Below are positions 1-54,553 of a stretch of 54,553 bases of DNA, piece after piece. The notes below the pieces were generated by a model, which saw only the letters and a list, made by a program, of their open reading frames with translations, made no database searches and had not been told where the DNA came from. The translations under genes and the position numbers were made by a program. The DNA is from Bacteroidota bacterium (GTDB lineage: Bacteria > Bacteroidota > Bacteroidia > Chitinophagales > Saprospiraceae), in NCBI GenBank assembly GCA_029781865.1, contig JAKOVW010000027.1, positions 1 through 54,553 of the forward strand, given 5' to 3'. Position 1 is the stretch's first letter. Every line of letters begins with the position of its first letter.

Positions 1-26
1 AACAAACTTTTGTACCCATTTTTTTT

Positions 27-161
<135 letters not shown>

Positions 162-198
162 AAATTCCTCTTTTACATATCACTACTTCTTTGTTTTT

Positions 199-2001
199 CT
201 ATTTTACTGACTTCCGAATAATATCTTCCAGCGACTGTGGTTTTTCTTTATCTCTTGGCAAATAACCCTCCAGGATCTTTTTCTTTCCCTGTTGAAGCGG
301 AAGCATATTGCCTTTTGGTTTGGTATAAAAATCAATGTGATCAATTTTTTCATCCAAATTGAAAAAGAACCGCATGCTGCTGCATTGTATGAAGTTAGTT
401 CCAATATAGCCTTTGGCTTCATCGAGAATAAAGTAAACCGATTCCGCATTCCCCTGCACATCCATGTAATTGATCTTTCGTTTGTCAAAATGAGCCTGAA
501 TTTCCCTGCCTTTCAATTGATTTTCCAGATGATTGGCATCCCTGTTGATCACGAATGCTTTTTGCCGAAGGAAAATATCCTTCAATGTTTTATTTGCCAT
601 CGTCATTAAAATAGTATCTCCGCTAAACTGTGAAGTATCTGACCACATGACCGGCTTGACAAACATATAAAAGGTTGAATCTTTTCCTGAAAAGTAAAGT
701 GAATCGCAAAGTCCCTGCATTTTTTTACTCCAGATTTTTACATTTTTCCAGGCGTATAAAACCTGAAAGCTATCATTTTGTTCAATGCGTTTTTCTGAAA
801 GTAAGGTATCCGCTGAAAGATACAGTGAATCATTATCAAAAGCACTGGCAATGTATGCGCGGTGATCTTTCCCGATTGCCCGGTATCTTGCGTCCGCTTT
901 ATTATAAATAAAAGTATCGCAAACCACGGTGTAACCGCCTGAAGTATCACTAACGTGCACATCGCCAATAGCAATACCAAGATCTTTATTGCCATCGTAT
1001 TTCAGGCTCAGTGCATCGATGATCCTTCCGGATTCAGAGACCTTGGTTTTGCCTTTTACATTCAGTGACTTTGTTTTCCGGTTGTACTCAATCTCGTCAC
1101 CGGATAGTTCCCGTTCGCCTTCTTTGTACCAGGCGTTTTTAAATAAACTAACCTGGTTGGTGGATTCATTAAATATGATACTGTCTGCTTTGGCTTCTTG
1201 TTTATCGTCCCGGATATAAGCATGATGCACCAGCGTGATGATCTTTTTATTGGCATCGTGATAAATATCTTTTGCATCTGCCAATTGATTACCTCGCTTA
1301 TATCTTGGGTTATTGCCGAAATAGGATTGCTGCGATTCAACATTGTAGTACCCTTTTTCGGTATAAATATTTAAGCTATCTTTTTCGATTAAAGTAGGAC
1401 CGGTAAATTTTACAAACTTATTTTTAGTATCGTAAATTAATGAGTCAGACAATAAAGTCATGCTGTCCTGCAATAAAACGATGACACTGTCTTTGAAAAA
1501 CGCTTGTCCCGTTTCAGCAAAATAATAACCTTTGTTACTCTGTAACTTGGTATCCTCGGAGAACAGCACACCTTTGGTAAAGTATGTCGCTACCCTGGTT
1601 TTAAGGTTGTATTGCAATAGCTTCGTAAACAGAGTCTGTCCTTTATGTTTTAAAACAATGTTGCCGATAAAATCCGCAATCCCTTTGTCCCCGTCATATT
1701 TTAAACTATCACCGAAAATCTGCAAGCTATCCCCTTCCACGATTCTGACATGACCGATTGCTGTCATCTTGTTATCTTCAATAATTGCAGAATCACAAAG
1801 CAGGTACGTATTTTTATGTCTAACCAGAACATCATGAGATAAATATTGAATTTCATTGGCGCCTCCTCTGTCGAAGCGCAATAAATCAGCATGAATAACC
1901 TGTATCTTATCTGCAGTAGTATCATGCTGGGCCACTAGAGGAATTGCCATCCTTAGAATGAAACTAAATGTAATAAGTTTGCGTGTGATGGATGTCAACA
2001 T
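199..2001 (-). CDS. OstA-like (LptA/LptD N-domain type) periplasmic protein
   Basis: This 600-residue protein has a signal peptide at about residues 1-25, ending in a VAQ-type cleavage site. A long run of beta-strand repeats follows, with the recurring pattern 'D...Y......A...G.V'. That is typical of the OstA/LptA-like N-terminal family that handles lipopolysaccharide in the periplasm; in Bacteroidota, long OstA-like proteins of this kind occur beside the LptD barrel protein. The strand pattern runs through about residue 570 and I see no obvious C-terminal LptD barrel, so I call it OstA-like rather than LptD. It lies 6 bp downstream of the FAD oxidoreductase gene and is probably co-transcribed with it. 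A heptamer satellite lies just past its stop codon. The family assignment rests on recalled sequence pattern. Confidence 0.8.
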
Positions 2002-2007
2002 GTGGTC

Positions 2008-3192
2008 TTACTGTTGCTGATTTAAATTAGTGTAGATCATCTGTGCTGCTTCTTCTCCTACCAGACTGCCAATCGCAATTCCCATACCACCCATTCTTAC
2101 TGCAACACCAGCATGGCTTGTGATCATTTTAATAATCGGTTTTTTTTCAGAGCCCAATCCCATTATGCCTGACCATTGATCCGTAATTTGAAAATCATCA
2201 CCATTCAAAATATTTTCCTTTGCAAACTCCAGTAAGAACAAATTAATTTTTTCATTAAAACCAAACTCGTCTGTAAATTCATTTTCAAGATCCTGGTTCC
2301 GCCCACCTCCAATCAATAGTTTTCCGTCAACATTTCGAAAATAAACATAACCCCGGTCCATATGGAAACAACCATTCAGACGAAGAGTTTTATTGGCTTG
2401 AATCACAAATACATTGTTTCGTGCAGCTTGTACTTCCAATTCCGGAAAAACGGATTTAGCAAAACCATTAACGCAAAAAAGTATTTGTCTTGTTTTAAAT
2501 TTAGTTTGATCATGTAATTCAATAGTCACATAGATATCATTCTCCGTAAAAGTATGTAAGGAAGCGCCATACAAAATTTTACCTCCTTTATTCGTATATA
2601 ACTTCGAAAGCAATTCGATCATCTTTACAGGATGAATTCCGGCTTCATGATCATTAGCAATCAGTCGCGTAAATCCATTCAATTGAAATTTCTGTAATTT
2701 ATCATCATCAAAATAGAAGTAGCGAGCAAGGCCTGTATAACGTTTAATGTTTTCATTTAAATAATCCAACTCATTTTGACTGATTGAGATAGCGGAATGT
2801 TTAGGATGTATCAATTCATATCCTCCTGCTTTATTAAATTCTATGGCCGTTTCACCGGTATATGTGAGCAGTTTATGAATGCCATCAAAGCGCCTTTTGA
2901 ATAATGAAAATACCTTGGATTCATCATGTCGCTTAAGATCATCCAGTAATTCGGACGGACTGCCAAAACAAGCAAATCCGGCATTTTTGGTACTAGCCCC
3001 TAAGGGTAAATAATGGCGTTCCAGTATGAGTATCCGTAGACCCGGATCTTTTTCCAATAATGATATTCCACTGCAAAGTCCGACGATTCCGGCCCCGATT
3101 ATGACCACATCCACATCGTGAAAGTAGCTGCTTCTTTCCCAATAGCTTAGATTTGACACGGACGTTTTCAATTGGTTGCAAAAATAGTCCAT
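2008..3192 (-). CDS. FAD-dependent oxidoreductase (DAO family)
   Basis: This 394-residue protein has a Rossmann FAD-binding motif, GAGIVG, at residues 33-38. An acidic residue ending the second strand (LILER) follows, and there is a C-terminal FAD-contacting segment with RMGGMGIAIG near residue 370. Length and motifs fit the D-amino-acid oxidase/glycine oxidase fold, which oxidises amines or amino acids. The substrate cannot be read from the sequence. There is no signal peptide, so it is probably cytosolic. The ATG at 3192 gives about 27 residues before the first beta strand, slightly longer than usual. The gene ends 6 bp before the OstA-like gene, which suggests one transcript, but no functional link is obvious. 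Confidence 0.85.
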   Translation of the reverse strand: MDYFCNQLKTSVSNLSYWERSSYFHDVDVVIIGAGIVGLCSGISLLEKDPGLRILILERHYLPLGASTKNAGFACFGSPSELLDDLKRHDESKVFSLFKRRFDGIHKLLTYTGETAIEFNKAGGYELIHPKHSAISISQNELDYLNENIKRYTGLARYFYFDDDKLQKFQLNGFTRLIANDHEAGIHPVKMIELLSKLYTNKGGKILYGASLHTFTENDIYVTIELHDQTKFKTRQILFCVNGFAKSVFPELEVQAARNNVFVIQANKTLRLNGCFHMDRGYVYFRNVDGKLLIGGGRNQDLENEFTDEFGFNEKINLFLLEFAKENILNGDDFQITDQWSGIMGLGSEKKPIIKMITSHAGVAVRMGGMGIAIGSLVGEEAAQMIYTNLNQQQ

Positions 3193-3199
3193 AGGCTTT

Positions 3200-3211
3200 T
3201 AGGCAGTAGGC
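3200..3211. repeat. Partial copy of the heptamer unit, inverted
   Basis: TAGGCAGTAGGC is the reverse complement of about 1.7 units of the TGCCTAC satellite found at 27-161. It lies just upstream of the FAD oxidoreductase start. So the same heptamer, in opposite orientation, bounds the two-gene unit on both sides. Twelve bases is short, and chance cannot be excluded. Confidence 0.5.
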
Positions 3212-3412
3212 TGTTTAGTAGGAAATTAAGCAATTGAGGAATTAAAGAACCAATGCATGGACTATATGTGAAATGTTAAGGTGTTCTTTTTGCTACTACC
3301 AACGTATTCTTGTATTTGTATACATCACGCTCACCTGATTTTAAAAAATAGTATTATTTATTCTTTAGCCTTCCGTCGAATAGCCTAAATTTCGGCTTTA
3401 AATAAAACATCG

Positions 3413-3847
3413 ATGATTCAACGCATTCAAACTGTATGGCTTTTTTTAGCGGCCGTATGTTTTCTATCAGAATGGATTCCTTCCATGATCATGGTTAAAA
3501 CCCTGACCCCGGGCGAGGGTGTTTTGGCGGACCAGGTATTGTACATTTCAGAGAGTATGCCTCTTTTGATTGGATCCGGGATATCCGGAATCCTCTCGTT
3601 GATTGCCGTTTTTTTATACAATGAAAGAACCTTTCAGATTTTAATAGCCGCCTTATCCAGTATGCTCCAGCTGATTTTAGGAATTGGCACCTGTTTTATC
3701 ATTTTATATAAGACCAATAAACTAAATGATTTTAGTCCTCAACTTGGATTCTTTCTGACTATGGGCGGAATTATTTTTATATGGCTTGCTACCCGCGCGA
3801 TTCGAAAGGATCAGGAAATTGTACGATCTATGGATCGCTTGAGATAG
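3413..3847 (+). CDS. DUF4293 family membrane protein
   Basis: This 144-residue protein begins MIQRIQTVWL and has four hydrophobic segments at about residues 8-28, 45-68, 76-100 and 108-128, with a short basic tail. This is the usual size and layout of DUF4293, an inner-membrane family largely confined to Bacteroidota and without an assigned function. The gene stands alone, with about 220 bases upstream and 120 bases before the next gene. No catalytic motif is visible. Confidence 0.85.
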   Translation: MIQRIQTVWLFLAAVCFLSEWIPSMIMVKTLTPGEGVLADQVLYISESMPLLIGSGISGILSLIAVFLYNERTFQILIAALSSMLQLILGIGTCFIILYKTNKLNDFSPQLGFFLTMGGIIFIWLATRAIRKDQEIVRSMDRLR

Positions 3848-3967
3848 CATCTAAGAAGAAAGCAAACAAGTAGATTGGAGTCAAAGGATTCATTTGTTTA
3901 TTCAGAGATGTTAGATTGAAAGTACATTTCTTTAAGTACGTTTTAAAAATATCGTAAAGCCGGAAAA

Positions 3968-4579
3968 TTGTCAGACGCATTAATTGTTTTTATTCGGAAT
4001 CCGGTCAAAGGAAAGGTGAAAACCCGCCTGGGAAGGGCAATTGGAGACGATGCAGCATTACAGGTTTATCTGCAATTATGCCTTTTGACCCGGAACGCCA
4101 TCTGCACATTTTCCGGTAAGAAGTATCTTTTTTACAGTGATGAAATCATTTGGAATGATGAATGGGATTCCAGGGAATTTGATAAACAAAGACAAGTTGG
4201 CAATGATCTGGGTGAACGGATTTCGAATGCATTTGAAATGGCATTTTTAGTACACCGCAGAATTTTACTAATAGGCAGTGACTGTCCTTATCTCAAACCG
4301 TATCACTTAAACCAGGCTTTAGATTATTTGAATGATGCCGATTGCGTGATTGGTCCGGCAAAGGATGGAGGTTATTATTTAATCGGTTTAAACCAACGGA
4401 TTCCGGGGCTATTTTTGAATAAATCCTGGAGTACCAGTCTTGTTTTTAATGAAACCTGTGATACGTTAAAAAACGACAATCATTCCTATGCACTTCTTGA
4501 AACATTGGAAGACATTGACAATCCGGAGGACTGGGAGCATTACCTGAATGATCATTTAAAATCAAAGAAGAACTTTTAA
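3968..4579 (+). CDS. DUF2064 / TIGR04282-type glycosyltransferase-like protein
   Basis: This 203-residue protein opens with a nucleotide-sugar-binding pattern (FIRNPVKGKVKTRLG at about residues 8-22) and carries IGSDCPYL near residue 98 and GPAKDGGYYLIGL near residue 130. These are hallmarks of the DUF2064 family, a GT-A-like nucleotidyl/glycosyltransferase fold whose members include the TIGR04282 'arsenosugar biosynthesis' group. The precise reaction here is unknown, because the arsenic link rests on neighbouring genes that are absent in this window. The start is TTG at 3968; no in-frame ATG or GTG precedes the conserved motif. It is monocistronic, or loosely linked to the PorP gene 85 bases downstream. 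Confidence 0.8.
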   Translation: MSDALIVFIRNPVKGKVKTRLGRAIGDDAALQVYLQLCLLTRNAICTFSGKKYLFYSDEIIWNDEWDSREFDKQRQVGNDLGERISNAFEMAFLVHRRILLIGSDCPYLKPYHLNQALDYLNDADCVIGPAKDGGYYLIGLNQRIPGLFLNKSWSTSLVFNETCDTLKNDNHSYALLETLEDIDNPEDWEHYLNDHLKSKKNF

Positions 4580-4663
4580 AACGTTAAAAAAGCAGATCTT
4601 TAAAAGCGGATTCTCAATCTCTCCATCAATTATCTGTATATTTCGCCCTTTAAAGTTCCAGGC

Positions 4664-5683
4664 ATGGCAAATAAATTATACAAACTACTGGTAGTCGGAT
4701 TTCTGGGTTGTTTTTTAAATGGTTCAGCTCAGGATGTCAATTTTACGCAGTATGAAATGACACCTGTTTTTATCAATCCAGCGAATACAGGTGGGTTCCA
4801 GGGTACGTATCGCCTTGGTGGAATCTTCAGAGATCGTGCTCCTAATTTCCCAGGGGCTTACAAGACCATAGATTTTGCCATAGAAGTCAATTTTGGCTTT
4901 GCTTTAAGGAAAAAAGACTGGACCTCATTAGCCATTACGTTTTTGGATGACAGGTCCGGTGAGATAGCTCTTGGTAAAGGAGGTTTTCTAGCATCGGGAG
5001 CATACCATTTAGTTCTGGGTAAAGGAAACCTGGCTATTGGTGCTCAATTTGGAGGGGTGAGTCAAAATGCCAAGAGTCCTGAAAAGGGACAAGATCTGCA
5101 AGGCATCTCATCTACAGGAGGAGGTAGTTCTCAGGATTTAATGCGATTGCAGCAGGGAAAAGCTAGTTATAATGACATTTCCGGTGGCTTGGTATATACG
5201 GCTCCGCTTTCTAAGAAAAAGCACACTATGACTTTAGGCATTGCAGTCAATCACATCAATAAACCAACTGCCGCAATCCTTGGAAGCGGTGCAGTTAATA
5301 AATTAGATTTATTATTTACCGGGCACGCTTCATTAAAATATCATCTGAATGAAAAAACAGATCTCATTCCGATGATCTGGGCAAGGAATCTAAAAAAAGC
5401 ATCAGAAACGGTCCCTCAATGCATGATCAGTTATCTTTTTAACGTAGAAAAGAAAGTCAGACTGAATGCAGGTTTGGGATATCGTTTTGATGATGCACTA
5501 CAGATTATGGCGGGAATGGATTACGGAAACGTAAAGGTGCAGTTGGGTTACGACATGACCACTTCTGATTTGTCAAAAGCACCGGGTGCCGGCCCGGGCG
5601 GACTGGAGATCGGTGTACTTTATGTTGGAGCAATTACCAAAAAACCGAATCCAAAACCAAAAGTATTCTGTCCTCGTTTTTAA
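4664..5683 (+). CDS. PorP/SprF family type IX secretion outer-membrane protein
   Basis: This 339-residue protein has a signal peptide (about residues 1-23, ending GSAQ). The opening QDVNFTQYEMTPVFINPANTG is the classic PorP/SprF start, and a beta-strand-rich barrel follows, rich in G-x-G and aromatic residues. PorP/SprF proteins sit in the outer membrane and work with the type IX secretion system, some as anchors for particular cargo or for the PorE/PorK/PorN ring. The gene is followed 31 bases later by a TPR-PD40-OmpA protein, a pairing frequent in Bacteroidota, and both genes end at the terminator at 7910. Other T9SS-type signals in the window are two cargo proteins (20301 and 29742). Confidence 0.93.
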   Translation: MANKLYKLLVVGFLGCFLNGSAQDVNFTQYEMTPVFINPANTGGFQGTYRLGGIFRDRAPNFPGAYKTIDFAIEVNFGFALRKKDWTSLAITFLDDRSGEIALGKGGFLASGAYHLVLGKGNLAIGAQFGGVSQNAKSPEKGQDLQGISSTGGGSSQDLMRLQQGKASYNDISGGLVYTAPLSKKKHTMTLGIAVNHINKPTAAILGSGAVNKLDLLFTGHASLKYHLNEKTDLIPMIWARNLKKASETVPQCMISYLFNVEKKVRLNAGLGYRFDDALQIMAGMDYGNVKVQLGYDMTTSDLSKAPGAGPGGLEIGVLYVGAITKKPNPKPKVFCPRF

Positions 5684-5714
5684 TTTGTTTATTGAATGAT
5701 TTCAATCGTAAAAC

Positions 5715-7880
5715 ATGAAAGGCAAATTCATATTATTTAGCAGTTTTTTAGTTCTCTTTTCCTTGCACACTTTCGCGCAGCCTGCAAGTGGAGATACTAA
5801 ACAGGCATTGATCATTTCAGGTGATGAACAAATTGAAAAGGGTCAGTATTACAGAGCATTGGAACAATACGAAAAGGCTTATAAAGACGCAAAAGAAAAA
5901 GACATTGCCATTAAAATTTCATACGCTCATCTTTTACTTAGAGATTATGCCAAATCCTGCAATTGGTATAATAAAGTACTGGCACGGGACAAGACCAATA
6001 AATACATTGAGCACCGGTTTAATTACGGAAAAGCGTTAAAGATGAATGGTTCTTATACGGAAGCTGCAGAGGAATTTAAGAAGTATATCGAACTGGGTGC
6101 AGATGAGAATCTGAAAAAATGGGCGGAGAATGAATTGAAGGGAATTGAATTAAGGGCAGGCATGAATGAAAATGTAGCCTTGGTTGTGAAAAATGCAGGC
6201 AATGCAATTAATACCCCGGAAAATCAGAATAGTCCTGCAATCGACAATACCGGTACTATATATCTGAGTTCGCTGCAGGGTAAATCGGCCAAGGACGAAA
6301 AGAACGATAAGAAGGGCACCAAAAAGGAAGAAACTAAAAAACAGGACAACAGAAACAGACCTTCTGAACAAGAAGAAACAAAAGTTGAGGAACCCAAACC
6401 AGATGAAAATAAAAATGAAGCTGCAAAGAAGGAAGAATCCGATTTTTCAAAACTCTACAGCAGCACCTATTCAGAAGCAAAAGGTTGGTCACAAGCCACT
6501 TTGTTGCCTGAATTAATAAACAGAGTTGGTTACCATACTGTAAATCCAAGTTTTTCTAAAGATGGAAATACCATGTTTTTTAACAGGGTGGTTTCAGATG
6601 GTGGTTTCATGGAGGAAAGCAAAATATATGCCTGTACCAGGACGGCAACCGGCTGGAGTCCGGCCCTTGAAGTGAAGGGTGTGAATGGAGAATACCTTAC
6701 TCGTCACCCGGTTGAAGGAGAGTTATTTGGTTCGAAAGTATTGATCTTTTCGGCAAATATTCCTGGTGGCAAAGGTGGATTTGATTTGTATTACGCCACC
6801 AAAACAGGTGAAGCCGAATACTCATCTCCTGTAAATATCGCAGAATTAAATACTCCCGGAGATGATATCTGCCCGTTTATGATGGAGAGTACTTTGTATT
6901 TTAGTTCAGACTATTATCCGGGCATTGGCGGTTTTGATATTTTCAAATCAAACTGGAATGGCAGCCATTGGTCCACTCCTGAAAATATGGGTTTACCTAT
7001 AAATTCAAGTACGGATGATTTGTTTTATAAAATTAGTCCGAATGGAGATCGGGCAGTATTAACTTCCAACAGACCCGATCCGCAATCCAAATCGCTTAAA
7101 AGTAAAACCTGCTGCGATGACGTCTATTTTATCGATAAGCGCAAACTGGTTATTGATCTTACTATAACTGCAATTGATGAAAAGAAAAAACCTGTAAAAG
7201 GCCCAACAGCACAACTAATAGAAATCGTCGGCGGCAAGGAAGGCAATTTTCAATCTAAGACAAACAGTGAAGGTAACCAGGTCAATCATCTGCTCGATAA
7301 GGAGAAATCCTATAAAGTCGTCGTTAGCAAAGAAGGGTATTTCCCGGTTGAATTGCAACTCAATACAGTCGGAATTACAACGGATCAAAGCCTGAAGAAA
7401 GAAGTTATCTTACGGGTAATGCCTCCTGAGTCTGATGTGGAAATCGTTACTATTAATGAACCCATCCGTTTGAATAATATCTATTATGATTTTGATGATG
7501 ATAAAATATTGCCCGATGCGGAAAAGGATTTATACACGCTCAAAGGCTTGATGGATAAATACCCGGATATGGTTATCGAATTGGGTTCACATACCGATTC
7601 CAGGGGTGATGATAGTTATAATGAAAAATTATCCCAGCGAAGAGCAAACTCAGCAAGAAAGTGGTTGATGAATAAAGGAGTCAATAAGGACAGGATAGTG
7701 GCCAAGGGTTATGGAGAAGAAAAAATTCTCAATCAATGTACCAACGGTGAAGAATGCACAGAAGAAGAACACCGTTTTAACAGGAGAACTGAGTTTAAAA
7801 TCATTGCAGGTCCGACAACCATTGAGATTAAGAAAGAAGTGATGAATAAAAAGGCTAAGACACAGGCACCTAAAAAATAG
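5715..7880 (+). CDS. OmpA-family protein with TPR, PD40 and regulatory-like domains
   Basis: This 721-residue envelope protein has a signal peptide (about residues 1-21), TPR-like helices at about 25-150, and a lysine/glutamate-rich low-complexity linker at about 195-245. PD40-type beta-propeller repeats follow at about 250-460 (for example NPSFSKDGNTMFF), then a carboxypeptidase-regulatory-like fold at about 480-565. A C-terminal OmpA peptidoglycan-binding domain starts at NIYYDFDDD (about 587) and contains SHTDSRG and QRRANSARKWL. This architecture is that of the PorE-type partners of PorP/SprF, which tether type IX secretion machinery to peptidoglycan. The protein is the second gene of the pair with PorP. 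The KE-rich linker is longer than I would expect and may span the periplasm. Confidence 0.9.
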   Translation: MKGKFILFSSFLVLFSLHTFAQPASGDTKQALIISGDEQIEKGQYYRALEQYEKAYKDAKEKDIAIKISYAHLLLRDYAKSCNWYNKVLARDKTNKYIEHRFNYGKALKMNGSYTEAAEEFKKYIELGADENLKKWAENELKGIELRAGMNENVALVVKNAGNAINTPENQNSPAIDNTGTIYLSSLQGKSAKDEKNDKKGTKKEETKKQDNRNRPSEQEETKVEEPKPDENKNEAAKKEESDFSKLYSSTYSEAKGWSQATLLPELINRVGYHTVNPSFSKDGNTMFFNRVVSDGGFMEESKIYACTRTATGWSPALEVKGVNGEYLTRHPVEGELFGSKVLIFSANIPGGKGGFDLYYATKTGEAEYSSPVNIAELNTPGDDICPFMMESTLYFSSDYYPGIGGFDIFKSNWNGSHWSTPENMGLPINSSTDDLFYKISPNGDRAVLTSNRPDPQSKSLKSKTCCDDVYFIDKRKLVIDLTITAIDEKKKPVKGPTAQLIEIVGGKEGNFQSKTNSEGNQVNHLLDKEKSYKVVVSKEGYFPVELQLNTVGITTDQSLKKEVILRVMPPESDVEIVTINEPIRLNNIYYDFDDDKILPDAEKDLYTLKGLMDKYPDMVIELGSHTDSRGDDSYNEKLSQRRANSARKWLMNKGVNKDRIVAKGYGEEKILNQCTNGEECTEEEHRFNRRTEFKIIAGPTTIEIKKEVMNKKAKTQAPKK

Positions 7881-7909
7881 AATTACAATATATCTCGTTC
7901 ACAATTTCA

Positions 7910-7946
7910 GCAGCCCTGGTCTTACGATCGGGGCTGCCTAATTTTT
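7910..7946 (+). terminator. Rho-independent terminator of the PorP-OmpA operon
   Basis: GCAGCCC at 7910-7916 pairs perfectly with GGGCTGC at 7931-7937 around a 14-base loop, followed shortly by a run of five T. It lies 30 bases after the OmpA-family stop codon. Confidence 0.8.
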
Positions 7947-8087
7947 AACGTTGAGAATTTGAATGTATGCAAAGAAGACGCAGTACTTGAAAGGATGCCA
8001 TTCAATAAACTTTTAGCCTTAGTATTTATTATTGCATCTGTAAGCAAGTCAATTACTACCATATCACATTAACCTTAAACCATTCCG

Positions 8088-8561
8088 ATGCGATTTTTTG
8101 AATCTGCCGAATTATTAAAGTGCTCCAGGTATGCAGCGGTGATCGTTTTGTTTTCCCTCAGTTGCAGCAGTGCAAAGAAGGTTCATGCTCAGGCAAATCA
8201 AAGTCCCGGAGCACATCGTGAGCAATCCGCTCCATTGGATACCGTAGGAAAATTAGCGAAAATCGTTTTTGATTCCAGTGCTTATCATTTTGGCGAATTG
8301 AAAGAAGGACAAATTCTAAAGCGGGAAATCTATTTTACCAATGCAGGCCCGGGAGATTTAGTTATCGATTTGATTTCGGCCTGTGAATGTACCACGCTTG
8401 ATTGGTCAAGGCTGCCTATAAAGCCGGGAGCGAAATCAGTCATAAAGATCAGTTATAACAGCAAGGATAAAGATGGGCCGCAAATTGTCGACATTGATAT
8501 CACGGCAAACACCCAGCCCATATCAACATTTACCAAATTCTATCTCACCGTTCATAAATAA
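8088..8561 (+). CDS. DUF1573 domain protein (secreted)
   Basis: This 157-residue protein has a hydrophobic N-terminal segment ending in SLSCSS (about residues 20-28), which may be a lipobox. One DUF1573 immunoglobulin-like domain occupies about residues 58-155. The diagnostic features are FDSSAYHFGELKEGQ, the FTNAGPGDL strand, and the CECTT element near residue 104. DUF1573 domains are common in Bacteroidota envelope proteins and resemble ASH/MSP-like beta-sandwiches; no enzyme activity is known. The ATG at 8088 precedes a rather long polar stretch before the hydrophobic core, so an internal start is possible. Confidence 0.85.
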   Translation: MRFFESAELLKCSRYAAVIVLFSLSCSSAKKVHAQANQSPGAHREQSAPLDTVGKLAKIVFDSSAYHFGELKEGQILKREIYFTNAGPGDLVIDLISACECTTLDWSRLPIKPGAKSVIKISYNSKDKDGPQIVDIDITANTQPISTFTKFYLTVHK

Positions 8562-8929
8562 ATCTGAGCTGCCATTTCCTGCCATTAACAAAGCTTGCAG
8601 TTATTTTAATGGTATAAGCCGAAAAATGATCTATATAATTATTGTTGGAATATAAAGGTCTGCGGATTAGTTTTTTATAATTAGTTAAGGCATTTATATA
8701 CGATTTTCTATATTTTTAAAAACTCAGGGTTTACCCTGATTTTTTAAGAAATGTGCAAATAAATTTGGTGGCAAGCCAAGACTATGATTAACTTCGTGGC
8801 GTATTCTTCCCTTTGTTAACTTTAGACCGGTTCTGGTCTAATGCCTCAATCATATTATCTGGTATTAAGTATTATTTGGTTAAGCCAGATTCTTATTAAG
8901 CATTTGAAAACTATTAAACTTAATAAATC
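8562..8929. other. Intergenic stretch, 368 bases
   Basis: AT-rich DNA between the DUF1573 gene and the haloperoxidase-fold gene. I see a bidirectional terminator-like hairpin (listed separately at 8724-8745) and nothing coding. The final 100 bases presumably hold the promoter of the next gene, but I find no perfect TANNTTTG match there. Confidence 0.6.
8724..8745 (+). terminator. Terminator-like hairpin
   Basis: TCAGGG at 8724-8729 pairs with CCCTGA at 8734-8739 around TTTA, flanked by an A-run on the left and six T on the right, so it could act in either direction. It lies 160 bases after the DUF1573 stop codon, which is far for a terminator of that gene. Confidence 0.6.
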
Positions 8930-10279
8930 ATGAGGCAATTAGTACATTTCATGGCATCCCCAGTAAACTCAGCAGTCATGTTTGTATTGTTTTTAGCCGC
9001 TTGCACTAAAGACGAGAAAACCATTAGTGAATTCAGCAAAACCAGTACTGAAAGTAGTAAGGTTGCAACTGACTGGATGAGCTTGAGCTTGCAGCTCACC
9101 AAAGAAACACCTGGATATACTTCGCCCATAGCATCCAGGGCGTTCGCGTATTTGGGTATCGGAATTTACGAAACGGTAGTTTTGGGAATGGATGGTCAGC
9201 AATCCCTCCAGGGTAAGATCAGTGGTCTTTCTACTCAAAGTCTACCGGTAATTTATGAAGGTGGAGAAGTCAATTGGTCATTGGCTGTTAACGAAAGCAT
9301 GTATTATCTTTTTAACCAGTTTTACAGAAATGCTCCGCCGGCAGGCAAAAAGAAGATTCAGGATCTTTATAATCTTCATAGAGCCAGCGTACCAGACCAT
9401 ACCGATGCTTCTGTTATGAAAAAGTCCATGCAGTTCGGTGAGATGATGGGTAAGGCCATTTATGACTATTCCATAACAGATGGTCAGGAAGAAGCTTTCC
9501 TAAATAACTATCCAACCAACTACTCTGCTCCTCAGGGACAGGGACTTTGGTCACCAACATCAAGCCAGTTGAAAAAACCCCTTCTTCCTTATTGGGGTGA
9601 AGTACGCACCTTTATTCCTTTGTCAGATGAGACAGATCCAATTTCCCCTCCGACATATTCTACAGCAACCAACTCAACTTTTTATTCATATGCCCTTGAT
9701 GTGAGAAACAGAGTTAAAAATCTGGATGAAGTGAATGTGGCTATGGTGAAATACTGGAATGATGATCAGGATTACTCTATATCTGTATCCGGACACATCA
9801 TGTCTATTCTGATCGATCTTTTAGTCAAGGAACAAAAAGATTTGTCTTTTGCAGCAAAGGCTTTTGTGAAACTAGGTATTGGGTTGCATGATGCTACAGT
9901 TGCATCCTGGAAAGTGAAATACAAATACAACATGCTTAGACCTGAAACCTACATTAAAGAAAATATTGACAGGGATTTTATTTCTTTAATTAATTCTCAG
10001 GCAACACCCGAATATTCTTCCAGCCCTTCAGCTGTAGGTATGACGGGATCAGAAATCATGAATGAACTGTTTGGATACAATTATGCATTCACAGATCGTA
10101 CACATGAATTCAGAAAAGACATCGATGGTACTCCAAGATCATATCAATCCTTCCAGCAAATGGCTGATGAAATTAATATGTCGAATTTGTACGGAGGTAT
10201 CAACTATCGTTTCAGTCTTGAGGCCGGACAAAAACAGGGTACTCAGATTGGAAGAAATATCAATCGTCTAACAATGTAA
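8930..10279 (+). CDS. Vanadium-haloperoxidase/PAP2-fold lipoprotein with a degenerate active site
   Basis: This 449-residue protein has a signal peptide with a lipobox-like LAAC near residue 24, so it is probably a surface or periplasmic lipoprotein. The helical fold, the A..YLGIGIYE helix, K-x6-RP (K330, R337-P338) and the PRSYQSF and YGGI-YRFSLEAG segments place it in the vanadium-dependent haloperoxidase branch of the PAP2 family. The remaining active-site motifs are altered. The expected P-S-G-H reads S-S-S-P (residues 363-366), the expected S-R reads S-N (418-419), and the expected G-G-I-H reads G-G-I-N (423-425). Both histidines and one arginine used for vanadate or phosphate binding and catalysis are therefore missing. 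I infer a non-catalytic or re-purposed member. The coding frame is intact, so this is not a simple pseudogene. Confidence 0.82.
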   Translation: MRQLVHFMASPVNSAVMFVLFLAACTKDEKTISEFSKTSTESSKVATDWMSLSLQLTKETPGYTSPIASRAFAYLGIGIYETVVLGMDGQQSLQGKISGLSTQSLPVIYEGGEVNWSLAVNESMYYLFNQFYRNAPPAGKKKIQDLYNLHRASVPDHTDASVMKKSMQFGEMMGKAIYDYSITDGQEEAFLNNYPTNYSAPQGQGLWSPTSSQLKKPLLPYWGEVRTFIPLSDETDPISPPTYSTATNSTFYSYALDVRNRVKNLDEVNVAMVKYWNDDQDYSISVSGHIMSILIDLLVKEQKDLSFAAKAFVKLGIGLHDATVASWKVKYKYNMLRPETYIKENIDRDFISLINSQATPEYSSSPSAVGMTGSEIMNELFGYNYAFTDRTHEFRKDIDGTPRSYQSFQQMADEINMSNLYGGINYRFSLEAGQKQGTQIGRNINRLTM

Positions 10280-10309
10280 GTTTATATACCCCTCAAAAAT
10301 CCATTTACA

Positions 10310-10341
10310 AATAGCTCCTTTATTGGGGCTATTTTTTTTTT
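10310..10341 (+). terminator. Rho-independent terminator after the haloperoxidase-fold gene
   Basis: ATAGCTCC at 10311-10318 pairs with GGGGCTAT at 10325-10332 (one G-T pair), extended by flanking A-T pairs and followed by a run of about nine T. It lies 30 bases after the stop codon. Confidence 0.85.
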
Positions 10342-10432
10342 TACGCAGATTACGCAGATTTCGCAGATTTCGCAGATTACACAGATTACGTGGATTACGC
10401 AGATTACACCGTTGTCGCAGATTGCACAGATT
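10342..10432. repeat. Degenerate short tandem repeat (CGCAGATTA family)
   Basis: About nine imperfect copies of a 9-10 base unit close to CGCAGATTA lie between the terminator of the haloperoxidase-fold gene and the 3' end of the convergent propeller gene. The same unit, in the opposite orientation (AATCTGCG), recurs at 42869-42960 and more weakly at 45751-45831. A twice-occurring TGTGCATGCA follows at about 10440-10470. Confidence 0.85.
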
Positions 10433-10486
10433 TGAATAGATGTGCATGCAGGAGGGAAATATGTGCATGCAATTAATTTAGCTCAA

Positions 10487-11434
10487 TCATTCAATTGAGA
10501 TGATCATTCCTGAGGTACCGCATAGCCAATACCGGTCGCCATCGAAGCACATATTTTTAATATCAAATATGGGCAAACCATCCAGTTGAATCCAGGTAAG
10601 GCCTCCATCTCTTGTACGCATCGCAAATCCATCATCGCCGGCGATCAATCCTTCCTGTGCGTTTTTAAATGCGATGCATCGCAACACGGGTGAGCTGCCA
10701 ATGATTCCGGAGGAAGTAATTGTTTGAAACTGATTACCGGAATCAAGAGATCTCAGTACGGTTCCGCCCGAACCCAGGATATAAACTATTCCCGGTGATA
10801 TGAAATTAATATCCACAAAATCATCTCCGCTAATGTTTAATGTGTCCCAATGTACTCCTGTATCATTTGACTTAAGCACGATGCCGTAACCGCAGGCCAG
10901 CCAATGTACAGAGTCAATACACTGAATCGCTTTTAATTCATGATTCAAATTCAAAACGGTTTGGGTTGAATCAGAATGCAAGCTGAATTTTTCAATGCTG
11001 CCGTAATTCAACGCATGAACAGCCATGATAGTGTTGGAATCATAAGCCGCAATTCCTCTGATAAATCGAAATGTACCATCGTGTTTTATTTTATGAATAA
11101 TCGTTTCCTGTTCCTTCACATGATATAAAATGAGCTCAATGCCCATAGCAACGATTTCATGATCCGAAGTCGAACTCAGGCAAAACAATTCTTTATCATA
11201 CACGGAATCGACAACCCAGTGTAAACCACTATCGCTGGTGCGGCATACAATACCACGGGTCCATCGGTTGCCGCCAATGGCAATGCCGTGATTGACATCT
11301 TTGAAAAATACAGAATTGATCTCATCTTTTGTCGGAACAGAATGTGTTTTAAATAAAACCGATTCATGTTTTACGCAAGACGAAATAAAAAAAAGTATTG
11401 CATTAAAAAGAAAAAGGTACTTGTTGAAATTCAA
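10487..11434 (-). CDS. Ycf48-like beta-propeller lipoprotein
   Basis: The product has a lipoprotein signal (FNAILFFISSC) followed by repeated propeller blades with the BNR/Ycf48 signatures RTSDSGLHW, KSNDTGVHW, RSLDSGNQF and RTRDGGLTW, each preceded by a glycine-rich strand such as IAIGG. Such propellers in Bacteroidota are surface or periplasmic proteins, and no enzyme activity is implied. An ATG at 11488 exists but lies inside the upstream gene and adds 18 residues ahead of the signal peptide. I prefer TTG at 11434, which follows the stop of the upstream gene by 2 bases and places the signal peptide at the N terminus. It forms an operon with the unknown secreted protein. Confidence 0.75.
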   Translation of the reverse strand: MNFNKYLFLFNAILFFISSCVKHESVLFKTHSVPTKDEINSVFFKDVNHGIAIGGNRWTRGIVCRTSDSGLHWVVDSVYDKELFCLSSTSDHEIVAMGIELILYHVKEQETIIHKIKHDGTFRFIRGIAAYDSNTIMAVHALNYGSIEKFSLHSDSTQTVLNLNHELKAIQCIDSVHWLACGYGIVLKSNDTGVHWDTLNISGDDFVDINFISPGIVYILGSGGTVLRSLDSGNQFQTITSSGIIGSSPVLRCIAFKNAQEGLIAGDDGFAMRTRDGGLTWIQLDGLPIFDIKNMCFDGDRYWLCGTSGMIISIE

Positions 11435-11436
11435 AA

Positions 11437-11931
11437 TCAGTTTCTTTTTGCAAAAGTAGGAAAGGAGGCGCTTCCGAAATGCGAACATTTTACCGGAATA
11501 GGATCTTTAAAATGATAGACTTTGCAAAAACTAATAAAGAAATTGGTCAATTGTTCGAATTCCATATTTCTGGAATTGGGTTTCGGAAAATAGACGATAT
11601 GTTGAATTGTACCATCTGTGTTAAAAAACACATTGATCCAGAGTTTCAATCCATTCAGATTAAACGAAACTTCTTTTGCATAATCTTCCATACTGATTAA
11701 AACAGAGGTCCAGGCATAAAATGCTTTATCAACATCATCTTTATAAATGTTGAGGAGCAGCTTTTCATAACCGGCGGACATGTTTTCATACGGTTTCTCG
11801 TATTCTCCAATCATGAATACCCTTGGCAAACTGGGTTGTTCCTGATATCTGGATACGTTACCATCCAATTGGGACAGGGCCTTGAAAAAGCATGCCGGAA
11901 GGAGCAAAAGAATGAGGATAGATGTACGCAT
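11437..11931 (-). CDS. Secreted protein of unknown function
   Basis: I do not recognise a named family. The 164-residue product (ATG at 11931) has a clear signal peptide (MRTSILILLLLPACFFKALSQ region). A compact domain follows, with an FMIGEYEKPYE motif early on, a central LKLWINVFFNTDGTIQHI strand pair, and a C-terminal HFGSASFPTF element. The strand-turn-strand 'dG.I..I' pattern faintly recalls TonB C-terminal-like folds, but this is only a resemblance. It is translationally coupled to the downstream propeller gene, so the two proteins may act together in the envelope. A TTG at 11943 would extend it by four residues. Confidence 0.6.
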   Translation of the reverse strand: MRTSILILLLLPACFFKALSQLDGNVSRYQEQPSLPRVFMIGEYEKPYENMSAGYEKLLLNIYKDDVDKAFYAWTSVLISMEDYAKEVSFNLNGLKLWINVFFNTDGTIQHIVYFPKPNSRNMEFEQLTNFFISFCKVYHFKDPIPVKCSHFGSASFPTFAKRN

Positions 11932-12066
11932 TTTACAAGACAAATCTAAGGCTTCTTATGCAAAAATGTCTGTGCTCCAGAATTTTAAGCATTTTTTAAA
12001 ATTTAATTTCTAAGGGCAAATTTTTTTCTAATCTTGTGAAGGAATTCAATCCTCAAAAAACAGGCC

Positions 12067-12648
12067 ATGTTCATCGATATTTTATGTGCGATTCTGATTG
12101 GATCAGCCTTTTATCTTGGGTATTCAAAGGGCATTATCAAATCCATCTTTGGCATCATCAGTATTCTCATTGCATTTCTGGTCAGTCTTAAATTTTCATT
12201 TCTGATTATTTCCCTGATTGAAAAAGTAATGGATTCGGATCCGAGGCTCAATGTAATTATTGGATTTGTTTTGACTTTTTTATTGGTTATGGTTGGTATT
12301 CGTCTTATTGGAAAAGGATTCGAAAAAATACTGGAAACCGCACATATCAATTTTATCAACAAATTGGCCGGGGGATTGGTATCTGCATTAATCGTACTCA
12401 TACTCTATAGTTCTGCAATATTATTTATGGACCGTTTGAAGTTATTTAAAGCAGCTACAAAAGCGGAGTCTCATTGCTATACCTATCTGGAAGCAGTTCC
12501 AGAAAAATCGAAATGGCTGATCAATAGCATGAAGCCCATATTTTCTGAGTTCTGGGAGAAAACGCAAAAAGCAATTGATAGGGCGGATAAAGATTTTCCA
12601 AAGAAAGAAGATTCAAAGAAAGAAGAAGGCAAAGAACAGGTTAATTAG
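12067..12648 (+). CDS. CvpA family membrane protein
   Basis: This 193-residue protein has four hydrophobic segments in its first 130 residues, including the typical CvpA opening ([20 protein letters not shown]) and a [14 protein letters not shown] segment near residue 100. A soluble, charged C terminus ends in lysine/glutamate repeats. CvpA proteins are inner-membrane proteins linked to colicin V production in Escherichia coli and to envelope stress; the mechanism is unclear. The 3' end overlaps the 3' end of the convergent obgE gene by 8 bases. Confidence 0.85.
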
Positions 12649-13639
12649 CCAGCTGCAGCTCTTTCCATAATAAATCTTTCAATTCATTTAATCCTTGTTG
12701 TGTAATGGAAGAAATAAAAACAACGGGAAGGTCTTTGGGCAATTCCTTTTGAATGAGTTCTTTCCATTCCGGATCGACGATATCCATTTTAGTAATCGCC
12801 AGTATTCTTGGCTTATCCAATAATTCGGGATTGAATTGATTTAATTCATTTAATAAGATTTGGTAATCTTTTTCAATTTGCTGACTGTCGCAGGGTATCA
12901 TAAACAATAATACACTGTTGCGCTCGATATGACGTATAAAACGCACGCCAAGTCCTTTTCCCTGGTGCGCATCTTCGATAATACCGGGAATATCGGCCAT
13001 TACAAAAGATTTATTATCACGGTAGGATACGATTCCAAGATTGGGAACAAGCGTAGTAAATGCATAATCCGCAATTTTTGGCTTCGCAGCACTTAAGACC
13101 GAGAGCAGGGTAGATTTACCGGCATTCGGAAATCCAACCAGTCCAACATCAGCCAGAAGCTTTAATTCGAGAATTTTCCAGCCTTCCTGGCAGGGTTCGC
13201 CGGGTTGCGCAAAATCGGGAGTTTGCTGTGTAGGGGATTTAAAAAAGGTATTTCCTTTCCCGCCCCGGCCTCCCGGTAAAAGAATCTGCTCTTCTCCATC
13301 TCTGGTAATTTCCAGAAGTTTGGTTCCCGTTTCAGCATCGATGGCCACAGTTCCCAGAGGTACTTCGACAATGCAATCTTCCCCATCCCGACCGGTACAA
13401 TTATTTTCAGAACCATTCTCGCCATCCGGGGCAAATATATGTTTGCGGTATTTTAGATGCAGCAGGGTCCAAAGCTGCGCATTTCCTTTCAGAATCACAT
13501 GGGCTCCGCGTCCGCCATCGCCTCCATCAGGTCCGCCTTTCGGGTTGTGTTTGCTCCGGAAAAAATGGACAAATCCTGCGCCTCCTTTACCGGAGCGAAA
13601 GAAAATTTTTACATAATCAACAAAGTTTTGTTCAGCCAT
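12641..13639 (-). CDS. obgE: Obg family GTPase ObgE/CgtA
   Basis: This 332-residue protein has a glycine-rich OBG domain (about residues 1-160, with [10 protein letters not shown] and [11 protein letters not shown]). The GTPase domain follows, with a G1 motif (GFPNAGKST), a DIPG G3 motif and an ITKMD G4 motif. ObgE binds the 50S ribosomal subunit and couples its assembly to GTP and (p)ppGpp levels. It lacks a long acidic C-terminal tail, as is normal in this phylum. It lies 9 bp downstream of adk and is probably co-transcribed with it. It converges on cvpA, with an 8-base overlap of coding ends. Confidence 0.97.
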
Positions 13640-13648
13640 GTCGGGTAT

Positions 13649-14224
13649 TCAACAGAGAGGGTCGATGTGACTGCAAAGTCGAAGAAAAATTTCTTCTATA
13701 GTACCCAATCCATTAATTGATTTTGATTTGCGGTTTACTGCATAATGCTCAAAGACCGCTGCAGTTTCCTGTAAATAAACCTGAATTCGTTTGCGGATGA
13801 TTGATTCATCATTGTCATCCGGTCTTCCCGAACTAATACCCCGGTTTAAGATTCGCTTTACGATTTCCTCTTCCGGTACATCCAGGGAAAGCAATATGCT
13901 GATGCTTTCATTGTTTTCTTCCAGCATATGATCCAGTGCATTGGCCTGGGCAATGGTTCTTGGAAATCCATCATAAATGAAACCGCAGGCATCGGGCAGG
14001 GATTTAACCTTTTTCTTCAACATTCCAATGGTGATTTCATCCGGCACCAACATTCCCTGGCTCATAAATTCAAGAGCTTTCAGACCGAGTTCTGTTTTCT
14101 GGGAGGTTTCATGACGGAATAAGTCTCCGGTCGAAATATGGACGAGATTGTATTTTTCCGCAAGTTTAACTGCCTGAGTCCCTTTTCCGCTTCCCGGAGG
14201 CCCGAACAATATCAGGTGTATCAT
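13649..14224 (-). CDS. adk: Adenylate kinase
   Basis: This 191-residue protein has a P-loop GPPGSGKGT at residues 8-16, the AMP-binding STGDLFR segment, FIYDGFPRT near residue 83, and a short lid without zinc cysteines (the 'short' form common in Bacteroidota). It makes ADP from ATP and AMP. A longer reading frame begins at 14287, but ATG 14224 gives the canonical N terminus and lies 17 bases below the -7 promoter element at 14241-14248, so 14224 is the start. It forms an operon with obgE. Confidence 0.96.
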   Translation of the reverse strand: MIHLILFGPPGSGKGTQAVKLAEKYNLVHISTGDLFRHETSQKTELGLKALEFMSQGMLVPDEITIGMLKKKVKSLPDACGFIYDGFPRTIAQANALDHMLEENNESISILLSLDVPEEEIVKRILNRGISSGRPDDNDESIIRKRIQVYLQETAAVFEHYAVNRKSKSINGLGTIEEIFLRLCSHIDPLC

Positions 14225-14240
14225 AAAAAAAATTAAGGTG

Positions 14241-14248
14241 CAAAGATA
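14241..14248 (-). promoter_or_regulatory. adk -7 promoter element
   Basis: On the minus strand this reads TATCTTTG, a perfect match to the Bacteroidota -7 consensus TANNTTTG, 17 bases above the adk ATG. I find no good -33 TTTG at the expected distance. Confidence 0.6.
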
Positions 14249-14500
14249 CTCGGTGAAAACGGAATTGTTGTATTCATTCATTTTCAATAAGAAGACATGA
14301 TGGTATTATTCTATGATTTGAATTTTTTAGAGAAACACATTGATCATTTTACAGACAAATCAAAACACTAAAATTTAATTCTGCATTTTGCTTCTTGGGT
14401 ATTCGTTTATTCAGAATGAACACTGAAAAAGAAAAATGGCATCTTGCAAAATGGTTGGAAATATGAGCTCAGACGAGTGATTTTTATTCGGGATTCAATT

Positions 14501-15082
14501 TTAATTTGTAATCATTGCTGATTGATCATTCACTTTTACATAAGAGTTCAGACTGACTACTTTTTGAATTTTTTTAATCCAGTAATCCGAATTCAAAATG
14601 TTTTCTTCTATCACTCCTTTAGAAGAACTGCTATGAATAATCGTTAAATTATCTTTTTTGTTTTTGCTGATAATTCCGACGTGCGTGATTTTAGAGTCAG
14701 TTCCAAAAAAAACAAGATCACCTGCTTTCGCTTCATTTAATTCAATCTTTTTGCCTTGTTTAGCTTGTTCGTGTGCACTCGCAGCCAGAGGTATTTCAAA
14801 TGCATGAAATACAAATCCCACAAAGCCGCTGCAATCAAAACCACTTTTATCCTTACCGGCGGTTTTGTACTTACAGCCGATATATTCCCGTGAAAAGTTT
14901 ATCATTTCATTGCGGAGATCATTTTGTCTGTAGGCATCCGGATGCTTTTTTTCCAAAGGTCTTTTATCCTTGCGGTAGGCTTGCAGATGAGGTTTTGCCG
15001 GAGCGCAGGCTTCGGAAAGGCACAGGAATACTAAAGCCATGGTGGTATAGGACAGAAGCCGGAACTGGATCTTGATTTGCAT
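14501..15082 (-). CDS. NlpC/P60 family cysteine peptidase (lipoprotein)
   Basis: This 193-residue protein has a signal peptide with a lipobox-like SEAC near residue 26. The C40 NlpC/P60 domain carries a catalytic cysteine in DCSGFV (C84), a histidine in THVGI (H134) and a third polar residue in IIHSSSSKGV (H151). Enzymes of this family cleave the gamma-D-glutamyl-meso-diaminopimelate bond in peptidoglycan. All catalytic residues are present, so it should be active at the cell wall. About 260 bases separate it from adk downstream, and two perfect palindromes lie upstream of it. Confidence 0.92.
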   Translation of the reverse strand: MQIKIQFRLLSYTTMALVFLCLSEACAPAKPHLQAYRKDKRPLEKKHPDAYRQNDLRNEMINFSREYIGCKYKTAGKDKSGFDCSGFVGFVFHAFEIPLAASAHEQAKQGKKIELNEAKAGDLVFFGTDSKITHVGIISKNKKDNLTIIHSSSSKGVIEENILNSDYWIKKIQKVVSLNSYVKVNDQSAMITN

Positions 15083-15128
15083 TGGTAATTCTCCTGGTAA
15101 AAGAGTGGCTAAGTTATAACGAAATTTT

Positions 15129-15186
15129 CATATTATAAATTTTTATAATATGAATTAATTCAATAACCTATGCCTTGAGGCATAGG
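15129..15186. repeat. Two adjacent perfect palindromes
   Basis: CATATTATAAA (15129-15139) pairs with TTTATAATATG (15142-15152) around TT. Next to it, CCTATGCC (15167-15174) pairs with GGCATAGG (15179-15186) around TTGA. They lie between the 3' end of the omega-amidase gene and the start of the NlpC/P60 gene, both on the minus strand. The second hairpin may end the omega-amidase transcript, although no clear T-run follows it. The first is AT-only and may be a protein-binding site or part of the NlpC/P60 promoter region. Confidence 0.7.
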
Positions 15187-15218
15187 AAAGTGAATTGATT
15201 ACGGAAAAATTTTTGAAA

Positions 15219-16004
15219 TCACAAATTGAAGCTATCCCTGTCCTTCAAAAAAGGATATGCCCTTCTGAAAACCTGGAGAGAATGATGATTGAGTTCGATT
15301 CCCGAAACTTGTTGACTTTGACCCAGATCGAGAATTTTATTGCCTTCAAAATCATAAACTGCGGAATCACCGCGATGTGGAATACCATTTCCATCTGTGC
15401 CAACCCTGTTCACAGCAGCGACATAACATTGGTTTTCAATGGCACGGGCAGGAAGCAGGTTATTCCAGGCTTTCTCCCTTTTTTCGGGAAAGTTGGCCAC
15501 GTAAATCATCAAATCAACATTTTCAGTATTTCTCGACCAGATCGGAAAACGGAGATCATAGCAGATATAGAAGGCAATTTTCCATCCTTTCCATTCGAGA
15601 ATTAATTGCCGGTTTCCTGCTTGATAATGATTTTGTTCGCCGGCCAGGGTAAAAAGATGTTTTTTATCATAAAATTCTGCTTGCTCTTTTCCGGGTTCAA
15701 CCCATAGAAGTCGGTTGAAATAATTGCCCTTTTCCCGAATGATAATGCTTCCAGTTATTGCTGTATTCAATTGACCGGAAAGCTTTTTCATCCATTGTGT
15801 GGTAGGACCTCCCATCTCTTCGGCCAGTGTGTTGGATTTCATACTGAATCCGGTGGTGAACATTTCGGGTAAAATGACAATATCGGTGCTGTTTTCGGGA
15901 ATTGAGCTTAGAATTCCGGAGAGTTTAGCCCGGGAGGCTTCAGCATTTTCCCAGATGATATCAAACTGACACAAACTGAGTTTCAAAGGATTTACGGGTT
16001 GCAT
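15219..16004 (-). CDS. Omega-amidase, nitrilase superfamily (YafV type)
   Basis: This protein of 261 residues (from ATG 16004) has the full nitrilase catalytic triad: Glu in ILPEMF (E47), Lys in YDKKHLF (K114) and Cys in YICYDLRFP (C148). The ITGSIII and FTLAGEQ segments resemble omega-amidase/YafV, which hydrolyses alpha-keto acid omega-amides (for example 2-oxoglutaramate) formed in methionine salvage and glutamine transamination. TTG at 16013 would add MIH, but that TTG is part of the -7 promoter element, so ATG 16004 is the start. The leader is then near zero. Confidence 0.9.
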   Translation of the reverse strand: MQPVNPLKLSLCQFDIIWENAEASRAKLSGILSSIPENSTDIVILPEMFTTGFSMKSNTLAEEMGGPTTQWMKKLSGQLNTAITGSIIIREKGNYFNRLLWVEPGKEQAEFYDKKHLFTLAGEQNHYQAGNRQLILEWKGWKIAFYICYDLRFPIWSRNTENVDLMIYVANFPEKREKAWNNLLPARAIENQCYVAAVNRVGTDGNGIPHRGDSAVYDFEGNKILDLGQSQQVSGIELNHHSLQVFRRAYPFLKDRDSFNL

Positions 16005-16010
16005 ATGGAT

Positions 16011-16042
16011 CAAACCTACTAGATTTATAGAATAGACACAAA
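16011..16042 (-). promoter_or_regulatory. Promoter of the omega-amidase gene
   Basis: On the minus strand TTTG (16039-16042), 20 bases, then TAGGTTTG (16011-16018) is a full match to the Bacteroidota promoter consensus. The -7 element ends only 6 bases above the ATG at 16004, so the transcript may be leaderless or nearly so. Confidence 0.75.
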
Positions 16043-16046
16043 ATAC

Positions 16047-16073
16047 AAAAGCCGGTCGTGAAGGCCGGCTTTT
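16047..16073 (-). terminator. Terminator after rplY
   Basis: AAAAGCCGG (16047-16055) and CCGGCTTTT (16065-16073) form a perfect 9-bp stem with a 9-base loop that ends in T on both strands. On the minus strand it lies 27 bases past the rplY stop and directly upstream of the omega-amidase promoter. Confidence 0.85.
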
Positions 16074-16099
16074 GAGCTATATCTGTCTGTAGTAAATGC

Positions 16100-16753
16100 T
16101 TATTTTTTACCCCCTTTTGCCGGAGCGGCAGGTGCTTTAGCTGCAGCCGGAGCAGTCGCTGTAGTTGGTGCTGCTGCGGTAGCAGCTGCAGGAGTATCTG
16201 TTTTCAATGCCCTTGGTACCTCTACGCCTACAACAGGTGTGCTGCCCGGGTTTAAAATTTCAACGCCTTTAATCTGTTCAATGTCCTTGATACGCATGGT
16301 TTGGCCCAATTCGAGGGCGCTTACATCCAATTTAACTTCAGGTACTATATTTTCTGAGGCTGCTTTGATTAAAACAGTTCTCATCCGCTGCACCATTTTA
16401 CCCCCGGATTTAACTCCGGCTGCGGCACCTGTAAGTTTTAGTGGAACCTGAACTTTTACGGTCGTTCCTTTGACCAGTTTTAAAAAATCCAAATGGATGA
16501 TTTTATCAGTCAATGGATGAGCCTGTACATCTTTCAGAATACAGCGATGCACGCTTCCATTCAGATGGATTTCAGCAACTTTGAAGTCCTGGGTGTATAA
16601 TAAGGATTTGAGTTCTGCCGGATTTGCATTAAAAGTGATGTTTTCATCCCTGGAATATAAAATGCAAGGCACCAAACCCTCTCTTCTTTGCTGTAAAGAA
16701 GCTGTTTTTCCTTTTCCCGCTCTGGCGGTCGCGTTGATCACAACTGATTCCAT
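16100..16753 (-). CDS. rplY: Ribosomal protein bL25 (Ctc/TL5 type)
   Basis: This 217-residue protein (from ATG 16753) has the bL25 N-terminal domain (about residues 1-95, with KTASLQQRREGLVPCILY and the DVQAHPLTDKIIHLDF strand). The CTC/TL5 beta domain follows to about residue 180, then an alanine/proline-rich tail ending in GGKK. It binds 5S rRNA in the large ribosomal subunit. A reading frame reaches 16795, but the promoter at 16793-16824 overlaps that region, so ATG 16753 is right. It lies just after prs, has its own promoter and ends at the hairpin at 16047-16073. Confidence 0.95.
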   Translation of the reverse strand: MESVVINATARAGKGKTASLQQRREGLVPCILYSRDENITFNANPAELKSLLYTQDFKVAEIHLNGSVHRCILKDVQAHPLTDKIIHLDFLKLVKGTTVKVQVPLKLTGAAAGVKSGGKMVQRMRTVLIKAASENIVPEVKLDVSALELGQTMRIKDIEQIKGVEILNPGSTPVVGVEVPRALKTDTPAAATAAAPTTATAPAAAKAPAAPAKGGKK

Positions 16754-16792
16754 ATCAAATACTTTTGAAAAAATAATCCCAAAAAGGGAGCG

Positions 16793-16824
16793 CAAAGATA
16801 AGCAGTTAGTCTGTTTTATTCAAA
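16793..16824 (-). promoter_or_regulatory. rplY promoter
   Basis: On the minus strand TTTG (16821-16824), 20 bases, then TATCTTTG (16793-16800) is an exact consensus match. It lies immediately below the prs stop codon and gives a leader of about 30 bases to ATG 16753. It shows that rplY can be transcribed apart from prs. Confidence 0.8.
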
Positions 16825-16826
16825 AA

Positions 16827-17759
16827 TTATTTCTCTACAAACAGCGCTTCGATTGAGCGGTGCTCATGGGTATTGCGGATGGCTTTGGCAAACAGTTTGG
16901 CGGAGCTAAGGACCTTGATCTTAGGAGATTGCTTTTTTAATGGGATAGAATCGGTAACAATCATTTCAGAAATTTTGGAGGCTTCTATAGTCTCGTACGC
17001 TTTTCCGGATAGTACAGGGTGGGTGCAAATGGCTTTAATGCTAACCGCACCTTTCTCTACCAGGGCTTCAGCGGCTTTTCCAAGGGTACCTGCTGTATCT
17101 ACAATATCGTCAATAAGAATCACTTCCCTGTCTTTGACATCTCCGATTACGGTAATCCCTTCCACTTCATTGGCTTTTTTCCTGTATTTATCGCAGATAA
17201 CCAGGTCACAGCCAAAGTGTTTGGAATATGCTCTTGCCCGTTTTACTCCACCCACATCGGCGCAGGCGAAAACCACTTTATCGTGGATTGTCTCTTCGAG
17301 ATAAGGCATAAAAATGGCCTCACTTTTCAGGTGGTCAAGTGGAATATCAAAAAATCCCTGGATCTGGTCAGCATGAAGATCCATAGTCATAATGCGATCT
17401 GCTCCTGCAGCCTGTAAAAGATTGGCAACCAGTTTAGCTGAAATTGGTACTCTGGGTTTATCCTTGCGGTCTTGCCTTGCATATCCAAAGTATGGAATTA
17501 CGGCAGAGATATAAGATGCAGATGCCCTTTTGGCCGCGTCAATCATTAATAATAATTCAAAAAGATTTTCGGCAGGAGCATAGGTCGACTGAATGAGAAA
17601 TACAAACATACCCCGAACCGATTCATTGATCACCGGTTGCATTTCTCCATCACTGAATCTCATGAGGTTGAGATTTCCCAGTGAATATCCATAATAATCT
17701 GCAATGCTTTCCGCCAGATATTTTGAGGAGGTTCCTGAAAATAATTTTACATCCTGCAT
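16827..17759 (-). CDS. prs: Ribose-phosphate pyrophosphokinase
   Basis: This 310-residue protein carries the family marks: RQDRKDKPRVPISAK (ATP-binding flexible region near residue 95), MDLHADQIQGFF near residue 125 and the PRPP-loop VILIDDIVDTAGT near residue 215. It makes 5-phosphoribosyl 1-diphosphate from ribose 5-phosphate and ATP for nucleotide, histidine and tryptophan synthesis. Length and motifs are normal. It is transcribed away from the SET-domain gene across a 56-base gap holding both -7 elements. Confidence 0.97.
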   Translation of the reverse strand: MQDVKLFSGTSSKYLAESIADYYGYSLGNLNLMRFSDGEMQPVINESVRGMFVFLIQSTYAPAENLFELLLMIDAAKRASASYISAVIPYFGYARQDRKDKPRVPISAKLVANLLQAAGADRIMTMDLHADQIQGFFDIPLDHLKSEAIFMPYLEETIHDKVVFACADVGGVKRARAYSKHFGCDLVICDKYRKKANEVEGITVIGDVKDREVILIDDIVDTAGTLGKAAEALVEKGAVSIKAICTHPVLSGKAYETIEASKISEMIVTDSIPLKKQSPKIKVLSSAKLFAKAIRNTHEHRSIEALFVEK

Positions 17760-17778
17760 ACTTTCCCAAAAAGTAAGG

Positions 17779-17795
17779 CAAAGCTAATACATTTG
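17779..17795. promoter_or_regulatory. Back-to-back -7 elements for prs and the SET gene
   Basis: The minus strand reads TAGCTTTG at 17779-17786 (toward prs), and the plus strand reads TACATTTG at 17788-17795 (toward the SET gene). Both fit TANNTTTG and are one base apart, so polymerase bound at one site should block the other. Neither has a perfect -33 TTTG. Confidence 0.65.
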
Positions 17796-17815
17796 CACTC
17801 AAATTCAGAAACGCC

Positions 17816-18298
17816 ATGCAAAGAATCCACGGCCTGTTTATAGCCAGGGTAAAAAACAAAGGTCGCGGAGTATTTACAGCCGAAGCCATTTCCAAAGGGT
17901 CCATTATCGAAATCTGTCCGGTCATCATCATTCCAAAAAAAGAAGTCGATATCATTCACCAAACTGATCTTCACGATTACTATTTTGTCTGGGGTGAAAA
18001 AGATGATGAAGGTGCTATTGCATTGGGATATGGTTCTCTTTACAATCATTCCTACAAACCAAATGCAGAATACATTTATGATCTCAATGAAAATGTCATC
18101 GAAATTGTAGCAATTAAAGATATCAAAGCAGGTCAGGAAATCCTTTGCAATTATCACGGTGATCCCGATTGTAAGGATGAACTTTGGTTTGATAAAAAAG
18201 GAAAAAGAACGAAACGGCTTAAAGCCAAACAGCAAATGGATTTAAAGTCAGGAAAAAAGGAAGCAAAGAAAAAAGCAAAGAAGTCAGGCAAATCATGA
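17816..18298 (+). CDS. Stand-alone SET-domain protein with a lysine-rich tail
   Basis: This 160-residue protein has a compact SET fold: KGRGVF (GRG motif at residues 16-18), LYNHSYKPNAEY with the catalytic-core NH pair at 77-78, and AGQEILCNY with the terminal tyrosine at 113. The order of motifs is that of SET protein-lysine methyltransferases, which use S-adenosylmethionine. Pre-SET and post-SET zinc modules are absent, as in other short bacterial SET proteins. From about residue 125 the chain is highly basic (runs such as KKEAKKKAKK), suggesting nucleic-acid binding or a self-methylated tail; both are guesses. It is divergent from prs and converges on the gldE-like gene. The substrate is unknown. 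Confidence 0.88.
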   Translation: MQRIHGLFIARVKNKGRGVFTAEAISKGSIIEICPVIIIPKKEVDIIHQTDLHDYYFVWGEKDDEGAIALGYGSLYNHSYKPNAEYIYDLNENVIEIVAIKDIKAGQEILCNYHGDPDCKDELWFDKKGKRTKRLKAKQQMDLKSGKKEAKKKAKKSGKS

Positions 18299-18337
18299 AG
18301 ACCAGTGAGAATTAAAAATGTTTCATTTTCAATTCTC

Positions 18338-19573
18338 TCAATCCAGTTTAATCAGGCGGATCGTTTCAATCTTAGTGTCACTGACCAATTCCAGAATGAA
18401 TTTATATCCTCCCTCATCAATCTCAGCGCCTTGTTCGGGGATGTAACCAATAGCGGATATCAGATAACCGGATAAGGTATGATATTCTCCTTCGGGTAAT
18501 TCAATCCCATATTCTGTTTTGAGATAATCCAGCTCGAGTCGGCCGGATAAAATAAACTCTGTATCTGAAATTTTTTGTTCGATAAATTCTTCTTTATCGT
18601 GTTCATCTTCTATTTCACCAAAAATTTCTTCCAGAATATCTTCAAGCGTTATAATTCCTGAAGTGCCTCCGAATTCATCCACAACGCAGGCAATGGATAA
18701 TCTCAGTTTATTCATCCGAAGCATGAGATCATACACGTTTTGTGTTTCAGGAACAAAAGGCATATCCATTACAATAGATTTTATGTCTTTGGGATCCTTA
18801 AACATTTGCTGATGATGAATATATCCCATCACATTATCGATATCTCCGTCTGTTACGATTATTCTGGAAAGTTTGGACTCTGAAAATGCTTTGGTCAATT
18901 CTTCAATCGGATCGTTCAGATCGACGTAGACCATTTCGTTTCTGGGGACCATGCATTCGATGACACGGATCTGCCGGAGGTTAAGTGCATTTTTAAAAAT
19001 ATCCGCGTCTATTTCTTCTTCAGATAATTTGATCGGACCGTGCAGATAATTTTCAAGATCAATTAAGCTAAACCGAACCCTGGTTTTGGAAACCGGTTGT
19101 TTGAGTAATTTGATTATTACAAAATTGGCGGCAATTGACAACATTCTCGTTGGAATATGAAACAACTTGTAGAAGAATAATAGCGGGTAAGCCGTGTATT
19201 GTAAATAACGATTCGAGTATAAACGAAAAAATACTTTGGGTAAAAATTCGGCAAATATCAAAATGATCATGGTTACGATAACCGTATTAATAAATACCGT
19301 TAATCCGGGTGTCAAACCAAGTGCAAAAAGAGGATCGTGAAAAAGTTCGGTAAGAAGATAAGTCAATATGACGATTGCAATGGAGTTGCCCACTAATAAA
19401 GTTGCAATAAAATCATCAGGCCGTTCAAAAAAGGAAGATAAGATTGAACCCGTACCGCTACCACGACTCTTTTTAATTTCTACCGCTAGTTTATTTGCGG
19501 TAATAAATGCAATCTCCGCACCCGAAAACATTGCGCTTAAAAGAAGAAAGAAAAGAATATAGGTGATGATCAT
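18338..19573 (-). CDS. CNNM/CBS-domain hemolysin-family protein (GldE/CorC type)
   Basis: This 411-residue protein has an N-terminal CNNM-type membrane domain with about four hydrophobic segments (residues 1-150, starting with LLLSAMFSGAEIAF). A paired CBS module follows at about 200-320 (VPRNEMVYVDL; VVDEFGGTSGIITLEDILEEI), then a C-terminal CorC/HlyC domain. Relatives are described as magnesium/cobalt efflux proteins, and in gliding Flavobacteriia the related GldE supports motility. In Bacteroidota this gene usually lies next to lptC, as here (lptC is upstream on the same strand, 173 bases away). It has its own -7 element almost touching the ATG. Confidence 0.9.
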   Translation of the reverse strand: MIITYILFFLLLSAMFSGAEIAFITANKLAVEIKKSRGSGTGSILSSFFERPDDFIATLLVGNSIAIVILTYLLTELFHDPLFALGLTPGLTVFINTVIVTMIILIFAEFLPKVFFRLYSNRYLQYTAYPLLFFYKLFHIPTRMLSIAANFVIIKLLKQPVSKTRVRFSLIDLENYLHGPIKLSEEEIDADIFKNALNLRQIRVIECMVPRNEMVYVDLNDPIEELTKAFSESKLSRIIVTDGDIDNVMGYIHHQQMFKDPKDIKSIVMDMPFVPETQNVYDLMLRMNKLRLSIACVVDEFGGTSGIITLEDILEEIFGEIEDEHDKEEFIEQKISDTEFILSGRLELDYLKTEYGIELPEGEYHTLSGYLISAIGYIPEQGAEIDEGGYKFILELVSDTKIETIRLIKLD

Positions 19574-19580
19574 TGTTGCG

Positions 19581-19588
19581 CAAAGTTA
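19581..19588 (-). promoter_or_regulatory. -7 element of the gldE-like gene
   Basis: The minus strand reads TAACTTTG, a full match to TANNTTTG, with only 7 bases between it and the ATG at 19573. The mRNA may be leaderless. No -33 TTTG is seen. Confidence 0.5.
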
Positions 19589-19746
19589 CGAAATCATCTG
19601 AATATTTGGATCGCACTGCAGATATCTGAAATGGCGGTCTTTACCCATACGCAACTACCGGCTAGTATTAATAAGATGTGCGAATAGGTTTTGCCGGCAT
19701 GAGTCGATTGCCACTACATTCGGGTGATTCTAAATTTGTTTAAGTG

Positions 19747-20304
19747 CTATTTCTCTTCTTTGTAAAGTTTCTCAGCAGGGATGATTGCATCGACAGATTT
19801 AACTGTACCGGCACGAAAGTTTTGATCGGTTTCAAAGCCATACCCCTGCAGCAATTCATTTTTGCGAATGATGCGCACAAATTTATCCGTAGATATCCGT
19901 CCCAGAATTTCATCCCAGGTCAATTCAGATGTTTTTAATATTTCTTTATCTACCGTTGTGAATGTTACGCTGTCTTTCATATACGTCTTGCCTTCCTTTC
20001 TTACGCGAATGGCATACTTGGATGCCAATGTATTGAGCAATTCATTATTTTCACCATAGAAGAAGGCCTGAAATCCAATTGGAAATTCTTCTTTCGATTC
20101 ATTCTTATCCGTGTAGCGAATCATCTGCGGTGCGATGATGCGTATTTCAATTTTTGCTGAGTCACTATAGACCAGATTGATGTCGCGCAACATTTCTTTA
20201 TTTGCCCATTTTCCGGCTTCTTCATCGGTAAGCACTCTTGCTTCTTCTTTGCATTGATAAAAGGAGAAACAAGACATAAAAAAAAAGAACATTTTTGATT
20301 TCAT
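19747..20304 (-). CDS. lptC: LPS export ABC transporter periplasmic protein LptC
   Basis: This 185-residue protein has a lipoprotein-like signal (FFFFMSCFSFYQC) and the LptC beta-jellyroll pattern: DINLVYSDSAKIEIRIIAPQM, the FPIGFQAFFY strand, and the TVDKEILKTSELTWDE segment common to Bacteroidota LptC. LptC is part of the LptB2FGC complex and passes lipopolysaccharide to LptA in the periplasm. The ATG overlaps the stop of the T9SS surface-protein gene by 4 bases (ATGA), so the two are translationally coupled. The gldE-like gene follows. The OstA-like protein at 199-2001 is a second LPS-transport-type component in this window. Confidence 0.85.
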   Translation of the reverse strand: MKSKMFFFFMSCFSFYQCKEEARVLTDEEAGKWANKEMLRDINLVYSDSAKIEIRIIAPQMIRYTDKNESKEEFPIGFQAFFYGENNELLNTLASKYAIRVRKEGKTYMKDSVTFTTVDKEILKTSELTWDEILGRISTDKFVRIIRKNELLQGYGFETDQNFRAGTVKSVDAIIPAEKLYKEEK

Positions 20305-22397
20305 CGCATCAGGGTAAGATCACCACTGACTGCTTCAATGTGACCATCGATAAATCTTGCTTTAATCAAATAGACATAAACACCGGGTGTGCAGGGTTGT
20401 CCATTGGCTCTGCCATTCCAGCCAGCGCCGGAATTATTGGGTGCCAGGTTTTTTCCTTCGAATAATAAATTTCCCCAGCGATCAAAAATTTGCATTAAAT
20501 CTATGCTTGCAATGGATTTGCTTCCCAGGACATCAAAAAAATCATTGATATTATCTCCATTAGGGGAAAAGACATTCGGCGGATAAACAAAATAATTTTT
20601 ACGTACTCTGACATAAATGGAGTCCACACCTGAACAGCCATTGGCATTGGTTGCTTTTACAGAATAGAATCCATCATTAAATGGAAGAGCTCTTGTATTC
20701 TGACAATTTTTACATTCAATACTATCTCCACGATACCAATCATAGATATAAAAATCAGGCGGCACTGTCGTTGCATTTAAATCAATTGTTTCGCCCAGAT
20801 CCACTTCCTGATCTACTCCTGCATTTGGTGTTACTTCTGCAGGCTCAGTGATGGTAACTTCAAGCGAATCTATACATCCTTTCCGGTCCTGAACGAATAC
20901 CCTGTGTTTCCCGGCGGAAAGATTTCTGAAAACATTAGCCTGTGAGAATTCTTGTCCATCCAGACTGAACTGATAATAAAAAGATTTTACACCATTATTG
21001 TCTTCATCATACGGCGATCCCTGGTCGCCACTTACGGCAATCATACCATCGTTGGCTTTGTAACAGGATAAATTCCGCATGCTATCCAGCACAATTTTTA
21101 AAGTAGGTAAATCTTCGCAGCAAGGTTCGACAAATACTCTTCTGATTTCTGTTAGCTGGCATCCGAGATCAGAAACAATCGTCAAGGCAACAAATTTTTC
21201 TCCGAAAGAATTGTAACGGACTGTTTGATTTGCATTTCCATTGCCCATTTGAGGAATGGCGTCTTTACCAAAATTCCAGGTGTAGCGCACAATTCTGCTC
21301 GGTGGCAGGGTGCTGGAGGAATCAATTACGGTAAAATCCGTCTCGCATTTCAGACCGGAAGGAGGATCAATTCCGAAATTAGCCGTTGGTCCTGCAAATT
21401 CTCCGGAGCCTCCCCATTCCACCGAGAAACCGATTCCTGTATTGGTAAAATTATTAATGACCAATGCATACGCTTTCCCTTGTTTCATATCGATGTATTT
21501 GCAATATCCATTTTCACCACTATTGCAATTTAAGTCTTCGGTAATATCGGTATCAATCGTATCGAGTCCCGTAGGTCCGGCGCAGGGAGGGGCGGTTGCA
21601 TTGCATCGTAATACAATTTTATTGTCACAGGGTTGATGCACGCCATTAGGCAATTCATAAACCGCAAAATCGATATCATCTGAAGGATTAAGCGGTCGAA
21701 GTGTAAAAGTCAGGGTACCGTCATTGGCAGCAACCCAGGTATACCATACGGAAGAAGATTCAGAAACCTGTGTAATATTATCTCCCAGACAGGAATTTTT
21801 GGCTTCATCATTATCGAGTCCACCGCCACTTAATTTTTGAACAACGAAAGGAGACTTGTCGCATAAAACGGTTGCCGATATGCAATCCTGTTTTGGATCA
21901 GCAGGCGGATTAAAGTTATTGATACACATTTGAAAAGTTCCCGTAAAACCGGCAACTCCATCAACCCGGATTAAATAATCAGCACCAACGATCAGGCCAC
22001 CCTGGTAAATGCTTAAGATTCCCCGTCCTGCATTGTCAGCTCCGCATTCAAGTTCAGAGATTGTACCTCCGCACACTCCTTTGTATAATGCGACCATGGG
22101 TTTTGATAGCGTTCCACCCTTGGTTCCACCCAAATTGGTACCGATGATCACAATATTGACATCGGTAAAAAACGCTCGGAACCTGAACCACACGTCTTTG
22201 CCGGTATTGGGCCAGCAGGTTGCGGATCCATAACCAGATGGGGTTGCAGCGACATTGGTGAATTCCCCTGTTTTGCTGCAAAAATTGGTCACATCGGGAA
22301 TGTTTATCGGACTGCTGCAATTGTCATTGGTGGGTTGGGCGATTCCCATGATTCCAAAACAAAAAAGAAAGAGTATCAGGTATAAGACCTTATTCAT
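20301..22397 (-). CDS. T9SS type B-sorted surface protein (gliding-motility-associated C-terminal domain)
   Basis: This 698-residue protein has a signal peptide (about residues 1-20). A first domain, with NDNCSSPINI and WPNTGKDVWFRF, resembles the beta-sandwich pre-peptidase-like modules common in Bacteroidota; a second related module includes SSSVWYTWVAANDGTLTF near residue 210. Then come a PKD-like domain at about 340-430 (RYTWNFGKD), a SprB-type repeat at about 440-520 (GCIDSLEVTITEPAEV), and a C-terminal type B sorting domain from about residue 605 (NVFSPNGDNINDFF; FDRWGNLLFEG). The tail marks it for export by type IX secretion and surface attachment. The gene overlaps lptC by 4 bases, an unusual partner for a surface protein. 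Confidence 0.93.
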   Translation of the reverse strand: MNKVLYLILFLFCFGIMGIAQPTNDNCSSPINIPDVTNFCSKTGEFTNVAATPSGYGSATCWPNTGKDVWFRFRAFFTDVNIVIIGTNLGGTKGGTLSKPMVALYKGVCGGTISELECGADNAGRGILSIYQGGLIVGADYLIRVDGVAGFTGTFQMCINNFNPPADPKQDCISATVLCDKSPFVVQKLSGGGLDNDEAKNSCLGDNITQVSESSSVWYTWVAANDGTLTFTLRPLNPSDDIDFAVYELPNGVHQPCDNKIVLRCNATAPPCAGPTGLDTIDTDITEDLNCNSGENGYCKYIDMKQGKAYALVINNFTNTGIGFSVEWGGSGEFAGPTANFGIDPPSGLKCETDFTVIDSSSTLPPSRIVRYTWNFGKDAIPQMGNGNANQTVRYNSFGEKFVALTIVSDLGCQLTEIRRVFVEPCCEDLPTLKIVLDSMRNLSCYKANDGMIAVSGDQGSPYDEDNNGVKSFYYQFSLDGQEFSQANVFRNLSAGKHRVFVQDRKGCIDSLEVTITEPAEVTPNAGVDQEVDLGETIDLNATTVPPDFYIYDWYRGDSIECKNCQNTRALPFNDGFYSVKATNANGCSGVDSIYVRVRKNYFVYPPNVFSPNGDNINDFFDVLGSKSIASIDLMQIFDRWGNLLFEGKNLAPNNSGAGWNGRANGQPCTPGVYVYLIKARFIDGHIEAVSGDLTLMR

Positions 22398-22557
22398 TTG
22401 AAGGATTTATCTGCTTGTAACGCTTTTTCCGGTAATTAAGACACCTTGAGAGTTAAAATAATGAACAAAAAAACGTCAAAAGTGATCCAAAATTATGAAA
22501 AAACAGGAGATTGGGAGATACCCGATGTTTCTGCTTCATAGTCACACCCATATCCAT

Positions 22558-22565
22558 TACTTTTG
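22558..22565 (+). promoter_or_regulatory. pssA -7 element
   Basis: TACTTTTG matches TANNTTTG and ends 18 bases before ATG 22584. It overlaps a TTG at 22563 that would otherwise be an upstream start, which supports 22584. The -33 region is weak. Confidence 0.55.
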
Positions 22566-22583
22566 TGCATCATATCTCAACGG

Positions 22584-23282
22584 ATGTTCAACCTGCCCAA
22601 TGCTCTGACAGTAGCCAACCTTTTTTTTGGTTGTTGCGCACTCATCAGCCTGATACAGGGTAGAGAAATGCAATGTATTTATTTTGTGCTTCTGGCTTCG
22701 GCATTTGACTTTCTCGATGGTTTTGTGGCCAGGAAAATGAAACAGGAAAGCGAATTAGGTGTGCAACTCGATTCTTTATCCGATGTGGTGACTTTTGGCG
22801 TCGTACCCGGAATGATCAGTTTTCATATTCTAAGTTTGGATCCTCCTTTTGATTGGTTACCTTATTTGGGTTTTTTGATCGCTATTGCCGCTGCATTCCG
22901 GCTTGCCAGGTACAATGTGAGTAGTTCAGGAAGAGATGTATTCTTTACCGGACTTCCTGTTCCTGCATGTGGCCTGTTTTTTTGCGGAATGTTAGCTCTT
23001 CGTAATTCCGATGTCGGATTCAAAGATTACCTTATGAATCCATATGTTTATACTGGCATCGTCATCTTGTTTTCTTATTTAATGATCAGTCATTTAAAAA
23101 TTCTGAAAATCCATCTCAGCAAAGAATGGCTTGATCAATACAAATTCGTTTTAATCATTGAAATTCTTTCATTATTTGCAATGATCCGCATAGGGGCGAT
23201 AGTTTTGAGCCTGGTGATCCTGATCCATATTCTATTAAGTTTGCTTGTTCCTACATTTAAAAATAAAATTACAACCACATGA
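22584..23282 (+). CDS. pssA: CDP-diacylglycerol-serine O-phosphatidyltransferase
   Basis: This 232-residue integral membrane protein carries the complete CDP-alcohol phosphotransferase motif D-x2-D-G-x2-A-R-x8-G-x3-D-x3-D (D42, D45-G46, A49-R50, G59, D63, D67) and about seven hydrophobic segments. It transfers phosphatidyl groups to serine, the first step to phosphatidylethanolamine. The serine (rather than glycerol) assignment rests on the N-terminal MFNLPNALTVANLFFG and the family length. Its stop overlaps the purS start by 4 bases. Confidence 0.9.
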   Translation: MFNLPNALTVANLFFGCCALISLIQGREMQCIYFVLLASAFDFLDGFVARKMKQESELGVQLDSLSDVVTFGVVPGMISFHILSLDPPFDWLPYLGFLIAIAAAFRLARYNVSSSGRDVFFTGLPVPACGLFFCGMLALRNSDVGFKDYLMNPYVYTGIVILFSYLMISHLKILKIHLSKEWLDQYKFVLIIEILSLFAMIRIGAIVLSLVILIHILLSLLVPTFKNKITTT

Positions 23283-23533
23283 AATCATATAAAGCAAGAA
23301 TCGACATTATGCCTCACAAAGAATTACTGGATCCACAGGGAAAGACAGTAGCTAAAAATATGCATAACCTGAATATTAACGGAGTCAAGGATGTGCGCAT
23401 TGGCAAGCATATTGAAATGCAATTGGAAGCAGTGGATGAAAAAGCGGCAAAAGAAATTGTCGAGGATAGTTGCAAAAAACTGCTGACCAATCAGATTACA
23501 GAATCTTATCAGTATTCCATCTCAGAAGCTTAG
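23279..23533 (+). CDS. purS: Phosphoribosylformylglycinamidine synthase subunit PurS
   Basis: This 84-residue protein matches PurS in size and pattern: an opening beta strand (YKARIDIMPHKELLDPQGKT), an NINGVKDVRIGKHIEMQL core, and a C-terminal helix. PurS is the small structural subunit that joins PurL and PurQ for the fourth step of purine synthesis. purL and purQ are not in the window. The ATG overlaps the pssA stop (ATGA), so it is translated from the pssA transcript. Confidence 0.9.
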   Translation: MKSYKARIDIMPHKELLDPQGKTVAKNMHNLNINGVKDVRIGKHIEMQLEAVDEKAAKEIVEDSCKKLLTNQITESYQYSISEA

Positions 23534-23554
23534 CAACAGCGATACTATTTGGCA

Positions 23555-24271
23555 ATGAAACAAATCCGCGAAGAGAAACCTTGCCTTTATCTGGTACCAA
23601 CGCCTATCGGTAATCTGTCGGATATGACGCCCAGGGCATTAGGCATTCTTACCACTGTGGATCTGATACTGGCGGAAGATACACGCGTAAGCAATAAGTT
23701 ATTACTGCATTTCAATATTGACAAATCACTGAAGAGTTTTCACAGTCAGAATGAACATCGCAGTTTACAATCTATTGTTGAGAAACTGAAGTCTGGACTT
23801 TCCATAGCATTGGTTACAGATGCCGGCACCCCGGGTATTTCAGATCCTGCATACTTGTTGGTGCGATCCTGCCGCAAGGAGAATATTCCTGTCGTAGCAT
23901 TGCCCGGTGCAACTGCATTCGTGCCTGCTTTGGTTGCTTCCGGATTGCCTTGTGATAAATTTTTCTTCAACGGGTTTCTGCCACAAAAAAAGGGCAGATC
24001 GACTCAGTTAAAATGGCTTTCCGAATTGACATGTACAACGATTTTGTATGAATCACCACACCGTTTGTTAAAGTGTGTAGATGAGCTTATCGAATATTGC
24101 GGGGAAGAACGGCAGGCTTGTTTTGCTAAAGAAATATCCAAGCTGTATGAAAAATATTTCACGGGAAGCCTGATTGAAATAAAGGAGCAATTGCAACATG
24201 AAAAAATTGTTGGCGAATGGGTGATTTGTATAGGGGGAAAGGAAGATGAAAAATTGAAGCATAGAGAATAA
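23555..24271 (+). CDS. rsmI: 16S rRNA (cytidine-1402-2'-O)-methyltransferase RsmI
   Basis: This 238-residue tetrapyrrole-methylase-fold protein has LYLVPTPIGNLSDMTPRAL at the start, LAEDTRVS, the FHSQNEHR segment, LVTDAGTPGISDPAY near residue 90, and ALPGATAFVPALVASGLP. These are standard RsmI motifs; the enzyme uses SAM to methylate the ribose of C1402 in the ribosomal P site. A TTG at 23549 would add two residues, but ATG 23555 is the better start. It follows purS by 21 bases. A second RsmI-like paralogue lies at 38250. Confidence 0.95.
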   Translation: MKQIREEKPCLYLVPTPIGNLSDMTPRALGILTTVDLILAEDTRVSNKLLLHFNIDKSLKSFHSQNEHRSLQSIVEKLKSGLSIALVTDAGTPGISDPAYLLVRSCRKENIPVVALPGATAFVPALVASGLPCDKFFFNGFLPQKKGRSTQLKWLSELTCTTILYESPHRLLKCVDELIEYCGEERQACFAKEISKLYEKYFTGSLIEIKEQLQHEKIVGEWVICIGGKEDEKLKHRE

Positions 24272-24414
24272 TGCGCGGGGTGGATGATTGCAGACAAACA
24301 GGAATTCTGCAATGGGAAAGTACAATTTTTATTTTTGTGAATCTATCTTCGATCATTTTTCGGGTTAAATATTAAATAGTTCCACATCATTATTTATAAT
24401 TTGTAATTGACTTC

Positions 24415-25839
24415 ATGGTTTTCAGCAGCATCGTTTTTATTCTTTACTTTTTGCCTTTGTTTCTGCTGTGTTACTATGTAGTTGGAAAAAAGTACAAGAA
24501 CTTTGTAATACTTGCGTTTAGTATTTTTTTTTATAGCTGGGGAGCTCCAAAATTTATTTTTGTAATTCTATCCACCACCTTCCTTGATTTTTATCTGGTG
24601 CAATGGATGGATGCAACCACGGATAATTGGCGGCGGAAAACTTATTTGATATTATCCTTATCCCTGAACCTGGGTTTGCTGATTTATTTTAAATACTCTA
24701 ATTTTTTTATTGAAAATGTAAATGGAATTCTGAAATTAGCAGGAGTGGGTCCAGTGCATTGGATCAAATTGATCCTGCCGATCGGAATTTCATTTTATAC
24801 ATTTGAAACCATCACCTATGTCGTTGATGTGTACCGGAAAGTTCACAAACCGCTGAATCATTTTTGGGACTATCAGACCTATATCATTTTATTTCCGAAA
24901 TTGATTGCAGGACCCATTATTCGTTATCATGAACTGGCAGATCAAATCAGTGACCGCAGTCAAAATGAGACGGATGAAAATAAACTTACCGGCTTTTATC
25001 GCTTTGCCATAGGTTTGGGCAAAAAAGTAATCATTGCCAATCATTTGGGTGCTTATGCAGATCAGGTTTTTGCTGCGGATTATTCTACTCTTCATAGTGA
25101 AATAGCATGGGCCGGAATTCTGGCTTACACCTTTCAGATTTATTTTGACTTTAGCGGATATTCGGATATGGCGATAGGACTTGGAAAAATGATCGGATTT
25201 AAATTTCCGGAAAATTTTAACAACCCCTATGTATCCGGAAGCATCACCGAGTTTTGGAAACGATGGCATATTACTTTGGGAAGCTGGATGCGCAATTACC
25301 TTTACATTCCGCTGGGTGGAAACCGCGTGGATTCAACAACGCGTTTATATTTTAATTTATGGATCGTATTCCTGGTTTCCGGATTATGGCATGGCGCTTC
25401 ATGGAGTTTTATCGTCTGGGGAGCTTATCATGGATTATTCCTGGTGATGGAAAGAAGTTTTCTCAATACCCTCTATGCCCGAATGGGAAAATGGTTTAGC
25501 ATTCCCATTACGTTCATGGTAGTTCTGGTTGGTTGGGTGTTTTTCAGGATAGAACATCTTCCGGATGCCATGACATTTTTAAAATGCATGTTTACCTTTA
25601 AATCGGGGCTTGTCATACATTTAAATACAGATTACTTTTTTTATTTGTTTTTTGCTGTGTTGTTTTCTTTTTTCACTATTTCCAAATCCGGGATTGACTT
25701 GCAGGATAAAATTTATTTTGATACCTATGGAATCAACAGACATTATTTAATGACTGCATGCAGTATGTTATTAATGGTAATTTGTATTGCCATGATTACG
25801 TCAAGTGGATTCAATCCATTCATTTATTTCAGATTTTAA
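24415..25839 (+). CDS. MBOAT family O-acyltransferase (AlgI type), copy 1
   Basis: This 474-residue integral membrane protein has about ten hydrophobic segments. Family motifs include KYSNFF, ILPIGISFYTFETITYVVD near residue 125, FPKLIAGPIIRY near residue 160, YFDFSGYSDMAIGLGKMIG near residue 245, FWKRWHITLGSWMRNYLYIPLGG, and the conserved histidine in GLWHGASWSF (about residue 325). MBOAT proteins such as AlgI and DltB pass acyl groups across the membrane to exported polysaccharides or teichoic acids. The following gene, one base later, encodes a periplasmic-type SGNH partner, as AlgI has AlgJ/AlgX. The glycan is unknown. Confidence 0.95.
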   Translation: MVFSSIVFILYFLPLFLLCYYVVGKKYKNFVILAFSIFFYSWGAPKFIFVILSTTFLDFYLVQWMDATTDNWRRKTYLILSLSLNLGLLIYFKYSNFFIENVNGILKLAGVGPVHWIKLILPIGISFYTFETITYVVDVYRKVHKPLNHFWDYQTYIILFPKLIAGPIIRYHELADQISDRSQNETDENKLTGFYRFAIGLGKKVIIANHLGAYADQVFAADYSTLHSEIAWAGILAYTFQIYFDFSGYSDMAIGLGKMIGFKFPENFNNPYVSGSITEFWKRWHITLGSWMRNYLYIPLGGNRVDSTTRLYFNLWIVFLVSGLWHGASWSFIVWGAYHGLFLVMERSFLNTLYARMGKWFSIPITFMVVLVGWVFFRIEHLPDAMTFLKCMFTFKSGLVIHLNTDYFFYLFFAVLFSFFTISKSGIDLQDKIYFDTYGINRHYLMTACSMLLMVICIAMITSSGFNPFIYFRF

Positions 25840-25840
25840 A

Positions 25841-27148
25841 ATGAAAAATCAGGAAGAGCATATTAAAAAATATCTGGTTTGGTTCCTGCTGGGGATTTGG
25901 TTTATTCCCTGGTTACAAGGGGACTTTCATTTTATTCACGAAGCAAGACTTCATGGTGCAATTGAAACAAAATACAATCCGATACTGGACGAGAAAGCCT
26001 GGATTGAAGGTAGATTTCAAAAGTATAAAGAGGACTATTTGAATTCTGAATTTGGATTCAGGCCTTACTTTATAAAGTTAAATAACCAGTTTGCTTACTC
26101 TGTTTTAGGAAATGTCCATGCAAAATATATCGTACAGGGTAAAGATGGATATTTATTCGAATACAACTATATTAAAGCCTTTTACGGCCGTGATTTTATC
26201 GGGGAAAATCAAATCGATCTATGTCTCAGGAAAGTAAAGAAAATCCAGGATTCTCTTGCTCAGCATGGAAAGACATTTCTGTTTGTGGTGACTGCCAGTA
26301 AAGGACAATATTGTTCAGAATTTTTTCCGGATAGCAGTAATTATGCAAAAAGCATTTCTAACTATGAGGTATTCTCCGAAAGGGCGAAAGCACTCGGTAT
26401 CAATTATATTGACTTCAATTCATATTTTCTCGATTTGAAAAAGAATGCCACGTATCCATTGTATTCCAAATATGGGGTGCATTGGACCAACTATGGCGCC
26501 TGTATTGCAGCAGATTCAATCATTCACTACCTGGAGCAAAAACGAAATGTGGATATGCCTGAATTGTTCTGGGACAGCATTCAATATGAACCGGCTAGAA
26601 AAGATGACAGGGATATCGAGCTTGCGTTGAATCTGATTTTCCCTATGAAGACTCAAATGCTTGCATACCCGAAAGTGCATTATGAAAGTGCGGATGGAAA
26701 ACAAAAACCTTCGGTGATGGTGATTGCGGATAGTTATTATTGGTCCTTGTTTAATCTGAAGATATTTAATTCATTTTCCAAAAATCAGTTTTGGTACTAT
26801 TATTCTAAAATATATGAAGATGGAATTAATGGTTTTAAGATGGCTAATGATACGCGGTTGAAACAAGCATTGGATGATTTCGATGTAGTTCTTTTGATGG
26901 GAGCGGATATCAATTTGTATAATATCGGATGGGGATTTATTGACAATGCCGAACAAGTGCTGGATCATAATCCACATTTGGGTTTGGAATTTCAACAAAA
27001 GCTGGAAAACCTGAAAGCCTATATTCCAACAGATTCCAGCTGGATCAGAGACGTGAGAAGAAAAGCAATTGATAATGGAATTTCTGTAGACAGTATGGTG
27101 ACTCTGGATGCCATATGGATTCTTGAGCACGACAAAATAAACCATTAA
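25841..27148 (+). CDS. AlgJ/AlgX-like SGNH acetyltransferase partner, copy 1
   Basis: This 435-residue protein has a membrane anchor at about residues 10-32. The lumenal domain matches the AlgX/AlgJ (DHHW-type SGNH) family: VQGKDGYLFEYNY near residue 100, FVVTASKGQYCSEFFP near residue 147, GVHWTNYGA near residue 212 and VIADSYYWSLF near residue 293. The last two supply the catalytic His and Ser expected for O-acetyl transfer. The usual Asp before His in 'DTHW' is Gly here, as in some Bacteroidota relatives. ATG 25841 lies one base after the MBOAT stop, and an earlier non-ATG start inside the MBOAT gene is unlikely. Confidence 0.85.
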   Translation: MKNQEEHIKKYLVWFLLGIWFIPWLQGDFHFIHEARLHGAIETKYNPILDEKAWIEGRFQKYKEDYLNSEFGFRPYFIKLNNQFAYSVLGNVHAKYIVQGKDGYLFEYNYIKAFYGRDFIGENQIDLCLRKVKKIQDSLAQHGKTFLFVVTASKGQYCSEFFPDSSNYAKSISNYEVFSERAKALGINYIDFNSYFLDLKKNATYPLYSKYGVHWTNYGACIAADSIIHYLEQKRNVDMPELFWDSIQYEPARKDDRDIELALNLIFPMKTQMLAYPKVHYESADGKQKPSVMVIADSYYWSLFNLKIFNSFSKNQFWYYYSKIYEDGINGFKMANDTRLKQALDDFDVVLLMGADINLYNIGWGFIDNAEQVLDHNPHLGLEFQQKLENLKAYIPTDSSWIRDVRRKAIDNGISVDSMVTLDAIWILEHDKINH

Positions 27149-27235
27149 TCATTAACTATTGGTAATTAGCAGGAGAACGAATATCAAAAAAAGGAACAAG
27201 ATCTACATGAAATTAACAAGATTGGAATGGCTTAA

Positions 27236-27277
27236 AAATCATCACTCATCACTTATCGTTTATCACTTATCGCTTCT
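27236..27277. repeat. Short degenerate repeat (ATCACTTATCG)
   Basis: The unit ATCACTTATCG occurs twice in full, with further partial copies of ATCACT(T), between the two MBOAT modules. Nothing else is seen in this 175-base gap except an AT-rich stretch near 27149. Confidence 0.55.
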
Positions 27278-27323
27278 CTCTCCAATCGAATGACAGCTCA
27301 CTTTCAAATAAAAATCTCCACCG

Positions 27324-28775
27324 GTGCTTTTTAACTCTGTAGATTTTGCACTATTTCTGCCGGTGGTGTTTTGCTTATATTGGTGGATCGCGAATGGACG
27401 TTTGCGCATTCAAAATGGCTTGTTACTTATAGCAAGTTATTTTTTTTATGCCTGTTGGGATTGGCGCTTTTTATTCCTGCTGATGTTTTCAACGCTTTTG
27501 GATTACGCATCGGGATTGAAGATGCACAATGCGGAATCCGTACATGCAAAAAGAAAATGGCTCTGGTTGAGTGTTGGAGCCAATCTGGGTTTTCTTGGAA
27601 TATTCAAATACTATAACTTCTTCGCAGTTTCGTTTTCAGAAGCTTTATCTGGTTTGGGTATTCAGGTAAATCCGTGGACATTGTCGGTCATACTTCCCGT
27701 TGGTATTTCATTTTATACCTTTCATGGATTATCGTATGTGTTTGATATCTACAACGGTAAAATCAAACCCGAAAAAAATATTATCGACTATGGTTTGTTT
27801 GTCAGTTTCTTTCCCCTGTTAGTTGCAGGTCCGATTGAAAGAGCAACTCATTTATTGCCTCAGTTAAAAGTAATACGAAGCTTTGAATACGCAAAAGCAA
27901 CAGATGGTTTGCGGCAGATTTTGTGGGGCTTGTTTAAAAAAATGGTCATTGCCGACAATTGTGCAGAATTCGCTAATCTGATCTTTGATCATTCGGTGGA
28001 TTATTCGGGTGTAACACTGGTTATGGGCTCATTGTTTTTTGCTTTTCAGATCTATGGTGATTTTTCAGGTTATTCAGATATTGCAATTGGCACAGCTAAA
28101 CTTTTTGGAATTGATCTGTTCCGAAATTTTGCATTTCCGTATTTTTCAAAAAACATTGCTGAGTTTTGGAGGCGTTGGCATATTTCCCTGACTAGTTGGT
28201 TTAAAGACTATCTTTATATACCGCTTGGTGGGAGTCAGGCCGGATTTCGAAAGCAGGTAAGAAATATATTTATCGTATTTATAGTCAGTGGATTCTGGCA
28301 TGGTGCCAATTGGACGTTTATTATCTGGGGACTATTGCATGCATTATTTTTTTTAATCCTATTGCTTATGGGTAAAAGCAGAGTCAAGCTGGATATTTCG
28401 ACACGGGGCAGAATTATTCCTTCAGGTAAGGAATTCTTTGCAATGGCCTTTACATTTAGTTTAACCGTTTTTGCGTGGATTTTTTTTCGGGCTGAAAATT
28501 TGAATCATGCCTTTCAATATGTTACCGGAATTTTTATATGGAATCATGATCCATTAAGGATGATGCCCAATACGCTCCTGGTTTTTGACTATTGGTTGAC
28601 CATACTTTTTGTTGTTGCGTTTATGGTGTATGAATGGTTTCAACGAGATAAGGAGCACGGTTTGCAATTGTCTCCACAATATCAGGTCAGAAATTGGTGT
28701 ATTTATATTGTACTGGCTGCCGGCATTGTATTGTTTGCCGGCTCACAACATGAATTTATTTACTTTCAATTTTAA
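27324..28775 (+). CDS. MBOAT family O-acyltransferase (AlgI type), copy 2
   Basis: This 483-residue membrane protein has the same motif set as the first copy: YYNFFAVSF, VILPVGISFYTFHGLSYVFD, FPLLVAGPIERA, YGDFSGYSDIAIGTAKLFG, FWRRWHISLTSWFKDYLYIP, and the conserved histidine in GFWHGANWTF (about residue 325). The start is GTG at 27324. It is only moderately similar to copy 1, and the loops and ends differ, so it is an old paralogue rather than a recent duplication. It is followed 2 bases later by its own SGNH-like partner. The two modules may add different acyl groups or act on different glycans. Confidence 0.94.
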   Translation: MLFNSVDFALFLPVVFCLYWWIANGRLRIQNGLLLIASYFFYACWDWRFLFLLMFSTLLDYASGLKMHNAESVHAKRKWLWLSVGANLGFLGIFKYYNFFAVSFSEALSGLGIQVNPWTLSVILPVGISFYTFHGLSYVFDIYNGKIKPEKNIIDYGLFVSFFPLLVAGPIERATHLLPQLKVIRSFEYAKATDGLRQILWGLFKKMVIADNCAEFANLIFDHSVDYSGVTLVMGSLFFAFQIYGDFSGYSDIAIGTAKLFGIDLFRNFAFPYFSKNIAEFWRRWHISLTSWFKDYLYIPLGGSQAGFRKQVRNIFIVFIVSGFWHGANWTFIIWGLLHALFFLILLLMGKSRVKLDISTRGRIIPSGKEFFAMAFTFSLTVFAWIFFRAENLNHAFQYVTGIFIWNHDPLRMMPNTLLVFDYWLTILFVVAFMVYEWFQRDKEHGLQLSPQYQVRNWCIYIVLAAGIVLFAGSQHEFIYFQF

Positions 28776-28777
28776 CC

Positions 28778-29659
28778 ATGAAGACATTTGTATTCAAATC
28801 AATATTGTTTTCTATGCTGTTCATGGTGGTAAATCTCCTTTATTATTTTGCGGTACAGAAGCTGGATTCTAACTTTTCAAAGTGCATTGAAGCAAGTGAA
28901 TTTAGAAATAAGCAATTCCGTTGTATAGTCATTGGCAATAGTTTGGCAATGGATGGAGTAGATGCAGGACTATTCCTTGAGAAGGGGATTTCGACTTATA
29001 ATCTCAGTATTGGAGGAGCGAGTTTGAAAGCAAATTATCTTCAGCTTAAATCATATCTCGAAAAGAATCAATTACCGCACTGGGTCATTCTTGGTTTGTC
29101 TTCCTGCTTTGGCGATGATTTTAATTCAGAAATTATAAATCCGGTTATAGACCATTGTTATCATTTATCTGGTTATTCTATCAGCGATTTGCCATTATGG
29201 AAATTCAGATGGATTGCGAAGGAACTACTAAAAAAATTAATTTCGAAAGATCACCGGGAAGTGGATTTACAATATGGTCAGTTAAAATTTAAGCGGGTTG
29301 TAGCTGACAAAAGTGATTACAACAAGAATGCTCCAGTGACTTGGGATAGTCTTAAATATATGGAATCTGATTATTTAATGAAAATCGATTCACTCTGTAA
29401 TCAATACAAAATAAAGCTGATCGCTATTGAAATGCCTGGCTTGAAAAATACACAGAATGGGATTCCGGTTTTAAATACATTAAAATTTGGCAAGGATAAA
29501 AAGTCATTTCAACTCATTAATTTAAATAACCGCGAATTTTGCACTCTTTTCGATGACAAAAAAGACTGGTTGGGTAATTGTCATCTGAATGAAAGTGGTG
29601 CCCAAAAATTAAGCAATTCTATTTACGAGATTTGTCTGAAGAATGACTCAAGTCTGTAA
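28778..29659 (+). CDS. SGNH-hydrolase-like partner of MBOAT copy 2
   Basis: This 293-residue protein has one N-terminal membrane segment (about residues 6-26). CIVIGNSLAMDGVDAGLF near residue 50 looks like block I of SGNH hydrolases, with the serine in GNS. WVILGLSSCFG is near residue 107, and a C-terminal DWLGNCHLNESGAQKLS near residue 268 provides an Asp/His pair. It is too short and divergent to be an AlgX. Its position after an MBOAT suggests a periplasm-facing acyl acceptor or transferase, but this is inference. The gene ends before a convergent CotH gene. Confidence 0.7.
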   Translation: MKTFVFKSILFSMLFMVVNLLYYFAVQKLDSNFSKCIEASEFRNKQFRCIVIGNSLAMDGVDAGLFLEKGISTYNLSIGGASLKANYLQLKSYLEKNQLPHWVILGLSSCFGDDFNSEIINPVIDHCYHLSGYSISDLPLWKFRWIAKELLKKLISKDHREVDLQYGQLKFKRVVADKSDYNKNAPVTWDSLKYMESDYLMKIDSLCNQYKIKLIAIEMPGLKNTQNGIPVLNTLKFGKDKKSFQLINLNNREFCTLFDDKKDWLGNCHLNESGAQKLSNSIYEICLKNDSSL

Positions 29660-29741
29660 TTCGTATTTTAATAATGGAAGGATATCAAAACCCCGATTTA
29701 AAATTGATTATCACATTAGATTCAGACTCACACCTCAATAC

Positions 29742-32042
29742 CTAATGTTTGATTATTATTTTTGATTCATATCGATTCTCAAAGTCGGCATTCAGAAAAT
29801 AAATTCCGGGTATCCATTGACTTGTATTTAGTTCGAGTTCTGACGTGTTGATGTGTTGATTTGAAAAGACCGGGCGGCCAATCGCGTCTGAAATCAGTAA
29901 TGAAACCGGGAAACGCGCATTAAAAATAATGCGAACCTTTTGTTCGAATGGATTGGGTTGGATATTGAATAATTCAATGGCCCCGGCATCATGCGAATTC
30001 GTTGTCAGGCAATCATTTTCTTTAGCGAATGTGGGTGATTTGGTAAATTTCCAAAGTCCATTACAGATGCCATAGGATTGATTGTCATTTAATGCGGGAA
30101 ATTCTACCTGGTCCAATAGCACACTATCTGATGTATACAATAAAATTTTCTCACCGGATTTGGATAATTTGAAATTAGCATGAAGGCCTGGATCTTTCCC
30201 ATCTTCATCTGCCCATACAGACAGATATGATTTTGCCTTGATTACGGTATCCGGGAATTCCCATTTTAATTTATTGTCAGGATTATCGGTAGCAAAGAGT
30301 CCATAACATGAGATATCGCGATCAGTTGTATTATACAATTCAAACCAGTCATCAAATTCGCCACTTTCATCCATCAAATAACTGGTATTGGATGACATGA
30401 CTTCATTAAGCAGGATTTCACCGGGAGTAAATGTATTTGTTTTGACATGTATCGTATAAAATTCATATTCAGCACGTGCCGGTGATAAGGTCGCGATGTT
30501 GGCGTTTTCTGCATAAATGTAATACTGCATTTCCTGGTTTTGCCGGATGTTAACCTGGGCGCCATAAATGCCATCACCTGCTGTTCCATCCTGATGAAGG
30601 CCGTCATCTGATAAATCGGTTTCAATAAATACGTCTTCCTTATCAAAGCGGTAAAATAATTTATAGACACCGGCATTGCTTATTTTAGCCAGGATGGTGA
30701 TCAAATCATTTTTATGTACTTCAGACGGCAGGGAGGTTACATTTTCAATGAGTGGTTTAGTTACATTAATAGCGGCGTGATTAGTTAAGAATGCAATCCG
30801 TGCGTTTGTAAAGGAAATTAAACCCGGATAGGTTTTGTTGCCCATGCCACCGGAGTTGGTAAAATCATTATACAGGTTAGTGGTGAAACCTGCATTTGAA
30901 AAAAACTTATTGACATCGTTGGTCACGGATGTGCTGATCAGGTTTTGTAAGGCCAGGCCGTCCTGTTCGTATCCATTGGAATTTTTAGCTTCTGTAAGTA
31001 CCGTATATAAATGAGCGAGATATCTTTTTTTCCATTTCGAATTGGAAAAAAGTTTGGAAATCAGAGGACGCTCCGCATTATTAATATGAAGCAATGGATC
31101 CAGTTGTTGCATTTGTGCAACGGTTAATTGAGGACCGGTGCCTGCGTTAGCAAAAGATCCGTAAAATTCATTGAGATCCCAGAGTATCGTATTGAATCTT
31201 CCCGAATTGTTTTCATACACCAGGTAATTGTGACCGGAACCGGTATAACTGTCGAGGTTGACATAGAAATTATTAATTGCAAGCATCCAGAGTGCGCGAT
31301 CGACATCCAGGTATTTTTCAATTTGACTGACATCTGAATTCAGAGTAAACATCATTCGAAGCAGCTGGCTCCAACCCGCATCTGATTCCTGTTCATAATT
31401 ATTGTAATAACATGCGGAATCAGCGCTGACGTATTTCAATGCTGATCCGCTTCCCATTCCGGAAGGGCAAGTACCCGGCAAAGTCACTTGTTTATCTGTG
31501 CGGTCACATTGGAAGAATGCATTGGAAGATGAATAATAATGATTGGATAAAAAATCCTTATCGACATCCTGGACATTTGTATAAAGACCGATGAGCACAT
31601 TGTTGACATATACGTTTATAAAATTGGCTTGCGAAGCAGGTAAATATTGCCTGGCTATTTTATAACCCATCACTTCCCGTAAAAAACTGGGATCCATGAA
31701 ACCGTTGGAAAGTTTCAAGGTATTATACCCATCATATTTCTGAGAAGATTTGACATAATCCAATTTTATGTTCAGTGGATTTTTATTGCGTGCTGCATTA
31801 TACGTGCTGTTTCCTTTGTAGCGGATTCCAACACTATCGAATATGACACCATTCAATTCCACTTTTGTAGCAATGAGCCTGGCATCTGTATCTGCTGCAT
31901 GCAGTGAATCCAGTTTCTGGTCCCAGTTGGAATACGGGAAGGTGATTTTGATTTCCTGGATTTTGTTGAGGTCATATAGGGATTGTGCGACATTTGGACT
32001 GAAGTGGACAACTATAAAAAACAGTAGTAATTGATTTTTCAT
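29742..32042 (-). CDS. CotH-kinase/lamin-tail surface protein with T9SS type A tail
   Basis: This 766-residue protein has a signal peptide (about residues 1-19). A CotH-like kinase domain spans about residues 25-420 (IRYKGNSTYNA; LKLSNGFMDPSFLREVMGYKIA; ILWDLNEFYGSF). A beta-rich segment follows, then a lamin-tail domain at about 560-670 (EILLNEVMSSN; GEFDDWFELYNTTDRDISCYG), and a C-terminal type IX sorting domain (IQPNPFEQKVRIIF; GIYFLNADF). CotH was first described as a spore-coat protein kinase. Secreted CotH-lamin-tail proteins in Bacteroidota are of unknown role. The WDLN aspartate typical of active kinases is present. Confidence 0.92.
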   Translation of the reverse strand: MKNQLLLFFIVVHFSPNVAQSLYDLNKIQEIKITFPYSNWDQKLDSLHAADTDARLIATKVELNGVIFDSVGIRYKGNSTYNAARNKNPLNIKLDYVKSSQKYDGYNTLKLSNGFMDPSFLREVMGYKIARQYLPASQANFINVYVNNVLIGLYTNVQDVDKDFLSNHYYSSSNAFFQCDRTDKQVTLPGTCPSGMGSGSALKYVSADSACYYNNYEQESDAGWSQLLRMMFTLNSDVSQIEKYLDVDRALWMLAINNFYVNLDSYTGSGHNYLVYENNSGRFNTILWDLNEFYGSFANAGTGPQLTVAQMQQLDPLLHINNAERPLISKLFSNSKWKKRYLAHLYTVLTEAKNSNGYEQDGLALQNLISTSVTNDVNKFFSNAGFTTNLYNDFTNSGGMGNKTYPGLISFTNARIAFLTNHAAINVTKPLIENVTSLPSEVHKNDLITILAKISNAGVYKLFYRFDKEDVFIETDLSDDGLHQDGTAGDGIYGAQVNIRQNQEMQYYIYAENANIATLSPARAEYEFYTIHVKTNTFTPGEILLNEVMSSNTSYLMDESGEFDDWFELYNTTDRDISCYGLFATDNPDNKLKWEFPDTVIKAKSYLSVWADEDGKDPGLHANFKLSKSGEKILLYTSDSVLLDQVEFPALNDNQSYGICNGLWKFTKSPTFAKENDCLTTNSHDAGAIELFNIQPNPFEQKVRIIFNARFPVSLLISDAIGRPVFSNQHINTSELELNTSQWIPGIYFLNADFENRYESKIIIKH

Positions 32043-32161
32043 AATGGTAAGATGATCAAATTAGAATATGGAATTGGAAGTTCGTTTAATACCGGAAATC
32101 AAAATTGCGATTGTCATAGTGCAAAGTTCAATCAGGGAAGAAATTATCTTCAAGGTTTACC

Positions 32162-32737
32162 TTAAAGCCTCCTGGAAATCTCATGAATACTCTTTCTATT
32201 GGTGGCCGGCAGTTGTTGTTTAGTCCAACCCATATAAAATAATCCAAGACAGGATTCGCTCTCTCCCAAACCCAGAAATTCATTCATCTGGTAAATCGCT
32301 TCAGGAGTGCTCCAATAACAGCCTATATCCAGAGCAGTGCAGCTCAACCACATATTTTGAACAGCGCAGGCAAGCGCTGCGGTCTCTTCCCAGGCTGGGA
32401 TTAATGATTCCGGACTGCGATGAATGCAAATAGCTATGACTGCAGCTGACTGGAGCGGCTTTTCACCTGCCTTTTTCATTTTGACCGGATCAAAGTTTTC
32501 GTTGGTGGTTCTTTTCTTATAAAACTCCCCAAGAAAGTCAGATAATAACTGAAGCTTTTCATTGGTGATGATTACAAACCTCCAGGGTTCCGTTTTTTTA
32601 TGATTCGGAGCCCAACGGGCATTATCCAGTATGGCATCCAGGAGTTCGTCTGAGATTTGGCCTGATTCGTAATGTTGGGGAAATACGGCTCTTCTGGATC
32701 TAATAATATCGGTCAATATCTCAAATTTTTGATTCAT
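32162..32737 (-). CDS. Nitroreductase family protein
   Basis: This 191-residue protein has the FMN-binding signature IRSRRAVFP near residue 12, DNARWAPNHKKTEPWRFVII near residue 40, and ECLGLFYMG-type glycine-rich sequence near the C terminus. It resembles the small YdjA-type nitroreductases. The enzyme should be a homodimeric NAD(P)H-dependent flavoprotein with an unknown substrate. It is divergent from the dtxR-like gene, and the 58-base gap between them holds the operator-like palindrome, so both may be metal-regulated. Confidence 0.9.
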   Translation of the reverse strand: MNQKFEILTDIIRSRRAVFPQHYESGQISDELLDAILDNARWAPNHKKTEPWRFVIITNEKLQLLSDFLGEFYKKRTTNENFDPVKMKKAGEKPLQSAAVIAICIHRSPESLIPAWEETAALACAVQNMWLSCTALDIGCYWSTPEAIYQMNEFLGLGESESCLGLFYMGWTKQQLPATNRKSIHEISRRL

Positions 32738-32770
32738 GTCGGCAATTATTTAGTTATATTTAAAAATAAA

Positions 32771-32786
32771 TTTAGATTTGTCTAAA
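32771..32786 (+). promoter_or_regulatory. Operator-like palindrome over the -7 element of the DtxR-family gene
   Basis: TTTAGATTTGTCTAAA has perfect 6-base arms (TTTAGA and TCTAAA). It contains TAGATTTG at 32773-32780, which fits the -7 consensus TANNTTTG. It lies 10 bases above ATG 32796. Bound repressor would cover the -7 box. Position, symmetry and the gene downstream suggest auto-regulation by the DtxR-family protein; the binding itself is inferred. Confidence 0.7.
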
Positions 32787-32795
32787 ATATATGCA

Positions 32796-33458
32796 ATGCT
32801 TAGTACATCAGAGGAAAACTATTTGAAGGCAATATACAAAATTGGTCAAATGAATGCCGGTCATCCGGTGCTGACCAATACCATTTCGGCAGAGCTCGGG
32901 ACAACGGCGGCATCCGTAACCGATATGGTAAAGAAACTGGCTGACAAAAAGTTCTTGACCCATGAAAAGTATTACGGAGTAATCCTGAGTAAAGAAGGCC
33001 AGAAAACAGCACTGGATCTCCTCCGCCGGCACCGGCTTTGGGAAACCTTTTTACATAACAATCTTGGATTCGGTTGGGAAGAAGTGCATGAATTGGCAGA
33101 GCAACTTGAACATATTCAATCCAAGAAACTAACGGATAGATTGGATGCATTTCTGGGGCATCCGAAATTTGATCCTCATGGAGATCCGATTCCCAATGAG
33201 CAGGGAAGTTTCACATACCGGAATCAAATCACCCTTAATTCCATCCAGGAGGTTGGAAAAAAATTAATCATGATTGCCGTAAAAAATCAGGATGTTGATT
33301 TCCTAAAATATCTGAATAACATTCAATTAAAACCGGGAGCTGTATTGGAAATCATTTCGATAGGGGAATACGACCGATCCTATAAGATCCGCATCAATCA
33401 AAAAGAAGAAACGGTACTAACATTTGAGGTAGCGCATGAGATCATCATTAAGCCTTGA
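32796..33458 (+). CDS. DtxR/MntR-family metal-dependent transcriptional regulator
   Basis: This 220-residue protein (ATG 32796) has a winged-helix DNA-binding domain (SEENYLKAIYKI; TTAASVTDMVKKLADKKFL), a dimerisation/metal domain (HRLWETFLHNNLGFGWEEVHELAEQLEHI; LGHPKFDPHGDPIP), and a C-terminal SH3-like FeoA domain from about residue 145. Metal ligands of the MntR/DtxR class (Glu/His in HELAEQLEH) are present. It should repress metal-uptake genes when iron or manganese is bound. The start at ATG 32796 rather than TTG 32778 follows from the operator. The last 130 bases have decayed relatives in the adjacent tandem array. Confidence 0.92.
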   Translation: MLSTSEENYLKAIYKIGQMNAGHPVLTNTISAELGTTAASVTDMVKKLADKKFLTHEKYYGVILSKEGQKTALDLLRRHRLWETFLHNNLGFGWEEVHELAEQLEHIQSKKLTDRLDAFLGHPKFDPHGDPIPNEQGSFTYRNQITLNSIQEVGKKLIMIAVKNQDVDFLKYLNNIQLKPGAVLEIISIGEYDRSYKIRINQKEETVLTFEVAHEIIIKP

Positions 33459-34278
33459 AATTGGTAGATTGCATTTTTTAAAACACATAGTACACATAGG
33501 AACACATAGATTAGAAAATCTCTATGTGGAACTATGTGTACTATGTGTTAAATGAATTCTTATAAATAGATTAAGACAGGATGTGTTATTGAAATTAATT
33601 CGATTGGGAATACGACCGTATAGCTAATATGCAAATAAATTAAAATTAGGAATCGGTATTTCAATTTGATGTGGCGCATGAGATCATCATTAAGCCTTGA
33701 AATTGGTAGATTGCATTTGTTAAAACACATAGTACACATAGGAATACATAGATTAGAAAATCTCTATGTGGAACTATGTGAGCTATGTGTTAAATGAATT
33801 CTTATTAATAGATTAAGACGGGATGTGTTATTGAAATTAATTCGATTGGGAATACGACCGTATAGCTAATAAGCAAATAAATTAAAATTAGGAATCGGTA
33901 TTTCAATTTGATGTGGCGCATGAGATCATCATTAAGCCTTGATATTGGTAGATTGCATTTTTTAAAACACATAGTACAAATAGGAACACATAGATTAGAA
34001 AATCTCTATGTGGAACTATGTGTACTATGTGTTAAATGAATTCTTATAAATAGATTAAGACAGGATGTGTTATTGAAATTAATTCGATTGGGAATATGAC
34101 CGTATAGCTAATAAGCAAATAAATTAAAATTAGGAATCGGTATTTCAATTTGATGTGGCGCATGAGATCATCATTAAGCCGTGAAATTGGTAGATTGCAT
34201 TTTTTAAAACACATAGTACAAATAGGAACACATAGATTAGAAAATCTCTATGTGGAACTATGTGTTGAATAAATTCTT
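33459..34278. repeat. 242-bp tandem repeat array with long hairpins
   Basis: The array starts in the 3' end of the DtxR-family gene. The motif GCGCATGAG recurs at 33432, 33674, 33916 and 34158, an exact 242-base period. Each unit has an imperfect copy of about the last 130 bases of the gene (frameshifted, with an early stop), then a 68-base hairpin (33482-33549, 33724-33791, 33966-34033, and a shortened one at 34208-34266). The hairpin has an 18-bp perfect outer stem, a symmetric GAA/GAA internal loop, an 8-bp inner stem and a 10-base loop. The later copies are nearly identical. The array fills the gap between two convergent genes; the hairpins could end transcription from both sides. There is no coding sequence here. 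Confidence 0.95.
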
Positions 34279-34283
34279 ATGTT

Positions 34284-35702
34284 CTAAATACCTACTTCCT
34301 GTTTTAAATCAGGAATTTCGATTTTATCAAAACCATGTTGTCTTAAATAATCTCTGTAGATCAATTGGGTTTCGTATTCTCCGTGTACGAGAAAGAGTTG
34401 TTTGCAGCTTTTGGTTTGATTTGAAAGGAAATCAGACATTTCTTTTTGGTCTCCGTGTGCAGAGAAAGAATCCATGATTTCAATTTTTGCATTGACTTTT
34501 AATTCTTCTCCCAATAATTTGATTTCCGTTGCTCCGCGCAACAATTGTCCGCCTGGAGTGCCGGGTGAGCAATACCCGACCATTAATATGGTATTCTTTG
34601 GATTTTCTATGTTATTAAAAACGTGGTGTTGAATTCTTCCCGCATTCAACATTCCGGCAGCTGAAATGATGATGGAGGGTTCTTTACTGGTGTTCAGTCG
34701 TTTTGAATCGTTGACATCGGTAATATAACTTAGCCTTTTAAATCCGAACGGATCCGGATCTTTAACAATATACTCGTGCAATTCATCATCAAAACATTCT
34801 GAATGAGCTTTAAAAATATCTGTGGCATTTACAGCCAGCGGACTATCTACAAAAACGGGAACATTAGGTAATGTACCTTCATTGACTAATTGATCCAAAA
34901 GAAAAACCAGTTCCTGAGTTCTTCCTAAACTAAAAGCAGGAATAATCAGCTTGCCTCTTTTTTCAACACAGGTTTCGCGAATGATATTGAGAAAATGTTC
35001 TTTCTCAGCCGGTTTTTGTATGTGTAATTTATCTCCATAGGTTGATTCGGTAATGATGATATCAGCTGGCCACATCTCCTGTGGATCCCTTAAAATGGGC
35101 CTGTTAGGACGGCCAATATCTCCTGAAAATGCAATTCGCAAATCATCGCCTCCCTGGTTGATAACCAGGTTTACACTTGCAGAACCCAAAATGTGTCCTG
35201 CATCTGTAAATAAAACTTTTACTCCTTTTACAACATCCATCCAACGGTCATAGGATACTGTAACAAATTGTTTCATGGCCTGTGCTACATCTCCTGCATT
35301 ATAAATAGGGTTGACTCTTGGTATTTTCTGACCCGGATGCTTGTCGCGTTTTCGATCCAGTTTTTTATTCTGATATTCTGCATCGCGTTCATTTATATGT
35401 GCAGTATCCAGTAACATGATGGCGGCAAGATCACGGGTTGCCGGTGTACAAATTATATTTCCTTTAAATCCGTCTTTGACTAGCTTCGGAATTCTGCCGC
35501 AATGGTCAATGTGTGCATGTGATAAAATAAGTACATCGATTTCGGCCGGAATGAAATTGAAATTGGCATTCAATTCTTCGAGATTATCAAAATGCCCCTG
35601 GAACATACCACAGTCTAAAAGTATTTTATATCCATTATCCATTGTAATGAGATGGCTGGATCCGGTTACTTCACGAGCTGCTCCACAAAATTTAATTTTC
35701 AT
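34284..35702 (-). CDS. MBL-fold/beta-CASP RNA hydrolase
   Basis: This 472-residue protein has the metallo-beta-lactamase core: LSHAHIDHCGRIPKL (the HxHxDH zinc motif), DAGHILGSASV, and FSGDIGRP. The beta-CASP insert contains ESTYGD, PAFSLGRTQE and SAAGMLNAGRIQHH, and a final SAHGDQKEM follows. This is the CPSF73/RNase J-like family of bacterial 'MBL fold metallo-hydrolases' that act on RNA. It lacks the C-terminal extension of RNase J. It follows gltX by 11 bases, so the two may share a transcript. Confidence 0.93.
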   Translation of the reverse strand: MKIKFCGAAREVTGSSHLITMDNGYKILLDCGMFQGHFDNLEELNANFNFIPAEIDVLILSHAHIDHCGRIPKLVKDGFKGNIICTPATRDLAAIMLLDTAHINERDAEYQNKKLDRKRDKHPGQKIPRVNPIYNAGDVAQAMKQFVTVSYDRWMDVVKGVKVLFTDAGHILGSASVNLVINQGGDDLRIAFSGDIGRPNRPILRDPQEMWPADIIITESTYGDKLHIQKPAEKEHFLNIIRETCVEKRGKLIIPAFSLGRTQELVFLLDQLVNEGTLPNVPVFVDSPLAVNATDIFKAHSECFDDELHEYIVKDPDPFGFKRLSYITDVNDSKRLNTSKEPSIIISAAGMLNAGRIQHHVFNNIENPKNTILMVGYCSPGTPGGQLLRGATEIKLLGEELKVNAKIEIMDSFSAHGDQKEMSDFLSNQTKSCKQLFLVHGEYETQLIYRDYLRQHGFDKIEIPDLKQEVGI

Positions 35703-35713
35703 AGTTCTTATAT

Positions 35714-37228
35714 TTATCTTTTGAGATATTGGATAAACTGTTCCATTCTCTTAACGAATTTTTCTTTGCCTGTAAATTGGATCATTTTGAATACATCGGG
35801 TCCGGTCGGAATACCGCTCATTGCTACGCGCAGTGCCGGAAATAACTCGCCCGGTTTAATCGCGCCTGTTTTTACAAATTCCTTTAAGCGTGTTTCAATT
35901 TCAGCTGCATGCCAGTCTTGTATACCTGAAATTATTTCCTGAATGGATTGGTACGCCGGCAGATGTTCCGGTTTCCATTTTTTCTCTACAAATTCTTTGT
36001 CGTAATGGGTGATTTCTTCAAAATACACTTTGCCAAAATCGCAATAATCTTTTGAAAATACAACGCGGTCTTTGTACAACTCATAGATCATATGACAATC
36101 GTCATCCTTCAAATCAATATTCAATTCGTGAAAGTCGCGCCTGATTCGCAACACCATTTCAGTTTCGGGAATTTTATGCAGGTATTGCTGATTGAACCAT
36201 TTTCCTTTTTCAAAATCAAATCGTGCACCGGATTTTACAATTTTTTCCAGTGAAAAATTTTGGATCAATTCATCTATAGTAAATAGTTCCTGTTCGGTGC
36301 CATTATTCCATCCCAATAGTGCAAGGAAATTCAATAATGCATCGGGTTCAAATCCATATTCCCTGAAACCTGAAAATTCAACACCATCCGATACGATCCA
36401 ACTGATTGGAAAAACCGGAAATCCAAACTGTGCGCCATCGCGTTTGGATAGTTTTCCATTGCCTGTAGGTTTTAAGATCAGGGGTAAATGCGCGAATGCA
36501 GGCATATCATTTTTCCAACCAAATGCTTTATACAATAACACGTGATGCGCTGTCGATGACAACCATTCTTCACCGCGGATCACATGAGATATTTTCATTA
36601 AATAGTCGTCGATGACATTGGCCATGTGATATGTCGGCATGCCATCTGATTTAATCAGCACCTTGTCATCCAGATCTGAAGTATGAAAAGAGACTCTTCC
36701 GCGAATGACATCTTCGATAACGACCTCCTGAGCTTCCGGTACTTTCAATCGGATCACATAAGGATCACCTTCATCCATTTTCTTTTTGGCCACCTCCATT
36801 CCCAAAGTCACGGAGTTTTTCATCTGATGCCGGGTATTGTAGTCATACTTCTGATTGCCACCGTTTGAATCGCGCAAAGCATTCAATTCTTCAGCACTAT
36901 CAAATGCGTAATAAGCTTCTCCTTTTTCTACTAACTGTTGTGCGTATTTTGAATAAATCGCTTTTCGTTCAGATTGCCTGTAGGGTCCGAATTCGCCGCC
37001 GAATCCCGGACCTTCATCCGGTATGAGTCCAACCCACTTCAAAGAGTTGATGATATATTCTTCAGCACCGGGTACATAGCGACCCTGGTCCGTATCTTCT
37101 ACCCTCAGGATGAATTGTCCCTGATGTTTACGGGTAAATAAATAATTGTAGAGAGCGGTCCTAATCCCTCCGATATGAAGGGGCCCTGTAGGGCTTGGAG
37201 CAAATCTCAAACGAACCGGTTTATCCAT
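35714..37228 (-). CDS. gltX: Glutamate-tRNA ligase
   Basis: This 504-residue class I synthetase (ATG 37228) has the HIGH-type PLHIGG at about residues 16-21 and a KMSKS-type KLSKRDGAQ near residue 260. The order of domains and the length are normal for bacterial GluRS, which charges tRNA-Glu. An earlier start at 37255 would add nine residues without homology. The gene is divergent from the polysaccharide deacetylase and lies upstream of the beta-CASP hydrolase. Confidence 0.96.
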   Translation of the reverse strand: MDKPVRLRFAPSPTGPLHIGGIRTALYNYLFTRKHQGQFILRVEDTDQGRYVPGAEEYIINSLKWVGLIPDEGPGFGGEFGPYRQSERKAIYSKYAQQLVEKGEAYYAFDSAEELNALRDSNGGNQKYDYNTRHQMKNSVTLGMEVAKKKMDEGDPYVIRLKVPEAQEVVIEDVIRGRVSFHTSDLDDKVLIKSDGMPTYHMANVIDDYLMKISHVIRGEEWLSSTAHHVLLYKAFGWKNDMPAFAHLPLILKPTGNGKLSKRDGAQFGFPVFPISWIVSDGVEFSGFREYGFEPDALLNFLALLGWNNGTEQELFTIDELIQNFSLEKIVKSGARFDFEKGKWFNQQYLHKIPETEMVLRIRRDFHELNIDLKDDDCHMIYELYKDRVVFSKDYCDFGKVYFEEITHYDKEFVEKKWKPEHLPAYQSIQEIISGIQDWHAAEIETRLKEFVKTGAIKPGELFPALRVAMSGIPTGPDVFKMIQFTGKEKFVKRMEQFIQYLKR

Positions 37229-37367
37229 AAGCACAATTTCTGAAAATGGATGCAAATATCCATATCTGTCTTCATAAGATATTGTTAACCATTAAAATAT
37301 TATTAAAAACCTGAAATCCAGTCTCCATCTTTACACGTAGATACCAATTAATTCCCTGGATAATCCT

Positions 37368-38042
37368 ATGTATCTCAGCTTTACTCCACGGTTTTTGCAG
37401 AACATGTTTTCTGATCTGGTTTGGCGAATCGACAGCCATGAAGCTGATATTTATTTGACTTTTGATGATGGACCAATCCCGGAAGTAACTCCATGGGTGC
37501 TGGATACCCTGGATGAATATCATGCCAAAGCCACTTTCTTTTGCGTTGGCGAAAACACCGAGCGCTTTCCTCAGATATTTAATGATCTTAAATCAAGGGG
37601 CCATGCCGTGGGAAATCATACTTACAATCATCTTTCCGGATGGAGTAACGACAATCTGGATTACATTCTGAATGTCCGGAAAGGAGCAATTGCCAACGGA
37701 TCGAGATTATTCAGACCTCCTTATGGCAGACTGCGCCCATCCCAGACCCGTTATTTAAAACATCATTATAAAATTGTGATGTGGGATGTATTGAGTGGAG
37801 ATTTTGATCCTAAATTGAGTGCAGAAGCCTGCTATCAAAATGTAATCAAAAATACCCGTCAGGGCTCGATCATTGTATTTCACGATTCATTGAAATCTTA
37901 CAAAAAATTGCAATCCGTACTTCCACGAGTACTGGAGTATTTTACCATACAGGGTTATAATTTCAAAGCACTGGATCCGATGGAATTGGTACCTGCATCA
38001 GGTCAGATGGTTTATGAAGAGAACAGCATATTAAGTCTATAG
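37368..38042 (+). CDS. Polysaccharide deacetylase family (NodB) protein
   Basis: This 224-residue protein has the NodB homology domain: YLTFDDGPIPEVT (catalytic and metal Asp, residues 31-36), GNHTYNHL with the zinc histidines (83-88), RLFRPPYGRL near residue 125, WDVLSGDFDP, and IVFHDS near the C terminus. CE4-family enzymes remove acetyl groups from N-acetylglucosamine in peptidoglycan or other glycans. There is no clear signal peptide, though a short hydrophobic start exists, so its location is uncertain. The key residues are complete. Confidence 0.93.
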   Translation: MYLSFTPRFLQNMFSDLVWRIDSHEADIYLTFDDGPIPEVTPWVLDTLDEYHAKATFFCVGENTERFPQIFNDLKSRGHAVGNHTYNHLSGWSNDNLDYILNVRKGAIANGSRLFRPPYGRLRPSQTRYLKHHYKIVMWDVLSGDFDPKLSAEACYQNVIKNTRQGSIIVFHDSLKSYKKLQSVLPRVLEYFTIQGYNFKALDPMELVPASGQMVYEENSILSL

Positions 38043-38249
38043 GTGAATAGGCTATACGAGCGCATCTGCTTCATCTCAATTAAAATTAAAGATCTTTAAA
38101 TGCAATAGATCAAATCAACAGCTTAATTTTTGTATGAATTTTGTAAAGGCAATAATATTAGTCAGTTGAATTTTGTCATTCATTTACAAATAACATGTCA
38201 GGATTAATCCGGAAACTAAAAACCTAAAGCCTATATCCCTTCTCCTGAA

Positions 38250-38957
38250 TCATTTTCCCAATATAAAAATCGCGGGTTTATCATAGTGTCTGATAAATTC
38301 TTCTTCCTTCCACTCCCTGATTTTTTTTGTTTGAATAATTTCTTCGGCAGTCGACAAAGAACTTGCAATGCAAAAACTCAAGTCTGCAGGAATGATTGAT
38401 TTGATCATTTCTAAAATCTGTTTGTTGCGGTAAGGCGTTTCCATAAAAATTTGGCTTACTCTTGTTTTCTTGATTTCATTCACCAATTGAATGAGTTTAT
38501 CCCGGAGCAATTCTTTTTTAGCCGGTAAGTAGCCATGAAAATGAAATTGCTGTGCATTCAGTCCGCTGGCCATGAGAGCCAGCAGCATGGAGTTGGGTCC
38601 CGAGAAAGGGTAGACCGTAATATTGCTTTCATGTGCCAGTCGAACGATTTCGTAACCCGGATCGGCGATACAGGGCAGGCCTGCTTCTGAAAGTAAACCC
38701 ATATCAATCCCCTTCAAAAGTTCGCGAATAATCATTTTTTGAAAGATGAGATCCGGGTCCTGGGGTATTTCATGTATCACAATTTCCTGTAAATGAATAG
38801 GATGCTTAATGGATTTTAAAAAAGCCCGGGCGGTTTTAGCTCGTTCTACCACGAAATGCGTCAATCCATGGGCAGCTTCAATGGATTGCTGGCTTAATGA
38901 CTTTTCATTGCCACCGGTCAAAGGAACCGGTATTAAACAGAGTTTTCCTGGGGTCAT
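38250..38957 (-). CDS. RsmI-like SAM-dependent methyltransferase paralogue
   Basis: This 235-residue tetrapyrrole-methylase-fold protein (ATG 38957) has LCLIPVPLTGGN, GLLSEAGLPCIADPGYEIVR near residue 95, VYPFSGPNSMLLALMASGLN, and FHFHGYLPAKK. It is clearly related to rsmI (23555) but lacks the N-terminal PTPIGNL and E-D-T-R motifs of true RsmI, so it probably modifies another target. Many Bacteroidota carry this second copy. It is divergent from scpA. Confidence 0.87.
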   Translation of the reverse strand: MTPGKLCLIPVPLTGGNEKSLSQQSIEAAHGLTHFVVERAKTARAFLKSIKHPIHLQEIVIHEIPQDPDLIFQKMIIRELLKGIDMGLLSEAGLPCIADPGYEIVRLAHESNITVYPFSGPNSMLLALMASGLNAQQFHFHGYLPAKKELLRDKLIQLVNEIKKTRVSQIFMETPYRNKQILEMIKSIIPADLSFCIASSLSTAEEIIQTKKIREWKEEEFIRHYDKPAIFILGK

Positions 38958-38988
38958 GCAGCGAAGATAGAACAAGTATCAGCAATAG

Positions 38989-39019
38989 TTTGAAACCAGA
39001 CCCGCAAGCCTTACCTTCG
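38989..39019 (+). promoter_or_regulatory. Putative scpA promoter
   Basis: TTTG (38989-38992), 19 bases, then TACCTTCG (39012-39019) is one mismatch from the TANNTTTG consensus, 20 bases above the ATG of scpA. Confidence 0.5.
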
Positions 39020-39039
39020 CAGTCCCTTTTTAGAATTTT

Positions 39040-39798
39040 ATGAATACCTACACGATAAAACTCCAGCAATTTGAAGGTCCATTTGATCTTTTGTTATTTT
39101 TCATAGAAAGGGACGAACTCGACATTTACGACATACCCATTGCTAAAATCACCGGCGATTTTCTCGATTATATCCGGCAGATGGAATCTTTGAATCTGGA
39201 TCTGGCCAGTGAATTTATCTTAGTAGCTGCAACATTAATTCGCATCAAAGCACGAATTCTGCTCCCAAGAAAAGAATTGGATGAAAACAATCAGGAAATA
39301 GATCCCCGGAAAGAGTTAATCCAAAAATTACTGGAATACAAATCCATCAAAGAGGTTATTGAAGAAATGAGCCAGTTGGAGGATGATCGCTATTTCAGAA
39401 TTCCACGAGGAAACCTGAAAAAGGAATTTGAAACGCTGGCAAGTAAAGCTTTAATCGATGCAGAATGGGAAACGCTCAATCTGTTCAACCTCATGAAGGT
39501 GTTTCAGAAAGTGATGCAGCGTTTTGAAGAAGGGCCGAAAACAGTGGTACACAAAATATACAATTATCAATTCGATATAGAAGTTGAGCAGGATAAAACG
39601 ATCAACAGAGTTCGCAAATTTGTCAAAGCCAGTTTCGAACAACTGTTTGAAGAATGCGAAACGAGGATTCATGGAATTATTATTTTCCTTGGCATACTCG
39701 AATTGATTAATTTTCAAAAAGTAACCATCATAAAAGGGGAGAACCCGAATCAATTCTGGCTTGAAGAACGGGTTATAGCTGCAGAGGAAGAGGAATAA
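39040..39798 (+). CDS. scpA: Segregation and condensation protein A
   Basis: This 252-residue kleisin has the ScpA N-terminal signature (YTIKLQQFEGPFDLLLFFIERDELDIYDIPIAKIT), the LVAATLIRIKARILLP helix, and a C-terminal winged-helix end (FEQLFEECETRIHGIIIFLGILELI). ScpA joins SMC heads and ScpB for chromosome condensation. scpB and smc are not in this window. Confidence 0.93.
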   Translation: MNTYTIKLQQFEGPFDLLLFFIERDELDIYDIPIAKITGDFLDYIRQMESLNLDLASEFILVAATLIRIKARILLPRKELDENNQEIDPRKELIQKLLEYKSIKEVIEEMSQLEDDRYFRIPRGNLKKEFETLASKALIDAEWETLNLFNLMKVFQKVMQRFEEGPKTVVHKIYNYQFDIEVEQDKTINRVRKFVKASFEQLFEECETRIHGIIIFLGILELINFQKVTIIKGENPNQFWLEERVIAAEEEE

Positions 39799-39816
39799 GC
39801 AATGTAAACACTAAAC

Positions 39817-39860
39817 ACTAATTATCAATTACTAATTACTAATTGGCAATTACTAATTAG
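39817..39860. repeat. AT-rich repeat upstream of the four-helix-bundle gene
   Basis: ATTACTAATT-type units occur three to four times in tandem and as partial palindromes just after scpA. The same motif forms a perfect palindrome on the other side of the gene (40435-40480). Confidence 0.7.
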
Positions 39861-39894
39861 TTTGAAATTATGAATAACCCTAAAGCTACAAGAA

Positions 39895-40245
39895 ATGAAG
39901 CAGAACATCATTCTGGAGAAGAGCTTTGCATTTGCTGTTAAAATAATTAAAGTATATAAATTTTTGGTAGAAGAGAAAAACGAATATGTTTTATCCAAAC
40001 AATTGGTGCGGTGCGGCAATTCGATTGGTGCAAACATTGAGGAAGCAATAAGCGGATATTCAAAAGCTGATTTTTTATTTAAACTTACCATTGCTTACAA
40101 AGAAACCAGGGAAGTATTGTACTGGATCAAATTACTTAAAGCATCAGATATTTTAACAATGAAATGTCGGAATGTTTATATTCAGAAGCTGAGGAGATAT
40201 GTAAAAATAATCACAAAAATCCAAATCACTTCTAAAAATTCGTAG
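39895..40245 (+). CDS. Four-helix-bundle protein (23S rRNA IVP family)
   Basis: This 116-residue protein matches the IVP-type family: IILEKSFAFAVKIIKVYKFL, LSKQLVRCGNSIGANIEEA near residue 38, and FLFKLTIAYKETREVLYWIKLL near residue 62. The family was first seen encoded inside intervening sequences of 23S rRNA genes, but most members, like this one, lie elsewhere; their role is unknown. The gene lies alone in a gap, bounded on both sides by AATTACTAATT repeats, which suggests it arrived as a small insert. Confidence 0.9.
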   Translation: MKQNIILEKSFAFAVKIIKVYKFLVEEKNEYVLSKQLVRCGNSIGANIEEAISGYSKADFLFKLTIAYKETREVLYWIKLLKASDILTMKCRNVYIQKLRRYVKIITKIQITSKNS

Positions 40246-40434
40246 TTTGTGAGTCAAATTTATTCGCCCGAGGACTAAAGTGTGATTTGCTTTGGTTTAA
40301 TTCCATACTAACCACTATGGAGTTTAATGAGATTGACTAAGACAGTTAATTAGCTATCTTCAAGTGATGAGTTTAATTTGGTTTTCATATCCAATTTCAA
40401 TCAATTCAATTGAGTTTGGTGATCAATTAGAACT

Positions 40435-40480
40435 AATTACGAATTACTAATTAGTAATTAATAATTAGTAATTCGTAATT
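40435..40480. repeat. Perfect 46-base palindrome overlapping the 3' end of the DUF5682 gene
   Basis: AATTACGAATTACTAATTA (40435-40453) pairs exactly with the 19 bases at 40462-40480 around GTAATTAA. The palindrome covers the last codons and stop of the DUF5682 gene. It could form a hairpin in either transcript but lacks a long T-run. Confidence 0.85.
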
Positions 40481-42705
40481 GTCTTTGTTCTGTCCAAAAT
40501 CCCATCCAGTTTCTGAACAATTTGTGTATCTAAATACCAGAACAATTTGGATTGTTTAGTTTTTTGTTGATTTGCAATCAAACTAAAAATCCGTTGCCGC
40601 TCTCCAGCCGAAATCTGATCAAATACTCTGCGCAATAAGGGCAAATGGTCTTTAAAATGAAGCTCATCCAAAGAAAGCAGCCAGGTATCAAGACAATGTA
40701 CAATGTCCGGATGCATCAGGTAAAATGCGGATTGATGATACAAGAAACCCTCAAACCAATGTGCGGCTTTAGGAATATCGGAGTGCAATGAAAATTGCAA
40801 ATGAAAGGCTTGTAAAAAAGATTCCATTGAAATCCATTTTCGCTCTAAAAGTAAATTCCATATTTTACCTTTCAATAGCGGATGGGAGAGTTCATCTTGC
40901 GCCATCTGATGTAGCTGTGTTTTCCACAGATCAGATAAATCTCCAGTTTCCGTATTCCTGTTTTTGTCAAAATACAATTGTATCACCAATAAGGCTTGCA
41001 TCAATTGTTTGCTCTTGTTGTAATCGACAAACCGGATGGATTCCGGATAGGAAATGACTAATTTCGGTATTAATTCATCCAGTACTTTTTTTATGAAGCC
41101 CAGATTGGTTTGATGAATCGAACCATATTCCAATGCAGACATCAGTGGTCTTATCATTGTGCTTAACTGAACTACATCCGGATTTTGTAAAATGATTCCG
41201 GATAATTTTTGGCTAAGCACGGGTAGCAATTCTTCAAATCCTGCTTTTAAGGAATGTTCCAGGTATTGGGCAATCCGGTATATTTCAGTCGGTGCGGTTA
41301 ATTTTTTCTGAATGTATTTTTGTGTGGCTTCTTTAAAACTATTTCCATACAGCGCAATGCGAATAAGATAAATTTCCAGATCAGGCTGCCAGTGAAAACG
41401 CCAGTACTCATGGAAATTTCCTAGTGCATTTACTTCAGAAGTTCTGCCACTCGCCCAATTGATTTCAATCAGTTGGGTGAAATGCAGGAATTGTGAAATC
41501 AATAAATGGTTTTCTTTTCTCAAATCAAGATCAAGTTCTTCCTGATGTCCGTCTTTCCAGAAACGGGACAAACGTAAATACTTTAAGGAAGCATGAAAAC
41601 TTTTGACAAAAGGTAGATGCTGACTTTTCAATTCGATTTGACCGGTTACTTCGCCGCAAAGAATTTTTTCTTTTAACCAGTCAATGGTTTCAGTTATTCC
41701 TTTGCCAAAAACACAAACTGCACTCTCGAGGAGTTCTTCAATTCCAGGTGAAGGAAGATCGCGCAAAAGAGCCATATTATTGGCAAGCAGTTCCGCATCA
41801 ATTGCGGAGGACGGACTTAAATCCATTCCTTCTTTTCTCAATAATTGTAGAGCTCTGACTAAAAATGTTGAACTAGCTGAGCGCGCATTTTCAAATAATG
41901 CTTCATGCCAGACAGGTGATATAATTCCTGCGCTATAACCGTTTTCCAGGGAAATGTTTTTGTAGGTCCAGGGAATAATGCACGTTTTGATTTCTACTGA
42001 TTGTAATGGCTTAATCATTTCATCATTTGTTTCAGCGATATATTCTTTGTTGAGTACCGGGCCATGCCATGCGCCACAAATCACTGCGATCTTCTTATAA
42101 TTTTTTTTGAAGAGCAGGCGAATTTGTGATCGCATGAATTGTTCGCGGATCAGCGTTTCTTCATCATCGCGCCCCATACTTTGTTTGCGCAATTCAGACA
42201 TTAATCCATCGACAAATTCAAACAAGCCGATATCATCAGGCCATTGTTCAAAATGACTTTCCCACCATCGTTCGCTATCAGAATATCCATCCTGCTTTGC
42301 CAAATAAGCCATCGGATCTCTGGTAATGGATCTTTGTTTTTTATTTAAATCAATTTCCGTATCGTTTTTAAAATTCGAATGCAGTAGAGAAGCAGAAGCC
42401 GGAAGATCCATACAAAGCATCGGTACCTTATTTCTCCGGGCATAGAGTATGGCCTGATATTCCGGTGAAAAAACGGCTAACGGAAGATAAAGTGAATGAT
42501 CCGGATTGGTGGCATTGTAAAACAAAAATGCTACCGGCGGAATGATTGACTTTTCATCAATTAATGGAATCAGGGATTTGGACTCTTCGGGCAATTCTAT
42601 CGCAATGACATCCGGTTGGAATTCTTCCAATGCCAAAACCAGTCGTTTTGCTGAACCGGCGCCATGATGCCGTATGCCGAATATTTTTAATTCAGGAGTT
42701 TTAAT
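40465..42705 (-). CDS. DUF5682 family protein of the MoxR/DUF5691 locus
   Basis: The reading frame includes KIFGIRHHGAGSAKRLVLAL followed by EEFQPDVIAIELPEE. The GIRHHG-x-GSA opening is the diagnostic start of DUF5682 and lies upstream of the first standard start (TTG at 42636). In this frame the next stop upstream is at 42718-42720 and no ATG, GTG or TTG precedes GIRHHG. The best candidate is ATT at 42705, giving a start of KTPELKIFGIRHHG and 746 residues; this start is inferred. The rest holds FSPEYQAILYARRN near residue 80 and AVICGAWHGPV near residue 210, then long helical sequence. Family function is unknown; it travels with MoxR ATPases, DUF5691 and usually VWA proteins. Confidence 0.82.
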   Translation of the reverse strand: MKTPELKIFGIRHHGAGSAKRLVLALEEFQPDVIAIELPEESKSLIPLIDEKSIIPPVAFLFYNATNPDHSLYLPLAVFSPEYQAILYARRNKVPMLCMDLPASASLLHSNFKNDTEIDLNKKQRSITRDPMAYLAKQDGYSDSERWWESHFEQWPDDIGLFEFVDGLMSELRKQSMGRDDEETLIREQFMRSQIRLLFKKNYKKIAVICGAWHGPVLNKEYIAETNDEMIKPLQSVEIKTCIIPWTYKNISLENGYSAGIISPVWHEALFENARSASSTFLVRALQLLRKEGMDLSPSSAIDAELLANNMALLRDLPSPGIEELLESAVCVFGKGITETIDWLKEKILCGEVTGQIELKSQHLPFVKSFHASLKYLRLSRFWKDGHQEELDLDLRKENHLLISQFLHFTQLIEINWASGRTSEVNALGNFHEYWRFHWQPDLEIYLIRIALYGNSFKEATQKYIQKKLTAPTEIYRIAQYLEHSLKAGFEELLPVLSQKLSGIILQNPDVVQLSTMIRPLMSALEYGSIHQTNLGFIKKVLDELIPKLVISYPESIRFVDYNKSKQLMQALLVIQLYFDKNRNTETGDLSDLWKTQLHQMAQDELSHPLLKGKIWNLLLERKWISMESFLQAFHLQFSLHSDIPKAAHWFEGFLYHQSAFYLMHPDIVHCLDTWLLSLDELHFKDHLPLLRRVFDQISAGERQRIFSLIANQQKTKQSKLFWYLDTQIVQKLDGILDRTKTITNY

Positions 42706-42868
42706 ATTGGTTTGATTTTATGGTCAGAATTTTAAATCCCGGTTTAAAATGTGTAGTTCGCAATTTTACCATTGATAAATCGAAATAACATTTCACCCAA
42801 AATGAAAATTCCAATTATTATTCAACATTATCGCATTACGTCTTATCTGAATATTCCATTTAATCATT

Positions 42869-42960
42869 GTCGCATCACAATCTGCATAATCTGCGCAATC
42901 CATATTATCTGAGTAATCTGCGCAATCTGCCTAATCCCTATAATCTGCGTATTCTGCGTC
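42869..42960. repeat. Degenerate short tandem repeat (AATCTGCG family)
   Basis: About ten imperfect copies of AATCTGCG(C/T) run up to the stop codon of the MoxR gene. The unit is the reverse complement of that at 10342-10432. Confidence 0.85.
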
Positions 42961-44052
42961 CTATTTCTTTTCAATTAAAATTTTATGCATAGCCTCATAC
43001 CATTCTTTAAAGTCTGTTCTCTTTTTTAATATGGTTTCAGCATATTCCTGTAAGGTTATTTTTTCTTCCGGATCATTTTTAATAATGGATTGAATTAAGC
43101 CTGATGCCAATTGTGCAGGACCGAAAGCCTTGTCGGAAAAATAGTGATGCTCTATTCTGGCATGATGTAAAATGGAAATCGCTTCTGCCGGGCTAAGTGC
43201 AGACTTAGTCGCTTTTATTTTTTGTTTGCCATCTACGCTGGTTCCACTTCTCAATTCGCGGAACATGATGACTAATTTTTCAGTTAGATTTTCTTTCAGT
43301 TTTTCAAGATTGATTTGCATCAATTGTTCCATTTGGCTTACGCGCTGATGTACTATGCGCACTTCATCTTCCAGTCGTTCCGGTAATGGCATCACAACCG
43401 TGTTAAATCTTCGCTGCAAAGCGGATGACATGGGATGAATGCCTTTGTCCTGATCGTTTGCAGTGGCGATAACATTAAATCCTTGTACACCTTGCAGTTC
43501 GTCATTGAGTTCAGAGATGGGCAAAGTTTTTTCGGAGAGTATCGTGATCAGGGCATCCTGAACTTCTGTGGGTATTCTGGTCAATTCCTCAATGCGAACC
43601 AGTTTACCGTTGCTCATTGCCTTCATCACAGGACTTGGCACCATCGCATCTTTGCTGGGACCTTTGGCGATGAGTTGTGCATAATTCCATCCATAACGCA
43701 GGGCATCTTCGCTGGTTCCGGAAGTGCCTTGAACCAGTAAAGTCGAATCACCGCTGATTGCGGCTGCAAGATGTTCAGACATCCAGGTTTTTGCAGTTCC
43801 CGGAATTCCAATAAGTAACAAAGCCCGGTCCGATAGCAATGTGGCAATGGCAATTTCCACTATTTTTTTATCACCGATATATTTTGGAGTAATCAGGGTA
43901 CCATCTTCTAATTTATCGCCCATGATGTATTTCATCACGCTCCATGGGGACAGTTGCCAGCTTGCCGGTTTATCCCGTTTATCAAATTTTTTTAATGCTT
44001 CGAGTTCCGACGAATAGGCAGATTCAGCATGTGGTCTTAAAATGGAATTCAC
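42961..44052 (-). CDS. MoxR-type AAA+ ATPase
   Basis: This 363-residue protein has a Walker A motif GIPGTAKT (residues 82-89), a Walker B-type LVRIEEL (151-157), sensor 1 IATAND (about 195-200) and an arginine-finger region SSALQRRFN (209-217). It belongs to the MoxR branch of AAA+ proteins, which usually act with VWA-domain partners as chaperones or activators. The start is GTG at 44052. The gene lies between a lipoprotein gene (upstream) and the DUF5682 gene (downstream, 255 bases away through a repeat). No VWA gene is visible nearby. Confidence 0.92.
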   Translation of the reverse strand: MNSILRPHAESAYSSELEALKKFDKRDKPASWQLSPWSVMKYIMGDKLEDGTLITPKYIGDKKIVEIAIATLLSDRALLLIGIPGTAKTWMSEHLAAAISGDSTLLVQGTSGTSEDALRYGWNYAQLIAKGPSKDAMVPSPVMKAMSNGKLVRIEELTRIPTEVQDALITILSEKTLPISELNDELQGVQGFNVIATANDQDKGIHPMSSALQRRFNTVVMPLPERLEDEVRIVHQRVSQMEQLMQINLEKLKENLTEKLVIMFRELRSGTSVDGKQKIKATKSALSPAEAISILHHARIEHHYFSDKAFGPAQLASGLIQSIIKNDPEEKITLQEYAETILKKRTDFKEWYEAMHKILIEKK

Positions 44053-44267
44053 AATGTAAATTTATATCTTAAAATTTCAACGATCCAGGAAAACTATTCA
44101 AAGCGTATTCTTCTGAAGTTTATTCTGCTTAAATGCAAAGACACAACGGTGGTATGTAAAGTGCACTATACGCAAATCTTTATGATGCAATCTTTGCACA
44201 GACTTTTCATTTTTGATTATTACTATTAAACTCCGGAAATAACACTTGACGTATATGTCGAATTTGC

Positions 44268-45560
44268 TTATTTACAATCAGATGTTGAAGTCACATCCGA
44301 ATGCGGTGTTAATTTAAACTCCATTTTTTTCCATTCTGCCTGCACTGTTTCCCAGTTCCCTTTAAAGTCATCCAGTTGGATGGGAAATTTTTGGCGGGTA
44401 AATGCAAGTTCTTCGGTTTTTGCGGAGCAACATTGACCTTTTTGATTGATTGTAAAGGATGCGAAATTTAATAATTTATCCCAGATGATTTCAAATCCGT
44501 TTTTTGTCGGAAACACGGATATGGCTTGTTCATAATTTGCCGTTTTGGTCATTTTTGCCCAAAGTACATTTCCATCCGGAGCCATTTGCATAAATGAAAT
44601 GCCTCCATTTTTTGCATAACCATCTGCAACGAGGATTAAATTGCCGGTAGCATCAAAGCATCCTGATTTAAAGTTTAATTCAGGAGTACAATCATAGACA
44701 TAACTCCAGAATACCTTTCCTTCTTTATCCGTTTTTGTGATGAATGGATGTTGCTTTCTGGGTTTCAGTAAATCGATCTTTCCAATGAAATACAAATTGC
44801 CGGATTTGTCTTCCAATACTTTTGAGAAAACACATTCATCCACCAGTTCATTGTCGAGATGGAACTTTCTGGACCACATGATTTCTCCACTTTGATCGAT
44901 TTTATGGAATGAATTCATCCAGTATTTTTTACGTGTAGAACCATCTATGTATGCACCTTTTTGTTTATAGCTGATCAGGAAGTGACCATCTTTGGTTGCA
45001 ATAATATCCTGCATGATTTCTATGGAAGACATGTCCTTAGACCATTTGCAGTTACCATCTTTGTCAAATAAATGAACCGTACCGTGATACGCTTCAGAAG
45101 CCGGATCCTTGGTAACCATAAAAATGTCACCGGCCGGATTCATAGCCATATCGCCCGGATCAAAGGTTCTGTACTTTTCGGATTGAACACCCCAGATTGC
45201 TGCACCTTTGTCATTGGTCCGGATCAGTAATTTATTTTTTGATTCACCATAAAAACCGCCAATCACCAAATCATTCTCAAATGGAATGATCTTTTCGAAT
45301 CTGGACGGAACGTTTTGATAATTCATAGAATACGCCTGATTGGATTTTCCGAAATCAGGACTCATCACCAGGAAAGCATCTTTGATCCCATTTCCAGCTT
45401 TTTCGGAAGTGTAAACTGATGTTTCACCGCATATGATGGTTTGGCCTTTTACTTCGATACCATCGCAGGTAATTCCTTTATTGTTGTAATGACTTGCTTT
45501 TTGATCTGAAGCAATATTGCTGCAAGCAAAAAAGAGGAAGATCAGAAATATTGGTTTCAT
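44268..45560 (-). CDS. Lipoprotein with beta-propeller-like repeats, unknown function
   Basis: This 430-residue protein has a lipoprotein signal (IFLIFLFFACSN, Cys near residue 13). Repeats such as LFDKDGNCKWSKDM, KIDQSGEIMWSRKF, KTDKEGKVFWSYVY and QMAPDGNVLWAKM are 40-60 residues apart. The 'D.dG.v.W' pattern is that of PQQ-like or SBBP-type propeller blades on the cell surface. No catalytic residues are seen. It sits inside the DUF5691-MoxR-DUF5682 locus on the same strand but has its own promoter, so a role in that system is uncertain. Confidence 0.7.
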   Translation of the reverse strand: MKPIFLIFLFFACSNIASDQKASHYNNKGITCDGIEVKGQTIICGETSVYTSEKAGNGIKDAFLVMSPDFGKSNQAYSMNYQNVPSRFEKIIPFENDLVIGGFYGESKNKLLIRTNDKGAAIWGVQSEKYRTFDPGDMAMNPAGDIFMVTKDPASEAYHGTVHLFDKDGNCKWSKDMSSIEIMQDIIATKDGHFLISYKQKGAYIDGSTRKKYWMNSFHKIDQSGEIMWSRKFHLDNELVDECVFSKVLEDKSGNLYFIGKIDLLKPRKQHPFITKTDKEGKVFWSYVYDCTPELNFKSGCFDATGNLILVADGYAKNGGISFMQMAPDGNVLWAKMTKTANYEQAISVFPTKNGFEIIWDKLLNFASFTINQKGQCCSAKTEELAFTRQKFPIQLDDFKGNWETVQAEWKKMEFKLTPHSDVTSTSDCK

Positions 45561-45647
45561 ATGATAGTTTAATAATTATTTGTTAATGAGTAAAGGAAGG
45601 TAGTGTGCATGGATTCAACTCACATTGCCGAATGGCGTATTAAACGA

Positions 45648-45675
45648 CAAAGTTAATAATTAAATTAGTGTGCAA
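45648..45675 (-). promoter_or_regulatory. Promoter of the propeller lipoprotein gene
   Basis: On the minus strand TTG (45673-45675), 17 bases, then TAACTTTG (45648-45655) fits the consensus. It lies about 88 bases above the ATG at 45560. Confidence 0.5.
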
Positions 45676-45750
45676 CACTGCAATATACCGATTATAGAAA
45701 ATCCAAAATATCCTGGCTAATTCGCAATTAGTGTCTTCCCTAAAAATAGT

Positions 45751-45831
45751 TCATCTGTGCAATCCCTGAAAACTGTACCACCCTCAAATCAAAAAAATCT
45801 GCGCAATCCCTGAAATCCGTTTAATCTGTGT
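45751..45831. repeat. Weak CTGCGCAATCC-type repeat
   Basis: Variants of CTG(C/T)GCAATCCCTGAAA occur two to three times with TCTGTG relatives, directly past the stop of the DUF5691-like gene. It is a looser relative of the repeat at 42869-42960. Confidence 0.55.
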
Positions 45832-48782
<2,951 letters not shown>

Positions 48783-48787
48783 TCGAT

Positions 48788-49027
48788 ATGCAGGTATACA
48801 TTCTGACTCCCGAAAAGACCTTATACGAAGGAGAAGCCAGGGCAGTAAAAGTGCCGGGTTTAATGGGCCAGTTTGAGATTCTCGACAGGCACGCACCCAT
48901 TGTTTCTGCTTTGTCCAAAGGGACGGTTCAGCTTACAGATAAGAAAGGAGAAAAGCATCAATTTGATATTTCCAAAGGATTTGTGGAAGTGATGACCAAT
49001 GAAGTCAATGTGCTGGTCACGCAATAA
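48788..49027 (+). CDS. atpC: F1F0 ATP synthase subunit epsilon (short form)
   Basis: This 79-residue protein covers only the N-terminal beta-sandwich of subunit epsilon (VYILTPEKTLYEGEARAVKVPGLMG; FEILDRHAPIVSALSKG). The C-terminal inhibitory helices are absent, as is usual in this phylum, so ATPase inhibition by epsilon is unlikely. It is the last gene of the atpDC operon, with a terminator 31 bases on. Confidence 0.95.
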   Translation: MQVYILTPEKTLYEGEARAVKVPGLMGQFEILDRHAPIVSALSKGTVQLTDKKGEKHQFDISKGFVEVMTNEVNVLVTQ

Positions 49028-49058
49028 AATATAGTCATTCCAAAAATTGATTAAATGG

Positions 49059-49084
49059 GCCTCTGCGGAAGTAGGGGCTTTTTT
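49059..49084 (+). terminator. Terminator of the atpDC operon
   Basis: GCCTCTGC (49059-49066) pairs with GTAGGGGC (49071-49078) through an 8-bp stem including two G-T pairs, loop GGAA, then six T. Confidence 0.85.
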
Positions 49085-49365
49085 ATTGATATAAACACCG
49101 GGAGTAAAGATAATTTCTAATTATGCGATGGTCGATTTACTTCCATTGCAGATTTAGCACGGATTGCTTTTTATTCAACTTTCAGTGAACTCAAGTACAT
49201 TAGATTATACGATCTGATTTTAAAAACGCAATTCTGCAAAGTGTACATTTATTTTTTAAACAGGTTTTCATTTGATTTAAATGCAATAAAATTAAAATGC
49301 TGAAATATGGAGATTTCTTTTTTTTAATCTATTAGTTATGGCTATCGAGTGAAAAGAAATCAAAC
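49085..49365. other. Intergenic stretch between atpC and the M2 peptidase gene
   Basis: The gap of 385 bases between atpC and the peptidase gene holds the atpDC terminator at its left end and a promoter at its right end. The AT-rich middle shows no coding sequence, repeat or RNA gene that I can recognise. Confidence 0.55.
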
Positions 49366-49392
49366 TTTGCACGGGAAAATTATTTACTTTTG
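49366..49392 (+). promoter_or_regulatory. Putative promoter of the M2 peptidase gene
   Basis: TTTG (49366-49369) and TACTTTTG (49385-49392) match the Bacteroidota boxes, although the 15-base spacer is shorter than usual. ATG 49413 follows 20 bases later. Confidence 0.5.
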
Positions 49393-49412
49393 ATAAAGAC
49401 ATAAATTAAACC

Positions 49413-51233
49413 ATGAACTATTTTCATCTGCTATTATTTATTCCAGTATGTATTGCCATTTCCTGCAATCAAGTTAAACCTGAAACAAAGTCTGCTTCTA
49501 TTAAAACAGAAGCTCAGCAATTTCTGGATCATTACAATCAGGAATATCAAAAACGATATACTCATTCGCAGATTGCAGATTGGAAATCTCAGACACATAT
49601 TGTGGAAGGAGATACCGTGAATGCAACTGCATTGAAACTGGCTAATGAGGCTTTGGCAAAATTCACAGGAAGTGAAGAAGCCATACATGCTTGTAAAAAA
49701 TTCATGGCAGCCAGGGACTCCCTTACGGATTTACAATACATGCAATTCCAGGCCATTCTTTATCTGGCAGGAGATAAACCGGCTGTAGTAGCAGATGTAG
49801 TTAAGGATCGAATTGCTGCAGAAGCTGTGCAAACAGAAAAATTGTATGGTTATAAATTCAAGCTAAATGATAAAGAAGTCGATCCTAATCAAATCGATTC
49901 TATTTTAAAATCGGATAACCGGTTAAATGAACGACTCGCTGCATGGACCGCCAGTAAGGAAATAGGGCGCGTGCTTAAACCCGGATTATGCGTGCTCAGA
50001 GATTTGAGAAATCGCACCGTTCAGGCTTTGGGCTATGATGATTTTTTTAGTTACCAGGTTTCTGAGTACGGTATGTCTGTTGATGAACTCATGAATGAAT
50101 GTAAAAAAATGATGGCGGATGTATGGCCACTCTATCGCGAGTTGCATACGTATGCCAGATATGAACTGGCCAAAAAATACCAGGAAAAAAATGTTCCAGA
50201 CCTGATTCCTGCACATTGGTTGCCGAATAAATGGGGTCAGGATTGGTCTGCCCTGGTTAAGGTAGATGGATATGACCTCGATCAGATTATCAAAGAAAAA
50301 GGAGACAAATGGTGCGTTGAGCAGGCAGAGCGATTTTACGTAAGTCTGGGCTTTGATACTTTACCGGAATCATTTTATCAGAAATCAGATTTGTATCAAC
50401 TTCCTTCCGGAACTGCGTACAAAAAAAATACACATGCATCTGCATGGCATATGGATTTTAATCAGGATGTCCGCTCCTTAATGAGCATCGTGCCGAATGC
50501 GGAATGGTATGAAACCACACATCATGAATTAGGGCATATTTATTATTACCTCGAATATTCCAAACCTGAAGTGCCCATTGTATTGCGCAAAGGAGCAAAC
50601 CGTGCTTTTCACGAAGCAATTGGTAGTATGATGGGACTAGCTGCTATGCAAAAGCCATTTTTGGAACATCTCGGATTGATTGATACGAAAGTGAAGACGG
50701 ATCACATCCGGATGTTGCTTAAAGAAGCATTGAATTATATTGTATTCATTCCCTTTAGTGCCGGAACCATGACTTACTTCGAACACGATTTTTATCACAA
50801 CAACATACCGGCCGAAGAACTGAATAAAGACTGGTGGAACTATGTTCAAAAATTCCAGGGTATTGCTCCTCCGGAAAAGCGGGACGAATCAAGCTGTGAT
50901 GCCGCAACAAAAACGCATATCAATGACGATCCTGCCCAGTATTATGATTATGCATTATCCTATGTCTTATTATTTCAACTACATGATCATATTGCAAGAG
51001 AAATTTTAAAGCAAGAACCGCAGTCAACAAATTATTTTGGCAACAAAGAAATTGGCACCTTTCTGCATCAATTGCTGTCTAAAGGTGCTACAACGGACTG
51101 GAGAAAATTATTGAAAGAAAACACGGGCGATGACCTCAATGCCAGGGCAATGCTTCACTACTTTGAGCCATTAATGAGCTATCTGAAGAAAGTAAACAAG
51201 GGAAGAAAATACACTTTGGCCGAAAGTTTGTAG
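49413..51233 (+). CDS. M2 family (ACE-like) peptidyl-dipeptidase lipoprotein
   Basis: This 606-residue protein has a lipoprotein signal (FIPVCIAISC, Cys about residue 19). The M2 zinc motif is THHELGHIYYY (HExxH near residue 370), with a third ligand in FHEAIGSMMG (about residue 400), and NEPs-like helical sequence before it. Bacterial M2 enzymes remove C-terminal dipeptides, like human angiotensin-converting enzyme. All zinc ligands are present, so it should be active, facing the periplasm or surface. The transglycosylase gene follows 38 bases later. Confidence 0.95.
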   Translation: MNYFHLLLFIPVCIAISCNQVKPETKSASIKTEAQQFLDHYNQEYQKRYTHSQIADWKSQTHIVEGDTVNATALKLANEALAKFTGSEEAIHACKKFMAARDSLTDLQYMQFQAILYLAGDKPAVVADVVKDRIAAEAVQTEKLYGYKFKLNDKEVDPNQIDSILKSDNRLNERLAAWTASKEIGRVLKPGLCVLRDLRNRTVQALGYDDFFSYQVSEYGMSVDELMNECKKMMADVWPLYRELHTYARYELAKKYQEKNVPDLIPAHWLPNKWGQDWSALVKVDGYDLDQIIKEKGDKWCVEQAERFYVSLGFDTLPESFYQKSDLYQLPSGTAYKKNTHASAWHMDFNQDVRSLMSIVPNAEWYETTHHELGHIYYYLEYSKPEVPIVLRKGANRAFHEAIGSMMGLAAMQKPFLEHLGLIDTKVKTDHIRMLLKEALNYIVFIPFSAGTMTYFEHDFYHNNIPAEELNKDWWNYVQKFQGIAPPEKRDESSCDAATKTHINDDPAQYYDYALSYVLLFQLHDHIAREILKQEPQSTNYFGNKEIGTFLHQLLSKGATTDWRKLLKENTGDDLNARAMLHYFEPLMSYLKKVNKGRKYTLAESL

Positions 51234-51271
51234 GAAAATTACTATATTTGTTAGGATTCCGTTTGAATAGT

Positions 51272-52186
51272 ATGCTAAAATCAGGTTCATATAATGTATT
51301 GTTGTTATCTGTTTCAATACTATTGCTTGCTATTGGGATTTTTGTAATTAATTCTGCAGGCAAACAAGCATTCAACAATCGCTATGATCCTCTGCCACAA
51401 ACCATACATGCCATTACCCTGGCAGATAAGTATGATTTCGCTGGTGAAGAAATACCCATTCAAAATCCGGATGTACGCGAGCGTCTGGAGCGGGAAATGC
51501 TGGTCAATACCTATCATCACAGCAATACCATTTTAAATTTGAAATTGGGAATGCGGTACTTTCCCGTATTCGAAAAAATATTTGCAGAGCAGGGCATTCC
51601 TGATGATATGAAATATCTGGCAGTTGCAGAAAGTTCATTGCGGAATGTATCTTCCCCGGCCAATGCAAAAGGAATCTGGCAATTTAAAGACGAGACGGCC
51701 CGGGATTATGATCTCGAAGTAAGTAACTATGTTGATGAAAGAAACAACCTGGAGAAATCTACTCTTGCAGCTTGTCAATATTTAAAGAAACAAAAGGAAT
51801 TGTTTGGTTCCTGGGCACTGGCTGCAGCCGCTTATAATATGGGACCAGCCGGATTGCAAAAAGCAATGACTGATCAAAAGGAAAGTAACTATTACGATCT
51901 GAATGTAAGCGATGAAACCAACCGGTATGTATTCAGAATTGTAGCCATAAAAGAAATCATGAAGAATCCGGAGAAGTTTGGTTTCTATATTGGCAAAAAT
52001 GAAATGTATCCTCCGATGACCGGATTCAAAACAATTGAAATCGATAGTACGATTAATAATCTCGCAGATTTTGCCCATCAGCAAAATATGACTTACCGGC
52101 AATTAAAAGTATATAATCCGTGGATGATTAAAACTGAGTTGCCGAATCCAAAGCATAGAATCTATAATATCAAAGTGGTCCAATAA
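51272..52186 (+). CDS. Lytic transglycosylase (SLT domain, MltD-like)
   Basis: This 304-residue protein has an N-terminal membrane segment (about residues 8-28). The SLT fold includes the catalytic Glu in YLAVAESSLRN (about residue 119), SPANAKGIWQFKDETARDY, and LAAAAYNMGPAGLQKA. A C-terminal LysM-like element (NLADFAHQQNMTYRQLKVYNP) is near residue 265. It should cleave the glycan chain of peptidoglycan with an anhydro product. ATG 51272 is preferred to TTG 51248 since it puts the membrane segment near the N terminus. Confidence 0.92.
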   Translation: MLKSGSYNVLLLSVSILLLAIGIFVINSAGKQAFNNRYDPLPQTIHAITLADKYDFAGEEIPIQNPDVRERLEREMLVNTYHHSNTILNLKLGMRYFPVFEKIFAEQGIPDDMKYLAVAESSLRNVSSPANAKGIWQFKDETARDYDLEVSNYVDERNNLEKSTLAACQYLKKQKELFGSWALAAAAYNMGPAGLQKAMTDQKESNYYDLNVSDETNRYVFRIVAIKEIMKNPEKFGFYIGKNEMYPPMTGFKTIEIDSTINNLADFAHQQNMTYRQLKVYNPWMIKTELPNPKHRIYNIKVVQ

Positions 52187-52358
52187 ACAGACCATTCCGG
52201 TTTACAATCAGTACTTAAAGTCTGTTGACCTATTTCTCGGTGATATAACCCTGCATGCATTGTTGATTGTATTCTCAATAATTTATACATTAAAGTTTTG
52301 ATTCATTTATAATCTGTTCCTCGGATAATAAACACCTCAGTTCAAGGCAGTATTTTAT

Positions 52359-52366
52359 TACTTTTG
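52359..52366 (+). promoter_or_regulatory. -7 element of the GH3-family gene
   Basis: TACTTTTG matches TANNTTTG and lies 23 bases above ATG 52390; no clear -33 TTTG. Confidence 0.5.
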
Positions 52367-52389
52367 CCATAAGACCCATTTGGAAAGGA

Positions 52390-53907
52390 ATGAATCATTT
52401 ATTCAATGTTTTGTGGAGTCAGTACCTCAAGCTTCATAGAAGCGAGATGAACTATTTCATTCAACATCCGATCGAAAGTCAGGCCAAAGAATTAAAGAAA
52501 ATCCTGCGCTCGGCAACGGATACGGAGTGGGGAAGGCGATATGGATTTGAGCGGTACAAAAAAACCATGGATTGGAAGCAGTTGCTTCCCATTCAGGATT
52601 ATGACTCCATTAAATCGGATATACTCCGGATGATGAAAGGCGAGCGCGATGTATTATGGCCGGGTAGAGTCAAATACTATGCTAAGTCTTCCGGAACCAC
52701 CAGTGATAAGAGCAAGTATATACCGGTAACTGAAATCAATCACAGGAACTGTCATACGAAAGGGGGATGGAGATTGCTCACTGCCATTTATGACAATGTA
52801 AAAGATCCCAAGATAGTCGAAGGGAAAAGCATTTTGCTTGCAGGAAGTCTTGCATCCGATCTGAAGGAATTTCCGGGTAGTGTTGTTGGTGATGTTTCAG
52901 CAGTAATTTATCAAAGGACGCATCCGATTGCCGTCAATCGCATGTTTCCGGACAAAGACATTGCACTGCTGCCTGATTTTGAAAAAAAATTGGATCTCAT
53001 TGCATCGGAGGGTATTAAAGCAGATATCCGAATGGTGGCTGGGACTCCGACCTGGGCTGTTGTGCTTTTCAAGAAAGTGCTGGAGTATACCGGGAAACAA
53101 AATATACTGGAGGTTTGGCCAAAGATGCAGGCATTCGTGCATGGTGCAGTCAGCTTCGTTCCTTACAGACAACCATTTCGCGAATTTTTTCCAACAGATG
53201 ATTTCAGTTATATCGAAACATACAATGCATCTGAGGGATACTTTGCCGTTCAGAATGATATTGCAAAAAGTGATATGCTATTGTTACTTGACAATGGTGT
53301 TTTTTATGAGTTCATTCCAATGGAAGATTGGGACAAAGAAAATCCGGAGACTTTATTTTTGGAGGAAGTCGAACTCTATAAAAACTATGCAATGGTCATT
53401 ACCACCAATTCGGGTTTGTTCCGGTATCGGATTGGAGATACAGTTCGCTTCACTTCATTGTTTCCATTTAAGATTGTAATTACGGGCCGCACAAAACAAT
53501 TTATCAATGTGTTTGGAGAAGAAGTTATGGTATCCAATACCGATGCGGCTCTGTCTGAAACCTGCAAACAATTTAATGTAAAAGTAGTCGACTACACCGT
53601 GGCCCCTGTTTTTTTAACCGCTTCCGGAAAAGGCGGACATGAATGGATGATAGAGTTTGAAAAAAGTCCGGAAAATCCGGATGCATTTGCCAAACAACTC
53701 GACGACAATCTCAAAAAAGTAAATTCGGATTACGAAGCCAAGCGTTACAATGATCTGGCACTGGAGCCTTTGAAATTAAATGTAGCAAAGCCAGGCACCT
53801 TTTTCAATTGGATGAAATTTAAAAATAAAATTGGAGCGCAACAAAAAGTGCCGAGATTGGCCAATCACCGTGAATATCTCGACGAATTGAAAACATTCAA
53901 TACCTGA
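52390..53907 (+). CDS. GH3 auxin-responsive promoter family protein
   Basis: This 505-residue protein belongs to the GH3 branch of adenylate-forming enzymes. An ATP motif YYAKSSGTTSDKSKYIPVT lies near residue 95, the ETYNASEGYFAVQ motif near residue 277 and FRYRIGDTVRF near residue 340. Plant GH3 enzymes join amino acids to auxin or jasmonate; bacterial members are widespread in Bacteroidota and their substrates are unknown. The motifs are complete, so acyl adenylation is likely. There is no signal peptide. Confidence 0.94.
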   Translation: MNHLFNVLWSQYLKLHRSEMNYFIQHPIESQAKELKKILRSATDTEWGRRYGFERYKKTMDWKQLLPIQDYDSIKSDILRMMKGERDVLWPGRVKYYAKSSGTTSDKSKYIPVTEINHRNCHTKGGWRLLTAIYDNVKDPKIVEGKSILLAGSLASDLKEFPGSVVGDVSAVIYQRTHPIAVNRMFPDKDIALLPDFEKKLDLIASEGIKADIRMVAGTPTWAVVLFKKVLEYTGKQNILEVWPKMQAFVHGAVSFVPYRQPFREFFPTDDFSYIETYNASEGYFAVQNDIAKSDMLLLLDNGVFYEFIPMEDWDKENPETLFLEEVELYKNYAMVITTNSGLFRYRIGDTVRFTSLFPFKIVITGRTKQFINVFGEEVMVSNTDAALSETCKQFNVKVVDYTVAPVFLTASGKGGHEWMIEFEKSPENPDAFAKQLDDNLKKVNSDYEAKRYNDLALEPLKLNVAKPGTFFNWMKFKNKIGAQQKVPRLANHREYLDELKTFNT

Positions 53908-54553
53908 TACGTTCATTTTTGAATTATTTTCAGTTAACTTCCGGGAGCTTAAGTGTCAGGCATGATGGGAAACAAATTCCAAAGCAAATAATCTGAACGC
54001 AATAAATAAGTACTGCAAATTGAAGAGGGTTCAACACTTGTGTAGTAATACTCCGAGTTTATCAGAATGCGATTCAATAAAGCATTTGCAATTTGGAATG
54101 AAACGTAAATGCAGGGGAATCGACTTTAATACGATAGAGAAAAATCGCAGCAGAATCCAATCCGGATTATGGATATCATATAATTGAATTGGGTACATCT
54201 TTGATCCTTGTCGAATCAATTATTTTACAGCATTTTTTACATTAGTGAAAAATATTTTTGATAAATAATTTGGAAATATGGTTTTTTTTTAACAGATTCT
54301 GTAGAGAAATCAATGCCACTATTGTGATTTGAGCTCCCTAATTAGCGCGGGCATGATTTCATGAATATCCCATTGCATATCTGCAATCAGGTTGATTTAA
54401 GTTTTACTGTTAACCATCTTCATACGGATACTTTCATTTGTGTCAGATCTTTCGGTCATTCGTCATTGAACTAACTGAAAATCAAGGTTATGTGTATTTG
54501 ACAGGTTAGGCAAGGTTAGCAAAATCAATGGAACGGTTTAGATGGGTAAACAC
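53908..54553. other. Empty 646-base stretch at the window end
   Basis: I see no supported gene, tRNA, hairpin terminator or repeat here. Small reading frames, such as one at 54031-54219, have no recognisable motif or ribosome-binding context. Confidence 0.5.

Follow-up and report, generated by a model that had tools for sequence, protein, structure and literature searches.

How does an intergenic region come to be filled with a tandem repeat, and where does the repeat unit come from? This question is raised by a 54,553-nucleotide stretch of DNA from a member of the Bacteroidota (hereafter, the window), in which a tandem array lies between a gene for a dtxR-type regulator and a gene for a beta-CASP protein. 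According to a preliminary description, the end of the regulator gene and its downstream hairpin were duplicated, the duplicate decayed, and the whole was then amplified. Tests of homology, of tree topology and of divergence between copies fit this account. The array very likely arose by tandem duplication of the gene end together with its hairpin, followed by decay of the spare copy and by recent amplification and homogenisation.

Layout of the Locus

The regulator contains the Pfam domains Fe_dep_repress, Fe_dep_repr_C and FeoA, and its gene is matched in 53 of 60 genomes, its own being counted; an alternative start (TTG at 32778) is present in the list of open reading frames. The genes flanking the array on its two sides both face inward. 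Between them, TRF detects an array at 33422-34265 with a period of 242 and 3.5 copies, the units having 96% matches and 0% indels. It thus consists of head-to-tail neighbouring copies of fixed period, which is what characterises a tandem repeat of the minisatellite (VNTR) kind. The exact period of 242 bases that had been reported is seen in the anchor GCGCATGAGATCATCATTAAGCC, which recurs at 33432, 33674, 33916 and 34158. The copy number rests on one draft of 93 contigs, and one genome per species was compared.

Starting from the anchor, each unit comprises block E, a spacer, the hairpin H, a flank with AATTCTTAT and the gene-derived block G', which leads into the next E (Table 1). In the last copy, the right arm of the hairpin is short by 9 bp, and two more mismatches lie ahead of its AATTCTTAT. 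A second AATTCTTAT, at 34272-34280, lies past the last copy and is followed by unique sequence; from this recurrence, the duplication junction would fall at about 33563-33570.

Table 1. Coordinates of genes and repeat components at the locus.
Feature	Position	Strand	Basis or remark
Intact gene for a metal-dependent regulator of the dtxR/mntR type, 220 aa from ATG	32796..33458	+	ORF, Pfam
Block G, from which the unit interior derives	33326..33431	+	alignment, shuffles
Block E of the gene itself (copy zero), 27 nt: the final 8 codons with the stop	33432..33458	+	later copies differ by at most 1 base
Hairpin H, copy 0, 68 nt	33482..33549		arms 33482-33510 and 33521-33549, 29 nt each, 90% complementary
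Probable duplication junction	33555..33570		flank AATTCTTAT (33555-33563) continues into the gene-derived block
G' of unit 1, derived from the gene block by decay	33570..33673	+	alignment, shuffles
E, spacer, hairpin and flank, copy 1	33674..33811		repeat comparison
G' of unit 2	33812..33915	+	alignment, shuffles
E, spacer, hairpin and flank, copy 2	33916..34053		repeat comparison
G' of unit 3	34054..34157	+	alignment, shuffles
Partial last copy: E, spacer, incomplete hairpin, diverged outer edge	34158..34280		TRF, copy comparison
Metallo-beta-lactamase/beta-CASP/RMMBL gene, convergent, far side of the array	34284..35702	-	Pfam

Other repeats occur elsewhere in the window. A perfect heptamer array of TGCCTAC (19.3 copies, 100% match) is located at 27-161, near the start of the contig. 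A second flavour of short repeat is represented by degenerate nine-base arrays at 10341-10432 and 42879-42959, with ACGCAGATT-like units and their complement, and A+T-rich seven-base arrays (ACTAATT / TAATTAG) are found at 39810-39859 and 40434-40480.

The Unit Interior as a Decayed Gene End

The claim that each unit contains a diverged copy of the gene end is upheld by alignment. G' and gene positions 33326-33430 are identical in 72 of 105 columns, with 31 mismatches and two one-base gaps, and the unit interior at 33570-33672 aligns to the gene with a score of 70, compared to a maximum of 44 among 5000 dinucleotide shuffles (mean 23.8, sd 3.5). For the remaining units, the scores are 72 and 64. 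The proposal would have fallen if no significant similarity had been present upstream of 33421. When everything from 33421 on is removed from the gene, along with its counterpart in the unit, the score is still 62 (shuffle maximum 47), so this refutation fails. Restricted to the part upstream of 33401, the score is 46 (shuffle maximum 38), and upstream of 33341 the similarity is at chance (score 16, shuffle median 18). The homologous span had been given as 33328-33458. Homology is indeed present, but the block begins at about 33326, and gene and units approach identity only from 33432.

A single lost base and an early stop had also been described for the unit. The loss of frame and the presence of stops stand, but there are two single-base gaps rather than one, and the stops in register are TAA and TAG. 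G' therefore resembles the neighbouring gene more than chance allows and has lost its coding capacity, as a pseudogenised partial duplication would. The substitutions from gene to G' are G>T (6), A>T (5), C>T (4), C>A (4), T>A (3), A>G, G>A, C>G and A>C (2 each) and T>G (1). There is a drift to A+T, with changes at 16 of 41 G+C sites as opposed to 5 of 64 A+T sites in the reverse direction (p 1.5e-4), and the G+C fraction is 0.28 in G' and 0.39 in the gene block. Mismatches at the three codon positions number 10/34, 7/35 and 14/34, an unevenness that is not significant (p 0.16).

Relative Age of the Copies

The later copies had been described as nearly identical, and pairwise the three G' copies differ at only 2 of 104 positions. 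The gene and G' differ at 31 of 103 ungapped columns. Compared to this divergence, the block consisting of E, spacer, hairpin and flank has changed little: copy 0 differs from copies 1 and 2 at 5 and 2 of 138 positions, respectively (Fisher p 1.6e-8 and 4e-11; copy 3, which is partial, is left aside). The noncoding part alone gives 5/110 and 1/110 (p 6.8e-7 and 2.6e-10). Copy 3 differs from copy 0, gaps being ignored, at 1 of 28 positions in E, 0 of 22 in the spacer and 7 of 68 in H. Since the block from E to the hairpin is far less diverged than the gene is from G', its homogenisation with copy zero took place later than the divergence of G'. Because the copies are nearly identical from the last 8 codons through the stop and the spacer to the hairpin, the real end of the gene is copy zero, in agreement with the preliminary description. 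What divergence there is lies at the margins, before 33432 on the left side and beyond the last hairpin on the right.

In trees that combine the gene with nine relatives and two of the G' copies, and from which the homogenised block was excluded, the gene and G' form a group that is moderately supported (FastTree 0.898; ultrafast bootstrap 84). The branch to the gene has a length of about 0 and that to G' a length of 0.57 (FastTree) or 0.67 (IQ-TREE), so the change falls on the unit side. With block E included, the support for the grouping is 0.989; the tree without E is preferred because E has been homogenised.

The Locus in Related Genomes

A DNA query covering 33330-33663 matches 3 of 100 genomes, one of them being that of the window itself; the other two, G076 and G083, match in the hairpin part only, with up to seven candidates scored per genome. 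At the same depth of scoring, the gene-derived part of the array is found in none of the 99 other genomes, and no intermediate state of the array is seen in any relative.

The dtxR protein is 48-60% identical in eight other species of the genus. In seven of these eight (the exception being G008), the sequence directly downstream of dtxR reads as an mntA-like gene, encoding the substrate-binding part of a metal transporter. The best match in the window's genome to the first 106 residues of this gene is 32% identical; to call the gene lost presumes that no assembly gap is involved, the draft being 99.24% complete. On the other side of dtxR, a nitroreductase gene is adjacent in 4/4 relatives checked. 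The distance between dtxR and the beta-CASP gene is about 53 kb in G004 and about 34 kb in G007, and the two genes are on separate contigs in G001 and G006; thus, the dtxR/beta-CASP junction looks lineage-specific.

Nramp has two matches in the window's genome, one in G001 and none in G004, G006 and G007, these being the four relatives checked. One of the two in the window's genome, at G000:C43:92253-94238, is divergent from a second dtxR paralogue, and the mntA-like gene is absent beside the dtxR of the window. A swap of one manganese uptake system for another would be a plausible background.

The Hairpin and Its Palindrome Family

The hairpin region (33459-33570) folds at -41.7 kcal/mol, with a z of -8.6 relative to shuffles. 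On the + strand, copy 0 folds at -38.2 and the later copies at -31.6, -32.0 and -18.4 kcal/mol, pair compensation not being counted. The hairpin belongs to a dispersed and patchy palindrome family made of ACATAG sub-motifs. A pattern for one arm has matches in 19 of 120 family genomes, with a maximum of 503 in G076, where the reversed control pattern has 0. This control has 1 or 2 matches in 20 of the 120 genomes, so that only the 9 genomes with at least 4 arm-pattern matches are clear of noise. The arm pattern is absent from eight other members of the genus (G002 and seven more). Ten of the 14 matches in the window's genome lie in the array, and the others are on contigs C51 and C67.

The Y1_Tnp domain (PF01797) has 4 matches in the window's genome and none in G076, a 97%-complete draft and the genome richest in palindromes. 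A RAYT-driven origin of the REP type was rejected, since the genome with the most pattern matches is the one without a Y1_Tnp match. The ACATAG palindromes are very numerous in G076 (e.g., at L187 and L202-L216). In the literature searched by title and abstract or by motif string, those records contain no description of these palindromes or of a comparable array.

By mechanical ORF calls, 18 palindrome clusters in G076 lie between tandem (10), convergent (4) or divergent (3) genes or within an ORF (1); some of them look like the two arms of a single palindrome. Long-period arrays accompany 2 of these 18 clusters (from 15 stretches, with 33 listed of the 503 matches) versus 1 of 126 control gaps, a weak comparison given that the control gaps were intergenic regions of more than 100 nt at 80 loci of other species, with unmatched lengths. 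Arrays with a period of at least 30 overlap a cluster in 7 of 20 stretches, a biased sample as the stretches were chosen because their matches lie near one another, and three are from the window's genome. A 308-bp array of 3.9 copies at L172 840-2026 (G083:C68) lies near the 3' end of a gene, with no match to that ORF; its unit combines two palindrome flavours, ATCCGT-like and ACATAG.

Is the capture of gene ends a general property of these palindromes? The question was addressed with 16 arrays or clusters, the window's own and 15 from 12 of the 20 palindrome-rich stretches, the other eight stretches falling outside the test. Each was compared to flanking ORFs of at least 100 aa, up to 1200 nt, giving 29 comparisons with 60 shuffles each. 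Only the window's array (1/16) matched a flanking ORF, namely dtxR (z 13.6); the other 28 of 29 comparisons gave z values of 0.5 or less, in a test that is blind to source genes that are short, gone or decayed. This speaks against gene-end capture as a general habit of the ACATAG palindromes, and the earlier view that the route from gene end to satellite is unusual is compatible with this narrow test. A broader proposal would make the palindromes a patchily distributed class of elements, independent of transposases, around which long-period tandem duplication starts; adjoining gene ends would occasionally be captured as a satellite unit, the gene staying whole because the exchanged block starts in its last codons. 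We regard this broader proposal as doubtful.

Alternative Explanations

The unit interior might derive from a different, diverged dtxR, acquired by horizontal transfer or with an integrating element that targets 3' ends and has E as its attachment core. Integration at a 3' end leaves a short identical block adjoining a diverged stretch, an arrangement that E and G' resemble. However, G' scores 70 with its own neighbour gene and at best 32 with 29 dtxR genes from relatives; moreover, the E copies are only 242 bp apart, and near-identity extends past E through the noncoding spacer and the hairpin, which makes this origin most improbable. A mobile or viral origin of the array was likewise rejected: 33326-34300 has no match in plasmid records at the sensitivity of blastn, and viral contigs have no exact match to a 34-base G' pattern. 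Diversity-generating retroelements also combine a gene 3' end, a hairpin and an inexact repeat copy nearby, all of which co-occur here. Yet the changes from gene to unit are mixed rather than confined to adenines, the copy has gaps and stops, and the four neighbouring proteins scanned include no reverse transcriptase; that the gene and unit are a template/variable-repeat pair has a negligible probability.

Selection for a function is a further alternative, in which the repeated hairpins block transcription from both directions or stabilise RNA between the convergent genes. The inward orientation of both flanking genes and the folding of the hairpin far beyond that of shuffles are in its favour. 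Nevertheless, a scan for intrinsic terminators across 33300-34400 gives a single match, on the + strand at 34296-34315 and thus outside the array; the three later copies are all less stable than copy 0 on the + strand, and the related clusters of G076 occur in mixed gene contexts with no preference for convergent ends. A functional, selected array is therefore very improbable, and the terminator reading itself was dropped, as by the rule of the scan the array contains no stem with G-C pairs and an immediate T-run. Finally, a draft genome may contain repeats that were collapsed or falsely extended during assembly. Here, all four copies can be told apart by private variants, one or more in each, in the 11 variable columns (counted from the anchor), and the array is shorter than 0.9 kb with genes on either side; an artefact is highly unlikely, though the copy number might still be wrong.

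A Model for the Origin of the Array

Tandem duplication followed by decay and amplification, the preferred reading, can be divided into four steps. The mntA-like transporter gene beside dtxR would have been lost in this lineage, and the beta-CASP gene would have become the convergent neighbour. A segment reaching from within the gene end through the hairpin would then have been duplicated in tandem. The spare gene end, being free of selection, may have lost its frame, gained stops and drifted to A+T. Finally, unequal exchange or replication slippage between the blocks of E, spacer and hairpin would have multiplied and homogenised the unit, a process that the hairpin may have eased. Repeated exchange within the E to hairpin block would let divergence survive at the outer edges only, matching the pattern that is seen. 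Unequal crossing-over, slippage and conversion fit the sequence alike and cannot be told apart. As the exchanged block starts at the last 8 codons, the gene would remain whole at any copy number.

The array is probably neutral, a product of ordinary genome drift. The window has no match to Rfam families at the gathering score, and a role beyond that of a hairpin-rich spacer between convergent genes is not indicated. Every unit has a short piece matching the end of the real gene, which calls for caution in annotation. Each of the steps is ordinary; what is unusual is that the stages are legible at one locus. The birth of an intergenic repeat can be read here, since the source is still adjacent to its decayed copy and to the amplified units, and the limits of exchange are marked by the edges.

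Comparison with Known Systems

REP palindromes and RAYT transposases are the subject of two papers (PMC3733652, PMC6006769). Like REP and BIME elements, the ACATAG palindromes are dispersed, intergenic and sometimes clustered. They differ from such elements by their ACATAG sub-motifs and by being most numerous in a genome without a Y1_Tnp match.

The array also resembles a partial tandem gene duplication with pseudogenisation, in which a truncated 3' copy with gaps and stops lies past an intact gene. Unlike in a plain partial duplication, the fragment has here been amplified within a repeat unit and homogenised. MIRU-type repeats are an example of the minisatellites, or VNTR loci, of bacterial intergenic regions. 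As at such loci, the array is intergenic, its units run head to tail, measure tens to hundreds of bp and are nearly identical internally, its last copy is partial, and the repeat extends into the stop codon of a gene. In contrast to such loci, the origin of the unit, the decayed end of a neighbouring gene, is still readable here.
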